A stretch of DNA of 64,000 nt from NCBI RefSeq assembly GCF_017368815.1, contig NZ_JAFNME010000002.1, forward strand, positions 1-64,000. Direction: 5' to 3'. Below are positions 1 to 64,000 of the stretch, piece by piece. Position numbers and translations under genes: made by a program. Below the pieces are notes generated by a model that ran no database searches, was not told where the DNA came from, and saw nothing but the letters and a program-made list of their open reading frames with translations. This DNA is from Comamonas denitrificans. GTDB taxonomy: Bacteria; Pseudomonadota; Gammaproteobacteria; Burkholderiales; Burkholderiaceae_C. The stretch's first letter is position 1. The number at the start of each line of letters is the position of its first letter.

Positions 1-146
1 GCTTTGAGCTGGGGCGGGGGCAGGGGAGCATCCCAAGTGCTGGCCTGGGCGGTCAGGGCAGCGGCCGCTGCGCAAGCCACGGCGGTGCGGCGCAGGTGGC
101 GGCGCACAGAATGCTCAGGAGGCTGGGGGCGTGGACGAACAAGCAC
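1..146 (-). CDS. lptD: LPS-assembly protein LptD, N-terminal fragment (partial)
   Basis: The reverse strand is open from the window edge and encodes a signal-peptide-like N-terminus (arginine-rich start, alanine-rich core, then QASTWDAPLPPPQLK). LptD is the outer-membrane beta-barrel that inserts lipopolysaccharide. The identification rests on the secretion signal, the short post-signal segment, which resembles beta-proteobacterial LptD, and divergence from an AmgK-type kinase, a common Comamonadaceae arrangement. The start is uncertain: GTG at 146 or GTG at 107. Only about 48 codons are visible, so the family call is partly contextual. Confidence 0.5.
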   Translation of the reverse strand, partial: MLVRPRPQPPEHSVRRHLRRTAVACAAAAALTAQASTWDAPLPPPQLK

Positions 147-241
147 GGTGGGGAAAATGGTGAACAACGGTGGGAGGCGATCGTGGAGGCGGCCGGGCTG
201 CGCCCAGGGCGCAAAGTGGGTTTGTAGAATGCCGATTATCC

Positions 242-1354
242 ATGAGCACTACCACCCTCCCTCTTCAAAATCACTCCCCCGCCGTTGTTTGGGCGGATTC
301 GCAACGCGCCAGCGCTTTTGCGGCTTGGCTGCAGCGCATTGCGCCAGCCCAAGATTTGCGGCCCGACACGCTGCGCCCGGCTTCGGCCGATGCCAGTTTT
401 CGGCGCTATCTGCGCATTGATACGGGCGCAGGCACCAGCCGCATCGTCATGGATGCGCCGCCCGACAAAGAAAACTGCCGCCCCTTTGTGCAGGTGCAGC
501 AACTGCTGCAGGCCGCCGGTTTGCGCGTGCCCGAAATTTTCGATTGGGACGAGGCCCAGGGCTTCATGTTGCTCTCGGATGTGGGCACGCAGACCTTGAT
601 CGACATCCTGGACGAGCAGCAGCCCCAAGAGGCCCAGGCCTGGTACCGCCACGCCAGCGATTTGCTCTTGCCCTGGCAGCTGTCCTCGCGCCCCGATGTT
701 TTGCCGGCGTACGACGAGGCCCTGCTGCGTCGCGAGCTGCAACTGTTCCCCGATTGGTACATCGCCCAGCATCGCCAGTACACGCTGGATGACAAGCAAA
801 GCGCCACCCTGGCCCAGGCATTCGATCGCATCGTGGCCGAAAACCTAGCCGCGCCCAGCGTATTTGTCCACCGCGACTTTATGACGCGCAACCTCATGGT
901 GCCCACCGACCCGCGCACCCAACCGCTGGCCGTGCTTGATTTTCAGGATGCGGTGTACGGCCCCATCACTTACGACATTGCCAGCCTGCTGCGCGATGCC
1001 TTTATCAGCTGGGACGAGGATTTCGTCATCGACATCACCGTGCGCTACTGGGAAAAAGCCCGCAAGGCCGGCCTGGTGGGCTCAACCAGTGCCAGCGGCT
1101 GGGGCGCAGACTTTGGCGAGTTTTACCGCGCCGTCGAATGGATGGGCCTGCAGCGCCACCTGAAAGTGGCCGGCATTTTTGCCCGGCTGACGCTGCGCGA
1201 TGGCAAGCCCAAATACCTGGCCGATGCGCCGCGCTTTATCCACTACCTGCGCAGCACCTGCAGCCGCTACCGCGAGCTGGGGCCGCTGCTGCGCTTGATT
1301 GACCAGATTGAAAATATCCAGCCGCAAGTGGGCTACGCTTACGGCAGGGTTTAA
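242..1354 (+). CDS. amgK: AmgK-like anomeric sugar kinase (aminoglycoside phosphotransferase fold)
   Basis: A 370-residue kinase of the APH/choline-kinase fold. The Brenner motif VHRDFMTRNLMV and the metal-binding VLDFQDAVYGP are both present. In the AmgK family these enzymes phosphorylate the anomeric hydroxyl of N-acetylmuramic acid and GlcNAc for peptidoglycan recycling, feeding UDP-MurNAc synthesis by MurU. I chose ATG 242 because the upstream in-frame codons look non-coding and the residues from MSTTTLP onward are family-like. It is divergent from lptD. No murU lies downstream; the next gene is rsmE. The substrate is inferred from the family. Confidence 0.75.
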   Translation: MSTTTLPLQNHSPAVVWADSQRASAFAAWLQRIAPAQDLRPDTLRPASADASFRRYLRIDTGAGTSRIVMDAPPDKENCRPFVQVQQLLQAAGLRVPEIFDWDEAQGFMLLSDVGTQTLIDILDEQQPQEAQAWYRHASDLLLPWQLSSRPDVLPAYDEALLRRELQLFPDWYIAQHRQYTLDDKQSATLAQAFDRIVAENLAAPSVFVHRDFMTRNLMVPTDPRTQPLAVLDFQDAVYGPITYDIASLLRDAFISWDEDFVIDITVRYWEKARKAGLVGSTSASGWGADFGEFYRAVEWMGLQRHLKVAGIFARLTLRDGKPKYLADAPRFIHYLRSTCSRYRELGPLLRLIDQIENIQPQVGYAYGRV

Positions 1355-1358
1355 ATTG

Positions 1359-1440
1359 AATAGCTATTTGCGCTTGTAAATAAAGCATTTAACTATATAA
1401 ACATCATTAAAATGATGAAATACAAGCGGTAAACGCTCTT
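1359..1440. repeat. Intergenic hairpin repeat, copy 1
   Basis: Begins just after the amgK stop with TAGCTATTTGCGCTTG and ends with ACAAGCGGTAAACGC in inverted orientation. An inner inverted repeat CATCATT/AATGATG lies at 1402-1417. It belongs to the dispersed family described under findings and probably also acts as a transcript-end structure between amgK and rsmE. Confidence 0.65.
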
Positions 1441-1447
1441 TTTTTAT

Positions 1448-2176
1448 ATGCCCCGCTTTTATTGCCCCTTGCCTTTGGCCGCTGGTGCCCAGTTCGACCT
1501 GCCGGCGGGTGCCGCCCGTCATGTGCAAGTGTTGCGCTTGCAGCCTGGCGATGCCATCATCTTGTTCAACGGCGCTGCTGCCCACGGCCAATGGCAAGCG
1601 CAGATTGTCGAAATGGGCCGCAGCCATGTGCAAGTGCGCCTGGTGGCGCACGAGGCGCTGGAGTGCGAACACCACCGCCCGGTGCATTTGCTGGCCGGCA
1701 TCACCGCCAACGAGCGCATGGATTGGTTGGTAGAAAAAGCCACCGAGCTGGGCGCGGCCAGCCTCACCCCCCTGCTGGCCGAGCGCAGCGTGCTCAAACT
1801 CAAAGGCGAGCGCGGCGAGAAAAAACGCGACCATTGGCAGGCCGTGGCCGTGGCCGCCTGCGAGCAGTGCGGGCGCAACCAGGTGCCGGTCATTCACCCA
1901 GCGGTCACGCTGGCCCAGTGGCTGGCCGATCACCCGCAGCCGCCGCATGAAAGCCGCGCCGTGCTCTCGCTGGCCCCGGGCAGCCGCCCGTTGCTGCAAG
2001 CGGTGCCAGCGGGAGCGGGGCCGGTGGTGCTGCTCTCTGGCCCCGAAGGCGGTTTAAGCCCGCAAGAAGAAGCCGCCGCCTTGGCCGCAGGCTTTGCCCC
2101 GATTACGCTGGGCCCCCGCGTGCTGCGGGCCGAAACTGCGCCCTTGGCGGCGCTGGCCTTGCTCGATCAGGGGTAA
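1448..2176 (+). CDS. rsmE: 16S rRNA m3U1498 methyltransferase RsmE
   Basis: A 242-residue SPOUT methyltransferase that methylates N3 of U1498 in 16S rRNA using S-adenosylmethionine. The N-terminal PUA-like part begins MPRFYCPLPL and contains HVQVLRL. The C-terminal SPOUT knot shows LLSGPEGGLSPQEE, followed by GPRVLRAETAPLAALALL, the cofactor-binding signature of this family. Length is normal for RsmE. The start at 1448 directly follows a T-rich tract that ends the upstream repeat, and no strong Shine-Dalgarno sequence is visible. Its 3' end faces the convergent fmt-def pair. Confidence 0.93.
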   Translation: MPRFYCPLPLAAGAQFDLPAGAARHVQVLRLQPGDAIILFNGAAAHGQWQAQIVEMGRSHVQVRLVAHEALECEHHRPVHLLAGITANERMDWLVEKATELGAASLTPLLAERSVLKLKGERGEKKRDHWQAVAVAACEQCGRNQVPVIHPAVTLAQWLADHPQPPHESRAVLSLAPGSRPLLQAVPAGAGPVVLLSGPEGGLSPQEEAAALAAGFAPITLGPRVLRAETAPLAALALLDQG

Positions 2177-2232
2177 GCGCCGCCCCGGACTGGCGGGGCA
2201 GTGCCAGCGGCCCACCCCGTCACCTGTTCTGC

Positions 2233-3192
2233 TTACGGGCGCTGCAGCTGGCTGCCCACCGGCAGGCTAAAACCGCGCAAAAAATCGCCCGCCGCCAGGC
2301 GCTTGCCCCCGGCGCGTTGCAATTGCGTCAGGCACAAAACGCCGCTGCCACAGGCCACGACCACGCCGTGCGCATCGGCGGCCAGCACTTGGCCGGGCGG
2401 GGCGTTGTGTGCTTGCGCTTGGGCGTGTGCTTGCCAGATTTTTAAGGTCTCTCCGCTGTACTGCGCCGCGCCACCCGGAAACGGGGTGAAGGCCCGCAGC
2501 TTACGTTCCAGCACCTGGGCGCTGTGCGACCAGTCCAGCCAGGCCTCGTCCTTGGCAATCTTGTGGGCGTAGGTGATGCCGTCCAGGGGCTGGGGCGTTT
2601 GCGGCAAGGGGGCGGTTTGCGCTTGCGTGAGGGCTTGCACAATCATCTCGGCCCCCAGCGCGGCCAGTTTGTCGTGCAGACTGGCCGTGGTGTCATCGGG
2701 GGCGATGGGCAGGCGCTCGACCAGGCACATCGCGCCGGTATCCAGGCCCGCATCCATTTGCATGATGGTCACGCCGGTGTGGGCATCGCCCGCTTCAATG
2801 GCCCGGTGGATGGGCGCGGCACCGCGCCAGCGCGGCAGCAAGCTGGCGTGGATGTTCAGGCAGCCCAGCCGGGGCAAATCCAGCACCCACTGCGGCAGCA
2901 GCAGGCCATAGGCGGCCACCACCAGCACATCGAGCTGGGCGGCCTGCAAGGCGGCTTGGCCCGCTTGGGCCTCGTCTGGGTAGTTGCCATCCAAGCGCAG
3001 ACTGCGCGGTTGGGCCACGGGGATACCGTGGGCGATGGCGGTTTGCTTCACGGCCGAGGCTTGCAACTGCAGGCCGCGCCCGGCCGGGCGATCGGGTTGG
3101 GTGAGCACCAAGGGCACGGTAAAGCCCGCCGCCACAATGCGCTCTAGCGCGGTGCTGGCAAATTCCGGCGTACCGGCAAAACCGACCCTCAT
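2233..3192 (-). CDS. fmt: Methionyl-tRNA formyltransferase
   Basis: A 319-residue enzyme that formylates the amino group of methionyl-initiator tRNA with 10-formyl-THF. It starts [13 protein letters not shown], and the catalytic region [20 protein letters not shown] carries the Asn/His pair of formyltransferases, followed by the [10 protein letters not shown] segment. The C-terminal OB-like domain is complete. The start ATG at 3192 overlaps the def stop by four bases (ATGA), so the two are translationally coupled. A longer upstream reading frame exists but runs inside def and was rejected. Confidence 0.95.
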
Positions 3193-3701
3193 GCTTTGGC
3201 CGCTTCTTTTTGTTGCTTGATCAGCTTGGTTTTGATGCGGTTGCGCTTGAGTGGCGAGAGGTATTCGACAAACACCTTGCCCATCAGGTGGTCCATCTCG
3301 TGCTGAATGCAAATGGCCAGCAGTTCTGTGGCGGCAATGTCGCGGCTGACACCGTTTTCGTCCAGCGCCCGCACGGTGACGGCGCTGTGGCGCTCGACCC
3401 CGTCGTAAATGCCGGGCACGGACAGGCAGCCTTCTTCATTGATCTGCGTTTCATCGCTGGCCCAAACGATTTCGGGATTGATCAGCACCAGCGGCTGGTC
3501 GCGCTCTTGCGAAACGTCGATGACGATGAGCCGCTCGTGAAAATCCACTTGCGTGGCCGCCAAGCCAATGCCGTGCGCGTCGTACATGGTCTCGAACATG
3601 TCGGCAATTTGCGCACGGATGCGCGCATCAACCTGGGCCACGGGGGTTGCGACTTTGTGCAAGCGCGGATCGGGATACGAAAGAATAGGGAGCAGTGCCA
3701 T
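3189..3701 (-). CDS. def: Peptide deformylase
   Basis: A 170-residue metalloprotease that removes the N-terminal formyl group from nascent proteins. All three family motifs are visible: [18 protein letters not shown] (metal-ligand Cys) and [10 protein letters not shown] (HEMDH, two metal-ligand His and catalytic Glu). I chose the start [14 protein letters not shown] at 3701 rather than a start five codons upstream because families begin here. It is the first gene of the def-fmt unit and is divergent from the LysM-protein gene. Confidence 0.95.
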
Positions 3702-3886
3702 AACAGTTTCAAACAAATACTGTCGTTATTTTGGCCACTTTCCCCACAGGATGCAGAAACTGACCCGGATAATCATTGCCCTATCTGGGCCTTGCCCACA
3801 GAATCTGCGGTTGCTCTGTTGCAACGGACCCTGTGTATGCACGCGTTTTTGTCGCCGTTGTGAGTTTGCTAAGGAAAGAAAATTCG

Positions 3887-5092
3887 ATGAAAGCCATTGC
3901 CTCTACGTGCGCACTGTCCATCGTTGCCGCTGTCTGCGCCGGCAACGCCGGGGCGCAAAGCCACCCGGTCACCGCCCAGCAACAAGCCATTGCCCAGCAA
4001 GTGGCGCAACAAGGGGTGCCGCTTTCGGCTTTGGCGGCCAACGCCCCCGACAGCTACACCGTGCGCAAGGGCGATACGCTGTGGCGCATCTCTGGCCTGT
4101 TTTTGCGCCAGCCTTGGCGCTGGCCCGAGCTGTGGGGCATGAATATGCAGGCCATTGCCAACCCCCACCGCATTTACCCTGGCCAAACCCTGTACCTGGA
4201 GCGCAGTGGTGGCTACGCCCGCCTGCGCACCAGCCGCAGTGGCAATGAAACCGTCAAGCTGTCGCCGCGCGTGCGCTCAGAAAGTCTGGCCGATCTGGCC
4301 ATTCCCACCATCCAGATGCATTTGATCGAGCCCTTCCTGGCCGAACCCCTGATCGTGCAAGAGCTGACCTTGCAGCAGGCCCCACGCCTGATTGCCAGCG
4401 CGGATGAGCGCCTCTTGATGAGCCCGGGCGATGAGGTCTATGCCCGTGGCCCGACGGGCCAGCCCTTTGTTGCGCTGGATGACGACCAGCGCCTGTACCG
4501 CGTATTTCGCGATGCCAAGCCGCTCAAAGACCCGCTCACCCAAGAAGTGCTGGGCTACGAGGCGCAGTACCTGGGCAAGGTCGAGCTGCAAGCGCCGGAA
4601 ACCCCCGTCAGCGCTGCCGCCACGCCCGAGGCTGCCAATACCGAAACGGCCAAGGCCGCCGAGCTCGCCTACACCCCGGCCATCTTGCATGTCGCGCAAG
4701 TGAAAGAAGAAATGCGCCCAGGCGACCGCCTGTTGCCGGAGCCGCCGCGCCAGTACCACAGCTTTACCCCGCACGCGCCCGCAGACCCCGTGGAGGCGCG
4801 GGTGGTCAGCCTGTACACCAGCAACGCCTTGCGCTATGGCACCGAAAACCAGGTGGTCAGCATTAACAAAGGCGAGGTCGATGGCATGGAGCCGGGCATG
4901 GTGCTGTCGCTGATCTCGCAAGGCCGCCAGATGCTCGATAAAACCGAAGGCCGCAAAGACAAAGTGCAACTGCCCGACCAGGCCAACGGCACGGGCATGG
5001 TGTTTCGCGTGTTTGACCGCATCTCCTACGTCTTGGTGATGGACGTGCGCCGAGGCGTGTTGGTGGGCGACAAGCTCATCAACCCCCAGTAA
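3887..5092 (+). CDS. LysM-domain peptidoglycan-binding periplasmic protein
   Basis: A 401-residue exported protein. Residues 1-24 form a signal peptide (MKAIASTCALSIVAAVCAG... ending AGA). A LysM domain follows at about 45-100 (YTVRKGDTLWRISGLFL to PHRIYPGQTLYLE); LysM binds N-acetylglucosamine-containing glycans. The remaining 300 residues are a conserved Burkholderiales domain of unknown function ending MDVRRGVLVGDKLINPQ. The ribosome site AAGGAAAG sits just before ATG 3887. The order def, LysM protein, dprA is conserved in Burkholderiales; the link of this protein to DprA is unexplained. Confidence 0.85.
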   Translation: MKAIASTCALSIVAAVCAGNAGAQSHPVTAQQQAIAQQVAQQGVPLSALAANAPDSYTVRKGDTLWRISGLFLRQPWRWPELWGMNMQAIANPHRIYPGQTLYLERSGGYARLRTSRSGNETVKLSPRVRSESLADLAIPTIQMHLIEPFLAEPLIVQELTLQQAPRLIASADERLLMSPGDEVYARGPTGQPFVALDDDQRLYRVFRDAKPLKDPLTQEVLGYEAQYLGKVELQAPETPVSAAATPEAANTETAKAAELAYTPAILHVAQVKEEMRPGDRLLPEPPRQYHSFTPHAPADPVEARVVSLYTSNALRYGTENQVVSINKGEVDGMEPGMVLSLISQGRQMLDKTEGRKDKVQLPDQANGTGMVFRVFDRISYVLVMDVRRGVLVGDKLINPQ

Positions 5093-5116
5093 CACCGGCC
5101 CCCGCCGCGCTTGGCC

Positions 5117-6331
5117 ATGGTGGTTGCGCAATGGGATGCACAGGAGCTGGCCGCTTGGCTGCGCCTGTTGCTGACCCCCAGCATTGGCAATGCCAGCGCG
5201 CGCCGCCTGCTGGCCCGGTTTGGCGGGCCCGAGCAGATTTTTGCGGCACCGCGTGCAGCCTGGGAGGCGTGCATCACCGCCCGGCAAGCGAGCCACCTGG
5301 GCCAGTTGCCCGAGCAGTTTGCCCAACGCTGCTCTGCAGCGTGGGCCTGGCTGCACAATGCCCCAGCCGGGGTGGGGCGCGACATCATCACCCTGGCCGA
5401 CCCGCGCTACCCGCCCAGCCTGCTGCAAATTGAAGACCCGCCGCTGCTGCTGTACGTGCAGGGCCACCCTGGCGTGTTGGCCCACCGTGGTGGCCCCTTG
5501 GTGCAGATGGCGCAGTGCTTGGCCATTGTTGGCTCACGCCACCCGACGGCGCAAGGCAGCAGCAACGCCCATGCCTTTGCCCACAATCTGGTGCAGCAAG
5601 GCTGGACCGTGGTTTCGGGTTTGGCCGCCGGGATTGATGCGGCGGCCCATGCCGGTGCCTTGGCAGCGGTGCCCCACGGCACCACCGCCTTGGCCACCAT
5701 TGCGGTGGTCGGCACGGGCTTGGACCAAATCTACCCCCGTCAGCACCAAGCACTGGCGCAAGGCATCGCCCAACACGGTTTGATTCTGAGCGAATTTCCT
5801 TTGGGCACGCCGCCGCTGGCGGCCAACTTTCCCAAACGCAACCGCATCATCGCGGGTCTGTCGTGCGGCACCTTGGTGGTGGAGGCGGCCCTGGCTTCTG
5901 GCTCTTTAATTACCGCCCGCTTGGCCAGCGAGCAAGGGCGCGAGGTGTTTGCCATTCCTGGTTCCATTCACGCCCCGCAGGCCAAGGGGTGCCATGCCTT
6001 GATTCGGCAAGGGGCCAAACTGGTCGAAACCGCCCAAGATATTCTGGAAGAGCTGACCAGCTTGCCGCGCACCCAGGCCTTGGCCCACACGGCGGCTTTG
6101 CCGCTGGCGCCACCGGTGCCAGCGGCACCGTCCTTGGCCGTGGCCCGCTGCACGGCCGAGCAAGCCAGCTTGTTGGAGGCGCTGGGCTTTGATCCTGTGG
6201 GCCTGGATGCCCTGGCCGCCCGCACGGGTTGGAGCGCTGCGCTGTTGCAAGCACAGCTGCTGGAACTGGAGCTCGAAGGCCTGGTCGCCAGCTTGCCAGG
6301 CGGCCTGTTTCAGCGCATGGCGCAGTCGTAA
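5117..6331 (+). CDS. dprA: DNA-processing protein DprA
   Basis: A 404-residue protein that loads RecA on incoming single-stranded DNA during natural transformation. The Rossmann-like core has IVGSRHPTAQG, VSGLAAGIDAAAHAGAL, VVGTGLDQIYPRQH, EFPLGTPPLAANFPKRNRI and SGSLITARLASEQGREVFAIPG, all DprA signatures. A C-terminal winged-helix (about 340-400) is also present. ATG 5117 is preferred; TTG 5111 is possible. Presence of dprA together with a type IV pilin in this window is compatible with natural competence, which is inference. Confidence 0.94.
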   Translation: MVVAQWDAQELAAWLRLLLTPSIGNASARRLLARFGGPEQIFAAPRAAWEACITARQASHLGQLPEQFAQRCSAAWAWLHNAPAGVGRDIITLADPRYPPSLLQIEDPPLLLYVQGHPGVLAHRGGPLVQMAQCLAIVGSRHPTAQGSSNAHAFAHNLVQQGWTVVSGLAAGIDAAAHAGALAAVPHGTTALATIAVVGTGLDQIYPRQHQALAQGIAQHGLILSEFPLGTPPLAANFPKRNRIIAGLSCGTLVVEAALASGSLITARLASEQGREVFAIPGSIHAPQAKGCHALIRQGAKLVETAQDILEELTSLPRTQALAHTAALPLAPPVPAAPSLAVARCTAEQASLLEALGFDPVGLDALAARTGWSAALLQAQLLELELEGLVASLPGGLFQRMAQS

Positions 6332-6511
6332 CCCTTGTTTTGTTTTCTCGTTGTTGCATACGGTAAGATTTTTTCATCTTCGATAAGATACACCCCCTAT
6401 GAAACCTCCTCCCTCGCGCCCGTGTGCGCTACGTGTTAATTTTTTTTCACCTTCTTTGGCTACTGCAGCCACTCCCCCTCTTTTCTTTAGCCCCTTGGCA
6501 GGAGGCCACGC
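6332..6511 (+). promoter_or_regulatory. terC leader region with a possible 41-codon leader ORF
   Basis: The 180 bp between dprA and the TerC gene hold an A+T-rich segment (6355-6390, repeated AAGAT/ATCTT half-sites) that could contain the promoter. A 41-codon open frame from ATG 6399 ends at TGA 6522-6524, overlapping the TerC start at 6512. No Shine-Dalgarno precedes ATG 6399, while GGCAGGAGG precedes the TerC start. I do not see a recognisable yybP-ykoY manganese riboswitch. Confidence 0.3.
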
Positions 6512-8065
6512 ATGGATGCGCTGAGCCTGGCCTGGGTGTCTGACCCTTCGATTTGGTTGGGGCTTTTAACCCTGATCGTGCTGGAGATTGTCCTGGGGGT
6601 GGACAACCTGGTCTTCATCGCCATCTTGGCGGACAAACTCCCCCCGGAACAACGCGACCGCGCCCGCGTCATTGGCCTGACCTTGGCCCTGCTCATGCGC
6701 CTGGGGTTGCTGTCCATCGTCTCGTGGTTGGTCACACTGACCACGCCGCTGTTCTCGATTGGCGCGCTCGATTTTTCCGGGCGCTCGCTCATCTTGCTGG
6801 TGGGTGGCCTGTTCCTGCTGTTCAAGGCCACCACGGAGCTGCACGAGCGCCTGGAAGGGGTCAGCCACACCCACAATGGGCCCCGCGTTTGGGCCAGTTT
6901 TTCGGTTGTGGTCACGCAAATCGTGCTGTTGGACGCGGTGTTCTCGCTCGATTCGGTCATCACCGCCGTGGGCATGGTCGATCACCTGCCGGTGATGGTG
7001 GCGGCGGTCATCATTGCCATGGGCGTGATGCTGCTGGCCTCCAAGCCGCTGACCGATTTTGTCAATGCCCACCCCACCGTGGTCGTGCTGTGCCTGAGCT
7101 TTTTGCTCATGATCGGCCTGAGCCTGCTGGCCGAAGGCCTGGGCTTTCACATGCCCAAGGGCTACCTGTATGCGGCCATTGGCTTCTCGATCATGATCGA
7201 GTTCTTCAACCAATGGGCCCAGCGCAACCTGCGCCGCTACCAGGCGCGCATTCCCTTACGCGAGCGCACCGCCAACTCCATTTTGCGCATGCTGGGGGGC
7301 CGCTCTAGCGCCAGCGCCACTGGCGATGGCCATGGCCCCGTCGGTGCCGAAGAGGCACAGCAGGCCTTTGGCCAGCAAGAGCGCCACATGGTCAGCGGCG
7401 TGCTCTCGCTGGCCGAGCGCAGTGTGCAATCGGTCATGACACCGCGTTCCGACATTGAATGGATCGACCTGGAGCAAGACAGCGCGGCCCTGCGCGAGCA
7501 ATTGCTGCAGGCCCGCCACGGCCTGTTCCCCGTGGCCAGCGGAGAGCTGGACAAGCTCAGCGGCGTGGCCCGCGCCCGCGATCTGTTGGCCGATGTGCTG
7601 GCAACCGGGTCGATTGATTTAAGCCGCAGCCTGCGCCAGCCGCTGGTGGTGCCGACCTCGGTGAACGTGATCAAGCTGGTGGAGCAAATGCGCCATTCGC
7701 GGGCGCAAATTGCGCTGGTCAGTGATGAGTTTGGCTCTATTTTGGGCCTGGTCACGCCCATCGACTTGCTCGAAGCCATTGCCGGCGAATTCCCGGAAGA
7801 GGGTGAACTGCCCGATATCCAGCCCCAGGCCCCCGGTCACTGGGTGGTGGATGGCCAGGTGGATTTGCACGCGCTGGAGACGGCGACCGAAATCTACACC
7901 CTGGCGCACAGCGAGGACTACAGCACCTTGGCGGGCTTTTTGCTGGACCATCTGGAGCAGTTGCCCGCCGTGGGCCAGGTGGTGGAGGCCGAAGGCCTGC
8001 GCTTTGAAGTGCTGGAAATGGACAAGCGCCGCATTGCCCTGGTGGATGTGCGGCGAATTACATAG
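6512..8065 (+). CDS. TerC-family membrane protein with CBS and CorC/HlyC domains
   Basis: A 517-residue inner-membrane protein. The TerC part (about 1-235) carries [21 protein letters not shown], with the acidic residues expected of a metal transporter, and about seven hydrophobic segments. It is followed by a CBS pair ([14 protein letters not shown] to about 410) and a C-terminal CorC/HlyC domain ([14 protein letters not shown] to the end). Proteins of this architecture (YegH/YoaE type) are linked to manganese export or to metal loading of exported proteins; the substrate here is inferred. A strong ribosome site GGCAGGAGG precedes ATG 6512. The TAG stop is the first three bases of the downstream repeat. 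Confidence 0.9.
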
Positions 8066-8141
8066 CTTATTGCGCTTAATTCACGCCATATTTTTGATAT
8101 TTAACCAAAAATATGGCGTATTACAAGCGCAAGCAGCTATA
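8063..8141. repeat. Intergenic hairpin repeat, copy 2 (between convergent genes)
   Basis: TAGCTTATTGCGCTTAA at the left and TTACAAGCGCAAGCAGCTA at the right flank an inner inverted repeat ACGCCATATTTTTG/CAAAAATATGGCGT. It separates convergent terC-like and corA genes, supplies the terC stop codon, and should work as a two-way terminator. Confidence 0.7.
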
Positions 8142-9128
8142 TTATTTCAACCATCCGCGCCGCCGGAAATACATCATGGGGCCGACGGCACTGGCCACCA
8201 TCAGCAAGAGGACGTACACGTAGCCGTATTTCCATTCCAGCTCGGGCATGAAGCGAAAGTTCATGCCGTACACGCTGGCAATCAGCGTGGGCGGCAGCAG
8301 CGCCACGCTGGCCACCGAGAAGATTTTGATGATCTTGTTCTGGTTGATGTTCAAAAAACCCACCAGCGCGTCCATCAGGAAGTTGATCTTGTCGAACAAA
8401 AACTGCGTGTGGCTGTCCAGCGATTCAATGTCGCGCAGGATTTGGCGCGCATCCTCGAACTGCTCGGCATCCAGCATCTTGCTGCGCATCATGAAGCTGA
8501 CGGCGCGGCGCGTGTCCAGCATGTTGCGGCGCACGCGCCCGTTCAAGTTTTCCTGCCAGGCAATGTCGGCCAGCACTTCTTGGGCATAGGTGTCGGTGAT
8601 GCTGCCCTCCAGCACCTGGGCGCTGACCTTTTTCAGATCGTCGTAAATGCCTTCCAGCGCATCGGCGGAATATTCCACGTCGGCATCAAACAGCGCCAGC
8701 AGCACATCCTTGGCATCGTCAATCAGGCCGGGCACGCGCCGCGCGCGCATGCGCAGCAGGCGAAACACGGGGATGTCTTCATCGCGAATCGAAAACAGCA
8801 CGCCGCAGCTTTTGAGCTCGGTGTTGCGCTGGTTCAAGATGAACGCCACGCGCACGCTGCGGCTTTCGTCTTCGTCGTCGATCAAAAAGTCGCTGCGAAT
8901 GTGCTGCTCGCCGTTGTCTTCTTCGTAAAAGCGGGCCGATTCTTCGATGTCCTCGCCGGTGGCATCTTCGGGAATGGACAGACCATAGTGCTGCTTGACC
9001 CAGCGTTTTTCTTCGCGTGTGGGCGACTCCATGTCCACCCAAATGGGCTGCAGCTGCTCCAGATCGCTGAGTTGGTCGATTTCAACTTGAACCAGCCGTC
9101 CGTTGGACAGGGTAAAGACGTTGAGCAT
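8142..9128 (-). CDS. corA: CorA-type magnesium/cobalt transporter
   Basis: A 328-residue channel of the CorA family. The C-terminal two transmembrane helices are joined by the signature YGMNFRFMPELEWKYGY (GMN filter plus MPEL loop), preceded by the long cytoplasmic helical funnel. CorA mediates Mg2+ influx and may pass Co2+ or Ni2+. I chose the start MLNVFTLSNGRLVQ at 9128, which has GGAGAG upstream; the longer frame adds 60 residues without family resemblance. The 180 bp upstream (9129-9308) separate it from the LysR gene; I see no known magnesium riboswitch there. Confidence 0.93.
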   Translation of the reverse strand: MLNVFTLSNGRLVQVEIDQLSDLEQLQPIWVDMESPTREEKRWVKQHYGLSIPEDATGEDIEESARFYEEDNGEQHIRSDFLIDDEDESRSVRVAFILNQRNTELKSCGVLFSIRDEDIPVFRLLRMRARRVPGLIDDAKDVLLALFDADVEYSADALEGIYDDLKKVSAQVLEGSITDTYAQEVLADIAWQENLNGRVRRNMLDTRRAVSFMMRSKMLDAEQFEDARQILRDIESLDSHTQFLFDKINFLMDALVGFLNINQNKIIKIFSVASVALLPPTLIASVYGMNFRFMPELEWKYGYVYVLLLMVASAVGPMMYFRRRGWLK

Positions 9129-9308
9129 GGCGCTCTCCTCCAAGGCTGTGAGAGAGTGAGGAAAAAAGGGGCAAGGGGGCGAAAAGGTGAATGCGCTTCC
9201 CAGACCCCGTGCAACCATGCGCCAAGAGCCTAGGAAGCTACCAACTGGGGTAGGGATCCATGGTGAGTTCTCTAAACAAGCTCGAACAATTTCCGAGTAA
9301 ACCCGCAA

Positions 9309-10208
9309 TTATGCCCCGTGACCTGCGGGGCGCAGGGCCTGGGCCAAAAAGTCCATCACCACCCGCTGGCGCTGGGTGAGCAGGCGATTGCTGGGCAGCA
9401 CGGCATAAATGCCAAACGGCGGCGGGGCAAAGTCTTGCAAGATGGGCTGCAGTGTGCCGCTGGCCAGGGCCTCTTCAACGATAAAGTCCGGCTGTGTGGT
9501 CACCCCCATGCCTTGCTCGGCGGCCAAGGCCAGGGCATCGCCATTGTTGGCTTGCAGCACATAGGGCGGGGCCACCGTATGCGCTTGGCCATTGACTTGG
9601 AACAACAAGGGCCGGTTATGGGCCCGCCCGGTGTAACCCAGGCAGCGGTGGTGCAGCAAATCATCGGGGTGCTCAGGGGTGCCGTGCTGGGCCAAATACC
9701 CCGGCGAGGCGACCGTAAACAGCCGCCCTTGGCTGAGTTTGCGCGCCACGATGCCGGGGGCCAATTCGGTGCTGACACGAATGGCCAAGTCCATGGCCTC
9801 ATCGATCAAATCGCTGGTGCGGTCGTTGAAGTCCAGCGTCAGCACCATGTGCGGGTAGGCTTGGTGAAACCGCGCCAGCAGCGGGGCAATGCAGCGCACG
9901 CCAAAGCTGACCGGCACGCCCATGTGCACTTGGCCGCGCGGGGTTTGGCTGGAGGCCATGACCTCGGACTCGGCATCATCGATGGCCTGCAAAATGCGCC
10001 GACAGCGCTCTAAATACACCACCCCGGCGCTGGTCAGCGTAAGTTTGCGCGTGGTGCGGGTAATGAGCTTGACCCCCAAATGCTCTTCCAGCGCCGCAAT
10101 GCGCCGGGTGACCACCGAGCGGGCCACGCCCAATTGGTCAGCGGCGGCGGCAAAGCTGCCCAAATCGGCCACCCGGATAAAGTGTTGCATGGCATCAAAG
10201 CGGCTCAT
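9309..10208 (-). CDS. LysR-family transcriptional regulator
   Basis: A 299-residue LysR regulator: N-terminal winged helix (MSRFDAMQHFIRVADLGSF, then AAADQLGVARSVVTRRIAALE) and a type 2 periplasmic-binding-protein-like effector domain ending in a conserved Burkholderiales tail. Start ATG 10208 is chosen because the family begins here; 13 further upstream codons are possible. It is divergent from the cytochrome b561/YceI cluster with a 107-bp gap, so it is the likely regulator of that cluster, by analogy with the usual LysR layout. The effector is unknown. Confidence 0.9.
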   Translation of the reverse strand: MSRFDAMQHFIRVADLGSFAAAADQLGVARSVVTRRIAALEEHLGVKLITRTTRKLTLTSAGVVYLERCRRILQAIDDAESEVMASSQTPRGQVHMGVPVSFGVRCIAPLLARFHQAYPHMVLTLDFNDRTSDLIDEAMDLAIRVSTELAPGIVARKLSQGRLFTVASPGYLAQHGTPEHPDDLLHHRCLGYTGRAHNRPLLFQVNGQAHTVAPPYVLQANNGDALALAAEQGMGVTTQPDFIVEEALASGTLQPILQDFAPPPFGIYAVLPSNRLLTQRQRVVMDFLAQALRPAGHGA

Positions 10209-10315
10209 TGTTGCTACCCTGGCAATAAAGTTTTGGCGATTGTCCACTATTTCTTTAAAGTTGAATCCTCTATAGTTTCAACTCTTTTTAATTGTTTTCG
10301 TTGCGATCTGTGCTT

Positions 10316-10861
10316 ATGTTCCACACCCCTTCCGCCCATTACGATGCGACTGCCAAACTCTTGCATTGGCTGATGGCGCTGATGATTTTCGGCCTGCTGG
10401 GCTTGGGCTTTTACATGCAAGGCTTGCCGCTGTCGCCGCAAAAATTGCAGTTTTATTCTTGGCACAAATGGGCTGGGGTGACGGTGTTTTTCTTGGCGCT
10501 GCTGCGCCTAGTCTGGCGGGCCACCCACCAACCGCCGGCCTTGCCTGGCCACATGAGTACGCTGGAGCGTTGGGGTGCCAAGCTGGGCCATTTTGCTTTG
10601 TACGCGCTGATGGTGGCCATTCCGCTGTCGGGCTGGCTGATGAGCTCGGCCAAAGGCATCCAGACGGTATGGTTTGGCGTGCTGCCGCTGCCCGACCTGT
10701 TGGAGAAAAACAAAGAAATTGGCAATGCTTTGCAAACTTTGCACGCCGTTTTGAATCTGACGCTAATTGCCGTACTGCTGGCCCACGTTGCCGGAGCGCT
10801 TAAGCACCATTGGTTTGACAAAGACGATGTGCTCACCCGCATGCTGCCACGGCGCACGTAA
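10316..10861 (+). CDS. Cytochrome b561-family membrane protein
   Basis: A 181-residue four-helix di-haem membrane protein. Conserved haem-ligand histidines lie in LLHWLMALMIF (helix 1), YSWHKWAGV (helix 2), the third helix region and HAVLNLTLIAVLLAHV (helix 4). Such proteins oxidise or reduce quinols in the inner membrane (CybB type). The start MFHTPSAHYDATAKLLHW at 10316 fits the family; the eight upstream codons are optional. It is first in a run with two yceI genes, a conserved neighbourhood suggesting quinone or isoprenoid chemistry. Confidence 0.9.
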   Translation: MFHTPSAHYDATAKLLHWLMALMIFGLLGLGFYMQGLPLSPQKLQFYSWHKWAGVTVFFLALLRLVWRATHQPPALPGHMSTLERWGAKLGHFALYALMVAIPLSGWLMSSAKGIQTVWFGVLPLPDLLEKNKEIGNALQTLHAVLNLTLIAVLLAHVAGALKHHWFDKDDVLTRMLPRRT

Positions 10862-10921
10862 AACAGATGTTTGGGCTTTTCTCGCCCGGCCAGCGGATTC
10901 TTTTTGAACAGGATTTTTTTT

Positions 10922-11494
10922 ATGCAACCACGCCAACCACTCCGTATTGTCAGCTTGGCCTGGGCGGCCGGCCTGCTTTTTGCCACCAGCGCCCAAGCGG
11001 CCGAATACACCCAGCTGCAGCCCCAGGCCAGCAAAATCACTTTTGACTACCAACAAATGGGTGTGGGCATGCAAGGCGTGTTCAAAGCCTTTAGCGGCCA
11101 GTTGCGCTTTGACCCCGCGCATGCCGACAAAGCCAGCGCCGTGCTGGAAGTGGATTTGGCCAGCGTCGATGTCGATAACGACGAGGCCAATGACGAGCTG
11201 GCCACCAAGACCTGGTTCAACACCCCCGCCTTTCCCAAAGCCCGGTTTGAATCTACCAGCGTCAAAGCCCTGCCCACGGCCGGCGAGTACGAAGTGGTGG
11301 GCACCCTGACCATCAAAGGCCAAAAGCAAACCGTCACCGTGCCCGCCCGTTTCACGGAAAAAGCGGGCCAGGGCGTGTTTGAAGGCAAGCTGACCATTCA
11401 ACGCGGTGCTTTCTCCATTGGCGAGGGGGCGTGGAAAGCGTTTGACATCGTTGCCAATGATGTGGTGGTGCATTTCCAGCTCACTGCCAAATAA
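10922..11494 (+). CDS. YceI-family periplasmic isoprenoid-binding protein (copy 1)
   Basis: A 190-residue exported protein with a signal peptide (residues 1-25, ending SAQAA) and a YceI lipocalin-like barrel (YTQLQPQASKITFDYQQMGV onward, with GTLTIKGQKQTVTVP). YceI proteins bind polyisoprenoids such as ubiquinone-8 in the periplasm. It lies 60 bp after the cytochrome b561 gene and 53 bp before a second yceI. The two copies differ clearly in sequence, so this is an old duplication rather than a recent one. Confidence 0.9.
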   Translation: MQPRQPLRIVSLAWAAGLLFATSAQAAEYTQLQPQASKITFDYQQMGVGMQGVFKAFSGQLRFDPAHADKASAVLEVDLASVDVDNDEANDELATKTWFNTPAFPKARFESTSVKALPTAGEYEVVGTLTIKGQKQTVTVPARFTEKAGQGVFEGKLTIQRGAFSIGEGAWKAFDIVANDVVVHFQLTAK

Positions 11495-11547
11495 CCCCCT
11501 GGTTGTTTATCCCTCTCTTTTTTTGCAACCCTTTGAAAAGGAAAACC

Positions 11548-12126
11548 ATGCGTCATCTGACAAAACTGACCGCTGCCCTGTCCCTGGCTGGCGCTTTTGC
11601 AACCTCGGCCATTGCGGCCCCCGTGACTTACGCCGTCGATAGCGGCCACACTTTCCCCAACTTCTCGTACCAGCACATGGGCTTGTCGGTGCAGTTGTCA
11701 AAATTTGACAAAACCACCGGCACGGTCACCTTGGACAAAGCGGCCAAAACGGCTTCGGTGGATGTGGTGATTGACACCACCTCTGTGAACACCGGCTCGA
11801 CTGTGTTCAACGGCCACATCCAGGGCGAAGACTTTTTTGACACTGCCAAATACCCCACCGCCACTTTCAAATCGACCAAAGTGGTGTTTGAAGGCGACCA
11901 GCCCACCACCATTGAAGGTGACCTGACCATCAAAGGCATCACCAAGCCCGTGACGCTGAAGGTGACGCACTTCGCCACCAAGCTGCACCCCATGATGAAA
12001 AAAGAAGCCGTGGGTGCCAATGCCACAACCGTGATCAAGCGCTCAGACTTCAACCTGAGCAAGTACGTCCCCAACGTGGGCGACGAGGTGACCATCACCG
12101 TTGCATTGGAAGCCGTGGCCAAGTAA
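11548..12126 (+). CDS. YceI-family periplasmic isoprenoid-binding protein (copy 2)
   Basis: A 192-residue exported YceI protein: signal peptide residues 1-23 (SLAGAFATSAIA/AP), then the barrel with VDSGHTFPNFSYQHMGLSV, TVFNGHIQGEDFFDTAKYP and DLTIKGITKPVTLKV, the standard family landmarks. AAAAGGAAAACC precedes ATG 11548. It is the last gene of the b561/YceI/YceI unit and is followed by a GC-rich hairpin at 12171-12198. Confidence 0.92.
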   Translation: MRHLTKLTAALSLAGAFATSAIAAPVTYAVDSGHTFPNFSYQHMGLSVQLSKFDKTTGTVTLDKAAKTASVDVVIDTTSVNTGSTVFNGHIQGEDFFDTAKYPTATFKSTKVVFEGDQPTTIEGDLTIKGITKPVTLKVTHFATKLHPMMKKEAVGANATTVIKRSDFNLSKYVPNVGDEVTITVALEAVAK

Positions 12127-12170
12127 GCACGGACTTGATTTTCAGGGCGTAACCACACGCCCTGTCTGGC

Positions 12171-12203
12171 GGGCGCGGCTCTGCAAAGGGCCGCGCCCGT
12201 TTG
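12171..12203 (+). terminator. GC-rich hairpin after the yceI pair
   Basis: GGGCGCGGC (12171-12179) pairs with GCCGCGCCC (12190-12198) and is followed only by GTTTGCGTT, a poor T-tract. It is probably a weak intrinsic terminator; the rest of the 193-bp gap (to 12319) presumably contains the permease promoter but I see no clear boxes. Confidence 0.5.
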
Positions 12204-12319
12204 CGTTCAGACCGTTGCGTTCAGAAAGATTGGGGAACCCAGGGCCACCCCGTGGCACAGTCCCAAAAAGTGCATCTGCCGGTTTAATATCGCGCCACTT
12301 TTTTTCAAGGATGAATGCA

Positions 12320-13612
12320 ATGGGCCTGTTTACCTGGTCAGAAAAACCTTCCTCGGCACTGCAGGGCGGTGGGGTCATCGGCCCCGATGAGCGCCTGCCC
12401 TGGGCACAAACCGGCCTGATGGGCGTGCAGCACGTCATCGCCATGTTTGGCTCCACCGTGCTGGCCCCGATCCTGATGGGGTTTGACCCCAATCTGGCCG
12501 TGCTGATGAGCGGCATCGGTACGCTAATTTTCTTTTTGATCACCGGCGGCAAAGTGCCCAGCTACCTGGGCTCGTCGTTTGCCTTTATTGGCGTGGTGAT
12601 TGCCGCCACCGGCTACGCAGGCCAGGGGGCCAACGCCAATATCGGCCTGGCGCTGGGCGGCATCATTGCCTGCGGCGCGGTCTATACCTTGGTGGGGCTG
12701 CTGGTGCAGGCCATCGGCACCGGTTGGATTGAAAAACTCATGCCGCCGGTGGTGACGGGCGCTGTCGTGGCCATCATTGGCCTGAACTTGGCAGCCATTC
12801 CCATTAAAAACATGGCCGCCAACAACTTCGAGGCCTGGATGCAGGCCATGACCTTCACCTGCGTGGCGCTGGTGGCCGTGTTTACGCGCGGCATGCTGCA
12901 GCGGCTGTTGATCTTGCTGGGGCTGATTGTTGCCAGCCTGCTCTACGCCGTGTTCACCAACGGCCTGGGCTGGGGCAAACCGGTGGACATGGGCGGTGTC
13001 ATTGCCGCCCCGTGGCTGGGCTTGCCCAGCCTGCATACACCGGTGTTCAGCGCCAACGCCATGCTGCTCATCGTGCCGGTGGTAATCATCCTGGTGGCCG
13101 AGAACCTGGGTCACATCAAGGCCGTCACCGCCATGACGGGCAAAAACCTCGACCAGTACATGGGCCGCGCCTTCATCGGCGATGGCATCGCCACCATGGT
13201 CAGCGGTGCGGGCGGTGGCACCGGCGTGACCACCTATGCCGAAAACATCGGCGTGATGGCGGCCACGCGCATCTATTCCACCGCCGTGTTCTTGGTAGCG
13301 GCCCTGCTGGCGCTGCTGCTGGGCTTTTCGCCCAAGTTTGGGGCGCTGATCCAGGCCATTCCGCTGCCGGTGATGGGCGGGGTCTCCATTGTCGTCTTCG
13401 GCCTGATCGCCGTCGCTGGGGCCCGCATCTGGGTGGACAACCGGGTGAATTTTTCCGACACCAAAAACCTCGTCGTCGCCGCCATCACGCTGATTCTGGG
13501 CACCGGGGAGTTCACGCTGAAATTTGGCGACTTCGCCCTGGGCGGCATCGGCACGGCAACCTTCGGGGCGATCATCCTGCATTGGCTGCTGTCACGCGGG
13601 CGTGCAGTTTGA
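12320..13612 (+). CDS. NCS2-family nucleobase (uracil/xanthine type) permease
   Basis: A 430-residue polytopic membrane protein with 12-14 hydrophobic segments. NCS2 landmarks are visible: GVQHVIAMFGSTVLAPIL (TM1 with conserved QH), VAENLGHIKAVTAMTGK (the E-N-x-G-H element of UraA-like proteins) and GDGIATMVSGAGGGTGVTTYAEN (motif with G-x-x-T and E). UraA/RutG-type specificity is more likely than xanthine, from the VAENLGH element. ATG 12320 is preferred because AAGGATG is correctly spaced; ATG 12311 is possible. It is the last core gene before the restriction island. Confidence 0.88.
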   Translation: MGLFTWSEKPSSALQGGGVIGPDERLPWAQTGLMGVQHVIAMFGSTVLAPILMGFDPNLAVLMSGIGTLIFFLITGGKVPSYLGSSFAFIGVVIAATGYAGQGANANIGLALGGIIACGAVYTLVGLLVQAIGTGWIEKLMPPVVTGAVVAIIGLNLAAIPIKNMAANNFEAWMQAMTFTCVALVAVFTRGMLQRLLILLGLIVASLLYAVFTNGLGWGKPVDMGGVIAAPWLGLPSLHTPVFSANAMLLIVPVVIILVAENLGHIKAVTAMTGKNLDQYMGRAFIGDGIATMVSGAGGGTGVTTYAENIGVMAATRIYSTAVFLVAALLALLLGFSPKFGALIQAIPLPVMGGVSIVVFGLIAVAGARIWVDNRVNFSDTKNLVVAAITLILGTGEFTLKFGDFALGGIGTATFGAIILHWLLSRGRAV

Positions 13613-13646
13613 ACGCACGGTAAACAAAATCACCGGCCCATAATCT

Positions 13647-13678
13647 GCGTTGCAGCGCCGTGCAGTCACTGCAACGCA
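13647..13678. repeat. Inverted repeat after the permease gene
   Basis: GCGTTGCAG and CTGCAACGC form a nine-base inverted repeat separated by 13 bases. It lies between the permease and the terminator that precedes hsdR; it could be a weak transcript-end hairpin or an island-boundary structure. Confidence 0.4.
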
Positions 13679-13696
13679 CTAACACCCCACACCTCT

Positions 13697-13738
13697 AGAC
13701 AAGGCAGCACCTTTCATGGTGCTCTGCCTTGTCTTTTG
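13697..13738 (+). terminator. Strong intrinsic terminator upstream of hsdR
   Basis: AGACAAGGCAG (13697-13707) pairs with CTGCCTTGTCT (13724-13734), extended by an inner CACC/GGTG, and is followed by TTTT. It ends 16 bp before the hsdR start, so hsdR transcription either starts within the hairpin region or depends on read-through. Confidence 0.75.
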
Positions 13739-13753
13739 TAAACCTAGCCAGCC

Positions 13754-16700
13754 ATGCCCACTTATTCCTCTGCCCCCCCTCAAGCCAGGCTGACCGTTCG
13801 GGAGCAGCAGGTCGAGTACGGCCTGCTTGACAAGCTCACGCAGCTCAAATACACACCCCGCCTCGACATCCGCGACCGCGCCGCGCTGGAGCGCAACTTC
13901 CGCCAGAAGTTCGAGGAGCTCAACCGCGTCCACCTCACCGACACCGAATTCCAGCGCCTGCTGGAAAAAATCACCACCCCCGACGTATTCACTGCCGCTC
14001 GCGCCTTGCGCGAGATGGACAGCTTTGAGCGTGACGATGGCACGCCACTGAACTACACCCTGGTCAACATCAAGGACTGGTGCAAGAACAGCTTCGAGGT
14101 GGTGAGCCAGTTGCGCATCAACACAGACAACAGCCACCAGCGCTACGACGTGATCCTGCTCATCAACGGCGTACCCGTCGTGCAGATCGAGCTGAAAACC
14201 CTCACCGTCAGCTCGCGCCGGGCCATGCAGCAGATAGTCGAATACAAGAGCGACCCCGGCAACGGCTACGGCAAAACGCTGCTGTGCTTCATCCAGCTCT
14301 TTATCGTCAGCAATCAGACCCACACTTGGTACTTCGCCAATAACAACGCCCGGCACTTCAGCTTCAATGCCGACGAGCGCTTTCTGCCCGTCTACCAATG
14401 GGCCAGCGAAGACAACAAGAAGATCACCCACCTGGGCCAGTTCGCCGACAAATTCCTCGCCAAGTGCACGCTGGGCGAGATGATCAGCCGCTACATGGTG
14501 CGCGTGGCCAGTGAGCAAAAGCTGCTGATGATGCGCCCCTACCAGATCTATGCCGTCAAGGCCATCGTGGACTGTATCCACAACAACTGCGGCAACGGCT
14601 ACATCTGGCACACCACCGGCAGTGGCAAGACGCTCACCTCGTTCAAGGCCTCCACCCTGCTCAAGGACAACCCCGACGTGGAGAAATGCCTGTTCGTCGT
14701 GGATCGCAAAGACCTCGACCGCCAGACCCGCGAGGAATTCAACCGCTTCCAGGAAGGATGCGTCGAGGAAAACACCAACACCGAAACCCTGGTGCGCCGT
14801 CTGCTATCCGACGACTATGCCGACAAGGTCATCGTCACCACCATCCAGAAGCTCGGTCTGGCGCTCGACGGCGGCAGCAAACGCAACTACAAGGCGCGCC
14901 TGGAACCGTTGCGGGGTAAGCGCATGGTGTTCATCTTCGACGAATGCCACCGCTCGCAATTCGGCGAGAACCACCAGGCCATCAAGGAGTTTTTCCCCAA
15001 GGCCCAGCTCTTTGGCTTCACCGGTACGCCCATCTTTGACGAGAACGCCGCCAGCAAGCAGTTCGAGGGCGAGCAGGGCCGGTTCAGGACAACGGCTGAC
15101 CTGTTTGAGCGCCAGTTGCACGCCTACACCATCACCCACGCCATCGAAGACAAGAACGTCCTGCAATTTCGCATCGACTACTACAAACCCGAGGGCAAGC
15201 ACTCGCCCCAACCCGGCGAAGGCTTGAAGAAGGAAAAGGTCATCGAAACTATCCTTGCCAAACACGATGCCAGCACTGCCGAGCGCAAATTCAACGCCGT
15301 GCTGGCGACGCAAAGCATCAACGAAGCCATCGAGTACTTCGACAAGTTCAAGGCCATCCAGGCCCAGCGGCGCAGCGATGACCCGGATTTCACGCCCCTG
15401 AACATTGCCTGCGTGTTCTCGCCCCCCGCCGAAGGCGACAAGGACGTGCAGCAAATCCAGGAAGACCTGCCGCAAGAAAAAGCCGACAACCAGCAAGACC
15501 CCGAGGGCAAGAAAGCTGCGCTCACGCGCATCGTGGACGATTACAACGCCCTGTACGGCACGAACCACCGCATCAGCGAGTTCGACCTGTATTACCAGGA
15601 CGTGCAAAAGCGCATCAAGGATCAGCAATACCCCAACGCCGACCTGCCGCACGCGCAGAAGATCGACATCACCATCGTGGTGGACATGCTGCTCACCGGC
15701 TTCGACTCCAAGTACTTCAACACCCTGTACGTGGACAAGCGGCTCAAATACCACGGGCTGATCCAGGCGTTCTCGCGCACCAACCGCGTGCTCAACGACA
15801 CCAAACCCAACGGAAACATTCACGACTTTCGCCAGCAACAGGCCGCTGTGGATCAAGCCATTGCCACCTTCTCGGGCGAGCAAACTGATCGGGCACGCCA
15901 AATCTGGCTCGTCGATCCCGCGCCCAAGGTTATTGAGCAACTGCAAACCGCCGCCGCGCAATTGCAAACCTTCATGCAGTCGCACGGCCTGGCTTGTGCG
16001 CCCGAAGAGGTGCCCAACCTCAAGGGCGACAAGGCCCGCAGCGAGTTCATCAACTGCTTCAAGGCGGTGCAAAAGCTCAAGACACAGCTCGACCAATACA
16101 CTGACTTGAGCGACGAGCAAAAAACTGCCATTGCGCAGATCGTGCCGCCTGACCAGTTGCAAGGCTTCAAGGGTGCCTACCTGGAAACCGCTAGCGAACT
16201 CAAGCGCCAGCAGGACAAGCAAGGCGACAGCGCGCCGCCCGAAGTGCAGCAACTCGACTTCGAGTTCGTGCTGTTCGCCAGCGCCGTCATCGACTACGAC
16301 TACATCATGGGCCTGATCGCCCGCATGACCCAGCAGTCGCCCGGCAAGGTCACGATGCGGCGCGAGGAGTTGATCCGCCTGATCCAGTCCGATGCCAAAT
16401 TCATCGATGAGCGCGAAGACATTGCCGAATACATCCGCAGCCTGCCCACTGACCAGCCGTTGAGTGAAAAAGAAATCCGCGCCGGTTACGAGCAGTTCAA
16501 GGACGAGAAAAAGGGCCGCGAACTGGCCGATATGGCTGCCAAACACGGGCTGGCGCTGGATACGCTGCAAGCCTTCGTCGATCAAGTGCTGCGTCGCCGC
16601 ATCTTCGATGGCGAACGCCTGAGCGACCTGATGACCCCACTGGGTCTGGGCTGGAGGGCGCGTACGCAGAAGGAGCTGGCGCTGGTGGAAGAGCTGGGGC

Positions 16701-16762
16701 CGCTGTTGCACCGGCTGGCGCAGGGGCAGAAGATTTCGGGGCTGGATGCTTATGAGCAATGA
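13754..16762 (+). CDS. hsdR: Type I restriction enzyme, restriction/translocase subunit HsdR
   Basis: A 1002-residue motor and nuclease subunit that translocates DNA and cuts away from the recognition site. The N-terminal nuclease shows D132, E146 and K148 (RYDVILLIN ... VQIELKT), the same spacing as EcoR124I. Helicase motifs follow: TTGSGKT at 287-293, DECH at 396-399, FTGTP at 422-426 and QAFSRTNRVLND. The C-terminal helical domain binds the methylase core. Length and motifs fit the type IC group. It is first in the locus, whereas most loci put hsdR last. Its final 24 codons recur at 17722-17793. Confidence 0.96.
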   Translation: MPTYSSAPPQARLTVREQQVEYGLLDKLTQLKYTPRLDIRDRAALERNFRQKFEELNRVHLTDTEFQRLLEKITTPDVFTAARALREMDSFERDDGTPLNYTLVNIKDWCKNSFEVVSQLRINTDNSHQRYDVILLINGVPVVQIELKTLTVSSRRAMQQIVEYKSDPGNGYGKTLLCFIQLFIVSNQTHTWYFANNNARHFSFNADERFLPVYQWASEDNKKITHLGQFADKFLAKCTLGEMISRYMVRVASEQKLLMMRPYQIYAVKAIVDCIHNNCGNGYIWHTTGSGKTLTSFKASTLLKDNPDVEKCLFVVDRKDLDRQTREEFNRFQEGCVEENTNTETLVRRLLSDDYADKVIVTTIQKLGLALDGGSKRNYKARLEPLRGKRMVFIFDECHRSQFGENHQAIKEFFPKAQLFGFTGTPIFDENAASKQFEGEQGRFRTTADLFERQLHAYTITHAIEDKNVLQFRIDYYKPEGKHSPQPGEGLKKEKVIETILAKHDASTAERKFNAVLATQSINEAIEYFDKFKAIQAQRRSDDPDFTPLNIACVFSPPAEGDKDVQQIQEDLPQEKADNQQDPEGKKAALTRIVDDYNALYGTNHRISEFDLYYQDVQKRIKDQQYPNADLPHAQKIDITIVVDMLLTGFDSKYFNTLYVDKRLKYHGLIQAFSRTNRVLNDTKPNGNIHDFRQQQAAVDQAIATFSGEQTDRARQIWLVDPAPKVIEQLQTAAAQLQTFMQSHGLACAPEEVPNLKGDKARSEFINCFKAVQKLKTQLDQYTDLSDEQKTAIAQIVPPDQLQGFKGAYLETASELKRQQDKQGDSAPPEVQQLDFEFVLFASAVIDYDYIMGLIARMTQQSPGKVTMRREELIRLIQSDAKFIDEREDIAEYIRSLPTDQPLSEKEIRAGYEQFKDEKKGRELADMAAKHGLALDTLQAFVDQVLRRRIFDGERLSDLMTPLGLGWRARTQKELALVEELGPLLHRLAQGQKISGLDAYEQ

Positions 16763-16787
16763 ATCGGTAGAGCTGAAAACTTCTTTT

Positions 16788-16822
16788 TTGATAGCTTTTT
16801 ACGCTTGCTAGATAAGCGTTAA
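16788..16822. repeat. Intergenic hairpin repeat, copy 3 (inside the R-M locus)
   Basis: TGATAGCTTTTTACGCTTGC followed by AAGCGTTAAA gives a short version of the dispersed hairpin (ACGCTT 16801-16806 with AAGCGT 16814-16819). It lies 26 bp after hsdR and before dinD. Confidence 0.5.
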
Positions 16823-16868
16823 AGGTCAATTTAACTGATATTTTTCTGAGAGGAAGAGCAACACCATC

Positions 16869-17717
16869 ATGGAACCACAACAGATTCAAACCTTGACGAC
16901 CACCTTCGAGGGCCACGCCCAGCGCACCGAAAGCGGCGTTGAATACTGGCTGGCACGCGACCTGCAACACCTCTTGGGCTACGGCAAGTGGGACAACTTT
17001 CAGGGCGTGCTCTCCAAGGCCAAGACAGCCTGCGAACTGTCTGGCCATGCCATCGCCGATCATTTTGCCGACGTCGGGAAAATGATCGAACTCGGCAAGG
17101 GCGGGCAGCGCGAGATCGACGACGTGATGCTCACCCGCTATGCCTGCTACCTCGTGGCCCAGAACGGCGACCCGAAGAAACAGCCCATCGCCTTCGCGCA
17201 AACCTATTTCGCCGTGCAGACCCGCAAGGCCGAACTGATCGAGCAGCGCCTACTGGAAACCGAGCGGGTGCAGGCACGCAAAAAACTCTCGGCCACCGAA
17301 AAAGAGCTGTCGAACGTCATCTACGAACAGACTGGCGGTAACCAGAACTTCGCCCTGATCCGCAGCAAGGGCGACCATGCCCTGTTCGGCAAAAGCACCC
17401 AGGCCATGAAAGCCCAATGGCAAGTGCCTGACAGTCGCCCGCTGGCGGACTTTGCGCCCACCATCGTCCTCAAGGCCAAGGACTTCGCCGCTGAAATCAC
17501 CATCCACAACGCCCGCGCGCACCAAATGGGTAGCGAGCCAGCCATCTCCCGCGAGCACGTCACCAACAACGAGGCGGTGCGAAAAACCCTGCTGAGTCGC
17601 GGTATCCGCCCGGAAAGCCTGCCACCGGCAGAGGATGTGAAGAAAGTGGAGCGGCGGCTGGCGTCGGCGGAGAAGAAATCGGTGCAGAAACCTGAAAAGC
17701 TAAAAGGCGATGAATAA
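16869..17717 (+). CDS. dinD: DinD-family DNA-damage-inducible protein
   Basis: A 282-residue protein matching the DinD family ([72 protein letters not shown]). E. coli DinD is about the same length, is SOS-induced and disassembles RecA filaments. GAGAGGAAGAGC precedes ATG 16869. I looked for a LexA box (CTG-N10-CAG) in 16763-16868 and saw none that is convincing. The gene sits between hsdR and hsdS, splitting the normal pair, and is followed by a copy of the hsdR 3' end. Its role in restriction is not established. Confidence 0.88.
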
Positions 17718-17793
17718 AGCAGAGCTGGGGCCGCTGCTGCATCGGCTGGCGCAGGGGCATGAGATTTCGGGGTTGAGTGCGTATGAGGAATGA
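17710..17793 (+). pseudogene. Duplicated hsdR 3'-end remnant (27 codons)
   Basis: An open frame from ATG 17710 encodes [16 protein letters not shown]... ending AYEE-stop. From 17722 to 17793 it matches the last 72 bp of hsdR (16691-16762) at 63 of 72 positions by my count, in the same frame with the same stop. It overlaps the end of dinD by eight bases. It is best read as the leftover end of an hsdR copy next to hsdS, left when the dinD segment was inserted or recombined. Confidence 0.8.
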
Positions 17794-17806
17794 AGACGTA
17801 AGTGCA

Positions 17807-19048
17807 ATGAGTAAAAACCTTGCAATCGCTCCACGGCTGCGATTCCCTGATTTCCGTGAGACTGAGGGATGGACTACAAAAAGGCTGAAAGACACCTGTG
17901 AGGTCAACCCAGCAAATCCTGGTATTCCTGAAGTATTTGCATACATTGACCTGGAATCTGTCGAGGCAGGGGAGCTAAAGAATCGAAAAGTTCTCAGCCG
18001 CAACGAAGCCCCGAGCAGGGCACAGCGACTACTGCGCTACGGCGATGTGATTTTTCAGATTGTTAGACCATATCAACGCAACAATCTGCACTTCAAAATT
18101 GACGATGGTATTCAGTACGTTGCATCTACTGGGTATGCGCAGCTTCGGGCAAATGAATCGGAGGATTTTCTTTTTCAGTCGATACAGACAGATGATTTTG
18201 TTGATCGCGTCATCGTCAAATGCACAGGCTCTAGTTATCCTGCAATTAATTCATCCGACTTGGCTGAAATACCAGTGCCTATTCCAAGTAGTGCTGAACA
18301 ACAAAAAATCGCCGACTGCCTGTCTTCCATCGACGAACTGATCTCCGCAGAAGCCCTGAAGCTGGACGCCCTAAAGGTACACAAGAAGGGCCTGATGCAG
18401 CGGCTTTTCCCCGCCGAAGGCGAAACCATCCCCCGCCTGCGCTTTCCTGAGTTTCGGGATGCGGGAGAGTGGAAGAAAAAGAAGATCAGCGATGTCTTGA
18501 TGGAAGCAGTTCGCCCATTAGAGATGGAGGATGATGAAGAATATTCTTTGGTGCTTGTTAAGCGACGATATGAAGGAATAGTCTCCCGAGGGAAGCTTCA
18601 AGGAAAATCAATTAAGGTCAAATCTCAATTTTTCCTGCAAAAAGATGACTTTCTTATTTCCAAGAGGCAAATAGTTCATTGTGCCTGCGGTCTTGTGCCT
18701 GATGAATTTGATGGGGCAATCGTTTCCAACGAATATTCGGTGTTGCGAGCGAAGAATGGATTTTGTATAAAGTTCTTTAAGTATTTCTGTCAGCAACCTG
18801 TGGTTGGTCGATCATTCTTGGAGTGCAGCATAGGGATTGTTATTGAAAAAATGTTGTTTAAGCTAAATGATTGGCTGAAAAGAGAGTTTTTATTTCCTTC
18901 GTTGGATGAGCAAGTGAGGATTGCTAATCATTTTTCTTCGATTGAGGAGTTGATTGCCGCGCAAGATCAAATGGTCAACGCTCTCAAGACGCATAAGCAC
19001 GGACTTATGCAACAGCTTTTCCCCGTCATGGATGAGATGCAGACATGA
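17807..19048 (+). CDS. hsdS: Type I restriction-modification specificity subunit HsdS
   Basis: A 413-residue DNA-recognition subunit with two target-recognition domains and two similar conserved regions. The first repeat half begins APRLRFPDFRETEGW and ends KVHKKGLMQRLFP; the second begins IPRLRFPEFRDAGEW and ends KTHKHGLMQQLFP. The central coiled coil is EQQKIADCLSSIDELISAE. The TRDs (about residues 25-160 and 235-370) are clearly more A+T-rich than the conserved regions, as expected when TRDs are exchanged. The start at 17807 is family-like but lacks a clear ribosome site; ATG 17783 or GTG 17777 are alternatives. The stop overlaps the prrC start (ATGA). Confidence 0.94.
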   Translation: MSKNLAIAPRLRFPDFRETEGWTTKRLKDTCEVNPANPGIPEVFAYIDLESVEAGELKNRKVLSRNEAPSRAQRLLRYGDVIFQIVRPYQRNNLHFKIDDGIQYVASTGYAQLRANESEDFLFQSIQTDDFVDRVIVKCTGSSYPAINSSDLAEIPVPIPSSAEQQKIADCLSSIDELISAEALKLDALKVHKKGLMQRLFPAEGETIPRLRFPEFRDAGEWKKKKISDVLMEAVRPLEMEDDEEYSLVLVKRRYEGIVSRGKLQGKSIKVKSQFFLQKDDFLISKRQIVHCACGLVPDEFDGAIVSNEYSVLRAKNGFCIKFFKYFCQQPVVGRSFLECSIGIVIEKMLFKLNDWLKREFLFPSLDEQVRIANHFSSIEELIAAQDQMVNALKTHKHGLMQQLFPVMDEMQT

Positions 19049-20124
19049 GCACACAAAAGTATTCATCCATAAACCGACTTGTCCAACGTCTGCACGACGA
19101 CCTGAACGGTGGCGGGCAGAACTTTGTCCTGCTCCACGCCTACAACGGCACCGGCAAGACACGCCTGTCGATGGATTTCAAGGAAGCAGGCAAACGCAAG
19201 AACGGCGGCAGTCCCGATACGCTGTATTTCAACGCCTTTACTGAAGACCTGTTCCATTGGGACAACGACCTCGACAACGACAGCCAGCGGGTGATGCGCA
19301 TCAATTCCGTATCGCGGTTCTTCTCAGGTATCAAGGAGCTGGCGCTCGAAGAAAACATCCAGTCCTACCTGGGGCGCTATGCCGATTTTGATTTCGATAT
19401 CGACTACAGCAACTGGACGATTGCGTTCAGCAAGGGCGATGCCGAGCACATCAAGGTGTCGCGCGGTGAAGAGAACATCTTCATCTGGTGCCTGTTCATG
19501 GCGATCTGCGAGCGAGTGATCGACGGCCACCCCTCGTATGCCTGGGTCAAATACCTCTACATCGACGACCCGATTTCATCGCTGGACGACAACAACGCCA
19601 TTGCCGTGGCCAGCGACTTGGCGCAACTGCTGCGCAAGGGCAAGGACAGGCTCAAGGTGGTGATTTCGTCGCACCATTCGCTGTTCTTCAACGTCGTGTG
19701 CAATGAGCTGAAGAAGGAAAGGCACAAGAAGTATTTTCTGCACCGCCCGAACCGGGGCAGCGAATATGCGCTGCGCGCGACGAACGACACGCCGTTTTTC
19801 CACCACGTCGCCATGCTCAGCGAGGTGAAGAAGGCGGCGGATTCGGATGCGCTCTACACCTACCACTTCAACATGCTGCGCAGCATTCTGGAGAAGACGG
19901 CGGTCTTCTTCGGCCACGATGATTTCTCGGCCTGTATCCACGGCGTGGACGACGAAGTGCTCTATGCTCGCGCCCTGAACCTGTTGAGCCACGGCCAATA
20001 CGCCATTTATGAGCCGCGCGAAATGGTGGAAGACACCAAGGCGCTTTTCCGCCAGATTCTGGCGGCGTTTCTGGAGCGCTATCGGTTTGCCTTGCCCGAG
20101 CTTGAAGCTGCCGGGGCGGCTTGA
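19045..20124 (+). CDS. prrC: PrrC-type anticodon nuclease associated with the type I R-M system
   Basis: A 359-residue ABC-ATPase-like protein matching PrrC. Residues 32-39 AYNGTGKT form the Walker A; YFNAFTEDLFHWDNDL is a PrrC-specific segment; SRGEENIFIW (139-148) is the signature-like element; YIDDPISSLDDNN (172-184) is Walker B/D-loop; ISSHHS is the H-loop. The C-terminal nuclease triad known from E. coli PrrC (Arg-x3-Glu ... His) is present as R279, E283 and H316. PrrC is held silent by the type I enzyme and cleaves the tRNA-Lys anticodon when a phage disarms restriction. Coupled to hsdS by an ATGA overlap. Target tRNA is inferred. Confidence 0.88.
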   Translation: MSTQKYSSINRLVQRLHDDLNGGGQNFVLLHAYNGTGKTRLSMDFKEAGKRKNGGSPDTLYFNAFTEDLFHWDNDLDNDSQRVMRINSVSRFFSGIKELALEENIQSYLGRYADFDFDIDYSNWTIAFSKGDAEHIKVSRGEENIFIWCLFMAICERVIDGHPSYAWVKYLYIDDPISSLDDNNAIAVASDLAQLLRKGKDRLKVVISSHHSLFFNVVCNELKKERHKKYFLHRPNRGSEYALRATNDTPFFHHVAMLSEVKKAADSDALYTYHFNMLRSILEKTAVFFGHDDFSACIHGVDDEVLYARALNLLSHGQYAIYEPREMVEDTKALFRQILAAFLERYRFALPELEAAGAA

Positions 20125-20130
20125 AAGAGC

Positions 20131-20374
20131 ATGTCGATGGACAAGAAGATCATCCTCGCCGGCCTCAACGGCGTGGGCAAAACCACTTTTGCCCGCTCTT
20201 TCCTGCCGCAAGAGGCGCAGTGCCCGCGCTTCATTAATGCCGACTTGGTCGCGGCGGGGCTGTCGCACTTTGCGCCGGAGGCTGTTGCTTTTGACCCTGC
20301 CTAGCGCGGAAGCCGCCATAGTCCGCGTGGCCGAGCGTGTAAGCCAAGGCGGACACCGCGCCTGTGCTGCTTGA
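20131..20374 (+). pseudogene. Broken zeta-toxin-like P-loop kinase
   Basis: From ATG 20131 the first 58 codons encode a zeta-toxin-family start: [18 protein letters not shown] (Walker A), [18 protein letters not shown], then a TAG at 20302. A further piece in another frame (about 20311-20374) reads RVAERVSQGGHRAC, which resembles the family's C-terminal part. The roughly 100 residues normally between these are missing, so the gene has an internal deletion, a frame change and a truncated end. It lies 6 bp after prrC. It was probably a kinase gene paired with the small downstream gene. Confidence 0.75.
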
Positions 20375-20389
20375 ATGGGGAGAGAACAC

Positions 20390-20608
20390 ATGAAGATGCT
20401 TGATATTTCCACCGCCAAGAACCCTGACCTGCGTGCCTCGATGGCCGCCATGCAGCGTGCCGCCGCGCTGGCTCGCAAGACGGCCATTCAGACGGATACC
20501 GGCATCGTCATCGTACGTGATGGGCAGATCGTGCATGTGTCGGCGCAGGAGCTGCGGCAGAGCACGGATGGAAAAAATGCAAAGACATGGGCCACCAAGG
20601 GTGAATGA
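20390..20608 (+). CDS. Small partner protein of a zeta-toxin-like kinase (putative antitoxin)
   Basis: A 72-residue protein (MKMLDISTAKNPDLRAS ... IVIVRDGQIVHVSAQELR). Small proteins of this type are often encoded next to chromosomal zeta-toxin-like kinases, so I call it a likely antitoxin-like partner. GGGGAGAG correctly precedes ATG 20390. It is intact although its kinase neighbour is broken. The 120 bp between it and hsdM show no obvious promoter or ribosome site. Confidence 0.6.
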   Translation: MKMLDISTAKNPDLRASMAAMQRAAALARKTAIQTDTGIVIVRDGQIVHVSAQELRQSTDGKNAKTWATKGE

Positions 20609-20728
20609 TGACTTCGCCCATATATGGCGCACTGCATCACACAACTACCGAGAAATCCTTGGTATTTCAACCTGCTTAGGTGCCACAACCTCAACGCACT
20701 TAATAGTCACCTCAAAACGGATTAACCC

Positions 20729-22339
20729 ATGACTGAAATCGAAAAGCAACAATTGGGCAAGACCCTCTGGAACATTGCCGACCAACTGCGCGGCGCAATG
20801 AACGCGGACGACTTCCGCGACTACATGCTGGCCTTTCTGTTTCTGCGTTACCTATCGGACAACTACGAGGCTGCCGCCAGGAAAGAGCTGGGTTCCGACT
20901 ACCCGGAACTGGAACCGGAAGACCGTATCAGCCCTTTGTCGTTCTGGTATGCCGACAATGCCGCCGATGTGCCCGCGTTCGAGAAGCAGATGCGCCGCAA
21001 GGTGCATTACGTGATCGAGCCGCAATATCTGTGGGACAACATTGCCGAGATGGCCCGCATGCAAAGCGGGGACTTGCTCAAGACGCTGCAAGACGGCTTT
21101 GATTTCATCGAGAACGAATCCTTTGCCAGCACCTTCCGGGGCTTGTTCTCGGAGATCAATTTGGCATCGGACAAGCTGGGTAAGAACTACGGCGAGCGCA
21201 ATGACCGCCTGTGCAAGATCATTGGCGAGATCGCCAAGGGTTTGGCTAGGTTTTCGACCGACAGCGATGCCCTGGGCGATGCCTATGAATACCTGATCGG
21301 CGAGTTTGCTGCTGGCTCGGGCAAGAGGGCGGGTGAGTTTTATACGCCGCAGCGCATTTCGGACATTCTTTCGGCCATCGTGACGCTGGACAGTCAGGAG
21401 CCGACCACCGGCCCGCGCGAGCATCTGGACAGCGTGATGGACTTTGCCTGCGGCTCGGGTTCGTTGCTGCTGAACGTGCGCCATCGCATGGGGCCGCACG
21501 GCATCGGCAAGATTTACGGGCAGGAGAAGAACATCACCACCTACAACCTGGCACGCATGAACATGCTGCTGCACGGGGTGAAGGATTCGGAGTTCGAGAT
21601 TTTCCACGGCGACACGCTGCTCAACGAGTGGGACATGCTGCGCGAAACCAACCCGGCCAAGCTTCCGAAGTTTGATGCCATCGTGGCCAACCCGCCGTTC
21701 AGCTACCGCTGGGAGCCGACCGAGGCGCTGGGCGAGGACGTGCGCTTCAAGAACCATGGCCTCGCGCCCAAGTCCGCCGCCGATTTCGCTTTTCTGCTGC
21801 ACGGCTTCCACTACCTGAAGCAGGACGGGGTGATGGCCATCATCCTGCCGCACGGCGTGCTGTTCCGTGGCGGGGCGGAAGCGCGTATCCGCACCAAGCT
21901 GCTCAAGGATGGACACATCGACACGGTGATCGGCCTGCCCACCAATCTGTTCTTTTCCACCGGCATTCCGGTGTGCATCCTGGTGCTTAAAAAATGCAAA
22001 AAGTCCGATGACGTGCTGTTCATCAACGCGGCAGAGCATTTCGAGAAGGGTAAGCGCCAGAACCACCTGACGAAGGCGCACATCGCCAAGATCATCGACA
22101 CCTACCAGCACCGCAAGGAGGAAGCACGCTACGCGCGACGGGTGGGCATGGAGGAGATCGAGAAGAAGAACGACTTCAACCTGAACATTTCGCGCTACGT
22201 AAGCACGGCAGTGGCGGAGAAGGAAGTCGACCTGGCCGCTGTCCACGCCGAGTTGGTGAAGATTGAGGCAGAAATTGCATGGGCCAAGCATAAACACAAT
22301 GGCTTTTTGCAGGAGTTGGGCCTCAAGTCGCTGCCTTGA
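20729..22339 (+). CDS. hsdM: Type I restriction-modification methyltransferase subunit HsdM
   Basis: A 536-residue N6-adenine methyltransferase. The N-terminal HsdM helical domain starts MTEIEKQQLGKTLWNIADQL. The catalytic domain has the SAM-binding motif MDFACGSGSLL and the catalytic IVANPPFSYRW (NPPF), after the substrate-region GEFYTPQRISDIL. The C-terminal tail binds HsdS. Together with HsdS it forms the methylase and with HsdR the restriction complex. It is the last gene of the locus, 605 bp after prrC, reversing the usual hsdM-first order. No convincing ribosome site is visible before ATG 20729. Confidence 0.95.
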   Translation: MTEIEKQQLGKTLWNIADQLRGAMNADDFRDYMLAFLFLRYLSDNYEAAARKELGSDYPELEPEDRISPLSFWYADNAADVPAFEKQMRRKVHYVIEPQYLWDNIAEMARMQSGDLLKTLQDGFDFIENESFASTFRGLFSEINLASDKLGKNYGERNDRLCKIIGEIAKGLARFSTDSDALGDAYEYLIGEFAAGSGKRAGEFYTPQRISDILSAIVTLDSQEPTTGPREHLDSVMDFACGSGSLLLNVRHRMGPHGIGKIYGQEKNITTYNLARMNMLLHGVKDSEFEIFHGDTLLNEWDMLRETNPAKLPKFDAIVANPPFSYRWEPTEALGEDVRFKNHGLAPKSAADFAFLLHGFHYLKQDGVMAIILPHGVLFRGGAEARIRTKLLKDGHIDTVIGLPTNLFFSTGIPVCILVLKKCKKSDDVLFINAAEHFEKGKRQNHLTKAHIAKIIDTYQHRKEEARYARRVGMEEIEKKNDFNLNISRYVSTAVAEKEVDLAAVHAELVKIEAEIAWAKHKHNGFLQELGLKSLP

Positions 22340-22449
22340 CAAAGCAAATACCAAAGCCGATGTACTGTCGCAAGCATGTCAATCTGGTTACTTAAGGAGT
22401 TGAAATCTCTGGGGGTGCGGGTTACTACTGATAGTATTTCTCCCTATAA

Positions 22450-22481
22450 AAGCCGCCTTTCAAGGCGGCTTGGCTTTTTTT
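22450..22481 (+). terminator. Intrinsic terminator at the right end of the R-M island
   Basis: AAGCCGCC (22450-22457) pairs with GGCGGCTT (22464-22471), followed by GGC and seven T residues. It probably ends the hsdM transcript. It stands only 16 bp before the CoA-transferase start, so that gene's own promoter must overlap the terminator or lie upstream with attenuation. Confidence 0.85.
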
Positions 22482-22496
22482 GGATTGGAGACTTCT

Positions 22497-24011
22497 ATGG
22501 GTATCGCTGAGCGCGTGCGTTTTCCACAATTTCATAACCGCATCATGGACGCTGCTGCGGCAGCCGCCCTCATCCCCCACGGTGCCACGGTTGGCATGAG
22601 CGGCTTTACCGGCGCGGGCTACCCCAAGGCGCTGCCCCAAGCCATAGCCGAGCGCGCCCAAGCCGAGCACGCGCAGGGCCGGCCCTACAAGATCAACCTT
22701 TGGACGGGGGCCTCCACCGCGCCCGAGTGCGATGGGGCGCTGGCGCAAGCCCACGCCATTGGTCAGCGCCTGCCGTTCAACACCGACCCCCTCGCCCGCC
22801 AGCAGATCAATGCGGGCGAGATCGACTTCATCGACATGCACCTGTCGCACGTCGCCCAGCACGCCTGGTTTGGCTTCTTCGGCAAGATGAACGTGGCGGT
22901 GATCGAGGTGCTGGGCGTAACGGCCGATGGCCTGCTCATCCCCTCCACGGCGATTGGCAACAACAAAACCTGGCTGGAGATTGCCGACCAGGTGATCTTG
23001 GAAGTGAACACCAAGCTGCCCGGCGCGATGGAAGGCATGCACGACATCTACTACGGCACCGCCATCCCGCCCCGGCGCATGCCCATTTCCATGACGCACG
23101 CCGACAACCGCATCGGCGAGCCCTACCTGAAGGTGGATCCGGCCAAAGTGATTGCCGTGGTGGAAACGCACGGCAGCGACCGCAACAACGTGTTCAACGC
23201 GCCCGATGCCGATTCCAACCTGATTGCCAGCGCCATCATCGACTTTTTGACGCACGAGATGCAGGCCGGCCGCCTGCCCAAGCAGATGCTGCCCATCCAA
23301 TCCGGCGTGGGCAATGTCGCCAATGCCGTGCTGGCCGGGCTGCTGCACGGCCCGTTCGAGCAGCTGCTGGGCTTTACCGAGGTGCTGCAGGACGGCATGC
23401 TCGATTTGCTGCGCGCCGGCAAGATGAGCCGCGCTTCGGCCACGGCGATTTCGCTCTCCGCCCAGGCGTTTGAGGATTTTGAAAAGAATCTGGACTTTTA
23501 CCGCAGCCGCATTATCTTGCGCCCGCAAGAAATATCGAACCACCCCGAGCTGGTGCGCCGCCTGGGCGTGATCGCGATGAACTCGATGATCGAGGCCGAC
23601 ATCTACGGCAACATCAACTCCACCCACCTGATGGGCAGCAGCATGATGAACGGCATCGGCGGCAGCGGCGACTTTGCGCGCAACGGCTATTTGTCGTTCT
23701 TCGTCACGCCGTCGGTGGCCAAGGGCGGCAAGATCAGCTGCATCGTGCCCATGTGCTCGCACGTCGATCACACCGAGCACGACACGCAAATCATCGTCAC
23801 CGAACAGGGCCTGGCCGACCTGCGCGGCCTCTCCCCCAAGCAACGCGCCAAGGTGGTGATTGAAAAATGCGCCCACCCCAGCTACCGCCCCATGCTGCAG
23901 GACTACTTTGACCGCGCCTGCGCCAAAGGGGCGCTGCACACGCCGCACATCCTGACCGAGGCGCTCTCCTGGCACCAGCGCTTCCTGGATACGGGCGATA
24001 TGCGCGTCTGA
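22497..24011 (+). CDS. Acetyl-CoA hydrolase / succinyl-CoA:acetate CoA-transferase family protein
   Basis: A 504-residue class I CoA-transferase. Visible family elements: GMSGFTGAGYPKALP, QSGVGNVANAVLAGLLHGPF, FTEVLQDGMLDLL (likely the catalytic glutamate region) and IVTEQGLADLRGLSPKQRA. Family members swap CoA between succinyl-CoA and acetate, or hydrolyse acetyl-CoA. The first is better supported by length and motifs. ATG 22497 has GGAG eight bases upstream; a longer frame starting at 22470 would begin inside the terminator. Ends at a hairpin terminator. Confidence 0.9.
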   Translation: MGIAERVRFPQFHNRIMDAAAAAALIPHGATVGMSGFTGAGYPKALPQAIAERAQAEHAQGRPYKINLWTGASTAPECDGALAQAHAIGQRLPFNTDPLARQQINAGEIDFIDMHLSHVAQHAWFGFFGKMNVAVIEVLGVTADGLLIPSTAIGNNKTWLEIADQVILEVNTKLPGAMEGMHDIYYGTAIPPRRMPISMTHADNRIGEPYLKVDPAKVIAVVETHGSDRNNVFNAPDADSNLIASAIIDFLTHEMQAGRLPKQMLPIQSGVGNVANAVLAGLLHGPFEQLLGFTEVLQDGMLDLLRAGKMSRASATAISLSAQAFEDFEKNLDFYRSRIILRPQEISNHPELVRRLGVIAMNSMIEADIYGNINSTHLMGSSMMNGIGGSGDFARNGYLSFFVTPSVAKGGKISCIVPMCSHVDHTEHDTQIIVTEQGLADLRGLSPKQRAKVVIEKCAHPSYRPMLQDYFDRACAKGALHTPHILTEALSWHQRFLDTGDMRV

Positions 24012-24015
24012 GCCT

Positions 24016-24035
24016 AGAGCCTGCTGGCTCTTTTT
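24016..24035 (+). terminator. Intrinsic terminator after the CoA-transferase gene
   Basis: AGAGCC-TGCT-GGCTCT followed by TTTT, starting five bases after the stop codon. A short but clean stem-loop. Confidence 0.75.
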
Positions 24036-24137
24036 ATACCTAGCAAATAATACCGACCCGCTTTTGTTTGTAGGGGGCTTTGGCACCGCCCTCTCTATAC
24101 TTAAGGATTGGAATTATTTCTTTGGGAGCGACGCTTT

Positions 24138-26108
24138 ATGTTGCACTGGCTCACTCAACTGCGGTTGGCACAAAAATTTACTTTGCTGGGGTTACTCACC
24201 TTGGCGATGCTGGCCTTTCCTTCGGTGCTGTATTTAAAACAAACCATCACCGACGTGCGCCAGGCCCACCGCCAGGCTGAGGGGGTGCCGGTGCTCATGG
24301 CGCTGAACATGGTCATACAGCACACCCAGGTGCATCGGGGGCTGTCGGCCGGGGTGCTCAGTGGCAATGAGGGCATGCAGCAGCGGCGCGTAACGGCCAA
24401 AGAGGCCGTGAACCAGGCCCTGGGCAATGCCGCAGCGATACTGGTGCAAAGCAATGCGCCGGTGCAAGAGCAGCAGCGCTTGCAAAAATGGCAGACCACC
24501 TGGCAGGCGCTGGAGCAGGCGGTGGCCGCCAACAAGGTTGAGGTGGCCGATAGCTTTGCCCGCCATACCGATTTGATCGCCGAGCTGATGATGATCAACG
24601 AAGAACTGCTGGTGGCCTACCGCCTGCAGTCCAACGAAGACCCGGCCAATGTGGCGCTGCTGCAGGCCGCCTTGGTGCAAGCGCCGCAGCTCACCGAAGG
24701 GGTGGGGCAAATGCGGGCCATGGGCACGGGGTTTTTGACCCAGGCGTTTTTAAGTGTGGACGATCGGGGCGCGTTTCGGGCCTTGATCAGCCAAACCACG
24801 ACGTTCCAAAAGCAAGTCGGGCGCTTTATTCAGCGGGCCATGACCTTGAACCCGGCTTATGAGCAAGAACTGGGTGGATTGGTCAAAACAGCAACAGAAT
24901 TACTCAATGAAAGCAACCATTTGGCCCGCACCGAGGTGCTCGAAATCGATCTGCTGCAATACCCGGCCAGCGATTACTTCAACCAACTGACGCAAACCAT
25001 CGATGCCATCAACGCGGTGCGCATCAGCGGGGCCGATCGGCTGGCACAGGTGCTGGATGCCAATGCCGACAAGCAGCGCAATGTGTTGATCACCCTGTCC
25101 GTGCTGCAAACGGTCTTACTCATCGCGGCCGTGTGGCTGGCGCTGCTGTTCGTGCGCTCCATCACCCAGCCGTTGCGCCGGGCGGTGGATTTGGCCTTGG
25201 CGGTGGCCGATGGCAATTTGCAAGGGGCCGATGAGACCCCCGACCGCAACGAGATTGGCGAGCTCATTGCCGCGCAGCAGCAAATGCGTGCCCGCCTGCG
25301 CCCCATCGTGCAGCAGGTGCGCCAGGGCTCGGATGCGGTGGCCTTGGCCAGTGCCGAAATCGCCCAGGGCAACCAAGACCTGTCGGCCCGCACCGAAAGC
25401 CAAGCCAGTGCGCTGGAGCAAACGGCCGCCTCCATGGAAGAACTCAGCGCCACCGTGCGCCACAACGCCGACAGCGCCCAGCAGGCCAGCCAGCTGACAC
25501 AAACAGCCCACAGCATTGCCAGCCAAGGCGGCCAGATGGTGGGGCAAATGGTGCAAACCATGCAGGGCATTCATGACAGCAGCCGCAAGATGGGCGACAT
25601 CATTGGCGTGATTGACAGCATTGCCTTCCAAACCAACATCTTGGCGCTGAACGCAGCCGTTGAAGCGGCCCGCGCGGGCGAGCAAGGCCGGGGCTTTGCC
25701 GTGGTGGCCAGCGAAGTGCGCAGCCTGGCCGGGCGCAGTGCCGAGGCGGCCAAAGAGATCAAACGCCTGATTGATGACAGCGTGCAGCGCGTGGGCGCGG
25801 GCAATGCCTTGGCCCAGCAAACGGGCGAGACGATGCAAGAAATGGTGGGCGCAATTGGCAAGGTGAACACCATCGTCAGCGCCATCAGCAACGCCAGCCG
25901 CGAGCAGGCCGAAGGGGTCATCCAAGTGGGCGAGGCGATTACGCAAATGGACCAAGTCACCCAGCAAAACGCCGCGCTGGTCGAAGAAATGGCGGCGGCT
26001 GCCACCAGCTTAAACAGCCAAAGTCAAGAGCTGGTGCAAGCCATCTCCATCTTTCAGGTGGAGGGGGCCAGCGGGCGCACGCAAGCCCCACCAACCTTAT
26101 TAAAATAA
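24138..26108 (+). CDS. Methyl-accepting chemotaxis protein
   Basis: A 656-residue chemoreceptor: TM1 near residues 12-35, a periplasmic helical sensor of about 285 residues (nitrate-sensor-like helical content, ligand unknown), TM2 around residue 325, a HAMP domain ([22 protein letters not shown]) and a long signalling coiled coil with the hairpin tip [33 protein letters not shown]-type core. No NWETF-like pentapeptide is present at the C-terminus. Start [13 protein letters not shown] at 24138 is preferred. It stands apart from any che operon. Confidence 0.93.
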
Positions 26109-26190
26109 GAGCGCTTTACGCACGTATTTGCTTTAATTTAGATAAAAATAGCTGCTTAACGCTTTAAATTAAAGCGCAAGCAGCTATTTA
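26106..26190. repeat. Intergenic hairpin repeat, copy 4 (between convergent genes)
   Basis: A compact palindrome: AAATAGCTGCTT (26146-26157) and AAGCAGCTATTT (26178-26189) are perfect 12-base arms, with inner CGCTTTAA/TTAAAGCG. A second partial unit GCTTTACGC lies to its left. It separates the chemoreceptor and mtnN genes, and the mtnN stop TAG (26186-26184) is part of the arm. Confidence 0.8.
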
Positions 26191-26933
26191 TTTTTAAGCA
26201 ACGCCTGCATCATCTCCAGCGCATAGCGGCTGGCCACCGACTGCACAAACGAGGGGAAATCCAAGTGGGCGCTGTCGTCCGCCCGGTCAGAAATAGTGCG
26301 CACCGCCGCAAAGGGCAGGCCGTAATCGGCACAGGTTTGGGCAATGGCTGCGCCCTCCATCTCTACCGCCAGCACCGGGTAGCCGGCCGCCTGCAACTCG
26401 CTGTGAATGCGCTGCGAGGTGTTGGCCGCCACAATAAATTGGTCGCCGCTGGCAATCAGCCCGTGGTGGACTTGTGGCGCATGGCCTGCCAGCAAAGGCA
26501 ACTGCCACTGCTGGGCGGCGCTGATGCACTGCGCTGCCGCATGCGCCAGCGCCTGGGTGAGCTGCGCATCGCAATCAAAATGCGGCGCGGCGTAGCCGGG
26601 CACCTGCCAGCGGGTAAACAAGGGGCGCACATCCATATCGTGCTGCACAAACTGCGTGGCCACGACCACATCGCCCACCCGCACGTGCGGGGCCAGCCCA
26701 CCGGCCACACCGGTAAAAACCAAACGCTGAATGGCAAAACGCTCCATCAACACCGCTGTGGTGGTGGCAGCGGCCACTTTGCCGATGCCGCTTAAGGCCA
26801 GCACCACTTCTTGCCCATGGAACATGCCCCGGGTAAAGGTGCGCCCCGCATGGCGTTCGGTGGTGGTGTGGGTCAGCAGCAGCTGCAGGCCCTGTTGTTC
26901 TTCAGGCAGGGCGCTAACAATGGCAAGGGGCAT
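26184..26933 (-). CDS. mtnN: 5'-methylthioadenosine/S-adenosylhomocysteine nucleosidase
   Basis: A 249-residue nucleoside hydrolase that cleaves MTA and SAH to adenine and a thioribose product in methyl-cycle salvage. The N-terminus MPLAIVSALPEEQQGL, the loop LVFTGVAGGL and the base-binding AVEMEGAAIAQTCADYGLPF (Met-Glu-Gly) are diagnostic, as is RTISDRAD with its catalytic Asp. ATG 26933 is the family start; the extended frame adds 13 unsupported residues. Separate from fadD by the fadD terminator. Confidence 0.93.
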   Translation of the reverse strand: MPLAIVSALPEEQQGLQLLLTHTTTERHAGRTFTRGMFHGQEVVLALSGIGKVAAATTTAVLMERFAIQRLVFTGVAGGLAPHVRVGDVVVATQFVQHDMDVRPLFTRWQVPGYAAPHFDCDAQLTQALAHAAAQCISAAQQWQLPLLAGHAPQVHHGLIASGDQFIVAANTSQRIHSELQAAGYPVLAVEMEGAAIAQTCADYGLPFAAVRTISDRADDSAHLDFPSFVQSVASRYALEMMQALLKNK

Positions 26934-26970
26934 GGTAAGAGAGGCAGAAAAAAAGGCGCAGGGCAGAATC

Positions 26971-27005
26971 AAAAAACCGGGCCTCCCGCAACGAGAGGCC
27001 CGGCC
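26971..27005 (-). terminator. Intrinsic terminator of fadD
   Basis: CCGGGCCTC (26977-26985) and GAGGCCCGG (26995-27003) form the stem. The A-run at 26971-26976 reads as six U residues on the minus-strand transcript, directly after fadD. Confidence 0.9.
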
Positions 27006-27049
27006 CGGATTGTCCCTGATTGTGGCTTGGCTGCCGCCTTAGCCGGCGC

Positions 27050-28729
27050 TTACGCTTGGCTTTGGCGCAGCTCGCGGCGCAGCACCTTGCCGACGGGGGT
27101 TTTGGGCAGCTCCTGGCGAAACTCGATCAGCTTGGGGTGCTTGTAATTGGTCAGCTTGCCTTTGCAGAAGTCGCGAATGGCTTGCTCGGTAATCTGCGGA
27201 TTGTTCACCACGACAACCAGTTTGACGGCCTCGCCGGTTTTTTCGTCTGGCACGCCGACCACAGCGCATTCCAGCACACCGGGCATTTGCGCAATCACCT
27301 CTTCGACCTCGTTGGGATAGACGTTAAAGCCGCTGACCAGCACCATGTCCTTTTTGCGGTCAATGATGGTGAAGTAACCGCGCTCATCCATGGTGCCAAT
27401 GTCGCCAGTGCGGAAATAGCCATCCGGGGTCATGACGCGGGCGGTTTCATCGGGGCGCTGCCAGTAACCGGCCATCACCTGCGGGCCTTTGACGGCAATT
27501 TCGCCGGACTGGCCGTGGACGGCAAAGCCATCGTCATCCACCAAAATTACATCCGTGCTGGGCACCGGCAAGCCAATGGTGCCGGTAAACGCTTTGCCCG
27601 CCACCGGGTTGCACGAAACGATGGGGCTGGTCTCTGACAAGCCATAGCCTTCGCAAATGGGGCAACCGGTTTTCTCCAGCCACAGCTTGGCCACCGCGCT
27701 TTGCACGGCCATGCCGCCGCCGACCGATACCTTCAGGTGGCTCCAATCGACCGAGTCAAAATCCGGGTGGTGGGCCAAGCCGTTGAACAGGGTATTGACC
27801 GCCGGGAAGGTGTGAAAGCGCTGCTTGGACAGCTCTTTGAGCGTCGCTTTCAAATCGCGCGGATTGGGGATCAAGATGTTTTTGCCGCCAATGTGCATCG
27901 ACAGCATCATGTTCACCGTAAACGCGAAGATGTGGTACAGCGGCAGGGCGCACACACTGATGATTTGTTCGCCACCGGCCAGCAAGCCCTTGAGCATGGG
28001 GCCGTACCAGGCCTCGGCCTGCAGCACGTTGGCAATCACGTTGCGGTGCAGCAGCACTGCGCCCTTGGATACCCCGGTGGTGCCGCCCGTGTACTGCAGC
28101 ACGGCGATATCGTCCGGCCCAATCTGGGGGCGGGTAAAGGGGGCGCTTTCGCCTTTGTGCAGTGCGTCTTTGTAGGCCACGGCCTGGGGCAGTGCAAACG
28201 GCGGCACCAGCTTTTTGACGTTGCGCACCACGTGATTGACCAGCTTGCCCTTGAACCAGCCCAGGGTGTCGCCCATGCTGCACAGCACGATGTGCTGAAC
28301 TTGCGTGTTGGCAATGCATTGCTGCAAAGTGCTGGCAAAGTTTTCGATGATGACGATGGCCTTGGCCCCCGAATCCTTCAACTGGTGCTCCAGCTCGCGG
28401 GCGGTGTACAGCGGATTGACGTTCACAATCACCAACCCGGCCCGCAGCACTGCTGCCACGGCCACCGGGTACTGGGGCACGTTGGGCATCATCAGAGCCA
28501 CACGATCGCCTTGGGCCAAGCCCAGCGATTGCAAATAGGCGGCAAACGCCTGGCTGAAACGATCAAGCTCGGCAAAGCTCATGTCCTTGCCCATAAAGTT
28601 AAACGCCACCCGGCCCGCATGCTGGGCAAAAGCCTGCTCCATCAACGCCACCAAGGAGGTGTAGCGGCTCAGATCAATCTCGGCAGGGATGCCTTCGGGG
28701 TAGTGGGCCAGCCAGGCGCGCTCTTGCAT
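27050..28729 (-). CDS. fadD: Long-chain fatty acid--CoA ligase
   Basis: A 559-residue ANL adenylate-forming enzyme that activates fatty acids to acyl-CoA. AMP-binding motif YTGGTTGVSKGAVLLH, the GYGLSETSPI adenylate loop, GYFRTGDIG (ribose-binding Asp) and IDRKKDMVLVSGFNVYPNEVE (hinge) plus the catalytic lysine near PKTPVGKVLRRELR are all visible. Start MQERAWLAHYPEGIP fits FadD. A single-gene unit with its own terminator and a candidate operator upstream. Confidence 0.95.
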   Translation of the reverse strand: MQERAWLAHYPEGIPAEIDLSRYTSLVALMEQAFAQHAGRVAFNFMGKDMSFAELDRFSQAFAAYLQSLGLAQGDRVALMMPNVPQYPVAVAAVLRAGLVIVNVNPLYTARELEHQLKDSGAKAIVIIENFASTLQQCIANTQVQHIVLCSMGDTLGWFKGKLVNHVVRNVKKLVPPFALPQAVAYKDALHKGESAPFTRPQIGPDDIAVLQYTGGTTGVSKGAVLLHRNVIANVLQAEAWYGPMLKGLLAGGEQIISVCALPLYHIFAFTVNMMLSMHIGGKNILIPNPRDLKATLKELSKQRFHTFPAVNTLFNGLAHHPDFDSVDWSHLKVSVGGGMAVQSAVAKLWLEKTGCPICEGYGLSETSPIVSCNPVAGKAFTGTIGLPVPSTDVILVDDDGFAVHGQSGEIAVKGPQVMAGYWQRPDETARVMTPDGYFRTGDIGTMDERGYFTIIDRKKDMVLVSGFNVYPNEVEEVIAQMPGVLECAVVGVPDEKTGEAVKLVVVVNNPQITEQAIRDFCKGKLTNYKHPKLIEFRQELPKTPVGKVLRRELRQSQA

Positions 28730-28796
28730 GAAAAACTCTCTTTCAGATGTCTGCTAGGAGGCTTGCAAAAGGCAATTCTCAAGCCGACGATAAAAA

Positions 28797-28812
28797 CGAA
28801 CGATAGTTCTAT
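28797..28812. promoter_or_regulatory. Candidate operator upstream of fadD
   Basis: The sequence GAACGATAGTTC (palindromic arms GAAC and GTTC, four-base spacer) lies about 70 bp upstream of fadD inside an A/T-flanked segment. It resembles the half-site layout of TetR-type fatty-acid regulators such as PsrA (GAAAC-N4-GTTTC). Assignment is inference. Confidence 0.3.
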
Positions 28813-28829
28813 TTTTATCCAAGGTCGTT

Positions 28830-28871
28830 AAAAAAGTCCATGGTGCTTTGTCAGCAACATGGACTTTTTTT
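28830..28871. terminator. Bidirectional terminator between fadD promoter region and pyrF
   Basis: AAAAAAGTCCATG (28830-28842) and CATGGACTTTTTT (28858-28870) form a long stem with T-runs in both directions. On the minus strand it ends pyrF transcription 29 bp after its stop. Confidence 0.85.
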
Positions 28872-28899
28872 CCTAGGAAAAACCCTTAAAAACGGTGAC

Positions 28900-29724
28900 T
28901 TAGGCCTGCAACGCCGCGTGGTTCAACGCAATGCGCGTCTCCAGGGCAACCGCCCGGGCCGCTGTCGCAAAGTCCATTCCCGCGCTGGCGTAAAGAATCG
29001 CCCGTGAGGAATTAATCACCATCGGCCCGCCTTGCGCCGCTTGCACCGTGGCCACCGCATCGCCCCCCTGTGCGCCCACGCCAGGAATCAGCAGCGGCAG
29101 CGTTGGCGCAACCGCCCGCACGCGCTCAATCTCTTGCGGGCGCGTGGCCCCCACCACCAGGCCCAGCTGGCCATTGGTGTTCCACGGCCCCTGCGCCAGC
29201 TGGGCAATGTGCTCAAACAGCGTAGGTTGGCCGGGCACATTCGCCAAAGTTTGCGCCTGAAAATCGTCCCCGCCGGGGTTGGAGGTGCGGCACAGCAAAA
29301 AGGCCCCTTTGCCCTCGTACTGCAAATAAGGCAGCACCGAATCCAGGCCCATAAAGGGCGAAAGCGTCACCGCATCCGCCCCGTAGCGCTCAAACGCCTC
29401 TTTCGCGTACTGCTCGGCGGTAGAGCCAATATCGCCGCGCTTGCTGTCCAAAATCACCGGCACCTGCGGCGCAACGCTGCGCATATGGGCCATGAGTTTT
29501 TCTAACTGCGCCTCCGCCCCATGGGCGGCAAAGTAGGCAATTTGCGGCTTAAAGGCGCACACCACATCGGCGGTGGCATCCACCATGGCAGCACAAAAAT
29601 CAAAAATTTTGGAAGCATCGCCGCGCCAGTGGGTGGGGAATTTGGCCGGCTCGGGGTCAAGGCCCACGCACAGCAAGGAATGGTTGCGAGCCGTGGCATC
29701 GCGCAGCATGTCAAGAAAGGTCAT
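28900..29724 (-). CDS. pyrF: Orotidine-5'-phosphate decarboxylase (class 2)
   Basis: A 274-residue TIM-barrel enzyme that decarboxylates OMP to UMP, the last step of pyrimidine synthesis. The class 2 signatures [35 protein letters not shown] (catalytic Asp-x-Lys-x-x-Asp) and [12 protein letters not shown] are clear. The start [16 protein letters not shown] at 29724 is chosen; a much longer open frame continues upstream over the next gene and is a shadow. The size suits the PyrF type 2 group. Confidence 0.95.
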
Positions 29725-29783
29725 GGCTAGATTGTAAAAAAGAGAACGCCCGGAAAAGAGAAGGCCCGGACTGCCCAACCGTT

Positions 29784-30386
29784 TTAAGCCTGGCCGCCAG
29801 CGGGCAAGTTGGGCAAATTTGGCACCAAAGCCGCCAACTGCTGGCGGGCAATCGCATGCCCATGCGCGGCGGCCTTGGCAATCCACATCAGCGCCATGGC
29901 GTTGTTGCTGGTATCCGCATTGGCATCGCCATCGCTGGCATCGCCGGTCGGCCCCAGCCCCGCCGCATACAACAGGCCCAGCCAATGCATGGCATCGGCC
30001 TGCGCCTGCTCGGCCGCCCGCTCCAAAAAATAGTGGGCAATGCGCCCCGCGTCGTGCCCCGGCGCGGGCGGGGTGGCTGGCGCAGCACCGCGCAAGGCCA
30101 GCAATGCAAATTGGCTGCCCATCTGCGCCTGGGCCAGCGCCTCGCCCAGGTCGGCCCGCACCAGGGTTTGCACATCCTGCGCACTCCATGCGTTGGCTGC
30201 CTCGCCTGGCACACCCTCCATGGATTGCTGCACCGCCTCAAACGGCACCAATGCCCGCACCCCATCGCCCAGGCGCGGCACCAAGCCCTCTTCAATGCGC
30301 CGCTGCCAAGTGCGCACGCTGCGGCCCGTCAAGATGGCGGCGGTGTGCAGGCTAATCGAAAGGTGGGGGCAGGGCAGCGCAGACAT
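29784..30386 (-). CDS. Conserved hypothetical protein with Sel1-like repeat
   Basis: A 200-residue protein. Residues 1-60 look like a MerR/helix-turn-helix-type segment ([26 protein letters not shown]). The C-terminal half has a Sel1-like pair ([27 protein letters not shown] and [20 protein letters not shown]), usually a protein-protein interaction fold. An Ala/Pro-rich linker joins them. Function unknown; a DNA-binding adaptor role is speculation. ATG 30386 is chosen over an upstream start. It is divergent from the pilin gene and lies 59 bp upstream of pyrF. Confidence 0.65.
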
Positions 30387-30442
30387 AGCGGCATTGTAGA
30401 GAGCGGGCGCTGGGCCCACAGCATGGTGTTACCAGCGCGCGC

Positions 30443-30535
30443 GTGTCGTTATTTTTGCGCGACAAACCAGCGTGTCGCTAATTTTTGGCGACAAAGCCAT
30501 GGGTTTTTGTCCTTTGGCCCTGCGACACACTGCCT
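30443..30535. promoter_or_regulatory. Candidate PilR-type upstream activating sites
   Basis: GTGTCG occurs at the left of two spaced inverted repeats (TGTCG...CGACA), separated by T-rich spacers, and a further reverse element CGACAC follows near 30522. In Pseudomonas, PilR recognises clustered (C/G)TGTC elements upstream of the pilA sigma-54 promoter. The elements lie 35-125 bp upstream of the -24 box, a normal distance for enhancer sites. Confidence 0.5.
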
Positions 30536-30566
30536 TATCGCCAGGGCTTGCCCAGTGCGAGCAAAG

Positions 30567-30582
30567 TTGGCACGGTCTTTGC
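30567..30582 (+). promoter_or_regulatory. Sigma-54 promoter of the pilin gene
   Basis: TTGGCACG-N4-TTGC (30567-30574 and 30579-30582) matches the -24/-12 consensus with GG and GC ten bases apart, 46 bp before the pilin start. A ribosome site AAGGAG follows at 30617-30622. Confidence 0.9.
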
Positions 30583-30628
30583 TTAAACCTTTGCGTTTTC
30601 ATTTTTTACTCACTCTAAGGAGCTTGTT

Positions 30629-31123
30629 ATGAAACGTACTATGCGTTCCGTGCAAAAGGGTTTTACCCTGATCGAACTGATGATCGTTGTGGCGATTATT
30701 GGTATTTTGGCTGCTGTGGCTTTGCCGGCTTACAAAGACTACACCATCAAAGCGCGTGCAGCGGAAGTTGTTCTGGCCGCATCCCAGTGCCGCACCACCA
30801 TTAGCGAGGCCGTACAGACGATGCGTGCCGACTACGTGCCTACTGCCAACGGTTGGGGATGTGAGAATTCTTCTAATCCGACAAAAATGGTTGCTTCTAT
30901 CACAACGAGTGCAAACGGCGCTATCACTGTGACACCTAACTTTACCAACCTTGGCATTTCGGGTGCCTCTCCTTCCGGAACGCTCGTCTTAACTCCTTAC
31001 TTTGATGCCAGTACAGTGCTAGCACCCAGCACCAATGCGGCTCACCGCGGCGCTCAGATTACTGAGTGGCGCTGCACATCGAGTGGTGATATGGCTAAAT
31101 ACGCACCTGGGTCTTGTAAGTAA
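30629..31123 (+). CDS. pilA: Type IV major pilin (PilA family prepilin)
   Basis: A 164-residue type IVa prepilin. The leader [11 protein letters not shown] is cut by PilD before [21 protein letters not shown], the conserved N-terminal helix with Glu5. The C-terminal part has a cysteine pair (WRC ... SCK) defining a D-region. It builds the pilus fibre used for twitching, adhesion and DNA uptake. Expression is probably under sigma-54 and PilR. The next two genes occupy the position of pilin accessory genes in other beta- and gamma-proteobacteria. Confidence 0.95.
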
Positions 31124-31181
31124 TTGTTCGACTTTATCTCCTAAGTGATTTTGTGGAGATACAGGTACTACTGTTGATAAA

Positions 31182-31206
31182 AAACACCCCTTGGGGTGTT
31201 TTTTTA
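31182..31206 (+). terminator. Intrinsic terminator after pilA
   Basis: AAACACCCC-TT-GGGGTGTTT followed by a T-run of six. It separates the GC-rich pilA from the AT-rich gene beginning at 31222, so that gene needs read-through or its own promoter. Confidence 0.85.
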
Positions 31207-31221
31207 ATTTAAGCATGAATC

Positions 31222-32721
31222 ATGTACGATTTGCTTTTTTATCCCATAATATCAACTTTTTTACTATTAATTTCTGCTTTTTATTTGTTTGGCTCAAAAT
31301 CTACGGCTTTTTTTTCCATATTAATAGCGGTATTTAGTCTGTTTTTGAGTTTATTTTATTATGTGGTAAATTCATTTACTGGAGAAGGTATTAATGAGGC
31401 TGTATTTTTTCATATAATTTATGGGTTTAATGGAATTAATATCTTTAATTATAAGATAGAAATCTTTTTAATATTTTTCTGTATTTGTTTTTTTGTTTTT
31501 TTGATATTTTTTGCTAGAAAAAAAATAGTTCAAATTAAGCGTAAGCCAAGACTGCTTATTGAGTTAACAATTTTATTTGCTTGTTCATGTTTCTCTATAG
31601 CGGTTCATCCAGCAACTCTTGATATAGGGTTGATAGTTGAAAGTTTTTTTGCTTCACAAAATTCTATAAAATTAAACCAAGATCTAGGCGATTATCAATA
31701 TTTAATAAATAACTCAAAAAATAAAAAAAGCTTAGTATATATATATGCAGAAAGTCTGGAGAGAACTTTTTTTGATGAAAAAATATTTCCAGAGCTGGTA
31801 ATAAATTTGAAAAATTTAGAAAAAAAATCTATTTCTTTTCAAGGGGTTCGGCAAGCCCCAATGACAGATTGGACTATTGCTGGAATGGTTTCTAGTCAAT
31901 GTGGCGTTCCTTTGGCAACTTTTAAATCAAATAGAAATGATTTTTCTGGCATAGATAATTTTGTGCCTGGAGCTACTTGTATGGGAGATATTTTTAAATC
32001 TGCAGGCTACAAAAATTTTTATATTGGTGGTGCTGATTTGAATTTTGCAGGAAAAGGAAATTTCTATAAGAGTCATGGTTTTGATGAAATATTTGGTCTT
32101 AAAGAAATTCAATCTATATATGAAAATTCATTACCCACATCAAAATGGGGTATCTATGATGATGCGCTTTTTGATTTTTCATATGAAAAATATAAATCAC
32201 TTGCATTACAAAAAGATCCATTTGTATTATTTATTTTGACGGCTGATACACATGGGCCTAGTGGACACGAAACCCCTGAGTGCAAAAGTATAAAATATAA
32301 AAATGGCGATGTTAAAATGCTTAATGCAGTAAAGTGTGCTGATTTTTTAATTGATAAATTTTTATCAAAGATAATGTCTGTGAAAACAGAACAAGATGTT
32401 ATTTTTGTATTGGGGTCTGATCATTTGCAAATGAACAATGATGCATCTTTTATTTTGACAGAGCATGAGACTGCAAGAACTAATCTTTTCATGATTTTGG
32501 AAAAAGGTAAGGCACCTAAAATTGTGAGTAAACCTTCTTCTACCCTAGATATAGCACCAACTGTAATGTCGATTATGGGTTGGGATATAAATAATTTTGC
32601 TTTTGGTAGAAATTTACTTAGTGAAGAGTTAACTTTAGTTGAAAAATATGGTGAGGAAAATTTTTTCAATTCGCTAAAAAATTGGCGGCTGAATCTTTGG
32701 AAAACTTGGATTGAAAAATAA
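31222..32721 (+). CDS. OpgB/MdoB-like phosphoglycerol transferase, very AT-rich
   Basis: A 499-residue protein: about four N-terminal transmembrane helices (to about 130) and a periplasmic alkaline-phosphatase/sulfatase-fold domain. Shared OpgB landmarks are YAESLE (E177, metal ligand), PMTDWTIAGMVSSQCG (T218, expected nucleophile), LTADTHGPSG (D342/H344) and LGSDHLQMNN (D400/H401). It resembles the first two thirds of E. coli OpgB and lacks the C-terminal part. OpgB moves phosphoglycerol from phosphatidylglycerol to periplasmic glucans. Neisseria PptB, a related enzyme, modifies pilin. Position after pilA suggests a pilin-modifying role, which is inference. Base composition is unlike all neighbours, indicating transfer. 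Confidence 0.85.
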   Translation: MYDLLFYPIISTFLLLISAFYLFGSKSTAFFSILIAVFSLFLSLFYYVVNSFTGEGINEAVFFHIIYGFNGINIFNYKIEIFLIFFCICFFVFLIFFARKKIVQIKRKPRLLIELTILFACSCFSIAVHPATLDIGLIVESFFASQNSIKLNQDLGDYQYLINNSKNKKSLVYIYAESLERTFFDEKIFPELVINLKNLEKKSISFQGVRQAPMTDWTIAGMVSSQCGVPLATFKSNRNDFSGIDNFVPGATCMGDIFKSAGYKNFYIGGADLNFAGKGNFYKSHGFDEIFGLKEIQSIYENSLPTSKWGIYDDALFDFSYEKYKSLALQKDPFVLFILTADTHGPSGHETPECKSIKYKNGDVKMLNAVKCADFLIDKFLSKIMSVKTEQDVIFVLGSDHLQMNNDASFILTEHETARTNLFMILEKGKAPKIVSKPSSTLDIAPTVMSIMGWDINNFAFGRNLLSEELTLVEKYGEENFFNSLKNWRLNLWKTWIEK

Positions 32722-32747
32722 ATAATAAAAATATGTCATTTTTGTAA

Positions 32748-33488
32748 CTCCGCCTGCGTGCCAGCGCCATTCACCTTGCCATCAGCCTGAGCATTGCCAC
32801 CTTGGCCGCATGGCTGGTGTTTGGCTGGTGGTATCCGTACCCGTACCGCGAGCTGTCGGGCGGGCGTGAGTTATTTACTTTGGTGGTGGCGGTGGATGTG
32901 GTGCTGGGCCCACTGATTACGCTGGTGATTTTCAACACCACCAAAACCCGCCGCCATTTGCTGATGGATTTTTCAGTGATTGGCCTGCTTCAAGTGGCTG
33001 CATTAGCGTATGGGCTGTGGACGGTATTTGTCGCCCGGCCTGTGCATTTGGTTTTTGAGTACAACCGAATGGCCGTCGTTCATGCCGTCGATATAGAGCC
33101 AAGTCTGCTCTCCCAAGCCCCACCCGATTTGCAAACCTTGCCTTGGCGTGGCCCCACGCTGCTTTCGTTGCGACCACTGCAAGGCGGCGAGGTGATTGAA
33201 TCGGTGCTGCAAGCAGTAGGGGGTATCGCCCAGGCAGCGCAACCCAACCTATGGCAGCCCTACGATGCCGCCCGCGCTGACATCCTGCGCGAGTCGCGCC
33301 CGGCTGCGCAGCTGAAAGAGCGCTTCCCTCAGCACGCTGACACCATCGACCAAGGCGTGGCCCGCACAGGCCTTCCATTAGATCAATTGCGCACCTTGCC
33401 CCTGCTCTCGCGCAAAACCGCCTGGACGGTGCTGATCGACGCGCAAACAGCCAAGCCCGTGGGTTTTGTCGCGCTGGATTCGTTTTAG
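32748..33488 (+). pseudogene. TfpZ/TfpX-type pilin accessory protein, start codon lost
   Basis: From 32748 an open frame encodes RLRASAIHLAISLSIATLAA and WLVFGWWYPYPYRELSGG, the N-terminal membrane anchor of TfpZ/FimB-type accessory proteins that help pilin assembly, and continues normally to 33488 with four hydrophobic segments. Before it, ATG at 32733 is followed after three codons by TAA (32745-32747). No ATG or GTG start is available before residue about 70; TTG 32802 would truncate the first helix. The left edge coincides with the AT-rich/GC-rich junction, so the native start was probably replaced. It could still be translated from CTG or TTG. Confidence 0.7.
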
Positions 33489-33511
33489 CGCGGCCAATGT
33501 GCTTCTGAAAA

Positions 33512-33592
33512 TTAAGCTGCTTGCGCTTTATAAATAAGGGTTTCAGCATGAAAAGTGCTTGAAACCTTTTATTTTAAAGCGGAAGATGCTTG
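33512..33592. repeat. Intergenic hairpin repeat, copy 5
   Basis: Left arm AAGCTGCTTGCGCTTTA, inner GGTTTCA and TGAAACC, right arm TTTAAAGCGGAAGATGCTTG (imperfect). Follows the tfpZ-like gene by 24 bp. The rest of the gap (33593-33669) shows nothing further. Confidence 0.65.
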
Positions 33593-33669
33593 TATAAAGT
33601 GAGCGAATTGTGGGTTGTAGATGGGGTGTGTGTAACCCAACCTGCGGGTGGCGATGTCCAGGTTTTTCC

Positions 33670-33698
33670 TTGCGATATAAATTATTTGTTACTACAAT
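33670..33698 (+). promoter_or_regulatory. Sigma-70 promoter of the toxin-antitoxin pair
   Basis: TTGCGA (33670-33675) and TACAAT (33693-33698) are 17 bp apart. The predicted transcription start coincides with the ATG at 33705, and there is no Shine-Dalgarno sequence, so the toxin mRNA appears leaderless. Confidence 0.7.
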
Positions 33699-33704
33699 GA
33701 ATTC

Positions 33705-34031
33705 ATGTTCACTGTGATTGAAACGCCAGAATTCATCGTTTGGTCTGCCAAAGTTTGGTCTGATGACGAGCGTGCTGAATTTATTGGCTGGATTGCTGAG
33801 AACACTGAGGCTGGCGATGTCATTTCTGGCTCTGGTGGCCTGCGCAAAGTGCGCTGGTCTCGCGCAGGGATGGGGAAACGCGGTGGCGTTCGGGTGATTT
33901 ATTTCACCCGCACTGCGCATGGCGAAGTGGTGTTGCTATTGGTGTATGCGAAAGCCAAGTTCGACAACATTGGAGCCGATGTATTGAAGGCACTGAAGGA
34001 GAAATTTGATGCCCAAGACCAAAGACGCTGA
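33705..34031 (+). CDS. RelE/HigB-like toxin of a type II toxin-antitoxin system
   Basis: A 108-residue protein: MFTVIETPEFIVWSAKVWSDDERAEF, then GGLRKVRWSRAGMGKRGGVRVIYF and the closing segment LLVYAKAKFDNIGADVL. This is the RelE/HigB2-like fold whose members cleave ribosome-bound mRNA; basic residues in the KVRW and GKRGG strands are the likely active positions. It precedes its antitoxin, the HigBA order, with a 23-bp overlap. Toxic activity is inferred from family and pairing. Confidence 0.85.
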   Translation: MFTVIETPEFIVWSAKVWSDDERAEFIGWIAENTEAGDVISGSGGLRKVRWSRAGMGKRGGVRVIYFTRTAHGEVVLLLVYAKAKFDNIGADVLKALKEKFDAQDQRR

Positions 34032-34296
34032 AATGCAGGAATTTGAAGCTGCCCTGCTGCGCAGTGTCGATCAGGCGCTGCGCGGCGAATACGCAGCCGT
34101 TCATACGCCCCCACAAATCGCGGCCCGCAAGCGTGGGCGTCCTGCGGGCACGGTCAAAACCGGAGCCAAAGTTTCGACAACCATCCGCTTTGATCCCGAC
34201 CTGTTGGCCGCCCTTAAAGCCACCGGTGCTGGCTGGCAAACCCGCGTCAACGAGGTGCTGCGCGAAGCCGTGCGCCGAGGAAAGCTGACTGCCTGA
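34009..34296 (+). CDS. BrnA/DUF4415-like antitoxin
   Basis: A 95-residue protein whose C-terminal half (GRPAGTVKTGAKVSTTIRF, then DLLAALKATGAGWQTRVNEVLREAV) is a ribbon-helix-helix-like DNA-binding domain of the BrnA type. The N-terminal half is likely the toxin-binding helix. ATG 34009 has AAGGAG well placed at 33995-34000 and lies inside the toxin 3' end. It should neutralise the upstream toxin and repress the shared promoter. Confidence 0.82.
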   Translation: MPKTKDAEMQEFEAALLRSVDQALRGEYAAVHTPPQIAARKRGRPAGTVKTGAKVSTTIRFDPDLLAALKATGAGWQTRVNEVLREAVRRGKLTA

Positions 34297-34299
34297 GTA

Positions 34300-34373
34300 A
34301 TAGCAGCACCTAGCGCATACGTTTTAAGCTTCAAATTGGCATTTAGCCCTTATTCAGTAAGCGCAAAGAGCTA

Positions 34374-34378
<5 letters not shown>
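34300..34378. repeat. Intergenic hairpin repeat, copy 6
   Basis: TAATAGCAGCACCTAGCGC at the left and GTAAGCGCAAAGAGCTATTA at the right, imperfect. On the minus strand it directly follows the galE stop, which overlaps the arm (TAATAGCTCTTTGCGCTTAC). Confidence 0.6.
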
Positions 34379-35393
<1,015 letters not shown>

Positions 35394-35487
35394 AGGGTTG
35401 ATTTCACGGCAATGTGCCAGTTCAGCCGCTCCATGCCACCCACCAGCGGTGGCAAGTTGCGTGTGATGTGCAGGATGCAGGGCTGGG

Positions 35488-36618
35488 TCATGGGCGCTTC
35501 TGCTGCACCAGCGCTTGCCCCGCTTCGGTCAGCCGATAGCGCTGCAGGCGGCTGGTGGGTTTGTCGGGGAGGGTCATTTCTACCCAGCCTGCCGCCAGCG
35601 CGGGATGCAAATAGTTGGCACGGAAGGTGGGGCGATGTTTGAGACCAAGGCGGTGTTGTATTTCAGAAGGTGGCAGTGCGCCATCCACCAAAACCCGCAG
35701 CAACCGCACGACTGGGTCGGCGACTAGGTCGGTGACTGGGTCGGTGACTTCGGGGGTGGCTGGTGGGCGAGTCCCCTCTGCGCCTATGCCTGCGGGTGCA
35801 ATCACTTGCGTGGTGGGCTTGGGCCGCGCCACCACGGCCCTAAATTCATTGCCGCTGCGGTGGTCTTGCAACTCGATCTGCGGCCAGGCTTGGCGCGCCC
35901 GGTGAATGCCGCTGCCCAGCCCCCGGTAGGGCAGCAGGTGGGCGGCGTGTTCGCTCAAGATGGGGTTGCGGCGCTTGGTTTTGCCGTGCTGGATGTCCTC
36001 GGTGCTCAGGTTGCCGGGCAGGTGGCCGGGGCTGATGATTTCAATGCGGTCACGAAACACCAGGATGCGAATGGAGGCGCTGTCAAAGTAATCGCGGTGC
36101 ATCAGGGCGTTGACCAGCAGCTCTTCCAGTGCGATGGGCGGCACTTCCAGCTCGCCCAGGGTGTTAAAGCCCCTGCCGTTTTGCACGTGGTGCAAGTTGC
36201 GCTTGATAAAGGCAAAGCTGCGCTGAAACTGCGCGCTCAGGGTGCCGTCAATGTCTTCGCTGTCTTGGTACTGGGTATCGCCAATCGAGTTGCCATAGAA
36301 CGCCACGGCTTTGACCATGCACACGGGCAACCAGCGCTGGGGCTGCAGGCCAAACAGTAGCACTCCGGCCAAGGTCAGTTGCTGGTCTTTGAGCAGGCCC
36401 AGGCTGGCAAGGCTGGCGGTGTGCTCGGCTTCGGGGCAGGGTTGGTTAAAGCGTTTGCGGTAGTAGGCATCAAAAGCGGCCCAATCCACATCGGCCACGC
36501 TGGTGCCCGGCACGGGCAGGGTGTCGGCCTGGATCAGCCCGGCGTTCAAGAACATGCGCTGCATTTCTTCACCACCGGCCAGGAGGTGCTGGAGTTCTTC
36601 AAGGTGCATGGCTATCAC
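35488..36618 (-). CDS. ATP-binding protein of the AlbA_2/HATPase_c_4 family, N-terminally truncated
   Basis: A 376-residue product containing the HATPase_c_4 part: LEELLVNALMHRDYFDSASIRI (N-box) and IISPGHLPGNLS, RRNPILSEHAA, GLGSGIHRARQ, plus a C-terminal winged helix. Full-length members begin with a Schlafen AlbA_2 DNA/RNA-binding domain; here that domain is missing and the protein starts in the linker (LAGGEEMQRMFLNAG). GTG 36618 or ATG 36609 could start translation. The upstream side abuts the gyrB terminator, so the 5' half was probably lost. May be a nonfunctional remnant. Confidence 0.65.
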   Translation of the reverse strand: MIAMHLEELQHLLAGGEEMQRMFLNAGLIQADTLPVPGTSVADVDWAAFDAYYRKRFNQPCPEAEHTASLASLGLLKDQQLTLAGVLLFGLQPQRWLPVCMVKAVAFYGNSIGDTQYQDSEDIDGTLSAQFQRSFAFIKRNLHHVQNGRGFNTLGELEVPPIALEELLVNALMHRDYFDSASIRILVFRDRIEIISPGHLPGNLSTEDIQHGKTKRRNPILSEHAAHLLPYRGLGSGIHRARQAWPQIELQDHRSGNEFRAVVARPKPTTQVIAPAGIGAEGTRPPATPEVTDPVTDLVADPVVRLLRVLVDGALPPSEIQHRLGLKHRPTFRANYLHPALAAGWVEMTLPDKPTSRLQRYRLTEAGQALVQQKRP

Positions 36619-36646
36619 GGCGGTATCGTTTGGGCGGGCACTGCAT

Positions 36647-36690
36647 AAAAAAAGAGCTTCCAGCCCTTGCTGTAAAAGGGCTGGAAGCCA
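36647..36690 (-). terminator. Intrinsic terminator of gyrB
   Basis: GCTTCCAGCCCTT (36656-36668) and AAGGGCTGGAAGC (36676-36688) form a perfect 13-bp stem, followed on the minus strand by seven U residues. Confidence 0.93.
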
Positions 36691-36726
36691 GTTGGAGGCG
36701 GTTATTTTTTCAAAGTGTGCAATGCC

Positions 36727-39412
<2,686 letters not shown>

Positions 39413-39414
39413 TA

Positions 39415-40536
39415 TCAAAGCCGCATGGGCATGACGACGTATTTAAACCGTGCGCTCTCGGGCACGGTGATCAGGGCCGAGCTGTTGCTGTCCAGCAGGT
39501 TGATTTGCACCATCTCCTGGCCCATGTTGGCCAGCACATCAATCAGGTAGCTGACGTTAAAGCCGATGTCGATCTGCGGGCCGTCGTAGGCAATGTCCAG
39601 CTCATCGACGGCCTCTTCCTGCTCGGCGTTGTTGCTGGCCACGCGCAGCACGCCGGGTTGCACCGTCAGGCTCACGCCCTTGAATTTGTCGCTGGTCATG
39701 ATGGCGGTGCGCTGCAAGCTGGCCAGCAGCGCCGCGCGGCCCAGCACGATTTGCTGGTGGTGGTTGGCGGGGATGACGCGCTGGTAATCGGGGAATTTGC
39801 CCTCGACCAGTTTGGTGACAAATTCCATGCCACCAAAGCTGAATTTGGCCTGGTTGTTGGCAAATTGCAGCGTGATGCGCGGCGCGTTGTCGCCGCTGGC
39901 ATCGGACAGCAGGCGTTGCAGCTCTAGGACGGTTTTGCGCGGCAGGATGACTTCTTGCTTGGGCTCGACCTGCACATCCAGCTCGGCGCTGGCCCAGGCC
40001 AGGCGGTGGCCGTCGGTGGCCACCAGGCTCAGGGTGTTGCCCTCGGCCACGAACAAAATGCCGTTCAGGTAGTAGCGAATATCCTGCACCGCCATGGCAA
40101 ACGAGACTTGGTGCATCAGGTCTTTGAGCGTTTTTTGCGGCACGCTGAAGGTGGGGCCAAAGCTGGGGGCCTCTTGCACCAGCGGGAAGTCTGGCGCGGG
40201 CAGCGACTGCAGGGTAAAGCGGCTTTTGCCGCCTTTGAGCAAGATTTTGTCGGCGTTGGCCTCCAGCGTCACCGTCTGGTCGGCGGGCATGGTTTTCAAG
40301 ATGTCCATCAGCTTGCGCGCGCCGATGGTGGTGGCAAAGTCGCCCTCGTCGCCGCCCAGCTCGGCGGTGGTGCGGATTTGAATTTCCAGATCGCTGGTGG
40401 TCAGCTGCACCGCGTTGCCCACCTTGTGCAGCAGCACGTTGGCCAGAATCGGCATGGTGTGGCGCCGCTCGACGATGCCGCAGACAGATTGCAGTACGGC
40501 CAGGACTTTGTCTTGTGTGGTTTTGAAAAGAATCAT
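39415..40536 (-). CDS. dnaN: DNA polymerase III beta sliding clamp
   Basis: A 373-residue clamp with the three-domain DnaN fold. It starts MILFKTTQDKVLAVLQSVCG, contains TMPILANVLLH, ATDGHRLAW and EGKFPDYQRVIP, and ends with YVVMPMRL, the conserved C-terminal sequence near the peptide-binding pocket. It tethers the replicative polymerase to DNA. Start 40536 is 77 bp after the dnaA stop, in the standard order. Confidence 0.97.
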   Translation of the reverse strand: MILFKTTQDKVLAVLQSVCGIVERRHTMPILANVLLHKVGNAVQLTTSDLEIQIRTTAELGGDEGDFATTIGARKLMDILKTMPADQTVTLEANADKILLKGGKSRFTLQSLPAPDFPLVQEAPSFGPTFSVPQKTLKDLMHQVSFAMAVQDIRYYLNGILFVAEGNTLSLVATDGHRLAWASAELDVQVEPKQEVILPRKTVLELQRLLSDASGDNAPRITLQFANNQAKFSFGGMEFVTKLVEGKFPDYQRVIPANHHQQIVLGRAALLASLQRTAIMTSDKFKGVSLTVQPGVLRVASNNAEQEEAVDELDIAYDGPQIDIGFNVSYLIDVLANMGQEMVQINLLDSNSSALITVPESARFKYVVMPMRL

Positions 40537-40612
40537 GTCTGCCTCGATGGGGTCGTCAGATAAAAAGGGGTGATTTTGCCGTGCTCTGCGGGGGCTGCAA
40601 ACCTGGATGGGG

Positions 40613-42031
40613 CTAGCCCTTGAGGGTCTGCTCCAGCACGTGCAGTTGTTGGTTGAGTTCGGTGTTGGTCTGGCGCTCGGCCGAAATCTTTCGCACCGCG
40701 TGCAGCACCGTGGTGTGGTCGCGCCCGCCAAACAGCTCGCCAATTTCAGGCAGGCTTTTTTGCGTCAGCTCTTTGGCCAAATACATGGCAATTTGGCGGG
40801 GCCGGGCAATGCTGGCCGGGCGCTTCTTGCTGTACATGTCGGCCACTTTGATTTTGTAAAAATCGGCCACGGTTTTTTGGATGTTTTCCACGCTGATCTG
40901 GCGGTTTTGAATCGACAGCAAATCGCGCAGCGCCTCGCGGGCCAGCTGGATGGACACTTCCTTTTGGTTAAAGCGCGAGTAGGCCAAAATTTTGCGCAGC
41001 GCCCCTTCCAGCTCGCGCACGTTGGAGCGCACGTTTTTGGCGACAAAAAACGCCACGTCTTCGGGCATTTCTGAGCCTTCGGCGCGCGCCTTATTGATCA
41101 AAATGGCCACGCGCATTTCCAGCTCGGGCGGCTCAATGGCCACCGTCAGCCCCGAGTCAAAGCGCGAGACCAGGCGCTCGTGAATGTCGGCCAGCCCCTT
41201 GGGGTAGGTGTCGCTGGTCATGACGATGTGGCTTTTTTTGGCCAGCAGCGCTTCAAAGGCGTTGAAAAATTCCTCTTGCGTGCGGTCTTTGTTGGCGAAA
41301 AACTGCACATCGTCAATCAGCAGCAAATCCAGCGAGTGGTAGTGGTGCTTGAACTCGTCAAACGTCTTGCGCTGGTAGGCTTTCACCACATCCGAGACAA
41401 ATTGCTCGGCATGGATGTAAAGCACTTTGGCATCGGGTTTGTCCTCAAGCAATTTGTTACCCACAGCATGCATCAAGTGGGTTTTACCCAAGCCCACGCC
41501 ACCATAAATAAACAGCGGGTTGTACAGCTGCCCCGGCGCACCGGCCACATGCAGCGCGGCCGCGCGGGCCATGCGGTTGGCCGTGCCTTCAACCAAGGTT
41601 TCAAAGGTCAAAGCTGGGTTTAAACGGGTGCGAAAAACGGGGGTGGCCGGGGCGGCCTCCTGCGCCGTGGGGGCGTGCGCGGGCCCTGCGCTGGCATGGC
41701 TTGCTGGGGCACCCTGGTCGGCCGCAGCCGCAGGGCGCACATAGGTGCGGGTGACCGATTCACGCTGGGCCACCGCCAATTCCAGGGTCACGCTGTGGCC
41801 GCACAGGGCTTCCAGCAAAGTCACGATGCGCCCGGCGTATTGCGTGCGAATCCAATCGAGTTTGAAGCGGTTGGGCGCGTACACGGTGACCTTGGCGAAG
41901 TCTTCGCTGACGCTGGCCGTCAGTGGCTTGATCCAGGTGTTGTACTGTTGTTCTGGCAGGTCGTGGCTGAGCTGTTCAACACAGGCCAACCACAGCCCCT
42001 GACCCGCGTTGTGCAGGGCATCTTCGGTCAT
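40613..42031 (-). CDS. dnaA: Chromosomal replication initiator protein DnaA
   Basis: A 472-residue AAA+ initiator. Domain I is residues 1-90, domain II is a variable Ala/Pro-rich linker (about 100-140), domain III has [14 protein letters not shown] (Walker A) and LLLIDDVQF (Walker B), and domain IV ends with [15 protein letters not shown], the DnaA-box-binding signature. The start [12 protein letters not shown] at 42031 is chosen; TTG 42037 would add two residues. Divergent from rpmH across oriC. Confidence 0.97.
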
Positions 42032-42169
42032 TCGCAAGCGCTCGGTATGTGGATAGAAATTGACGGCAAAGGAGGTAGATTGTAGCTTTTCAAATGGTTA
42101 TCCACATGCGCGGCGCATTCTCTAAGGGGGAGATAAGGGGCGCTATTGTGGCCTAAATGCGCAAGGTCA
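42032..42169. other. Probable chromosomal replication origin (oriC) region
   Basis: The dnaA-rpmH gap contains a perfect DnaA box TTATCCACA at 42098-42106 and a near-perfect inverse box TGTGGATAG at 42048-42056, 41 bp apart, with an A/T-richer patch between them. In related beta-proteobacteria oriC lies here. Whether more, weaker boxes and a DUE are present cannot be settled by eye. Confidence 0.75.
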
Positions 42170-42198
42170 TTGCAAGCTGGTCTTAACGCTGTGATAAT
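42170..42198 (+). promoter_or_regulatory. Sigma-70 promoter of rpmH
   Basis: TTGCAA (42170-42175) and GATAAT (42193-42198) are separated by 17 bp and lie 104 bp before the rpmH start. A hairpin CCCTGAATGTGTTCAGGG follows in the leader at about 42210-42227. Confidence 0.7.
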
Positions 42199-42302
42199 CG
42201 CGGGTTTCCCTGAATGTGTTCAGGGCAATCGTCCTTGCGTAGCGCATGGCTTATAGGAAGCTGGCGCCGCCAAAATACTGAACCTTCTCAAGGAACTGCA
42301 CC

Positions 42303-42437
42303 ATGAAACGTACTTACCAACCCTCCAAAATCCGCCGCGCCCGCACCCACGGTTTCCTGGTGCGCATGAAAACCAAAGGTGGCCGTGCCGTGATCAACGC
42401 ACGCCGCGCCAAAGGCCGCAAGCGCCTGGCCGTTTAA
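42303..42437 (+). CDS. rpmH: 50S ribosomal protein L34
   Basis: A 44-residue basic protein, [20 protein letters not shown] through [10 protein letters not shown], diagnostic of L34. AAGGAACTGCACC precedes ATG 42303. It heads the rpmH-rnpA-yidD-yidC-mnmE run that is conserved next to the origin. Confidence 0.98.
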
Positions 42438-42489
42438 GGCCGCGCTTGGCTGGCCGCTGGCAGTGCACCTGCTTGCCATGGGGCAGGCA

Positions 42490-43020
42490 ATGATGCAAAG
42501 GCTCAAAACCCGGGCGCAGTTTCAGGCGGTGATGGCCGCCGGGGTTTGCGCCCGTACGCCGCATTTTGTGTTGCACCGTTTGGTGCTAGAAACAACGGCA
42601 ACTGCGGCAGAGCCTGCCACCGCATCCCTTTCAGGGCCCGATGTTGCGCTGACCCAGCCAGCATCGCAGGCCCTGTTTGCCGTTGTTGGTGCGCCGTCCA
42701 GGCAAGCACCGGCGCAGCCTTGGCTGGGGCCGCTGGTGCCCAAACGCTGGGCCAAGCGCTCGGTGACGCGGCATTTGCTGCGTCGGCAAATTTATGCTGT
42801 GGCCCAAGATTTTGCGGCCCAGTTGCCGCCTAACGGGGCGTATGTGGTGCGGCTGCGCGCCGCGTTTGACCCCAAGCGCTTTGTCAGCGCCAGCTCGGAG
42901 CCTTTGCGCCAGGCCGTGCGCAGCGAATTGCAGCAACTGTTTGGCTACGCAGTGCGCAAATTGGGTGGCGCTGGCCCTACGGCCGCGGCCAATCTGGCCG
43001 CTCCAGGAGTTTTGGCATGA
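42490..43020 (+). CDS. rnpA: Ribonuclease P protein component
   Basis: About 176 residues, against about 120 in most species. It starts MMQRLKTRAQFQAVMAAG and has the arginine-rich core PKRWAKRSVTRHLLRRQIYA in the RNR position, followed by YVVRLRAAFDPKRF. It binds M1 RNA to process tRNA 5' ends. Extra length comes from an Ala/Pro-rich insertion at roughly residues 35-75, as in relatives, and a C-terminal tail. The start is uncertain (42463, 42478, 42490 or 42493). The stop overlaps yidD (ATGA). Confidence 0.88.
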   Translation: MMQRLKTRAQFQAVMAAGVCARTPHFVLHRLVLETTATAAEPATASLSGPDVALTQPASQALFAVVGAPSRQAPAQPWLGPLVPKRWAKRSVTRHLLRRQIYAVAQDFAAQLPPNGAYVVRLRAAFDPKRFVSASSEPLRQAVRSELQQLFGYAVRKLGGAGPTAAANLAAPGVLA

Positions 43021-43304
43021 TGCAAAAACTGCTCATGGCGCTGGTCAAAGGCTATCGGCTGTTGCTCAGTCCCTGGCTGGGTTCGTCCTGCCGGTTTGAG
43101 CCCACCTGCTCGGCCTACAGTTTGCAAGCCCTGGAGCAATATGGCGCTGCCGTTGGCAGCTACATGACCGTGCACCGCTTGCTGCGTTGCCATCCTTGGT
43201 GCGAGGGCGGGCACGACCCTGTGCCGGCGCAAGCGCCGCGCTTGTTCAGCCGCTTGCTGCGCCCTTCCGCACCTTCCGCCTCCTCTGAAAAGAAGTCCTC
43301 ATGA
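43017..43304 (+). CDS. yidD: Membrane protein insertion efficiency factor YidD
   Basis: A 95-residue protein with the compact YidD signature: LVKGYRLLLSPWLGSSCRFEPTCS-like core (SCRFEPTCSAY), then LLRCHPWCEGGHDPVP. It assists YidC-dependent insertion at the inner membrane. Overlaps rnpA and yidC by ATGA junctions, giving a tightly coupled trio. Confidence 0.95.
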   Translation: MMQKLLMALVKGYRLLLSPWLGSSCRFEPTCSAYSLQALEQYGAAVGSYMTVHRLLRCHPWCEGGHDPVPAQAPRLFSRLLRPSAPSASSEKKSS

Positions 43305-44998
43305 CCGATATTCGCCGCACTATCTTGTGGGTGGTGTTTGCTTTCTCCCTCATCATGTTGTGGGACAAATGGCAAATCCACAATGGCAACCCTGCCACAT
43401 TTTTCCCAGCTGCTTCCCCAGTAACAGCGCAAAATTCAAGCACTAATGGTGCTGAAAATAGCGCCAATGCAACGCCAGCAGCTACTGTAAATACAGCAGT
43501 GGATGCCACGGGTGCTGCTGCCGAAGCGGCCCCCGTGGGCGAAACCGTGGTGATCACCACCGACGTGTTGCGCCTGACCTTGAGCACCGAAGGTGGCACC
43601 GTGGTGCGCACCGAGCTGCTCAACTACAAACAAGATGCCGACCGCAGCCAGCCCGTGGTGCTGCTGGACGAAACGCCCCAGCACAGCTATGTGGCGCAAA
43701 CCGGCCTGATTGGCGGTAACTACCCCACGCACAAGACCGTGATGCAGTTGCAGCCGGGCGAGCGCACCCTGCAAGACGGGCAAGACAGCTTGACCGTGCG
43801 CCTGGAGTCGCCCGAGATGGATGGCGTGAAACTGGTCAAAACCTTGACCTTCAAGCGCGGCGCTTACGATGTGGCGGTGCAGCACGATGTGATCAATACC
43901 GGCAACCAAAGCATCAACCCCCAGCTGTACCTGCAGCTGTTGCGTGACAACCTGCCGATTGATGGCGGCAACGCGTTTTATTCCACCTTCACCGGCCCGG
44001 CCTTCTACAGCGAAGCCGGTAAATACCAAAAAGTGGAATTCAAAGATGTGGACAAAGGCAAGGCCAGCTTTGAAAAGCAGGCCGACAACGGCTATGTGGC
44101 CATGGTGCAGCACTACTTTGCCAGCGCCTGGTTGCTGAACGATGGCATTGAGCGCGAGAACTTTGTGCGCAAAGTCGATGCCAACTTCTACACCGCCGGG
44201 GCCATCACCACCCTGGGCCAAATTGAGCCGGGCCAAAGCAAAACCCTGAACGCCCGTTTCTTCGCCGGCCCGCAGCAAGAAAAAATGCTCGAAACCTTGA
44301 GCCCCGGCCTGGTGCTGGTCAAGGACTATGGCATGTTCACCATTTTGGCCAAGCCGCTGTACTGGCTGCTGGACAAAATCCACAGCGTGCTGGGCAACTG
44401 GGGCTGGTCGATCATTGGCCTGGTGCTGCTCTTGAAAATTGCCTTCTACTGGCTCAACGCCAAGGCCTATGCCAGCATGGCCAAGATGAAGGCGCTCAAC
44501 CCCCGCATCACCGAGATGCGCGAGCGCCTGAAAGACAAACCCCAGCAGATGCAGCAAGAGATGATGCGCATCTACCGCGAGGAAAAGGTCAATCCCCTGG
44601 GCGGCTGCCTGCCCATCATGATCCAGATTCCGGTGTTTATTGCGCTGTACTGGGTGCTGCTTTCCAGCGTGGAAATTCGCCAGGCCCCATGGATTTTGTG
44701 GATCACCGACCTGTCGGCCAAAGACCCGCTGTTCATCCTGCCCATCTTGATGACGCTGTCCTCGCTGCTGCAAACGGCGCTCAACCCCGTGCCGCCTGAC
44801 CCGATGCAGGCCAAGATGATGTGGTTCATGCCGCTGATCTTCAGCTTCATGTTCTTCATGTTCCCGGCGGGCCTGGTGCTGTACTGGCTGACCAACAACG
44901 TGTTGTCGATTGCGCAGCAGTGGGTGATTAACGTGCGCATGGGCGTACCCCCGCAGTTCAACCACCCGTTCAAAAAGCAGCCGGCGGCGGCCAAGTAA
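43301..44998 (+). CDS. yidC: Membrane protein insertase YidC
   Basis: A 565-residue insertase of the Oxa1 family. TM1 near residues 5-20, a large periplasmic beta-sandwich (about 75-340), then five transmembrane helices with GNWGWSIIGLVLLLKIAFYW, KMKALNPRITEMRERLKDKP, NPLGGCLPIMIQIPVFIALYW and the final hairpin MPLIFSFMFFMFPAGLVLYW. A short Asn/Ser/Ala-rich linker (residues about 40-75) has unusual codon use. It works with SecYEG and alone for membrane protein insertion. Confidence 0.97.
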   Translation: MTDIRRTILWVVFAFSLIMLWDKWQIHNGNPATFFPAASPVTAQNSSTNGAENSANATPAATVNTAVDATGAAAEAAPVGETVVITTDVLRLTLSTEGGTVVRTELLNYKQDADRSQPVVLLDETPQHSYVAQTGLIGGNYPTHKTVMQLQPGERTLQDGQDSLTVRLESPEMDGVKLVKTLTFKRGAYDVAVQHDVINTGNQSINPQLYLQLLRDNLPIDGGNAFYSTFTGPAFYSEAGKYQKVEFKDVDKGKASFEKQADNGYVAMVQHYFASAWLLNDGIERENFVRKVDANFYTAGAITTLGQIEPGQSKTLNARFFAGPQQEKMLETLSPGLVLVKDYGMFTILAKPLYWLLDKIHSVLGNWGWSIIGLVLLLKIAFYWLNAKAYASMAKMKALNPRITEMRERLKDKPQQMQQEMMRIYREEKVNPLGGCLPIMIQIPVFIALYWVLLSSVEIRQAPWILWITDLSAKDPLFILPILMTLSSLLQTALNPVPPDPMQAKMMWFMPLIFSFMFFMFPAGLVLYWLTNNVLSIAQQWVINVRMGVPPQFNHPFKKQPAAAK

Positions 44999-45097
44999 GG
45001 CCCAGCCCCTTTCCGCTACAAACAATGGTCGCGCAAGCGGCCATTTTTGTTCTTGCTACCCTCTGGCCCTTGCCCTATTTTTTTGAAAGATTGCCCC

Positions 45098-46513
45098 ATG
45101 CTTGCACGCCGCCACGATCCCATTGTTGCCATCGCCACAGCACCCGGGCGCGGGGCGGTCGGCATTGTGCGCGTCTCGGGCCAGCAGTTGGTCGGCTTTG
45201 TTCGCCAACTGCTTGGGCGCGATTTACAGCCCCGGCAAGCCCATTACCTGCCGTTTAACGATGGCCAGGGCCAGCCCCTGGACCACGGCCTGGCGCTGTT
45301 TTTCCCCGGCCCGCACAGCTACACCGGCGAAGACGTGCTGGAGCTGCAAGCCCACGGCGGCCCGGTCGTGTTGCAGCTGCTGCTGCAGCGCTGCCTGGAA
45401 GTGGCGCAAACGGTGGCCCCCGAGGGCCTGCCCGTGCTGCCCCATCTGCGCCTGGCCGAGCCGGGCGAATTTACCCAACGGGCCTTCTTCAACGACAAAA
45501 TCGACCTGGCCCAGGCCGAGGCCATTGCCGACCTGATCGATGCCAGCACCGCCGTGGCCGCCCGCAGCGCCAGCCGTTCGCTGTCGGGCGCATTCTCGCA
45601 GGAAATCTCCGTGCTGCGCGATGCCCTGATCCACCTGCGTATGCTGGTTGAGGCGACGCTGGATTTCCCCGAAGAAGAGATCGACTTTCTGCAAAAAGCC
45701 GATGCCTGGGGCCAATTGCACACCTTGCAAGGCCAGCTGGCCCAGGTGCTGGCCCGCACCCAGCAAGGGGCGCTGCTGCGCGAAGGCATCAAGGTGGTGA
45801 TTGCCGGGCAGCCCAATGCGGGCAAAAGCTCGCTGCTCAACGCCCTGGCCGGGGCCGAGCTGGCCATCGTCACCCCCATTGCCGGCACCACGCGCGACAA
45901 GGTGCAGGAAACCATCCAGATCAACGGCGTGCCGCTGCACGTGATCGACACGGCCGGCTTGCGCCAGAGCAGCGACGAGGTTGAGCGTATCGGCATTGCC
46001 CGCGCCTGGGAAGAAATCGCCCAGGCCGATGCCGTGCTGTTTTTGCACGATTTAACGCGCAGCAATGCTCCTGAATACGAAGCTGCTGACGCAGACATTG
46101 CAACAGTTTTAGCGCAAAAACTTCCAAAAAACGTTCCAGTGCTGCACATCTGGAATAAAGAAGATATAGCAAACACCGCAACGGCAGTGCCAGAGGCCAC
46201 TGCGGGGCTGCGCCTGTCGGCCAAACACGGCCAGGGGCTGGATGCGCTGCGCCAGCGCCTGCTGGAGATTGCCGGGTGGCAATCGGCCCCTGAAGGCCTG
46301 TACATCGCCCGCGCTCGGCACGTGCAGGCGCTGCAAGCCACGGGCGAGCACTTAGCGCAAGCCCATGCCCTGCTGCAAACCGCGGACCCGGCCCTCGATT
46401 TGCTGGCCGAAGAACTGCGCCTGGCCCAGCACCACCTGGGCGCCATCACGGGCGAATTCACCTCGGATGATTTGCTGGGGGTGATCTTCAGCAGCTTTTG
46501 CATTGGCAAGTGA
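45098..46513 (+). CDS. mnmE: tRNA modification GTPase MnmE
   Basis: A 471-residue GTPase that, with MnmG, builds the wobble-uridine cmnm5 modification. The N-terminal folate-binding domain begins [23 protein letters not shown] motifs are [30 protein letters not shown] and NKED; the C-terminal CIGK motif is present. A stretch of A/T-rich codons occurs around 46060-46200. The start ATG 45098 is family-like; the longer frame from 45047 adds 17 residues. Confidence 0.96.
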
Positions 46514-46645
46514 TGGCACTGTCCGAGCGGGTCTGGCCGGATGGGGCGGCTGGGTAGAAAGACCTTGAAGAAAACGAGCTTGGGTGCTTAAATACTAGGC
46601 ACAGTGCGGCATTCGATGCTGCGCACCACGCCAAGGAGAGGCACG

Positions 46646-47821
46646 ATGTCGGTGATCAATACCAATTACCTGGCCCTGGTTTCCCAGAGCCACCTGCAAA
46701 AATCCCAAAGTGCCCTGGGCACGGCCATTGAGCGCCTGTCCTCGGGGCTGCGCATCAACAGCGCCAAAGACGATGCGGCAGGCTTTGCCATTGCAGAACG
46801 TTTTTTGAGCAATATCCGCGGCCTGAGCCAGGTGGCCCGCGATACCTCGGACGGTGTCTCGCTGGCGCAAACTGCCCAGGGGGCGCTTTCTGCCACCAAC
46901 GACAGCCTGCAGCGCATGCGCGAACTGGCGGTGCAGGCGGGCAACGGCACCTTGAGCAGCGCCGACCGCCAAGCGCTGCAAAAAGAGTTTGACCAGTTGA
47001 GCGGCGAGGTCGATCGGGTGGCCAAAAGCACCGCGTTCAATGGCCAAAAACTGCTTGATGGCAGCTTTAGCGCGGCGACTTTTCAAGTCGGCCCCAGTGC
47101 GGGCGACAACGTGACCGTGGGGGGCATGGCCAACACCCAGGTCGATAGCCTGGGACAAAGCGCTTACGCCAGTGCCCAGGTGGCCGTGGATGCGGCCAAA
47201 AAAGACAGCCTGCAAGCCGACTTGGCCGCTGGCGATGTCACGCTGACCATCACCGGGGCCGATGGCAAAAACTACACCAGCGTCATGCAGCAAGACAGCA
47301 GCTTGAGCGCCGATGAGGCGCTGGGCAAATTCGTCGCCACGGTGAACCAGCGCAGCGCCGACACGGGCGTGACCGCTTTTTTAAGCCAGGACGGCAGCAG
47401 CCTTGAATACCGCGCCAGCGTTGATCCTGGCCAAGACCCGACCAATGTGGCCATTGCCGCCTCGGGCAGCAACGGCTTTGCTGCAAGCGGTCAGGCCCAG
47501 CAAACCCAGGGCCTGCGCGGCATTGATTTAAGCAGCCAAGCCGGGGCGTGGGAGGGCTTGCAGCGCATTGACAGCGCGATCGACACCGTGAGCCGCTCCC
47601 GTGCGACGTTGGGGACGGTGCAAAATCGCTTTGAAAGCGCCATTGCCAACATCAGCATTCAAAACGAAAACGCCGTGCAGTCCCGTGGGCGGATGGTGGA
47701 TGCCAACTTTGCCAAAGAAATCTCCAACCAAAGCCGCGCCATGATCTTGCAGGAGATGGGTTTTGCCATGCAGGCCCAGGCCAACCAGTCCAGCCGCTGG
47801 ACGCTGGCCCTGCTGCGCTAG
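46646..47821 (+). CDS. fliC: Flagellin
   Basis: A 391-residue flagellin. N-terminal D0/D1: MSVINTNYLALVSQSHLQKS, RLSSGLRINSAKDDAAGFAI and AQTAQGALSATNDSLQRMREL. The variable D2 spans about 150-310. The C-terminal D1/D0 reads LGTVQNRFESAIANISIQNEN and ends QANQSSRWTLALLR, where most flagellins have a leucine-rich QVLSLL-type end. AAGGAGAGG precedes ATG 46646. TAAATACT-N11-GGCATTCG (46588-46614) has the spacing of a sigma-28 promoter but a poor -10. No other flagellar genes adjoin. Confidence 0.92.
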   Translation: MSVINTNYLALVSQSHLQKSQSALGTAIERLSSGLRINSAKDDAAGFAIAERFLSNIRGLSQVARDTSDGVSLAQTAQGALSATNDSLQRMRELAVQAGNGTLSSADRQALQKEFDQLSGEVDRVAKSTAFNGQKLLDGSFSAATFQVGPSAGDNVTVGGMANTQVDSLGQSAYASAQVAVDAAKKDSLQADLAAGDVTLTITGADGKNYTSVMQQDSSLSADEALGKFVATVNQRSADTGVTAFLSQDGSSLEYRASVDPGQDPTNVAIAASGSNGFAASGQAQQTQGLRGIDLSSQAGAWEGLQRIDSAIDTVSRSRATLGTVQNRFESAIANISIQNENAVQSRGRMVDANFAKEISNQSRAMILQEMGFAMQAQANQSSRWTLALLR

Positions 47822-47867
47822 GCCTTGTGTGGCTGCTTTGGCCACCGCGATTGCAACGCAAAAGTTC

Positions 47868-47898
47868 AAGCAGCTCTGCACCAGAGCTGCTTTTTTAT
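47868..47898 (+). terminator. Intrinsic terminator after fliC
   Basis: AGCAGCTCTG (47869-47878) and CAGAGCTGCT (47882-47891) form a 10-bp stem followed by TTTTTT. Confidence 0.88.
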
Positions 47899-47975
47899 TG
47901 CGGAAAGCCCGCTAGCGGTATTGGGTTGGGGTTTCTAGGATGGCAGCCACATTCAACAATCAGGAGAGTGGCGCT

Positions 47976-49829
47976 ATGCCTTTGGATTTAAACGTTCCGT
48001 CGTATGTTCAACACACCGGCCTCATTGCCTGGGTGGCCGATATGGCGGCCTTGTGTGAACCCAAATACATCCACTGGTGCGATGGCAGCCAAGAAGAGTA
48101 CGACGCGCTGTGCCAGCAGCTGGTCGATGCCGGTACGTTTACCCGCCTCAACCCGTTGAAGCGCCCGGACAGCTACCTGGCGCGCACCGACCCCTCCGAC
48201 GTGGCGCGGGTGGAAGACCGCACCTTTATCTGCAGCGAGCGCCAGGAGGATGCCGGCCCCACCAACAACTGGATGGCCCCGGATGCCATGCGCTCCACCT
48301 TGCAGCCGCTGTTTGCCGGGTGTATGCGCGGGCGCACCCTGTACGTGATTCCCTTCTCGATGGGGCCGCTGGGCAGCCCCATTGCGCAAATCGGTGTGGA
48401 GCTAAGCGATAGCGCCTACGTGGCCGTGAACATGCGGCTGATGACGCGCATGGGCCGCAAAGTGTGGGATGTGCTGGGGGCCGATGGCGCTTTCGTGCCC
48501 TGCATGCACACCGTGGGCGCACCGCTGGCCCAGGGTGCCACCGATGCCACCGTCTGGCCCTGCAACCCGACGACGAAATACATCGTCCACTTCCCTGAAA
48601 CGCGCGAAATCTGGAGCTATGGCTCGGGCTACGGCGGCAACGCCTTGCTGGGCAAAAAATGTCTGGCGCTGCGCATCGCTTCCAAGATGGGGCAAGACCA
48701 GGGCTGGCTGGCCGAGCACATGCTGATTTTGGGCGTGACCAGCCCCGAAGGGGTGAAGCACCACATTGCAGCGGCCTTCCCCAGCGCCTGCGGCAAGACC
48801 AACTTTTCCATGCTGGTGCCGCCGGCAGGGTTTGCGGGCTGGAGCGTGACCACTGTGGGCGACGACATCGCTTGGATTCAGCCGCAGGCCGACGGCAGCC
48901 TGCGGGCCATCAACCCCGAGGCCGGTTACTTTGGCGTGGCACCGGGCACCAACCTGCAAACCAACCCCAACTGCATGGCCAGCCTGCACCGCGACGTGAT
49001 CTTCACCAACGTGGCGCTGACCGACGATGGCGACGTGTGGTGGGAAGGGCTGGAGGCCGACCACGGCGGCCAGCTGCCGGCGCATTTGATCGACTGGCAG
49101 GGCCGGCATTGGACCCCGGCCATTGCCAAGGAAACCGGGGCCAAGGCCGCCCACCCCAACGCCCGTTTTACCGTGGCGGCGACGAACAACCCGGTGCTCG
49201 ACCCGGCCTGGGACGACCCCCAGGGCGTGAAGATTGATGCCTTCATCTTCGGCGGCCGCCGCTCCAGCACCGTGCCGCTGGTCACCGAAGCGCGCAACTG
49301 GGTCGAAGGCGTGTACATGGCCGCCACCATGGGCAGCGAAACCACCGCCGCCGCCTTTGGCCAGCAAGGCGTGGTGCGCCGGGACCCGTTTGCCATGCTG
49401 CCGTTTTGCGGCTACCACATGGGCGACTACTTTCGGCACTGGCTCGAGCTGGGCGAAAAACTGCAGGCCCAGGGTGCCACCCTGCCGCGCATTTACTGCG
49501 TGAACTGGTTTCGCAAAGGGGCGGACGGCCAGTTCGTCTGGCCCGGCTACGGCGAAAACATGCGCGTGCTGCACTGGCTGCTACAACGCCTGCAGGGCCA
49601 GGCCGAGGGCGAGGAAACCGCCTTTGGCATCGCCCCGCGTTATGGCGATTTGCATTGGCAGAGCTTGCCGTTTAGCCAAGCGCAATTTGCCAGTGTGACC
49701 ACGCTGGATCGCGCAATGTGGGCGCAAGAGCTGCAATCGCACGCCGAGCATTTCGCCCAGCTGGGGCCGCGCCTGCCGGTGGCGCTGGAGCAGGTGCGCC
49801 AGGCGCTGGCGCAGCGGCTGGCGGGCTGA
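47976..49829 (+). CDS. pckG: Phosphoenolpyruvate carboxykinase (GTP)
   Basis: A 617-residue gluconeogenic enzyme converting oxaloacetate plus GTP to PEP. GTP-class motifs are [15 protein letters not shown] (P-loop with the reactive Cys), [12 protein letters not shown] (metal-binding DD), and [11 protein letters not shown]. Start ATG 47976 is preferred because AGGAGAG lies nine bases upstream; ATG 47940 would add 12 residues without a ribosome site. Flanked by a terminator on the left and the convergent DUF2149 gene on the right with a 20-bp gap. Confidence 0.96.
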
Positions 49830-49849
49830 GTCTGCGGTGGCGCAGGCGC

Positions 49850-50242
49850 CTACTCCTGTGCCATCCCCGCCTCGGGCACGTAGACCATCGAGCCATCCTT
49901 CATCTTGTAGGCCACGCCGGCTTTGGCCCCCTGGCCTTCACCGATTTCGCCGCTGGCTTTGTAGTGCTCGATCTTGGCACCGTCCTTGATGATGACTTCC
50001 ATGTTCTCTTTGCCGGGGTTTTTGATAACCGTGACCTGCTCGGCGGTGAACGGGTTGGTCGGGCTTTGCGCCACGGCCAGCAGCAAGGCGGCGATGATGA
50101 CCAGGAACACGTCGATCAGGTTCACGACCGAGAGGATGGGGTCGTCCTCGTCGCTGTCCTCCAGCAGGCGGCGGCGGGTGCTTTGGGCGCTGGCGCTGTG
50201 CGCGATGGGCGCTGCGGGGGCGGGGGGATGGGCGGCACTCAT
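49850..50242 (-). CDS. DUF2149 (ExbD-like) protein of the tetrapyrrole-uptake cluster
   Basis: A 130-residue protein with one N-terminal transmembrane helix (ILSVVNLIDVFLVIIAALLL) that carries an aspartate (D44) in the membrane, as ExbD and TolR do, and a small periplasmic domain. DUF2149 genes accompany ExbB-like genes and CobN-like genes in haem-uptake loci. The start overlaps the stop of the ExbB-like gene (ATGA), so the two are coupled. Likely the proton-path partner in a cluster-specific motor; no TonB gene is next to it. Confidence 0.85.
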   Translation of the reverse strand: MSAAHPPAPAAPIAHSASAQSTRRRLLEDSDEDDPILSVVNLIDVFLVIIAALLLAVAQSPTNPFTAEQVTVIKNPGKENMEVIIKDGAKIEHYKASGEIGEGQGAKAGVAYKMKDGSMVYVPEAGMAQE

Positions 50243-50784
50243 GCGGCGGCCTCTTGCTTTTTCAGGGGCATGACGGTGGCGGGCGGCGCTTGGGGGGCGG
50301 CTTGGCCGGCCAGCTCGGCCTCGATGGCGGCCAGATCGACGGCATACCAGCGCTTGCGCACGTTCACCACGGTAAAGCTGATGGCCGCCGCCAGCAGAGC
50401 CAGGATGACGGCAGAAAAAGCAATCATCAGGCTGCGCGAGACATCTTGCAGCGCCCCGTCGGCCAGGGCTTTGAGCGCCGGGCCCATGGGAATCATGGTG
50501 GCCACCAGCCCCAGCATGGGTGCAACGCGGGTGGCAATGCGGGCAAATTCCAGGCGTTTGACGGCCACGGTCTCCAGCGCCACCAGGTCGCAGCCGGGGT
50601 CGGCGCGGCGCAGGGCGTGTAGCTCAAAGCCCGCCGGTTTGCCCTGGGTGCGTTGCCACGCCTGCCAGGCAAACGCGCCCAGCGCGTAGAAGGCGTGGAC
50701 GAACAGCGCGGCAATGGCCAGCAGCACGGGGTAGAGGAAGAACTGGCTGATGTCGTACATCGCCATTTCGATGGGGTTGGTCAT
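50239..50784 (-). CDS. MotA/TolQ/ExbB-family proton-channel protein
   Basis: A 181-residue protein with three transmembrane segments: FFLYPVLLAIAALFVHAFYA, VAPMLGLVATMIPMGPALKA and LMIAFSAVILALLAAAISFT. The last two match the MotA/TolQ/ExbB channel signature (APMLGLVATM with following Gly). Fused to a short Ala/Pro tail. It pairs with the DUF2149 protein downstream and, in the hmu layout, energises the outer-membrane receptor or the CobN-like enzyme. It follows hmuS-like gene by 127 bp that contain a repeat. Confidence 0.87.
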   Translation of the reverse strand: MTNPIEMAMYDISQFFLYPVLLAIAALFVHAFYALGAFAWQAWQRTQGKPAGFELHALRRADPGCDLVALETVAVKRLEFARIATRVAPMLGLVATMIPMGPALKALADGALQDVSRSLMIAFSAVILALLAAAISFTVVNVRKRWYAVDLAAIEAELAGQAAPQAPPATVMPLKKQEAAA

Positions 50785-50827
50785 GGTTCAAGCTCCTTGT
50801 GAAATCGGTTGGTTTGGTTAATTTAGG

Positions 50828-50908
50828 AGCTGTTTCCGCTTGTATTTAAACAATTTCATGAATAAATAGCTTTGAAATTGTTTTATTTAATTCGCAAACA
50901 GCTATTTT
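50828..50908. repeat. Intergenic hairpin repeat, copy 8
   Basis: AGCTGTTT ... AAACAATTTCA and TGAAATTGTTT ... AAACAGCT form a long imperfect inverted repeat, sharing the inner CAATTTCA/TGAAATTG pair with the copy at 63553-63628. It lies between the ExbB-like and CobN-like genes inside an apparent operon. Confidence 0.75.
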
Positions 50909-50911
50909 TAT

Positions 50912-53900
50912 TTATAGCATTGCCTTGCGCCGCTGCCGCCATGCGCCGCCTGCCGTGATGGTGGCCAGGCCCAGCCCCAGGGCCAGATGGCGCCAGGGCG
51001 GGTTGTCGGGCGCATCGGGCGCAGTAACGGGCTGCAGCAGTACGCCGCTGATGGGCGGGGGCGCTTGCTCCGTTTCTGGTGGCGGCGGTTCGGGCGCTGG
51101 CTCCGGTGGTGGCGCGGGCGGCGGTTCTGCGGCGGGCGGTTCGGGCCGCTTGGGTGTTGGCGCTGCGGCCGCCGGTGGTGCAGGCAAAGCGCGGGCCCCC
51201 TGGGGCGCGGCGGCGGTGGGTGTGGCGCTGGGCGCGGCCATGCCAAAGCCGATGCCCGGCTGGGCGCTGGCCCCAACCATGGCGGCAAAGGCGGCGTTGT
51301 CGGTGCGCACGTCAAAGCGTTGCGACAAATCCTGCCAGCGCGCTTTGAGCTCTTGCACGGTGGCCGCGTCGGCCTGCCAGTAGCCCTGGCGGGCGGCTTC
51401 CAGCATGCGTTCCATGGTTTGCGCTAGGGCGTGCGGGTTTTGCTGTTCAAACCACGTTGTCAGGCCCAGGTTGTGCTTGTCGCGCACGTAGACATCGACC
51501 ATTTCCTGCCATTGGTCGTCGCGCACAATTTCGCGGGCCACCGCTGTCCAGCCCCAGAAGTTGTTGGTCGCATCCAGCACTTGCAGCGTGCCGGCGTAGC
51601 CTTCTTGCATCAAGCCCTGGATGTAGCCGGGGTGGAACTGGCGCGTGGCCAGCTCTTTGGCCAGGAACTGCGCCGCGCCTTCCACCCGGCCGCTGCCTGC
51701 GCCGCGCAGGTTGCTGATGTACAGCGCGGGCGCTTTGCCATCGAGATGGCGCACGGCCAGGGCGATGCCGCCCAGGTACTGGAAGGGGTCGTCCGTGGTC
51801 AGCATGCCGTACAGGTTGGAGCTGCGCGAGAGCACAGCGCCCTGCGTGCCCTTGAGGTGCTCGGCGTACAGGTTCACGCCCTGGCGGCCCTCTAGCCCGG
51901 CCACGCCGGCCTGGCCCCATTGTTTTTCATCGGGGCCATAGGCGTATTGCATTTTCGACAGGTAAAGCTGGGCCAGCTTGCGGTCGCCTTCCTCTTTGCC
52001 GCTCCAGGTATCACTGGCCAGCACGGCATCGTCCAGGCCAGTGCCGTAGTTGCCGCTGGCCGAGGCAAAGATGCGCGTGGCCCCGGCCTGCGCGGCCACT
52101 TCGGGGGCGGCCCCCTGGGCGATGAGCTGCTGGGCGATGCGCTGGGCGTTGCGGGCCACGGGGTTGTCGGCTTCGTCCCTGGCCTGGCTGGCCAGCAGCG
52201 CGGCCTGGGCCAGTTGCTTCATAACGTTGGGGAAGTGGTCGCGGTACAGGCCGGTGGCCGACAGCACCACGTCCACGCGCGGGCGGCCCAGTTGTTCGCG
52301 CGGCACCAACTGCACGCCGGTGACGCGCCCGCCCGCATCCCACACCGGCTCCACGCCCAGCAGCCACAGCGCTTGCGCTTCCAGCAGGCCGAAGTGGCGC
52401 ATGGTCTCGACCGACCACAGGCTGAAGGTGAGTTTTTCCGGGGCCTTGCCGTGCAGTTGGATGTGTTCGGCGATCAGGTTTTCGGCGGCCTGCTTGCCTG
52501 CCTCCCACGCCTGCTTGGTGGGCACGCGCGAGGGGTCAAAGCCGTAGAGGTTGCGCCCCGTGGGGTAGGCATCGGGGTTCTTGATGGGGTCGCCGCCGTA
52601 GGAGGTGGGCAGGTACTTGCCATCCAGCACAGCCAGCAGGCCGGTTAGCTCGCCCTGGGCACCCAGGTTGGCGTAGGCGGTGCGGGCCTGCTGCAAAGAT
52701 TTTTGCAGCGCCTCGGGCAGGTCGTCCACGGGTTCGCCTTGCACCACGTGGCGCTGTAAGAGTTGGTAGGGCACGGTCTGCGCCAGTTGTTCCCAGGGGC
52801 CGACCAGGGCTTCATCGGCATCTTCCGGCGGCACGCCAGCGTGGATAGCGGCGGCATCCCAAAAGGGCTGGCCCAGCATCAGCAGCACGGTGCCTAGGCG
52901 GTGCAGCTCCTCAGGTGCTTTGCCAAAGGAGTGCAGCCCTTGCGGCTGGGCGGTTTGTGCCAGCTCGTGCAGGTGGTCGTGCAACTGGCGCACAAAACCG
53001 GCAAAGTCGGCCTGCACCTGGGGCACGGTCAGGCCCAGGTCGGCCACCACGCGCTCTTTTTGTGCGGCGGCCAGCAGGTCGATGGCGGTGCGTTCTTTCA
53101 CCGCGCCTTCGTCCTGCGCCAGCCATTGGTGCAGCAGGTCGTGCATGTGCGTCAGCGCCGCGTGCAGGCCGCCAGGGGCAAAGGGCGGCGTTTGGTGGCT
53201 GATGATGGTGGCGCGGCCCCGGCGCTTGGCCTGGGTGGCTTCGCCGATGTTGTCGGCAATGTAGGGGTAGGCCACGGGGATGTCGCCCAGCGCCAGCAGG
53301 GGCGGGTCGTACACGGACAGGCCGCGCTCCTTGCCCGGTAGCCATTCCTGCGTGCCGTGGGTGCCAAAGTGGATCAGCGCATCGGCGCGCTGGCGCGTCC
53401 ACAAATAGGTGGCGAAGTAGTAGTGCGAGGGCAGGGCGGTGGTGGAGTGGTAGATGGCTTTTTCCTTGCTCACCTGCCCGTCGGAGCGCGGCGGCTGCGG
53501 CAGGATGAGCACCTTGCCCAGTTGCAGGCGCGGGATAACGAAAAAGTCCTGCCCGCCCCGGCGCACCACCATGCGCGACTGCGCCGGGTCGCCCCAGGCT
53601 TGATGCAGCGCGGCCTGCGTGGCCTCGGGCAGCTGCTTCAGCCAGGCGCGGTAGTCGGCCAGCGGCAGCAGCTCGGCCAGATTGGCTTGCAACAGGGGCT
53701 GCAAGCGGCCTGCGCGGTAGGCCGGGGCCAGCAGGTGCTGCAGCTGCTCGATCAGCGCGTCTTCTTGCGGCGTGGTGGTGTCGTAACCGGCGGCCTGCAT
53801 GCCGTCCAGCACGTGGCGCAGGCTGCGCGGCACGTTCAGGAACGAGGCGGAGAGGTTTTTCTCCCCCGGCGGGTAGTTCCAGAACATTACCGCCACCTGC

Positions 53901-55033
53901 TTGTCGGCGTTGGGCGTGCTTTGCAGTTTGGCCAGGCGCACGGCCTTGTTCACCACGGCCTGGGCCTGCGGGGCGATGGCAACGATTTGCTCATCGCTTT
54001 TGCGCGTGGCAGCGGCCACCTGGATGTCGGTCACGCCCGCGTATTCGGGCTGGGCCAGGTAGAAGGGCACGTCCATCAGCGCCACGCCGTGCGGGTCGTG
54101 CTCCCAGTCGGCCGGCTCGCCGCGCCGGTAGGGCATGGCCTGCAGCACGGGCACGCCCAGGGCGGCAAACTCGGTGCGCCGGTCTTCGGCGTTGAGCATG
54201 ATTTGCGTGGTGATCAGCACATCCACCAGCGGGTGGCCCGCCGCGTCTTGCAACATCCGGGTGAAGCCCTTGGGCTCCATCATGGGCGTGTAGAACGGCA
54301 GGGCGATGGCGCCGCTGGCCTCGATGCGTTCGATCAGGTCGTCGATAAACGCCGTCTGGATGGAGGCGATGTACTGCTGGTGCAGCGCCAGCCCAACGAT
54401 GGCCGGGCGCTGGCCGCGCGGCGCGGCAGGGTTCACGCCCTTCCAGGCGAAATACTCCTGCGCGGTGGCAAACACCTGCTGCGCTGCTTTGGGGTGGTAA
54501 ATCGCCGCTTTGGGGTAGAGCACCGGATCAGCCACCGCTGGCGCAGGCTGGCCGCGCAGGTGGGCGCTTAAGGTGGCGAAAAAGCCCTCGAAGTTTTGCC
54601 GCCCGCCATTCACGTAAAACGGGTGCAGGCGCTGGGCTACGGCATCGGGCAGGCCGCTGGCCTGGGCCTGCGGGCCGTACAGCCACATGTGCGGCTGCGT
54701 GAGGTGGGGCAGGGCGGGGGCGAGGTGCTCGCGCACTTCGTCGACCAGGTAACTGTCAAAAAACACCGCGTCGTGCCCCTGCCACAGCCCGCCGTCGCTG
54801 TTCTTGGCAATGCGGTGCAGGTAACGCACCTGCACCGCCACGCCGTAGGGCGCGGCAATCGCGGCCAGTTGGCGGAACTTGCCTGCCGGCACGTTGCCGG
54901 TGGCAATGAACAGCACCGACAGCGGCGGCTGTTGCGCAGAGGCCGAGGGCACCGCACCGGGCGGCTGCGCCCAGGCCGCGCTGCAGCCCAGTGCCAGCAG
55001 CCAGGCACACCAGAATTGGAAAATTTTTTTCAT
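50912..55033 (-). CDS. Periplasmic, membrane-anchored CobN/HmuS-family protein (putative haem dechelatase)
   Basis: A 1373-residue CobN-family protein (IHFGTHGTQEWLPGKERGL, GDIPVAYPYIADNIGEATQAKRRG and IFASASGNYGTGLDDAVLAS are the family's core segments). Unlike cytoplasmic cobaltochelatase CobN, it starts with a signal peptide (MKKIFQFWCAWLLALGCSAAWA) and ends with a proline-rich tether (about 1290-1340) and one transmembrane helix followed by RQRRKAML. No CobS, CobT or other cobalamin gene is near. This architecture and the TonB-receptor/ExbB/DUF2149 neighbours match HmuS of Bacteroidota, reported as a haem dechelatase. Substrate and direction of chemistry are inferred. MKK at 55033 is the start. 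Confidence 0.88.
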   Translation of the reverse strand: MKKIFQFWCAWLLALGCSAAWAQPPGAVPSASAQQPPLSVLFIATGNVPAGKFRQLAAIAAPYGVAVQVRYLHRIAKNSDGGLWQGHDAVFFDSYLVDEVREHLAPALPHLTQPHMWLYGPQAQASGLPDAVAQRLHPFYVNGGRQNFEGFFATLSAHLRGQPAPAVADPVLYPKAAIYHPKAAQQVFATAQEYFAWKGVNPAAPRGQRPAIVGLALHQQYIASIQTAFIDDLIERIEASGAIALPFYTPMMEPKGFTRMLQDAAGHPLVDVLITTQIMLNAEDRRTEFAALGVPVLQAMPYRRGEPADWEHDPHGVALMDVPFYLAQPEYAGVTDIQVAAATRKSDEQIVAIAPQAQAVVNKAVRLAKLQSTPNADKQVAVMFWNYPPGEKNLSASFLNVPRSLRHVLDGMQAAGYDTTTPQEDALIEQLQHLLAPAYRAGRLQPLLQANLAELLPLADYRAWLKQLPEATQAALHQAWGDPAQSRMVVRRGGQDFFVIPRLQLGKVLILPQPPRSDGQVSKEKAIYHSTTALPSHYYFATYLWTRQRADALIHFGTHGTQEWLPGKERGLSVYDPPLLALGDIPVAYPYIADNIGEATQAKRRGRATIISHQTPPFAPGGLHAALTHMHDLLHQWLAQDEGAVKERTAIDLLAAAQKERVVADLGLTVPQVQADFAGFVRQLHDHLHELAQTAQPQGLHSFGKAPEELHRLGTVLLMLGQPFWDAAAIHAGVPPEDADEALVGPWEQLAQTVPYQLLQRHVVQGEPVDDLPEALQKSLQQARTAYANLGAQGELTGLLAVLDGKYLPTSYGGDPIKNPDAYPTGRNLYGFDPSRVPTKQAWEAGKQAAENLIAEHIQLHGKAPEKLTFSLWSVETMRHFGLLEAQALWLLGVEPVWDAGGRVTGVQLVPREQLGRPRVDVVLSATGLYRDHFPNVMKQLAQAALLASQARDEADNPVARNAQRIAQQLIAQGAAPEVAAQAGATRIFASASGNYGTGLDDAVLASDTWSGKEEGDRKLAQLYLSKMQYAYGPDEKQWGQAGVAGLEGRQGVNLYAEHLKGTQGAVLSRSSNLYGMLTTDDPFQYLGGIALAVRHLDGKAPALYISNLRGAGSGRVEGAAQFLAKELATRQFHPGYIQGLMQEGYAGTLQVLDATNNFWGWTAVAREIVRDDQWQEMVDVYVRDKHNLGLTTWFEQQNPHALAQTMERMLEAARQGYWQADAATVQELKARWQDLSQRFDVRTDNAAFAAMVGASAQPGIGFGMAAPSATPTAAAPQGARALPAPPAAAAPTPKRPEPPAAEPPPAPPPEPAPEPPPPETEQAPPPISGVLLQPVTAPDAPDNPPWRHLALGLGLATITAGGAWRQRRKAML

Positions 55034-55094
55034 TGCAGCCAGACCAACCCCGCAGGGGGTAGTTATCAAGAGCTGGTTCCGCAAATAAATAATA

Positions 55095-55155
55095 GATTTC
55101 AGATAGTTTTATATCTGAAATCAATATTTATAAAGCGGAAAAAGCTATTGTTTTT
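55095..55155. repeat. Intergenic hairpin repeat, copy 9
   Basis: GATTTCAGATA (55095-55105) and TATCTGAAATC (55112-55122) are perfect arms; the tail TAAAGCGGAAAAAGCTATT belongs to the dispersed family. It lies between the receptor gene and the CobN-like gene and could be an intra-operon processing or attenuating hairpin. Confidence 0.7.
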
Positions 55156-55158
55156 AGA

Positions 55159-57135
55159 TTAAAAATCCATCCGCGCATTCACAAAGAAGCGCCGCCCCTG
55201 TTCGGCCCAGCCGAAGTTGGGCGACTCCTCCTGCATGCGCACATTGCCCAGGTTCTGAATGCCGGTGCTTAGGTGCAACTGGCGCTCGCCACCCAGCTTC
55301 CAGGCGCGGCCCACGCTGGCGTTCCACAGCGTGTAGGTGGGCAGCTTGCCGCTGGCGCTTTGCTGCTTGCCCGTGGTTTCCGCGCCCAGCTGGGTGCGCC
55401 ATTGCTGCACCTGCCACACCAGGGTGGAGTTCCACGCTACGCGCGGGCGGTCGTTCAACTGCTGGCCCGTGGTTTTGTCGCGGGTGTGCAGCCAGGTGGC
55501 ATCGTTGTTCCACTGCAGGCGCGGGGTGATGTCCCAGGTGAAGCCCGCTTCCAGCCCCTGGATGCGGGCGGCATCCACGTTGTCGTACTGGTAAATGCTG
55601 CGCGGGCCGATTTTTTGCAGCAGGCGGTAGGTGATGAGCTGCTTGACTTCGGTATGGAACACCGTGGCCCGCAGCGCCAGCTGCGGCGCGGCCTGCCAGT
55701 TGGCGCCCAGCTCAAAGGCGTTGGAGGTTTCCGGCTGGATGTTGCCGTTGCCCAGGAAGGAGTGCGGCCCCTCGGCCCCGACGTAGTTGGGCGAAATCTG
55801 CTTGAGCGTGGGCGCTTTGAAGGCGTGGCCATAACCGCCCTTGACGACCAAGTTCGGGCTGGCCTCCCACACCAAGTAGGCGCGGGGGCTGACTTCTGAG
55901 CCAAAAATCTCGTGGTGGTCGCCACGCAGGCCCAGGGTGGCCATCAGGTTCTGGCCCAGGGCGAACTCGTCCTGCACGAACAGGGCTTTGTGCGTGGCTT
56001 CGTCCTGGCCGTTTTTCAGCCCGGCATTGACCAGCTCTTCCTTGCGCCATTCGCCGCCCACGGTGATTTGGTGGCTGCCCCAGCGCGTGCTGGCGTGGCC
56101 GTCCACCACGCTGTCGCGCATGTCCTGCGGACGTGTGGCGGCCACGCCGTTGTTGCGGAAGTTGCGGATGCTGATGTCGCTGCGGTAGGCCCGCAACTGG
56201 CTGCGCCAGCCATTGCCCCAATCGGCATTCCAGCTGGCGTGCTTTTGCGTGCGATCTAACTCGTAGCGGTTGTGGTAGTACGTGGGGGTGCGGTTGATGT
56301 CATCGGAATCGCGCTTTTCCAGGCCGTCTTGCACGCCAAATTCCACCTCATGCCCGGCCACGGGCTGCCAGCTGGCGGTCAGCCCCAGGCTGCGTGTGCG
56401 GTTGCCCTCGATTTCAGACTGGGCGCGGTCTTCCGGCAGCACGGTGCTGCCCTGGTAAGACTTTTCGGCGTTGATGGCCAGGTTGAATTGCTCGCCCAGC
56501 GGGCCAGCGGCATACACCGAGGTGCGCAAGGCATCTGCCGCCGTGTCCGAATCCAGCCCCGTCGCGCCAGACAGGCTGATCGAGGCCATCCAGCGGTCTT
56601 TCGGCTTTTTCGTGATCAGGTTGATGACCCCGCCCAGCGCCTCGGAGCCGTACAGCGCCGACAGCGGGCCACGGATGATCTCCACCCGCTCCACCGCCGC
56701 CATGGGCAGCCAGCCGTATTGGTAGTCGGAGTGGCCAATCACGTCATCGCTGGCGCTGATGCGCCGCCCATCAATCAGCGTCAGCGTGTGCTTGCCCTCC
56801 ATGCCGCGCAGCGCCAGCGTCTTGCGCCCGCCCACCTGCCGCCCCTGAAAGGTCACCCCCGGCGTGCCGCGCACGGCATCGAGCAGGTTGGCCGCATTGC
56901 GCTGGGCCAGCTCCTCCTCGGTCACCACCGTCACACTGGCGGGCGCGGTGCGGGCCTCTTGCTCGGTCATGGTGGCCGTCACCGTGACGGCTTGCAAGGT
57001 GTGCTGCCCAGCTGGTGCGGCGGCCAGCAGGGCATCGTCAGCCGCCGTGGCGGCCTGGGCCAGACCGAACACTAAAAAAGTGGCCAAGGCCACGGGATGG
57101 GGCGGGTGCGCCGGGGTGAGAGAGGATGGTTTCAT
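55159..57135 (-). CDS. TonB-dependent outer-membrane receptor (haem/metallotetrapyrrole or iron)
   Basis: A 658-residue receptor: signal peptide (to about residue 31, FGLAQAATAA), TonB box LQAVTVTATM, plug domain (LLDAVRGTPGVTFQGRQVGG; LTLIDGRRISASDDV; VERVEIIRGPLSALYGSEALG) and a 22-strand barrel ending in phenylalanine (RFFVNARMDF). FKAPTLKQISPNYVG followed by GPHSFLGN and GNIQPETSNAFELG mirrors the FRAP/NPNL block of haem receptors, with a histidine between them; catecholate receptors look similar. A Fur-like box is 16 bp upstream. The start at 57135 is preferred over 57153. Confidence 0.92.
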   Translation of the reverse strand: MKPSSLTPAHPPHPVALATFLVFGLAQAATAADDALLAAAPAGQHTLQAVTVTATMTEQEARTAPASVTVVTEEELAQRNAANLLDAVRGTPGVTFQGRQVGGRKTLALRGMEGKHTLTLIDGRRISASDDVIGHSDYQYGWLPMAAVERVEIIRGPLSALYGSEALGGVINLITKKPKDRWMASISLSGATGLDSDTAADALRTSVYAAGPLGEQFNLAINAEKSYQGSTVLPEDRAQSEIEGNRTRSLGLTASWQPVAGHEVEFGVQDGLEKRDSDDINRTPTYYHNRYELDRTQKHASWNADWGNGWRSQLRAYRSDISIRNFRNNGVAATRPQDMRDSVVDGHASTRWGSHQITVGGEWRKEELVNAGLKNGQDEATHKALFVQDEFALGQNLMATLGLRGDHHEIFGSEVSPRAYLVWEASPNLVVKGGYGHAFKAPTLKQISPNYVGAEGPHSFLGNGNIQPETSNAFELGANWQAAPQLALRATVFHTEVKQLITYRLLQKIGPRSIYQYDNVDAARIQGLEAGFTWDITPRLQWNNDATWLHTRDKTTGQQLNDRPRVAWNSTLVWQVQQWRTQLGAETTGKQQSASGKLPTYTLWNASVGRAWKLGGERQLHLSTGIQNLGNVRMQEESPNFGWAEQGRRFFVNARMDF

Positions 57136-57150
57136 GACAATAAATGTAAA

Positions 57151-57165
57151 CAAGAATAATTCTCA
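57151..57165. promoter_or_regulatory. Fur box upstream of the receptor gene
   Basis: CAAGAAT-A-ATTCTCA is a 7-1-7 inverted repeat close to the Fur consensus TGATAAT-N-ATTATCA, 16 bp upstream of the receptor ATG on the minus strand, in an AT-rich promoter stretch. It implies iron repression of the whole 49.85-57.14 kb cluster. Confidence 0.72.
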
Positions 57166-57390
57166 TTAAAATTATGACATGGTTTTTTTGGTGCTTTCCT
57201 TGTTTTTTCACCCAAGCAAGCGCCAGCATGCGGGTGCCGCTGCGCTTGCCCCTTGCGCCAGCGCAGCAAGGGCTGGCGCAAGCTTTATGATCGTGCGCTA
57301 TTGGCACCCATTCACCACTGGGCAGGCACAGTCTGCTGGCCTGCACCCGGTACCCTTTACCCCTCACTTTAGAATTTTGGGAGATTGACC

Positions 57391-57816
57391 ATGAAAATTT
57401 TGCTGGCCATTGACGGTAGCCCCTACTCCAAAAAAATGTTGGCCTACCTGTGCGCTCACGATGAGCTGATCAACGCCGGGCGCAACACCTTTACCGCCCT
57501 GACGGTGCTGCCCGCCATCCCCCCGCGCGCCCGTGCGGTGTTGAGCAAGGAAATGGTGGATGAGTACTACCGCGAGGAAGGAGCCAAAGTGCTCGATCCC
57601 GTGCGCAAGTACTTGGAGCAAAGCTGCATCTTCCCGAAAGAGCGGCTCGAAGTTGGCCACCCCGGCGATATCATTGCCAGCATTGCCGAGGACGAAAAGT
57701 ACGACCTCATCATCATGGGCACCCACGGCCACGGGGCGCTGGGGCGGCTGGTGATGGGCTCGGTCAGTACCCAGGTGCTGGCCAATTGCAGCGTTCCGGT
57801 GATGTTGATTCGGTAA
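57391..57816 (+). CDS. Universal stress protein (UspA family)
   Basis: A 141-residue single-domain Usp. MKILLAIDGSPYSKKML begins the fold and GTHGHGALGRLVMGSVSTQV carries the ATP-binding G-x2-G-x9-G-S/T signature. GGGAGATTGACC precedes ATG 57391. It is a stand-alone gene ended by a two-way terminator; the 255-bp gap on its left carries the Fur box and receptor promoter and is otherwise unremarkable. Confidence 0.93.
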   Translation: MKILLAIDGSPYSKKMLAYLCAHDELINAGRNTFTALTVLPAIPPRARAVLSKEMVDEYYREEGAKVLDPVRKYLEQSCIFPKERLEVGHPGDIIASIAEDEKYDLIIMGTHGHGALGRLVMGSVSTQVLANCSVPVMLIR

Positions 57817-57836
57817 GCGTTTTCATCCTGAAAATA

Positions 57837-57866
57837 AAAAAGGCCACGATCAGTGGCCTTTTTTTA
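57837..57866. terminator. Bidirectional terminator after the universal stress gene
   Basis: AAAAAGGCCAC-GATCA-GTGGCCTTTTTTT, a symmetrical stem with A- and T-runs, between the usp gene and the convergent O-antigen ligase gene. Confidence 0.92.
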
Positions 57867-57919
57867 TGGATTATTTTTTTCTGTGGCACGGATGCATACT
57901 TTGCAAATCCGGCAGTTTG

Positions 57920-59185
57920 TTATTTTGAATTTTCCTTTTGAATCCATTGCATGGAAGACAATATAAATATCAAAGAAAATAAATAAAAATTATGTCCTAT
58001 AACAAATGTGAAGAACACATCAGACAAGCCGAATATAAAGTATCCGAAATAAATTAAAACTCCTGAGATCACCAGAAATTTATTAATAGATATTAATCTT
58101 TCGTTATTTTTTATGATGTAATTGTTTTTTCTATAAAAAGATATTATTAATAAAATTGGTATAAGATAGATGCCGATTAAAGCAATGATGCCAATGATTC
58201 CTCTGCGTGCCCACATCTCAAGAAAGTCATTGTGGGCATGGTTGTATTCCATAATGACAGGATTTGAAATTGATTTTTCAACATACTCCAGCCGTTTGTT
58301 TTGAATATTTTTATCACCCCATCCAGTAAATGGTTTTTCTTTACCCATTAGCAAAGCGGTTTTCCACATCTCTAAGCGAGCTCCCAGCGATGTTTGCACA
58401 TACTGCTCGTGCTCATCAAAATAGCCATTTATCTGCTTAGTAGCTTCTTGTATTCTGGATTCTACTGGAGGTAGATTAATAAAAATTAAAAAAATTGGTA
58501 GTAGAGATAGCGTAAAAAATAATGCTATTTTTTTACTTTCTCGAAAAATGAAAAAAAATATAACTGGGATGGCGATTAAAGCAGGCCATCCGCCCCGAGA
58601 AAGAGAAAGAATAGACGCTAGCAATCCAAAAAAACTTGCTATCGCAAAAAACGTGCGCTCTTTTGTTGAGAAAAATTTGAGCATTGCGGCGCTTAATGAA
58701 ATAATACCCATCAAGATAGCAAGATCACCAAACCGAATGGCATTGGTAAAACCTTCAGCACGGCCCATTTCCTCATATTGCATGGTGGCCAAGATTCCTG
58801 CAGCAATACCGCCTGCAGAAAGTCCATAGAGCACAGCGTGGGGATTGATTGGCACTTTGCTTAAAACCACCATCAGCCAAGCACCCAGAATATATCTGAC
58901 CAGATAATCACCTTTGAGACTCAAAGAAAAAAGATCATCAAAGGTGTGGCTCCAAAAAAATCCAAGAAACAACAAAAATCCAGAGGCAAATTTTATCTCT
59001 TTGGGTATTTTGCTATTGCGCTTCAAAGGTATAGCCAGAAGCGTTGCCACCAGCATAAGTACCATCGCTAGCGAATGCCCATATTTTGTTGCAAGTAAAA
59101 GTGAAAAAAATAAAAAAACTGAAGCATTAACCAGAAAGGATACTGCATCTCGGTAGCGGTCTTCAGTTAAAAAGCTTGGATTCAT
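57920..59185 (-). CDS. O-antigen ligase/polymerase family membrane protein
   Basis: A 421-residue protein with about 10-12 transmembrane helices and a Wzy_C-type periplasmic loop (LGARLEMWKTALLMGKEKPFTGWG, then YNHAHNDFLEMWARRGIIGI). The conserved Arg and His of this loop are expected for transfer of an undecaprenyl-linked glycan to lipid A core or to a protein. LPS ligation is the simplest call; a pilin oligosaccharyltransferase cannot be excluded. A/T-rich; overlaps the upstream GT25 gene by 23 bp, so it is the last gene of a four-gene operon. Confidence 0.88.
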   Translation of the reverse strand: MNPSFLTEDRYRDAVSFLVNASVFLFFSLLLATKYGHSLAMVLMLVATLLAIPLKRNSKIPKEIKFASGFLLFLGFFWSHTFDDLFSLSLKGDYLVRYILGAWLMVVLSKVPINPHAVLYGLSAGGIAAGILATMQYEEMGRAEGFTNAIRFGDLAILMGIISLSAAMLKFFSTKERTFFAIASFFGLLASILSLSRGGWPALIAIPVIFFFIFRESKKIALFFTLSLLPIFLIFINLPPVESRIQEATKQINGYFDEHEQYVQTSLGARLEMWKTALLMGKEKPFTGWGDKNIQNKRLEYVEKSISNPVIMEYNHAHNDFLEMWARRGIIGIIALIGIYLIPILLIISFYRKNNYIIKNNERLISINKFLVISGVLIYFGYFIFGLSDVFFTFVIGHNFYLFSLIFILSSMQWIQKENSK

Positions 59186-59951
59186 AATTTAGCAATTCTT
59201 TAATTATTTTTTTCTCATACCGAGAGCGTTGTGCAGCATCCAAAGCGCGGAAATACTCTCGTTTTATTTTTTTTAAAAATCCGATGGCTGGCTTAGAACG
59301 ATCCCCAATGCTGGATGGCGTATCGGCATCTGAAGTAAAAAACACAGCAGGTGACACGTCCAGCAGACAGCAACCATGATCCCAGCCACGCCACATATAG
59401 TTATCCACAGCACAAAAAAACTTTTCGCTCTGCGCTGCCAAAATCTCCGCAACTTGGGGGGAAATAATGTAGCCCATGGCCGTGGACGGGTCGCGCTGAT
59501 ACCTCACGATATTGAAATCATCAGAAATTTTTTGTAAGATCTGAAATTTTCTATCAAATAGGTTTCCAAGCCTTACAAAAAGATATTCTGCTTTTATTTT
59601 TTCAATGATCAAATGAACAATTTGAGCTGCCTGAGCAAAGTCTCCAACATAGTATTTTATTTTTATATCATCCTCCAGTATGAGAAATGGAATACCTTTG
59701 CGCGCACACTCTTCCCAGAGCGTGCGGTGCGAAATAAAACAGGCGATCTCGTTGATTCTCAAGTCATAACCCAGATTTCTTAGTCTTTTTTCACGATTGT
59801 ACATTCCTAAGTAATTAGAGATATCCTCGCCAGCAATCGCATCAAAAAATGACCATTTGAGGCACTGCCCCTCAAGAATCGCTTCTATTTTTTTTCGGCG
59901 ATGCGTTTGGTTTTTCAGAGAAATGACATGAATTTCAAAATTTTGTGACAT
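59163..59951 (-). CDS. Glycosyltransferase family 25 protein (copy 1)
   Basis: A 262-residue LOS-type transferase: start MSQNFEIHVISLKNQTHRRKK; GEDISN region; INEIACFISHRTLWEECARKG and FLILEDDIKI (acidic LEDD, metal/nucleotide-sugar binding); AMGYIISPQVAEIL. GT25 enzymes usually add galactose or another hexose to LPS core. It overlaps its upstream neighbour by one base (TAATG) and the ligase gene by 23 bp. A/T-rich like the rest of the operon. Confidence 0.88.
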   Translation of the reverse strand: MSQNFEIHVISLKNQTHRRKKIEAILEGQCLKWSFFDAIAGEDISNYLGMYNREKRLRNLGYDLRINEIACFISHRTLWEECARKGIPFLILEDDIKIKYYVGDFAQAAQIVHLIIEKIKAEYLFVRLGNLFDRKFQILQKISDDFNIVRYQRDPSTAMGYIISPQVAEILAAQSEKFFCAVDNYMWRGWDHGCCLLDVSPAVFFTSDADTPSSIGDRSKPAIGFLKKIKREYFRALDAAQRSRYEKKIIKELLNYESKLFN

Positions 59952-60718
59952 TAGGATTTAAACGACAGAAAATTAATATAGGCTAAAATATTATTTTTTA
60001 ATAGACGTAGTTGCTTTTTCATAAAAAATGAAAAATCTCTATTCTCTTTTTGTTTACGCCTGACCCTTTCCGTGGCTACGGTTCCCAAAATATCGCTATC
60101 TAGCCCCGCAGGTCTGACCAATGGCGGCCATATACTCAAACCTTTACCATTTTTGATCAGCCAATTTTGGAAAAAAATATCTACCGGAAGACAGGGATTT
60201 TGGGCCATCTTCAAAAAATCATGTGCGCCCTGCCGGCTCCAAACCAACCCCACGCCACGAATAGGAAAATAGTAGGCGCGCACCAAAGAGTAATCATGGG
60301 TACGAAAAATTTCTCGGCTTATCTTATTTTTTTTTGCGGCAATATTGATCAAGCTCCACTCTATATTTTTTTGAGAGTGCAAATAATGCAGAATCTCTTG
60401 CAGAGTAGATGAAAAATTGTTATCTATACGCAGATCATCTTCCAGCACCACTAGATAATCTGCATCCGTTTGCAAGAATTTTTCCACACAGCCGTAGTGA
60501 CTGAGATAGCAACCCAACTCTGAATTAAGCAGACTGCGGCCCAATATTTTTTTGGCCTGGCGGTCGTCATAGTTGGTAAAGTCACGGATATTTTTTCCAC
60601 GACCATCGTATGCTGCATAACGCTTAAATGCCCAACCTGCAGCATCCAGCTGCTCTTTGGCGCTGGCAAGCCTGGCCGTGCTACCGTCTAGGTTAATCAG
60701 ATAAGTTTCAATCTTCAT
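59951..60718 (-). CDS. Glycosyltransferase family 25 protein (copy 2)
   Basis: A 255-residue GT25 protein: MKIETYLINLDGSTARLASA, NSELGCYLSHYGCVEKFLQ and LVVLEDDLRIDNNF (LEDD). It differs substantially from copy 1, so the two probably make different linkages. The start MKIETYLINLDGS at 60718 is chosen; it overlaps the Stealth gene by 11 bp. Membrane-associated or cytosolic glycan assembly enzyme; sugar donor unknown. Confidence 0.88.
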   Translation of the reverse strand: MKIETYLINLDGSTARLASAKEQLDAAGWAFKRYAAYDGRGKNIRDFTNYDDRQAKKILGRSLLNSELGCYLSHYGCVEKFLQTDADYLVVLEDDLRIDNNFSSTLQEILHYLHSQKNIEWSLINIAAKKNKISREIFRTHDYSLVRAYYFPIRGVGLVWSRQGAHDFLKMAQNPCLPVDIFFQNWLIKNGKGLSIWPPLVRPAGLDSDILGTVATERVRRKQKENRDFSFFMKKQLRLLKNNILAYINFLSFKS

Positions 60719-61694
60719 GATGACTTTCAATCATGGCAAGGGGCAAAAATTCTTTGAATTTCTCACACATTGCAAAATTTATCTCTTGCGCCTGAGATGT
60801 AGGTAGCTGATCTAAACTTTGCATGCAACCATACTTGATTTCTTCATCTTTTATTTTTTTCAAAAAATCCGGTACCCCTTGCAGATTCTTCAAATATGCT
60901 AAAGGCACATCGGGCTGTAGTAGCGCTTCGTGCCGTGTTATTTTGAGATGTACCGAGAGCGCTACGGGGTTCAGTTGATCAATGCTTCTAAATCGATGTC
61001 GGATCTGGCGGTGTAATACATCGGGGAATTGCTGAAAAAATTGGGCCAGCGAGTCCTTGTCTAGGATGTGTGGGTGGTGGTGGACTTTGAAAAATTTTCT
61101 CAAGCCCACCGCTTCTGCGCCCAACATTTGCGACACGGTATGTTTGGCCGCTGGTTTTTTTGCAAAAATATTTGCAATCGCCCGCCTGAGTCCTGTTTTT
61201 ATTTTGATGGTAAAGTTATTTTCCCAATGACCTCGGAGCACTACTTTTTCTCTTCTGATAAAGTCTTCTATGCTGGCTGGCGCATTGAAGAAAAAATCAT
61301 CGTTCAAATACAAAAAATATTTAGATAAGTCCTTTATTTTCCATAATAGACTTTCAATCGAAAGTGAATTAAAGGTGGGGTAAAACTCCTCGTATCCTTC
61401 AAATATCTCTTTGTGATCAATTATTTTTATTTGTCCTTGAGCGCACAACCCTTGTGCAGAAAACTCATGCACATACGCCGGAGTCTGTCCATCGGTCACT
61501 ACAAAAATAGTTCCACAAAATGGAACGTACTTCAGGATCGAAGCAATACAAAAATAAATCTCATGGTTGCTGGCAAATCGCGTTGCTTCAGCAGCGGCTG
61601 CCGTCTCACTTTCGCCCGCATACTGGGCACGTCGGCGCTGCCATACGGGATCACTGCCATCAACCCAGGCAATCACGATGTCCATTTTTTGCAT
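60708..61694 (-). CDS. Stealth-family polysaccharide phosphotransferase
   Basis: A 328-residue Stealth protein: CR1 MDIVIAWVDGSDPVWQRRR, the following FASNHEIYFCIASILKYVP, CR2 YFLYLNDDFFFNAPASIEDF, CR3 around KVHHHPHILDKDS and CR4. Stealth enzymes transfer hexose-1-phosphate to a glycan. It heads the Stealth-GT25-GT25-ligase operon, suggesting a phosphodiester-bearing surface glycan. GGAGGG precedes ATG 61694. Composition is more A+T-rich than flanking genes, consistent with horizontal origin. Confidence 0.88.
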   Translation of the reverse strand: MQKMDIVIAWVDGSDPVWQRRRAQYAGESETAAAAEATRFASNHEIYFCIASILKYVPFCGTIFVVTDGQTPAYVHEFSAQGLCAQGQIKIIDHKEIFEGYEEFYPTFNSLSIESLLWKIKDLSKYFLYLNDDFFFNAPASIEDFIRREKVVLRGHWENNFTIKIKTGLRRAIANIFAKKPAAKHTVSQMLGAEAVGLRKFFKVHHHPHILDKDSLAQFFQQFPDVLHRQIRHRFRSIDQLNPVALSVHLKITRHEALLQPDVPLAYLKNLQGVPDFLKKIKDEEIKYGCMQSLDQLPTSQAQEINFAMCEKFKEFLPLAMIESHHED

Positions 61695-61738
61695 TGCCGC
61701 GCCCTCCTGCACTGGCTAGAAAAAAGAAAACCGCACCC

Positions 61739-61764
61739 CCGTCATGCACGTCATGCACGTCATA
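61739..61764. repeat. Short tandem repeat
   Basis: GTCATGCAC, GTCATGCAC, GTCATACAG: three tandem 9-base units between the Stealth gene and the zinc-finger gene. The rest of the 160-bp gap (61695-61856) shows no further feature. Confidence 0.5.
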
Positions 61765-61856
61765 CAGCACGAGGTGTGCGTTTTTTTCTGTGGTGTCGTG
61801 CTTGTGCGCTTAAGGGCGTGACACACACCCTGCACAGGCTTGCCCACCCATCAGGT

Positions 61857-62069
61857 TCAGTGCCCGCCCTTAAACACTTCACCCGCTTTGAGCTGGTACA
61901 CGGTGCCGCAGTACGGGCACTTGCCTTGGCCATCGTGGCCCACGTCGATATAGACGCGGGGGTGGCTGTTCCACAGCTTCATGTCGGCCTTGGGGTGGGG
62001 GCAGTAAAAATCGCCTGCGGGGTTCAGGTCGTGGGCGGTCAGTTCAACGGGGGCCGTGGTGGTGGTCAT
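61857..62069 (-). CDS. Zinc-finger (zf-CHCC) domain protein
   Basis: A 70-residue protein with the zf-CHCC pattern: FYCPHPKADMKLWNSHPRV, then GHDGQGKCPYCGTVYQL. Four Cys/His ligands are expected to hold one zinc. The domain is shared with the NDUFS6/NuoX-type complex I accessory proteins, but here it is a stand-alone small protein of the type common in Burkholderiales, often near waaF or the LPS core genes. Function unknown. Confidence 0.87.
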   Translation of the reverse strand: MTTTTAPVELTAHDLNPAGDFYCPHPKADMKLWNSHPRVYIDVGHDGQGKCPYCGTVYQLKAGEVFKGGH

Positions 62070-62154
62070 GGGGACGGTCTCTTTCGGTCAAATCAATCGA
62101 ATTTATGGGATAGGGCACTCACGCGGCGGATTTTACGCCGGGGGTGCGCAGCCC

Positions 62155-63540
62155 TTACTCCAAGCCGCGCAAGGTGTCCATCGCCTCATCCACGCGCTCC
62201 ACCGCGTGAATGCTCAGGCCGGGGATGGCGCGTTTTGGGGCGTTGGCCTTGGGCACGATGGCGGTGGTAAAGCCCAGCTTGGCCGCTTCCTTCAGGCGCT
62301 CTTGGCCGCGCGGGGCGGGGCGGATTTCGCCGGCCAGGCCCACTTCGCCAAAGGCGATAAAGCCGCGCGGCAGTGGTTTGCCGCGCAGGCTGCTGGTGAT
62401 GGCCAGCATCACCGCTAAATCCGCTGCCGGTTCGCTGATGCGCACGCCACCGACGGCATTCACAAACACATCCTGATCGGCACAGGCCACACCGGCGTGG
62501 CGGCTGAGCACGGCCAGCAGCATCGCCAGGCGGTCGCGCTCTAGGCCCACCGACAGGCGCCGGGGCGCGGGGCTGCCGCCATCGACCAGGGCTTGAATTT
62601 CGACCAGCAGCGGGCGCGTGCCTTCCAGCGTGACCAGCACGCAGCTGCCGGGTACCGGCTCGCTGTGCTGGCTCAAGAAAATAGCGCTGGGGTTGGAAAC
62701 GCCTTTGAGGCCTTTTTCCGTCATGGCGAACACGCCGATTTCGTTCACCGCGCCAAAGCGGTTTTTGATGGCGCGAATCAGGCGGTGCGGGCTGTGCGTG
62801 TCGCCCTCAAAGTACAGCACCGTATCGACCATGTGCTCCAGCACGCGTGGCCCGGCCAGGGCGCCCTCTTTGGTCACGTGGCCGACCAAGATGACGGTGA
62901 TGCCCGTGCTTTTGGCCATGCGGGTGAGGTGGGCGGCGCACTCGCGCACCTGGGCCACCGAGCCGGGGGCGCTGCTCAGTTGGTCGGAGTACACGGTTTG
63001 GATCGAGTCAATCACCGCCACCGCCGGTTGCACGGCATCAATGGTGGCCAGGATTTTTTCGAGTTGAATTTCAGCCAGCAAATTGACCTGGCTGCCCTCA
63101 ATGCCCAAACGGCGCGAGCGCAGCGCCACCTGCGCCCCGCTTTCTTCGCCGGTGACGTACAGCGTGGGCAAGCCGCTGCGCTGCAGCGCATCCATGGCCT
63201 GCAGCAGCAGGGTGGATTTGCCAATGCCGGGGTCGCCACCGATCAGCACCACGCCGCCCTCGACCACGCCGCCGCCCAGCACGCGGTCCAGCTCGCTCAG
63301 GCCGCTGGGGGTGCGGGCGACATCCTGCGCCTCGATGGCTGCCAGCGGGGTGACCGGCTGGGCGTTGGCCAGCCCGGCATAGCCTTGGGGCGTGCCCAGG
63401 CGGTTTTTGCCACCGCTGGCCGATTCGGCCACGGTTTCCACCAGGCTGTTCCACGCGCCGCAGCTGGGGCATTTGCCCAACCAGCGCGGCGAGGTGCCGC
63501 CGCAGGCGTTGCAGGTAAAAAGGGTTTTTTCTTTGGCCAC
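62155..63540 (-). CDS. radA: DNA repair protein RadA
   Basis: A 461-residue RecA-like branch-migration helicase. N-terminal C4 zinc finger (FTCNACGGTSPRWLGKCPSC), RecA core with GGDPGIGKSTLLLQA (Walker A), the RadA-specific KNRFG motif (IKNRFGAVNEIG), and a C-terminal Lon-protease-like domain. It processes recombination intermediates. The start is GTG 63540; no Shine-Dalgarno is visible because the hairpin repeat at 63553-63628 lies immediately upstream. Confidence 0.95.
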   Translation of the reverse strand: MAKEKTLFTCNACGGTSPRWLGKCPSCGAWNSLVETVAESASGGKNRLGTPQGYAGLANAQPVTPLAAIEAQDVARTPSGLSELDRVLGGGVVEGGVVLIGGDPGIGKSTLLLQAMDALQRSGLPTLYVTGEESGAQVALRSRRLGIEGSQVNLLAEIQLEKILATIDAVQPAVAVIDSIQTVYSDQLSSAPGSVAQVRECAAHLTRMAKSTGITVILVGHVTKEGALAGPRVLEHMVDTVLYFEGDTHSPHRLIRAIKNRFGAVNEIGVFAMTEKGLKGVSNPSAIFLSQHSEPVPGSCVLVTLEGTRPLLVEIQALVDGGSPAPRRLSVGLERDRLAMLLAVLSRHAGVACADQDVFVNAVGGVRISEPAADLAVMLAITSSLRGKPLPRGFIAFGEVGLAGEIRPAPRGQERLKEAAKLGFTTAIVPKANAPKRAIPGLSIHAVERVDEAMDTLRGLE

Positions 63541-63549
63541 AATAAAAAA

Positions 63550-63632
63550 AGGAGCTGCTTGCGCTTTAAATTCAACAATTTCAAGCTTGTTTTTTATGAA
63601 ATTGCTTGTTTTTAAAGCGCAAGCAGCTATTT
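63550..63632. repeat. Intergenic hairpin repeat, copy 10 (perfect 18-bp arms)
   Basis: AGCTGCTTGCGCTTTAAA (63553-63570) and TTTAAAGCGCAAGCAGCT (63611-63628) are perfect 18-base arms, with a nested CAATTTCA/TGAAATTG. The best copy in the window, placed 12 bp upstream of the radA start on the minus strand. Confidence 0.9.
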
Positions 63633-63667
63633 GTAAAAGTTTAAATTACGGGGTCTGTCACGTTCTA

Positions 63668-63831
63668 AGAACGTGTTCACAACCTCCTCGCGGGTGTGCA
63701 GTCGCGGCCTCGGGCGGTCTGCGGCGTTGCAAATCCTCGCCATAGCTACCGCTATGTCTGTGGTTTGCGCCTTGCAGCCCATCCCGATCCGCATCCCGCA
63801 CCCCTTCGCGTGGAGATCATGAACACGTTCT
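63668..63831. repeat. MITE-like element with 12-bp terminal inverted repeats
   Basis: AGAACGTGTTCA (63668-63679) and TGAACACGTTCT (63820-63831) are perfect 12-base terminal inverted repeats of a 164-bp GC-rich segment with an inner CATAGC-TACC-GCTATG palindrome. No gene is inside. The 3' terminus provides the stop codon of the adjacent pagL-like gene. The structure is that of a nonautonomous mobile element; I recall similar segments in Comamonadaceae genomes but cannot verify this. Confidence 0.7.
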
Positions 63832-64000
63832 AAAAAGCCACGGCATAGCGAAGCAGCAGGAAATTATCGCCAGGGTTGGGTTTTTTCAGCCCAGCATTGG
63901 ACTGGTGCTGCACCCGCAGCGCCAAGGCATGGCGGCCCTGGGGGCCGAAGTTGCGCCCCACGCCCAGGTGCGAGGCAAAGTTGTAGCGGGTGCTGAAGTA
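63830..64000 (-). CDS. pagL: PagL-type lipid A 3-O-deacylase, C-terminal fragment (partial)
   Basis: The last 56 codons of a minus-strand gene running off the window. The segment LRVQHQSNAGLKKPNPGDNF contains the PagL catalytic His-x-Ser-Asn arrangement and the following N-P-G element; the C-terminus LLLRYAVAF ends in aromatic phenylalanine as outer-membrane beta-barrels do. PagL removes the 3-O-acyl chain from lipid A in the outer membrane. Its TAG lies in the terminal repeat of the MITE-like element. Confidence 0.8.
   Translation of the reverse strand, partial: YFSTRYNFASHLGVGRNFGPQGRHALALRVQHQSNAGLKKPNPGDNFLLLRYAVAF

Follow-up and report, generated by a model that had tools for sequence, protein, structure and literature searches.

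HmuS, the anchored CobN-type protein of the Bacteroidota hmuYRSTUV loci, is encoded with a TonB-dependent receptor, an ExbB-like protein (HmuU) and a DUF2149 protein (HmuV) (PMC12583661; PMC13227078). The B. theta HmuS turned haem into PPIX and Fe(II), turnover was abolished by the His538Ala substitution, and the CobN, ChlH and HmuS proteins that have been studied all act on tetrapyrroles (PMC12583661). Expression of the hmu genes goes up when iron is scarce (PMC10434189), and in the literature searched, oxygen-independent extraction of iron from haem has been shown for Bacteroidota. Also related is the BtuS family of Rodionov (2003), as relayed in PMC6460266: BtuS1/2 are predicted to be periplasmic and anchored, and a B. 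fragilis btuS1 btuS2 double mutant grows poorly on haem while PPIX is still released. In the literature searched, the BtuS members studied come from Bacteroides and Methanosarcina.

Two further systems frame the comparison. The cobaltochelatase CobN is cytoplasmic and is served by the ATP motor partners CobS/CobT. The P. aeruginosa genes PA1922-PA1925 are the closest studied kin of the gene set described here and did not figure in the sequence-only reading of this DNA; loss of znuA raises their expression 45- to 147-fold, and they carry a predicted Zur site (PMC4542158). Here, we compare these systems with a cassette from Comamonas denitrificans that lies in a 64,000-nucleotide stretch of DNA, henceforth the window.

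Organization of the cassette

The four genes of the cassette share one direction on the minus strand, to which all coordinates below refer. They encode a CirA-like TonB-dependent receptor of 658 residues (55159..57135), a membrane-anchored CobN-like protein of the BtuS/HmuS type of 1373 residues (50912..55033), an ExbB/TolQ/MotA-like, HmuU-like proton-channel protein of 181 residues (50239..50784), and an HmuV-like DUF2149 protein of 130 residues with a single membrane helix bearing Asp44 (49850..50242). The genes for the latter two overlap by 4 bases. Open reading frames and domain scores confirmed the set, its single direction and its positions as they had been read from the sequence beforehand: the receptor matched PF00593 (185.8 bits) and PF07715 (101.6 bits), the CobN-like protein PF02514 (1004.4 bits), the DUF2149 protein PF09919 (103.3 bits), and the ExbB-like protein, weakly, PF01618 (25.9 bits, cut-off 22.9). 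Counterparts of HmuR, HmuS, HmuU and HmuV are therefore present; unlike in hmuYRSTUV, inspection of the open reading frames at the locus placed no HmuY or HmuT gene next to the cassette, and the gap between the CobN-like (50912) and ExbB-like (50784) genes was free of open reading frames. No riboswitch or other RNA reached the gathering score in the window.

A predicted anchored CobN-like protein, probably outside cobalamin synthesis

The N-terminus of the CobN-like protein, MKKIFQFWCAWLLALGCSAAWA followed by Q, reads as a signal peptide (residues 1-22; 54968..55033), and its tail, LALGLGLATITAGGAW-RQRRK, as a membrane anchor (residues 1350-1365, then RQRRK; 50939..50986). A C-terminal hydrophobic segment was present in 110 of 115 proteins grouped as anchored and in none of seven canonical CobN proteins. 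An N-terminal hydropathy test did not discriminate (107/115 anchored-group proteins versus 6/7 canonical CobN), and the two hydrophobic segments of the window protein fail a stricter 19-residue threshold, so the topology rests on the reading of the sequence together with its relatives. On that footing, the previously proposed signal peptide and C-terminal anchor stand, and the protein fits the BtuS-family trait of an anchored, periplasmic CobN relative outside cobalamin synthesis, a definition taken second-hand from PMC6460266.

A predicted model of residues 38-1236 (mean pLDDT 87.7) returned HmuS (9d26) and CobN (7c6o) as its top PDB folds, with 25% identity to HmuS in the structural alignment; the overall fold is thus shared with the cobaltochelatase. 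Phylogeny separated the two. In trees with hand-chosen rows (60 in one, 47 in the other), the anchored CobN-like proteins, HmuS included, fell on one side and canonical CobN together with ChlH on the other; in the 47-row tree, this split had an SH-aLRT of 98 and the canonical CobN rows a support of 100.

The NCBIfam model NF004644, which bears the name CobN, scored 1385.5 bits (cut-off 1248), and an Asp/Gln pair at the metal site, described below, is that of CobN; both would suit a regular, cytoplasmic CobN that serves as a subunit in aerobic cobalamin synthesis. The signal peptide, the tail anchor, the trees and the receptor-ExbB-DUF2149 context all speak against this assignment, and no CobS was found: in the window's genome, the best CobS-model score was 29.9 bits against a cut-off of 558.55, and nothing exceeded 37 bits in the 14 family genomes, this one included, that surpass the NF004644 cut-off. 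We regard a cytoplasmic cobalamin CobN as almost certainly the wrong identity, one rejected on the CobS search and both trees. Neither grouping with cytoplasmic CobN nor the presence of CobS, both named beforehand as telling against a periplasmic role, was seen; the trees, the negative CobS search and the occurrence of a single PF02514 gene in the genome agree with the original view that the protein is not the cytoplasmic cobalamin enzyme.

The active site departs from HmuS

His559 of the HFGTHG motif (53357..53359) aligned with the catalytic His538 of HmuS. This motif is kept superfamily-wide and is therefore weak as a sign of HmuS membership. The second HmuS motif, LSLDHxxEFMGG with His1209 and Glu1212, was not matched; the window has LTTDDPFQYLGG, which places Asp1082 (51788..51790) and Gln1085 (51779..51781) at the two positions. 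The likeness to HmuS that had been proposed does not extend to this part of the active site. All 89 rows that group with the window carry this Asp/Gln pair, which CobN shares, in a comparison that left out four of 80 named loci because their CobN-like proteins have at most 1150 residues. The haem ligands of HmuS, Met79 in the head and His254-Gly-Arg in the neck, correspond to a gap or to other residues here, in a region that aligns poorly and in which L194, one of the three HmuS references, has no methionine at the Met79 column either. The stretch of the methionine-rich insertion (domain IV) spans ~80 residues, against ~240 in 9d26; a count of methionine density failed to separate all HmuS references and so does not discriminate.

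The altered pair would be in keeping with a CobN-like protein that binds metal or tetrapyrrole in the periplasm and keeps it there or passes it on, as a chaperone or regulator, without itself removing metal; so would the B. fragilis double mutant, which grew poorly on haem and yet released PPIX (PMC6460266). B. theta HmuS did make PPIX and lost this activity in the His538Ala variant (PMC12583661), and the equivalent His559 is kept here. On balance, mere holding of the ligand appears quite unlikely.

The ExbB-like and DUF2149 pair

Of 80 relatives, 72 have the ExbB-like protein and 71 have DUF2149; in the eight without the ExbB-like protein, 0 to 1905 bases are left downstream of the CobN-like gene. 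The aspartate in the DUF2149 membrane helix, noted previously, held up under alignment: D44 was kept in 18 of 19 rows, with Glu in Runella. DUF2149 also occurs in the archaeon Methanosarcina, which has no outer membrane. The ExbB-like protein showed no significant match to one annotated ExbB. For DUF2149, a comparison with one annotated ExbD aligned 15 membrane-helix columns at a probability of 1.6%, a PDB profile search gave no ExbD, and the predicted model was poor (pLDDT 61, pTM 0.25). The putative likeness to ExbD is thus a reading of the NLIDVFLV motif.

Upstream boxes suggest a link to iron

The box TGAGAATTATTCTTG (57165-57151) lies 15 bases before the receptor ATG and differs at 2 of 14 positions from a Fur consensus, TGAKAATNATTMTCA. 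The Fur-like box that had been pointed out ahead of the receptor is thereby borne out, and boxes across the clade lend support to the suggested link with iron. At most two mismatches were found in 34 of 76 upstream regions (five of 81 loci, L100, L104, L107, L144 and L168, were dropped for want of full upstream DNA), compared with 7 of 1900 locally shuffled upstream regions; within the window's receptor class, the count was 10/22. At up to three mismatches, 46 of 80 loci scored, against 28 of 800 stretches drawn at random from these loci. The box was absent (>3 mismatches) in 29 of the 76 regions, was found in none of five CirA-like loci starting with an ABC binding protein, and is weak or not kept in the nearest relative, L092. 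These scans of 80 loci and 76 regions replaced an earlier one with a 19-base consensus, which was mixed across 13 receptor-first loci: the window, L061, L078 and L079 were clearly Fur-like, and L069, L070, L072 and L074 were not.

The same four-gene order with a CirA-like receptor recurs in four Zur-linked loci, L183, L184, L076 and L077. One of their CobN-like proteins is very probably P. aeruginosa PA1923, and we take L183 to be PA1922-PA1925; the four window proteins share 39-55% identity with those of L183. A zinc (or cobalt) acquisition system of this kind, for which the 45- to 147-fold induction and predicted Zur site of PA1922-25 (PMC4542158) provide a precedent, has very little probability here. 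The best Zur match in the window carried five mismatches, versus two to three in the four Zur-linked loci. In the 60-row tree, the Zur-linked clade (support 100) is separate from the window's 30-row clade (98). The four Zur-linked proteins all keep the HmuS His/Glu pair where the window has Asp/Gln, and their receptors all have Phe at the position of the window receptor's His458. On the evidence of the box, the separate clade and the receptor loop, Zur control of the window was rejected.

In another anchored clade, the ExbB-DUF2149-CobN unit lies downstream of cobalamin riboswitches in 6 of 7 loci, two members on short contigs had none, and the Asp/Gln pair is the window's. Corrinoid or cobalt salvage could be read from this kinship; the window belongs to a different clade, lacks such a riboswitch and carries a Fur-like box, and we consider this role most unlikely. 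The unit also occurs near nickel genes in two plasmids.

Haem or another iron chelate

The receptor scored 307.5 bits with the NCBIfam model PRK10064 CirA (cut-off 745), has the colicin I receptor 2hdf as its best solved relative, and falls below the haem-receptor cut-offs (TIGR01785, 229.1 against 316.85 bits; TIGR01786, 195.4 against 323.75 bits). Haem receptors have a histidine in the loop between the FRAP and NPNL boxes (PMC3832793). His458 (55762..55764), between the FKAP and GNIQPE boxes of the window receptor, takes the place of this residue and was present in 30 of 31 receptors of its class, the one exception, L160, being a mistranslated row; E. coli CirA has no histidine there. Among 41 upstream receptors of other classes in sister loci, only 4 have the loop histidine, so it is not a universal mark.

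In the sister loci, eight of eight scanned divergent receptors upstream of the CobN-like gene passed curated haem/haemoglobin cut-offs, and two further receptors, downstream of it, fell below them. A gene for the haem-binding protein ChaN (PF04187) was found in 21 of 80 loci, always on the same strand and inside or at most 1 kb from the cassette; none of the 21 carries the window's receptor class. No haem oxygenase, a search for which had been proposed, was found in the window's genome, nor were HemS or FeoB, and haem oxygenase had no match in six of eight other family genomes with a Fur-type cassette.

The receptor's nearness to colicin I and enterobactin-type receptors, the iron-type boxes and the absence of ChaN from this receptor class in 80 loci would also suit an iron chelate that is not a tetrapyrrole, such as a ferric siderophore-like compound, imported by the CirA-like receptor and stripped or passed on by the CobN-like protein. 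We judge this unlikely: tetrapyrroles are the substrates of the CobN, ChlH and HmuS proteins studied (PMC12583661), receptors of the CirA-like and other classes intermingle along one CobN-like lineage, and the receptor has the loop histidine that E. coli CirA lacks.

The best reading is an iron-repressed system that obtains iron from haem, or from a similar iron tetrapyrrole, with no haem oxygenase, because of the Fur-like boxes, the haem-class receptors and ChaN of sister loci, and the near-invariant receptor histidine; we place its likelihood just short of even. Of the haem link suggested at the outset, the sister receptors, ChaN and the loop histidine sustain one part, and the HmuS-type active-site pair is the part that fell away. 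Also counting against haem iron are the HmuY and HmuT genes that do not adjoin, the receptor scores, the receptor class never found with ChaN, the FeoB that was not found, the weak box of L092 and the regions with no box, the rarity of the loop histidine in sister receptors and the PPIX release that persists in the B. fragilis mutant (PMC6460266).

A model for the cassette

Taken together, these data suggest a model in which an iron tetrapyrrole is probably taken through the outer membrane and its metal stripped outside the cytoplasm, the enzyme activity being predicted from sequence. When iron is plentiful, Fur would repress the operon, as the box and its clade-wide enrichment suggest. Powered by TonB, the receptor may carry the tetrapyrrole into the periplasm, as its loop histidine suggests. 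Held on the periplasmic side of the inner membrane, the CobN-like protein would take the tetrapyrrole into its central cleft, where His559 and Asp1082 face each other across the putative metal site in the predicted fold, and would free the iron by a chemistry analogous to that of HmuS, with the CobN-type Asp/Gln in place of His/Glu. The ExbB-like/DUF2149 pair might draw on the proton gradient to power the CobN-like protein, standing in for CobS/CobT, an ATP motor that cannot function in the periplasm. In this strain, a transporter that is not FeoB would then bring in the freed iron.

Because related sets tie to Zur, cobalamin riboswitches and nickel genes, one periplasmic chassis probably serves several metals, and the window is probably its iron version. 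We extend this, tentatively and with more doubt than confidence, to a general proposal: membrane-anchored CobN-like proteins may form a proton-gradient-driven periplasmic metal-stripping machine, in which the ExbB-like/DUF2149 motor replaces CobS/CobT or ChlI/ChlD, and which is rewired for iron (the window, with Fur), zinc (PA1922-25, with Zur), cobalt (with a cobalamin riboswitch) or nickel (with NikR or hyp operons), with the receptor and a single active-site pair adapted to each use. If true, this would point to a proton-driven, ATP-free chelatase motor, of which the literature searched gave no description. The CobN-like gene in the zinc regulon of P. aeruginosa, so far unexplained, would gain a testable role, and oxygen-independent extraction of haem iron would extend beyond Bacteroidota to a broad range of beta- and some gammaproteobacteria.

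The cassette and its distribution

On the minus strand of the window (57165-49850), a Fur-like box is followed by genes for a CirA-like TonB receptor (57135-55159), a CobN-family protein of 1373 residues (55033-50912), an ExbB-like protein (50784-50239) and a DUF2149 protein (50242-49850); gene positions and protein-profile matches bore out the structural points of the sequence-only reading of this locus. Read by eye, a universal-stress-type protein gene (57385-57816) diverges from the operon, and the flanks hold a GTP-type PEP carboxykinase-like gene (47940-49829) and glycosyltransferase-like genes (59163-60730). A search of the host genome (3.0 Mb, 74 contigs, completeness 99.98%) detected a single CobN-family gene and a single DUF2149 gene, both being those of the window.

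Conservation was queried by scanning genome contigs and retaining the best 80 of 555 confirmed relatives, the nearest named one being uncultured Comamonas ISORED-1 (92% identity). The ExbB-like gene is present in 72 and the DUF2149 gene in 71 of these 80 loci; among the eight loci lacking an ExbB match, fewer than 700 bases remain 3' of CobN in seven, and 1905 in the last. The cut-off of NF004644, the NCBIfam CobN model, was exceeded in 14 of 100 family genomes (own genome included) and in 8 of 398 phylum genomes. The cassette looks accessory: the phylum search covered two further genomes from the genus, one without a match and the other with only a canonical-type match of 594 bits. The Diaphorobacter copy is located on a 242-kb plasmid. 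Azonexus hydrophilus (L118:14763-18963) and a Rhodocyclaceae MAG (L124:14366-18169) each have another CobN-like gene adjoining the first, with 39-40% identity to that of the window.

Regulatory signatures on the CobN-like tree

Three regulatory signatures map to parts of the CobN-like tree. In the window clade, Fur-like boxes with at most two mismatches were detected in 34 of 76 upstream regions vs 7 of 1900 locally shuffled sequences, and with at most three mismatches in 47 of 76 vs 63 of 1900; Zur-like sites at the latter threshold were found in 1 of 76 vs 27 of 1900. Across the 80 loci, 46 possess a Fur-like box with at most three mismatches, as do 28 of 800 random windows from the same loci. 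The two-mismatch box accompanies the window's receptor class in 10 of 22 cases and loci starting with an ABC binding protein in none of five.

Four loci (L183, L184, L076 and L077), with CobN proteins 39-42% identical to that of the window, carry Zur-like boxes at 2-3 mismatches, and a Fur-like box with fewer than five mismatches is absent from all four. One of them is very probably Pseudomonas aeruginosa PA1922-25, an operon reported to be strongly induced under zinc starvation (PMC4542158; PMC11761036). The third signature belongs to a clade with the gene order ExbB-DUF2149-CobN, in which a cobalamin riboswitch precedes the cassette by several kb, on the same strand, in 6 of 7 loci (L060, L062, L064, L065, L067 and L075); the genomes of these six furnished no CobS match above 37 bits. 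The riboswitch is absent from L082, and from clade loci L066 and L068, which sit on short contigs. On visual reading, L060, L066 and L068 have cob-like neighbours.

An Azospirillum plasmid cassette with nikR nearby (L198:4563-16521) falls within the Zur clade, and a Runella plasmid cassette lies amid hyp hydrogenase-maturation genes (L188:2140-11718); these single cases are a possible nickel version. In 12 of the 80 loci, the cassette has a NitT/TauT-like ABC transporter close by (L094, L097, L098, L099, L102, L111, L132, L145, L147, L148, L156 and L167), 11 of these 12 and none of the others have NnrS, and a Crp/Fnr gene is present in the Diaphorobacter plasmid copy (L190); such neighbours suggest that the cassette is tied to denitrifying or anaerobic growth.

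Separation from canonical CobN

A 47-row tree, built under a mixture model with a short search and including four HmuS rows (one represented by pieces of PDB 9d26), placed every membrane-anchored CobN-like row, HmuS included, opposite canonical CobN and ChlH (SH-aLRT 98), with the window protein in a clade of proteobacterial sequences outside HmuS. A 60-row tree under a simpler model likewise separated canonical CobN (100); its lone HmuS row had no resolved place. None of the 14 family genomes exceeding the NF004644 cut-off yielded a CobS-model match above 37 bits; matches of 497-532 bits occur in ten other genomes, none reaching the curated cut-off of 558.55. In seven genomes with CobS-like proteins of 502-532 bits (G098, G040, G046, G094, G082, G044 and G052), NF004644 has no match.

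Related proteins have been described before. BtuS was named in 2003 as a third kind of CobN-related protein with a proposed role in metalloporphyrin salvage (as quoted in PMC6460266), and two BtuS are reported for Methanosarcina barkeri in a 2024 paper (PMC10846266). A 2012 genome paper describes a Trichlorobacter (Geobacter) lovleyi plasmid CobN that adjoins TonB-type genes, without CobS/CobT (PMC3403914). A literature search limited to listings, selected passages and few subscription journals found no paper linking the proteobacterial cassette to haem or describing the Fur/Zur/riboswitch split.

Trichlorobacter possesses a separate exbB-exbD-tonB set adjoining ExbB-DUF2149-CobN, and Methanosarcina acetivorans, an organism lacking an outer membrane, furnished the sole DUF2149 match among 14 control genomes. 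Together, these two observations suggest that the ExbB-like/DUF2149 pair serves the CobN-like protein, not the receptor.

Links to haem

Eight divergent upstream receptors were scanned in sister loci belonging to the window clade, and all exceed curated haem/haemoglobin cut-offs; two additional downstream receptors fall below them. A ChaN-type haem-binding gene, its identity checked by PF04187 in two genes, occurs on the same strand within the cassette or at most 1 kb away in 21 of 80 loci, with no match farther from the cassette in any of the 80, and the window's receptor class is absent from all 21. Within that class, 30 of 31 rows carry a histidine (His458 in the window) in the loop flanked by the FKAP and GNxxxPE boxes; the remaining row is mistranslated. 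This loop is reported to carry one of two histidines required for haem transport (PMC3832793). The position is Phe in 4/4 Zur-linked receptors, and E. coli CirA aligned with no histidine there. The loop histidine is present in only 4 of 41 upstream receptors of other classes in sister loci, which counts against a simple haem reading.

Known haem-iron routes are missing from the host genome, as neither haem oxygenase nor HemS was found. It also has no match to FeoB_C, the ferrous transporter type that Bacteroides fragilis is reported to use once iron is removed (PMC6460266). Among the eight other family genomes carrying the Fur-type cassette, seven possess FeoB_C (vs 53 of 100 family genomes), two haem oxygenase and two HemS, with both in one and neither in five.

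Active-site comparison with HmuS

HmuS was described as a dechelatase in 2025, with His538 required and His1209 and Glu1212 opposite it (PMC12583661). His538 is retained in the window protein as His559. The His1209/Glu1212 positions are Asp/Gln in 89/89 rows grouped with the window and in 9/9 riboswitch-clade proteins; canonical CobN has Asp or Glu, with Gln (7/7), and four more gammaproteobacterial rows have Asp with Gln (three) or Asp with Glu (one). The nickel-linked Azospirillum protein keeps the His/Glu pair, as do 4/4 Zur-linked proteins. The window protein's predicted model resembles the HmuS and CobN structures to a similar degree.

From this comparison with HmuS, CobN and the Zur-linked proteins, the window protein, with its Asp/Gln pair, is not classed as HmuS. 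By the His/Glu criterion, the P. aeruginosa-type zinc protein is HmuS-like and that of the window is not. Because the Zur-linked version retains the HmuS-type residues, PA1923 emerges as a candidate zinc-tetrapyrrole dechelatase. The Comamonas protein may nonetheless work like HmuS.
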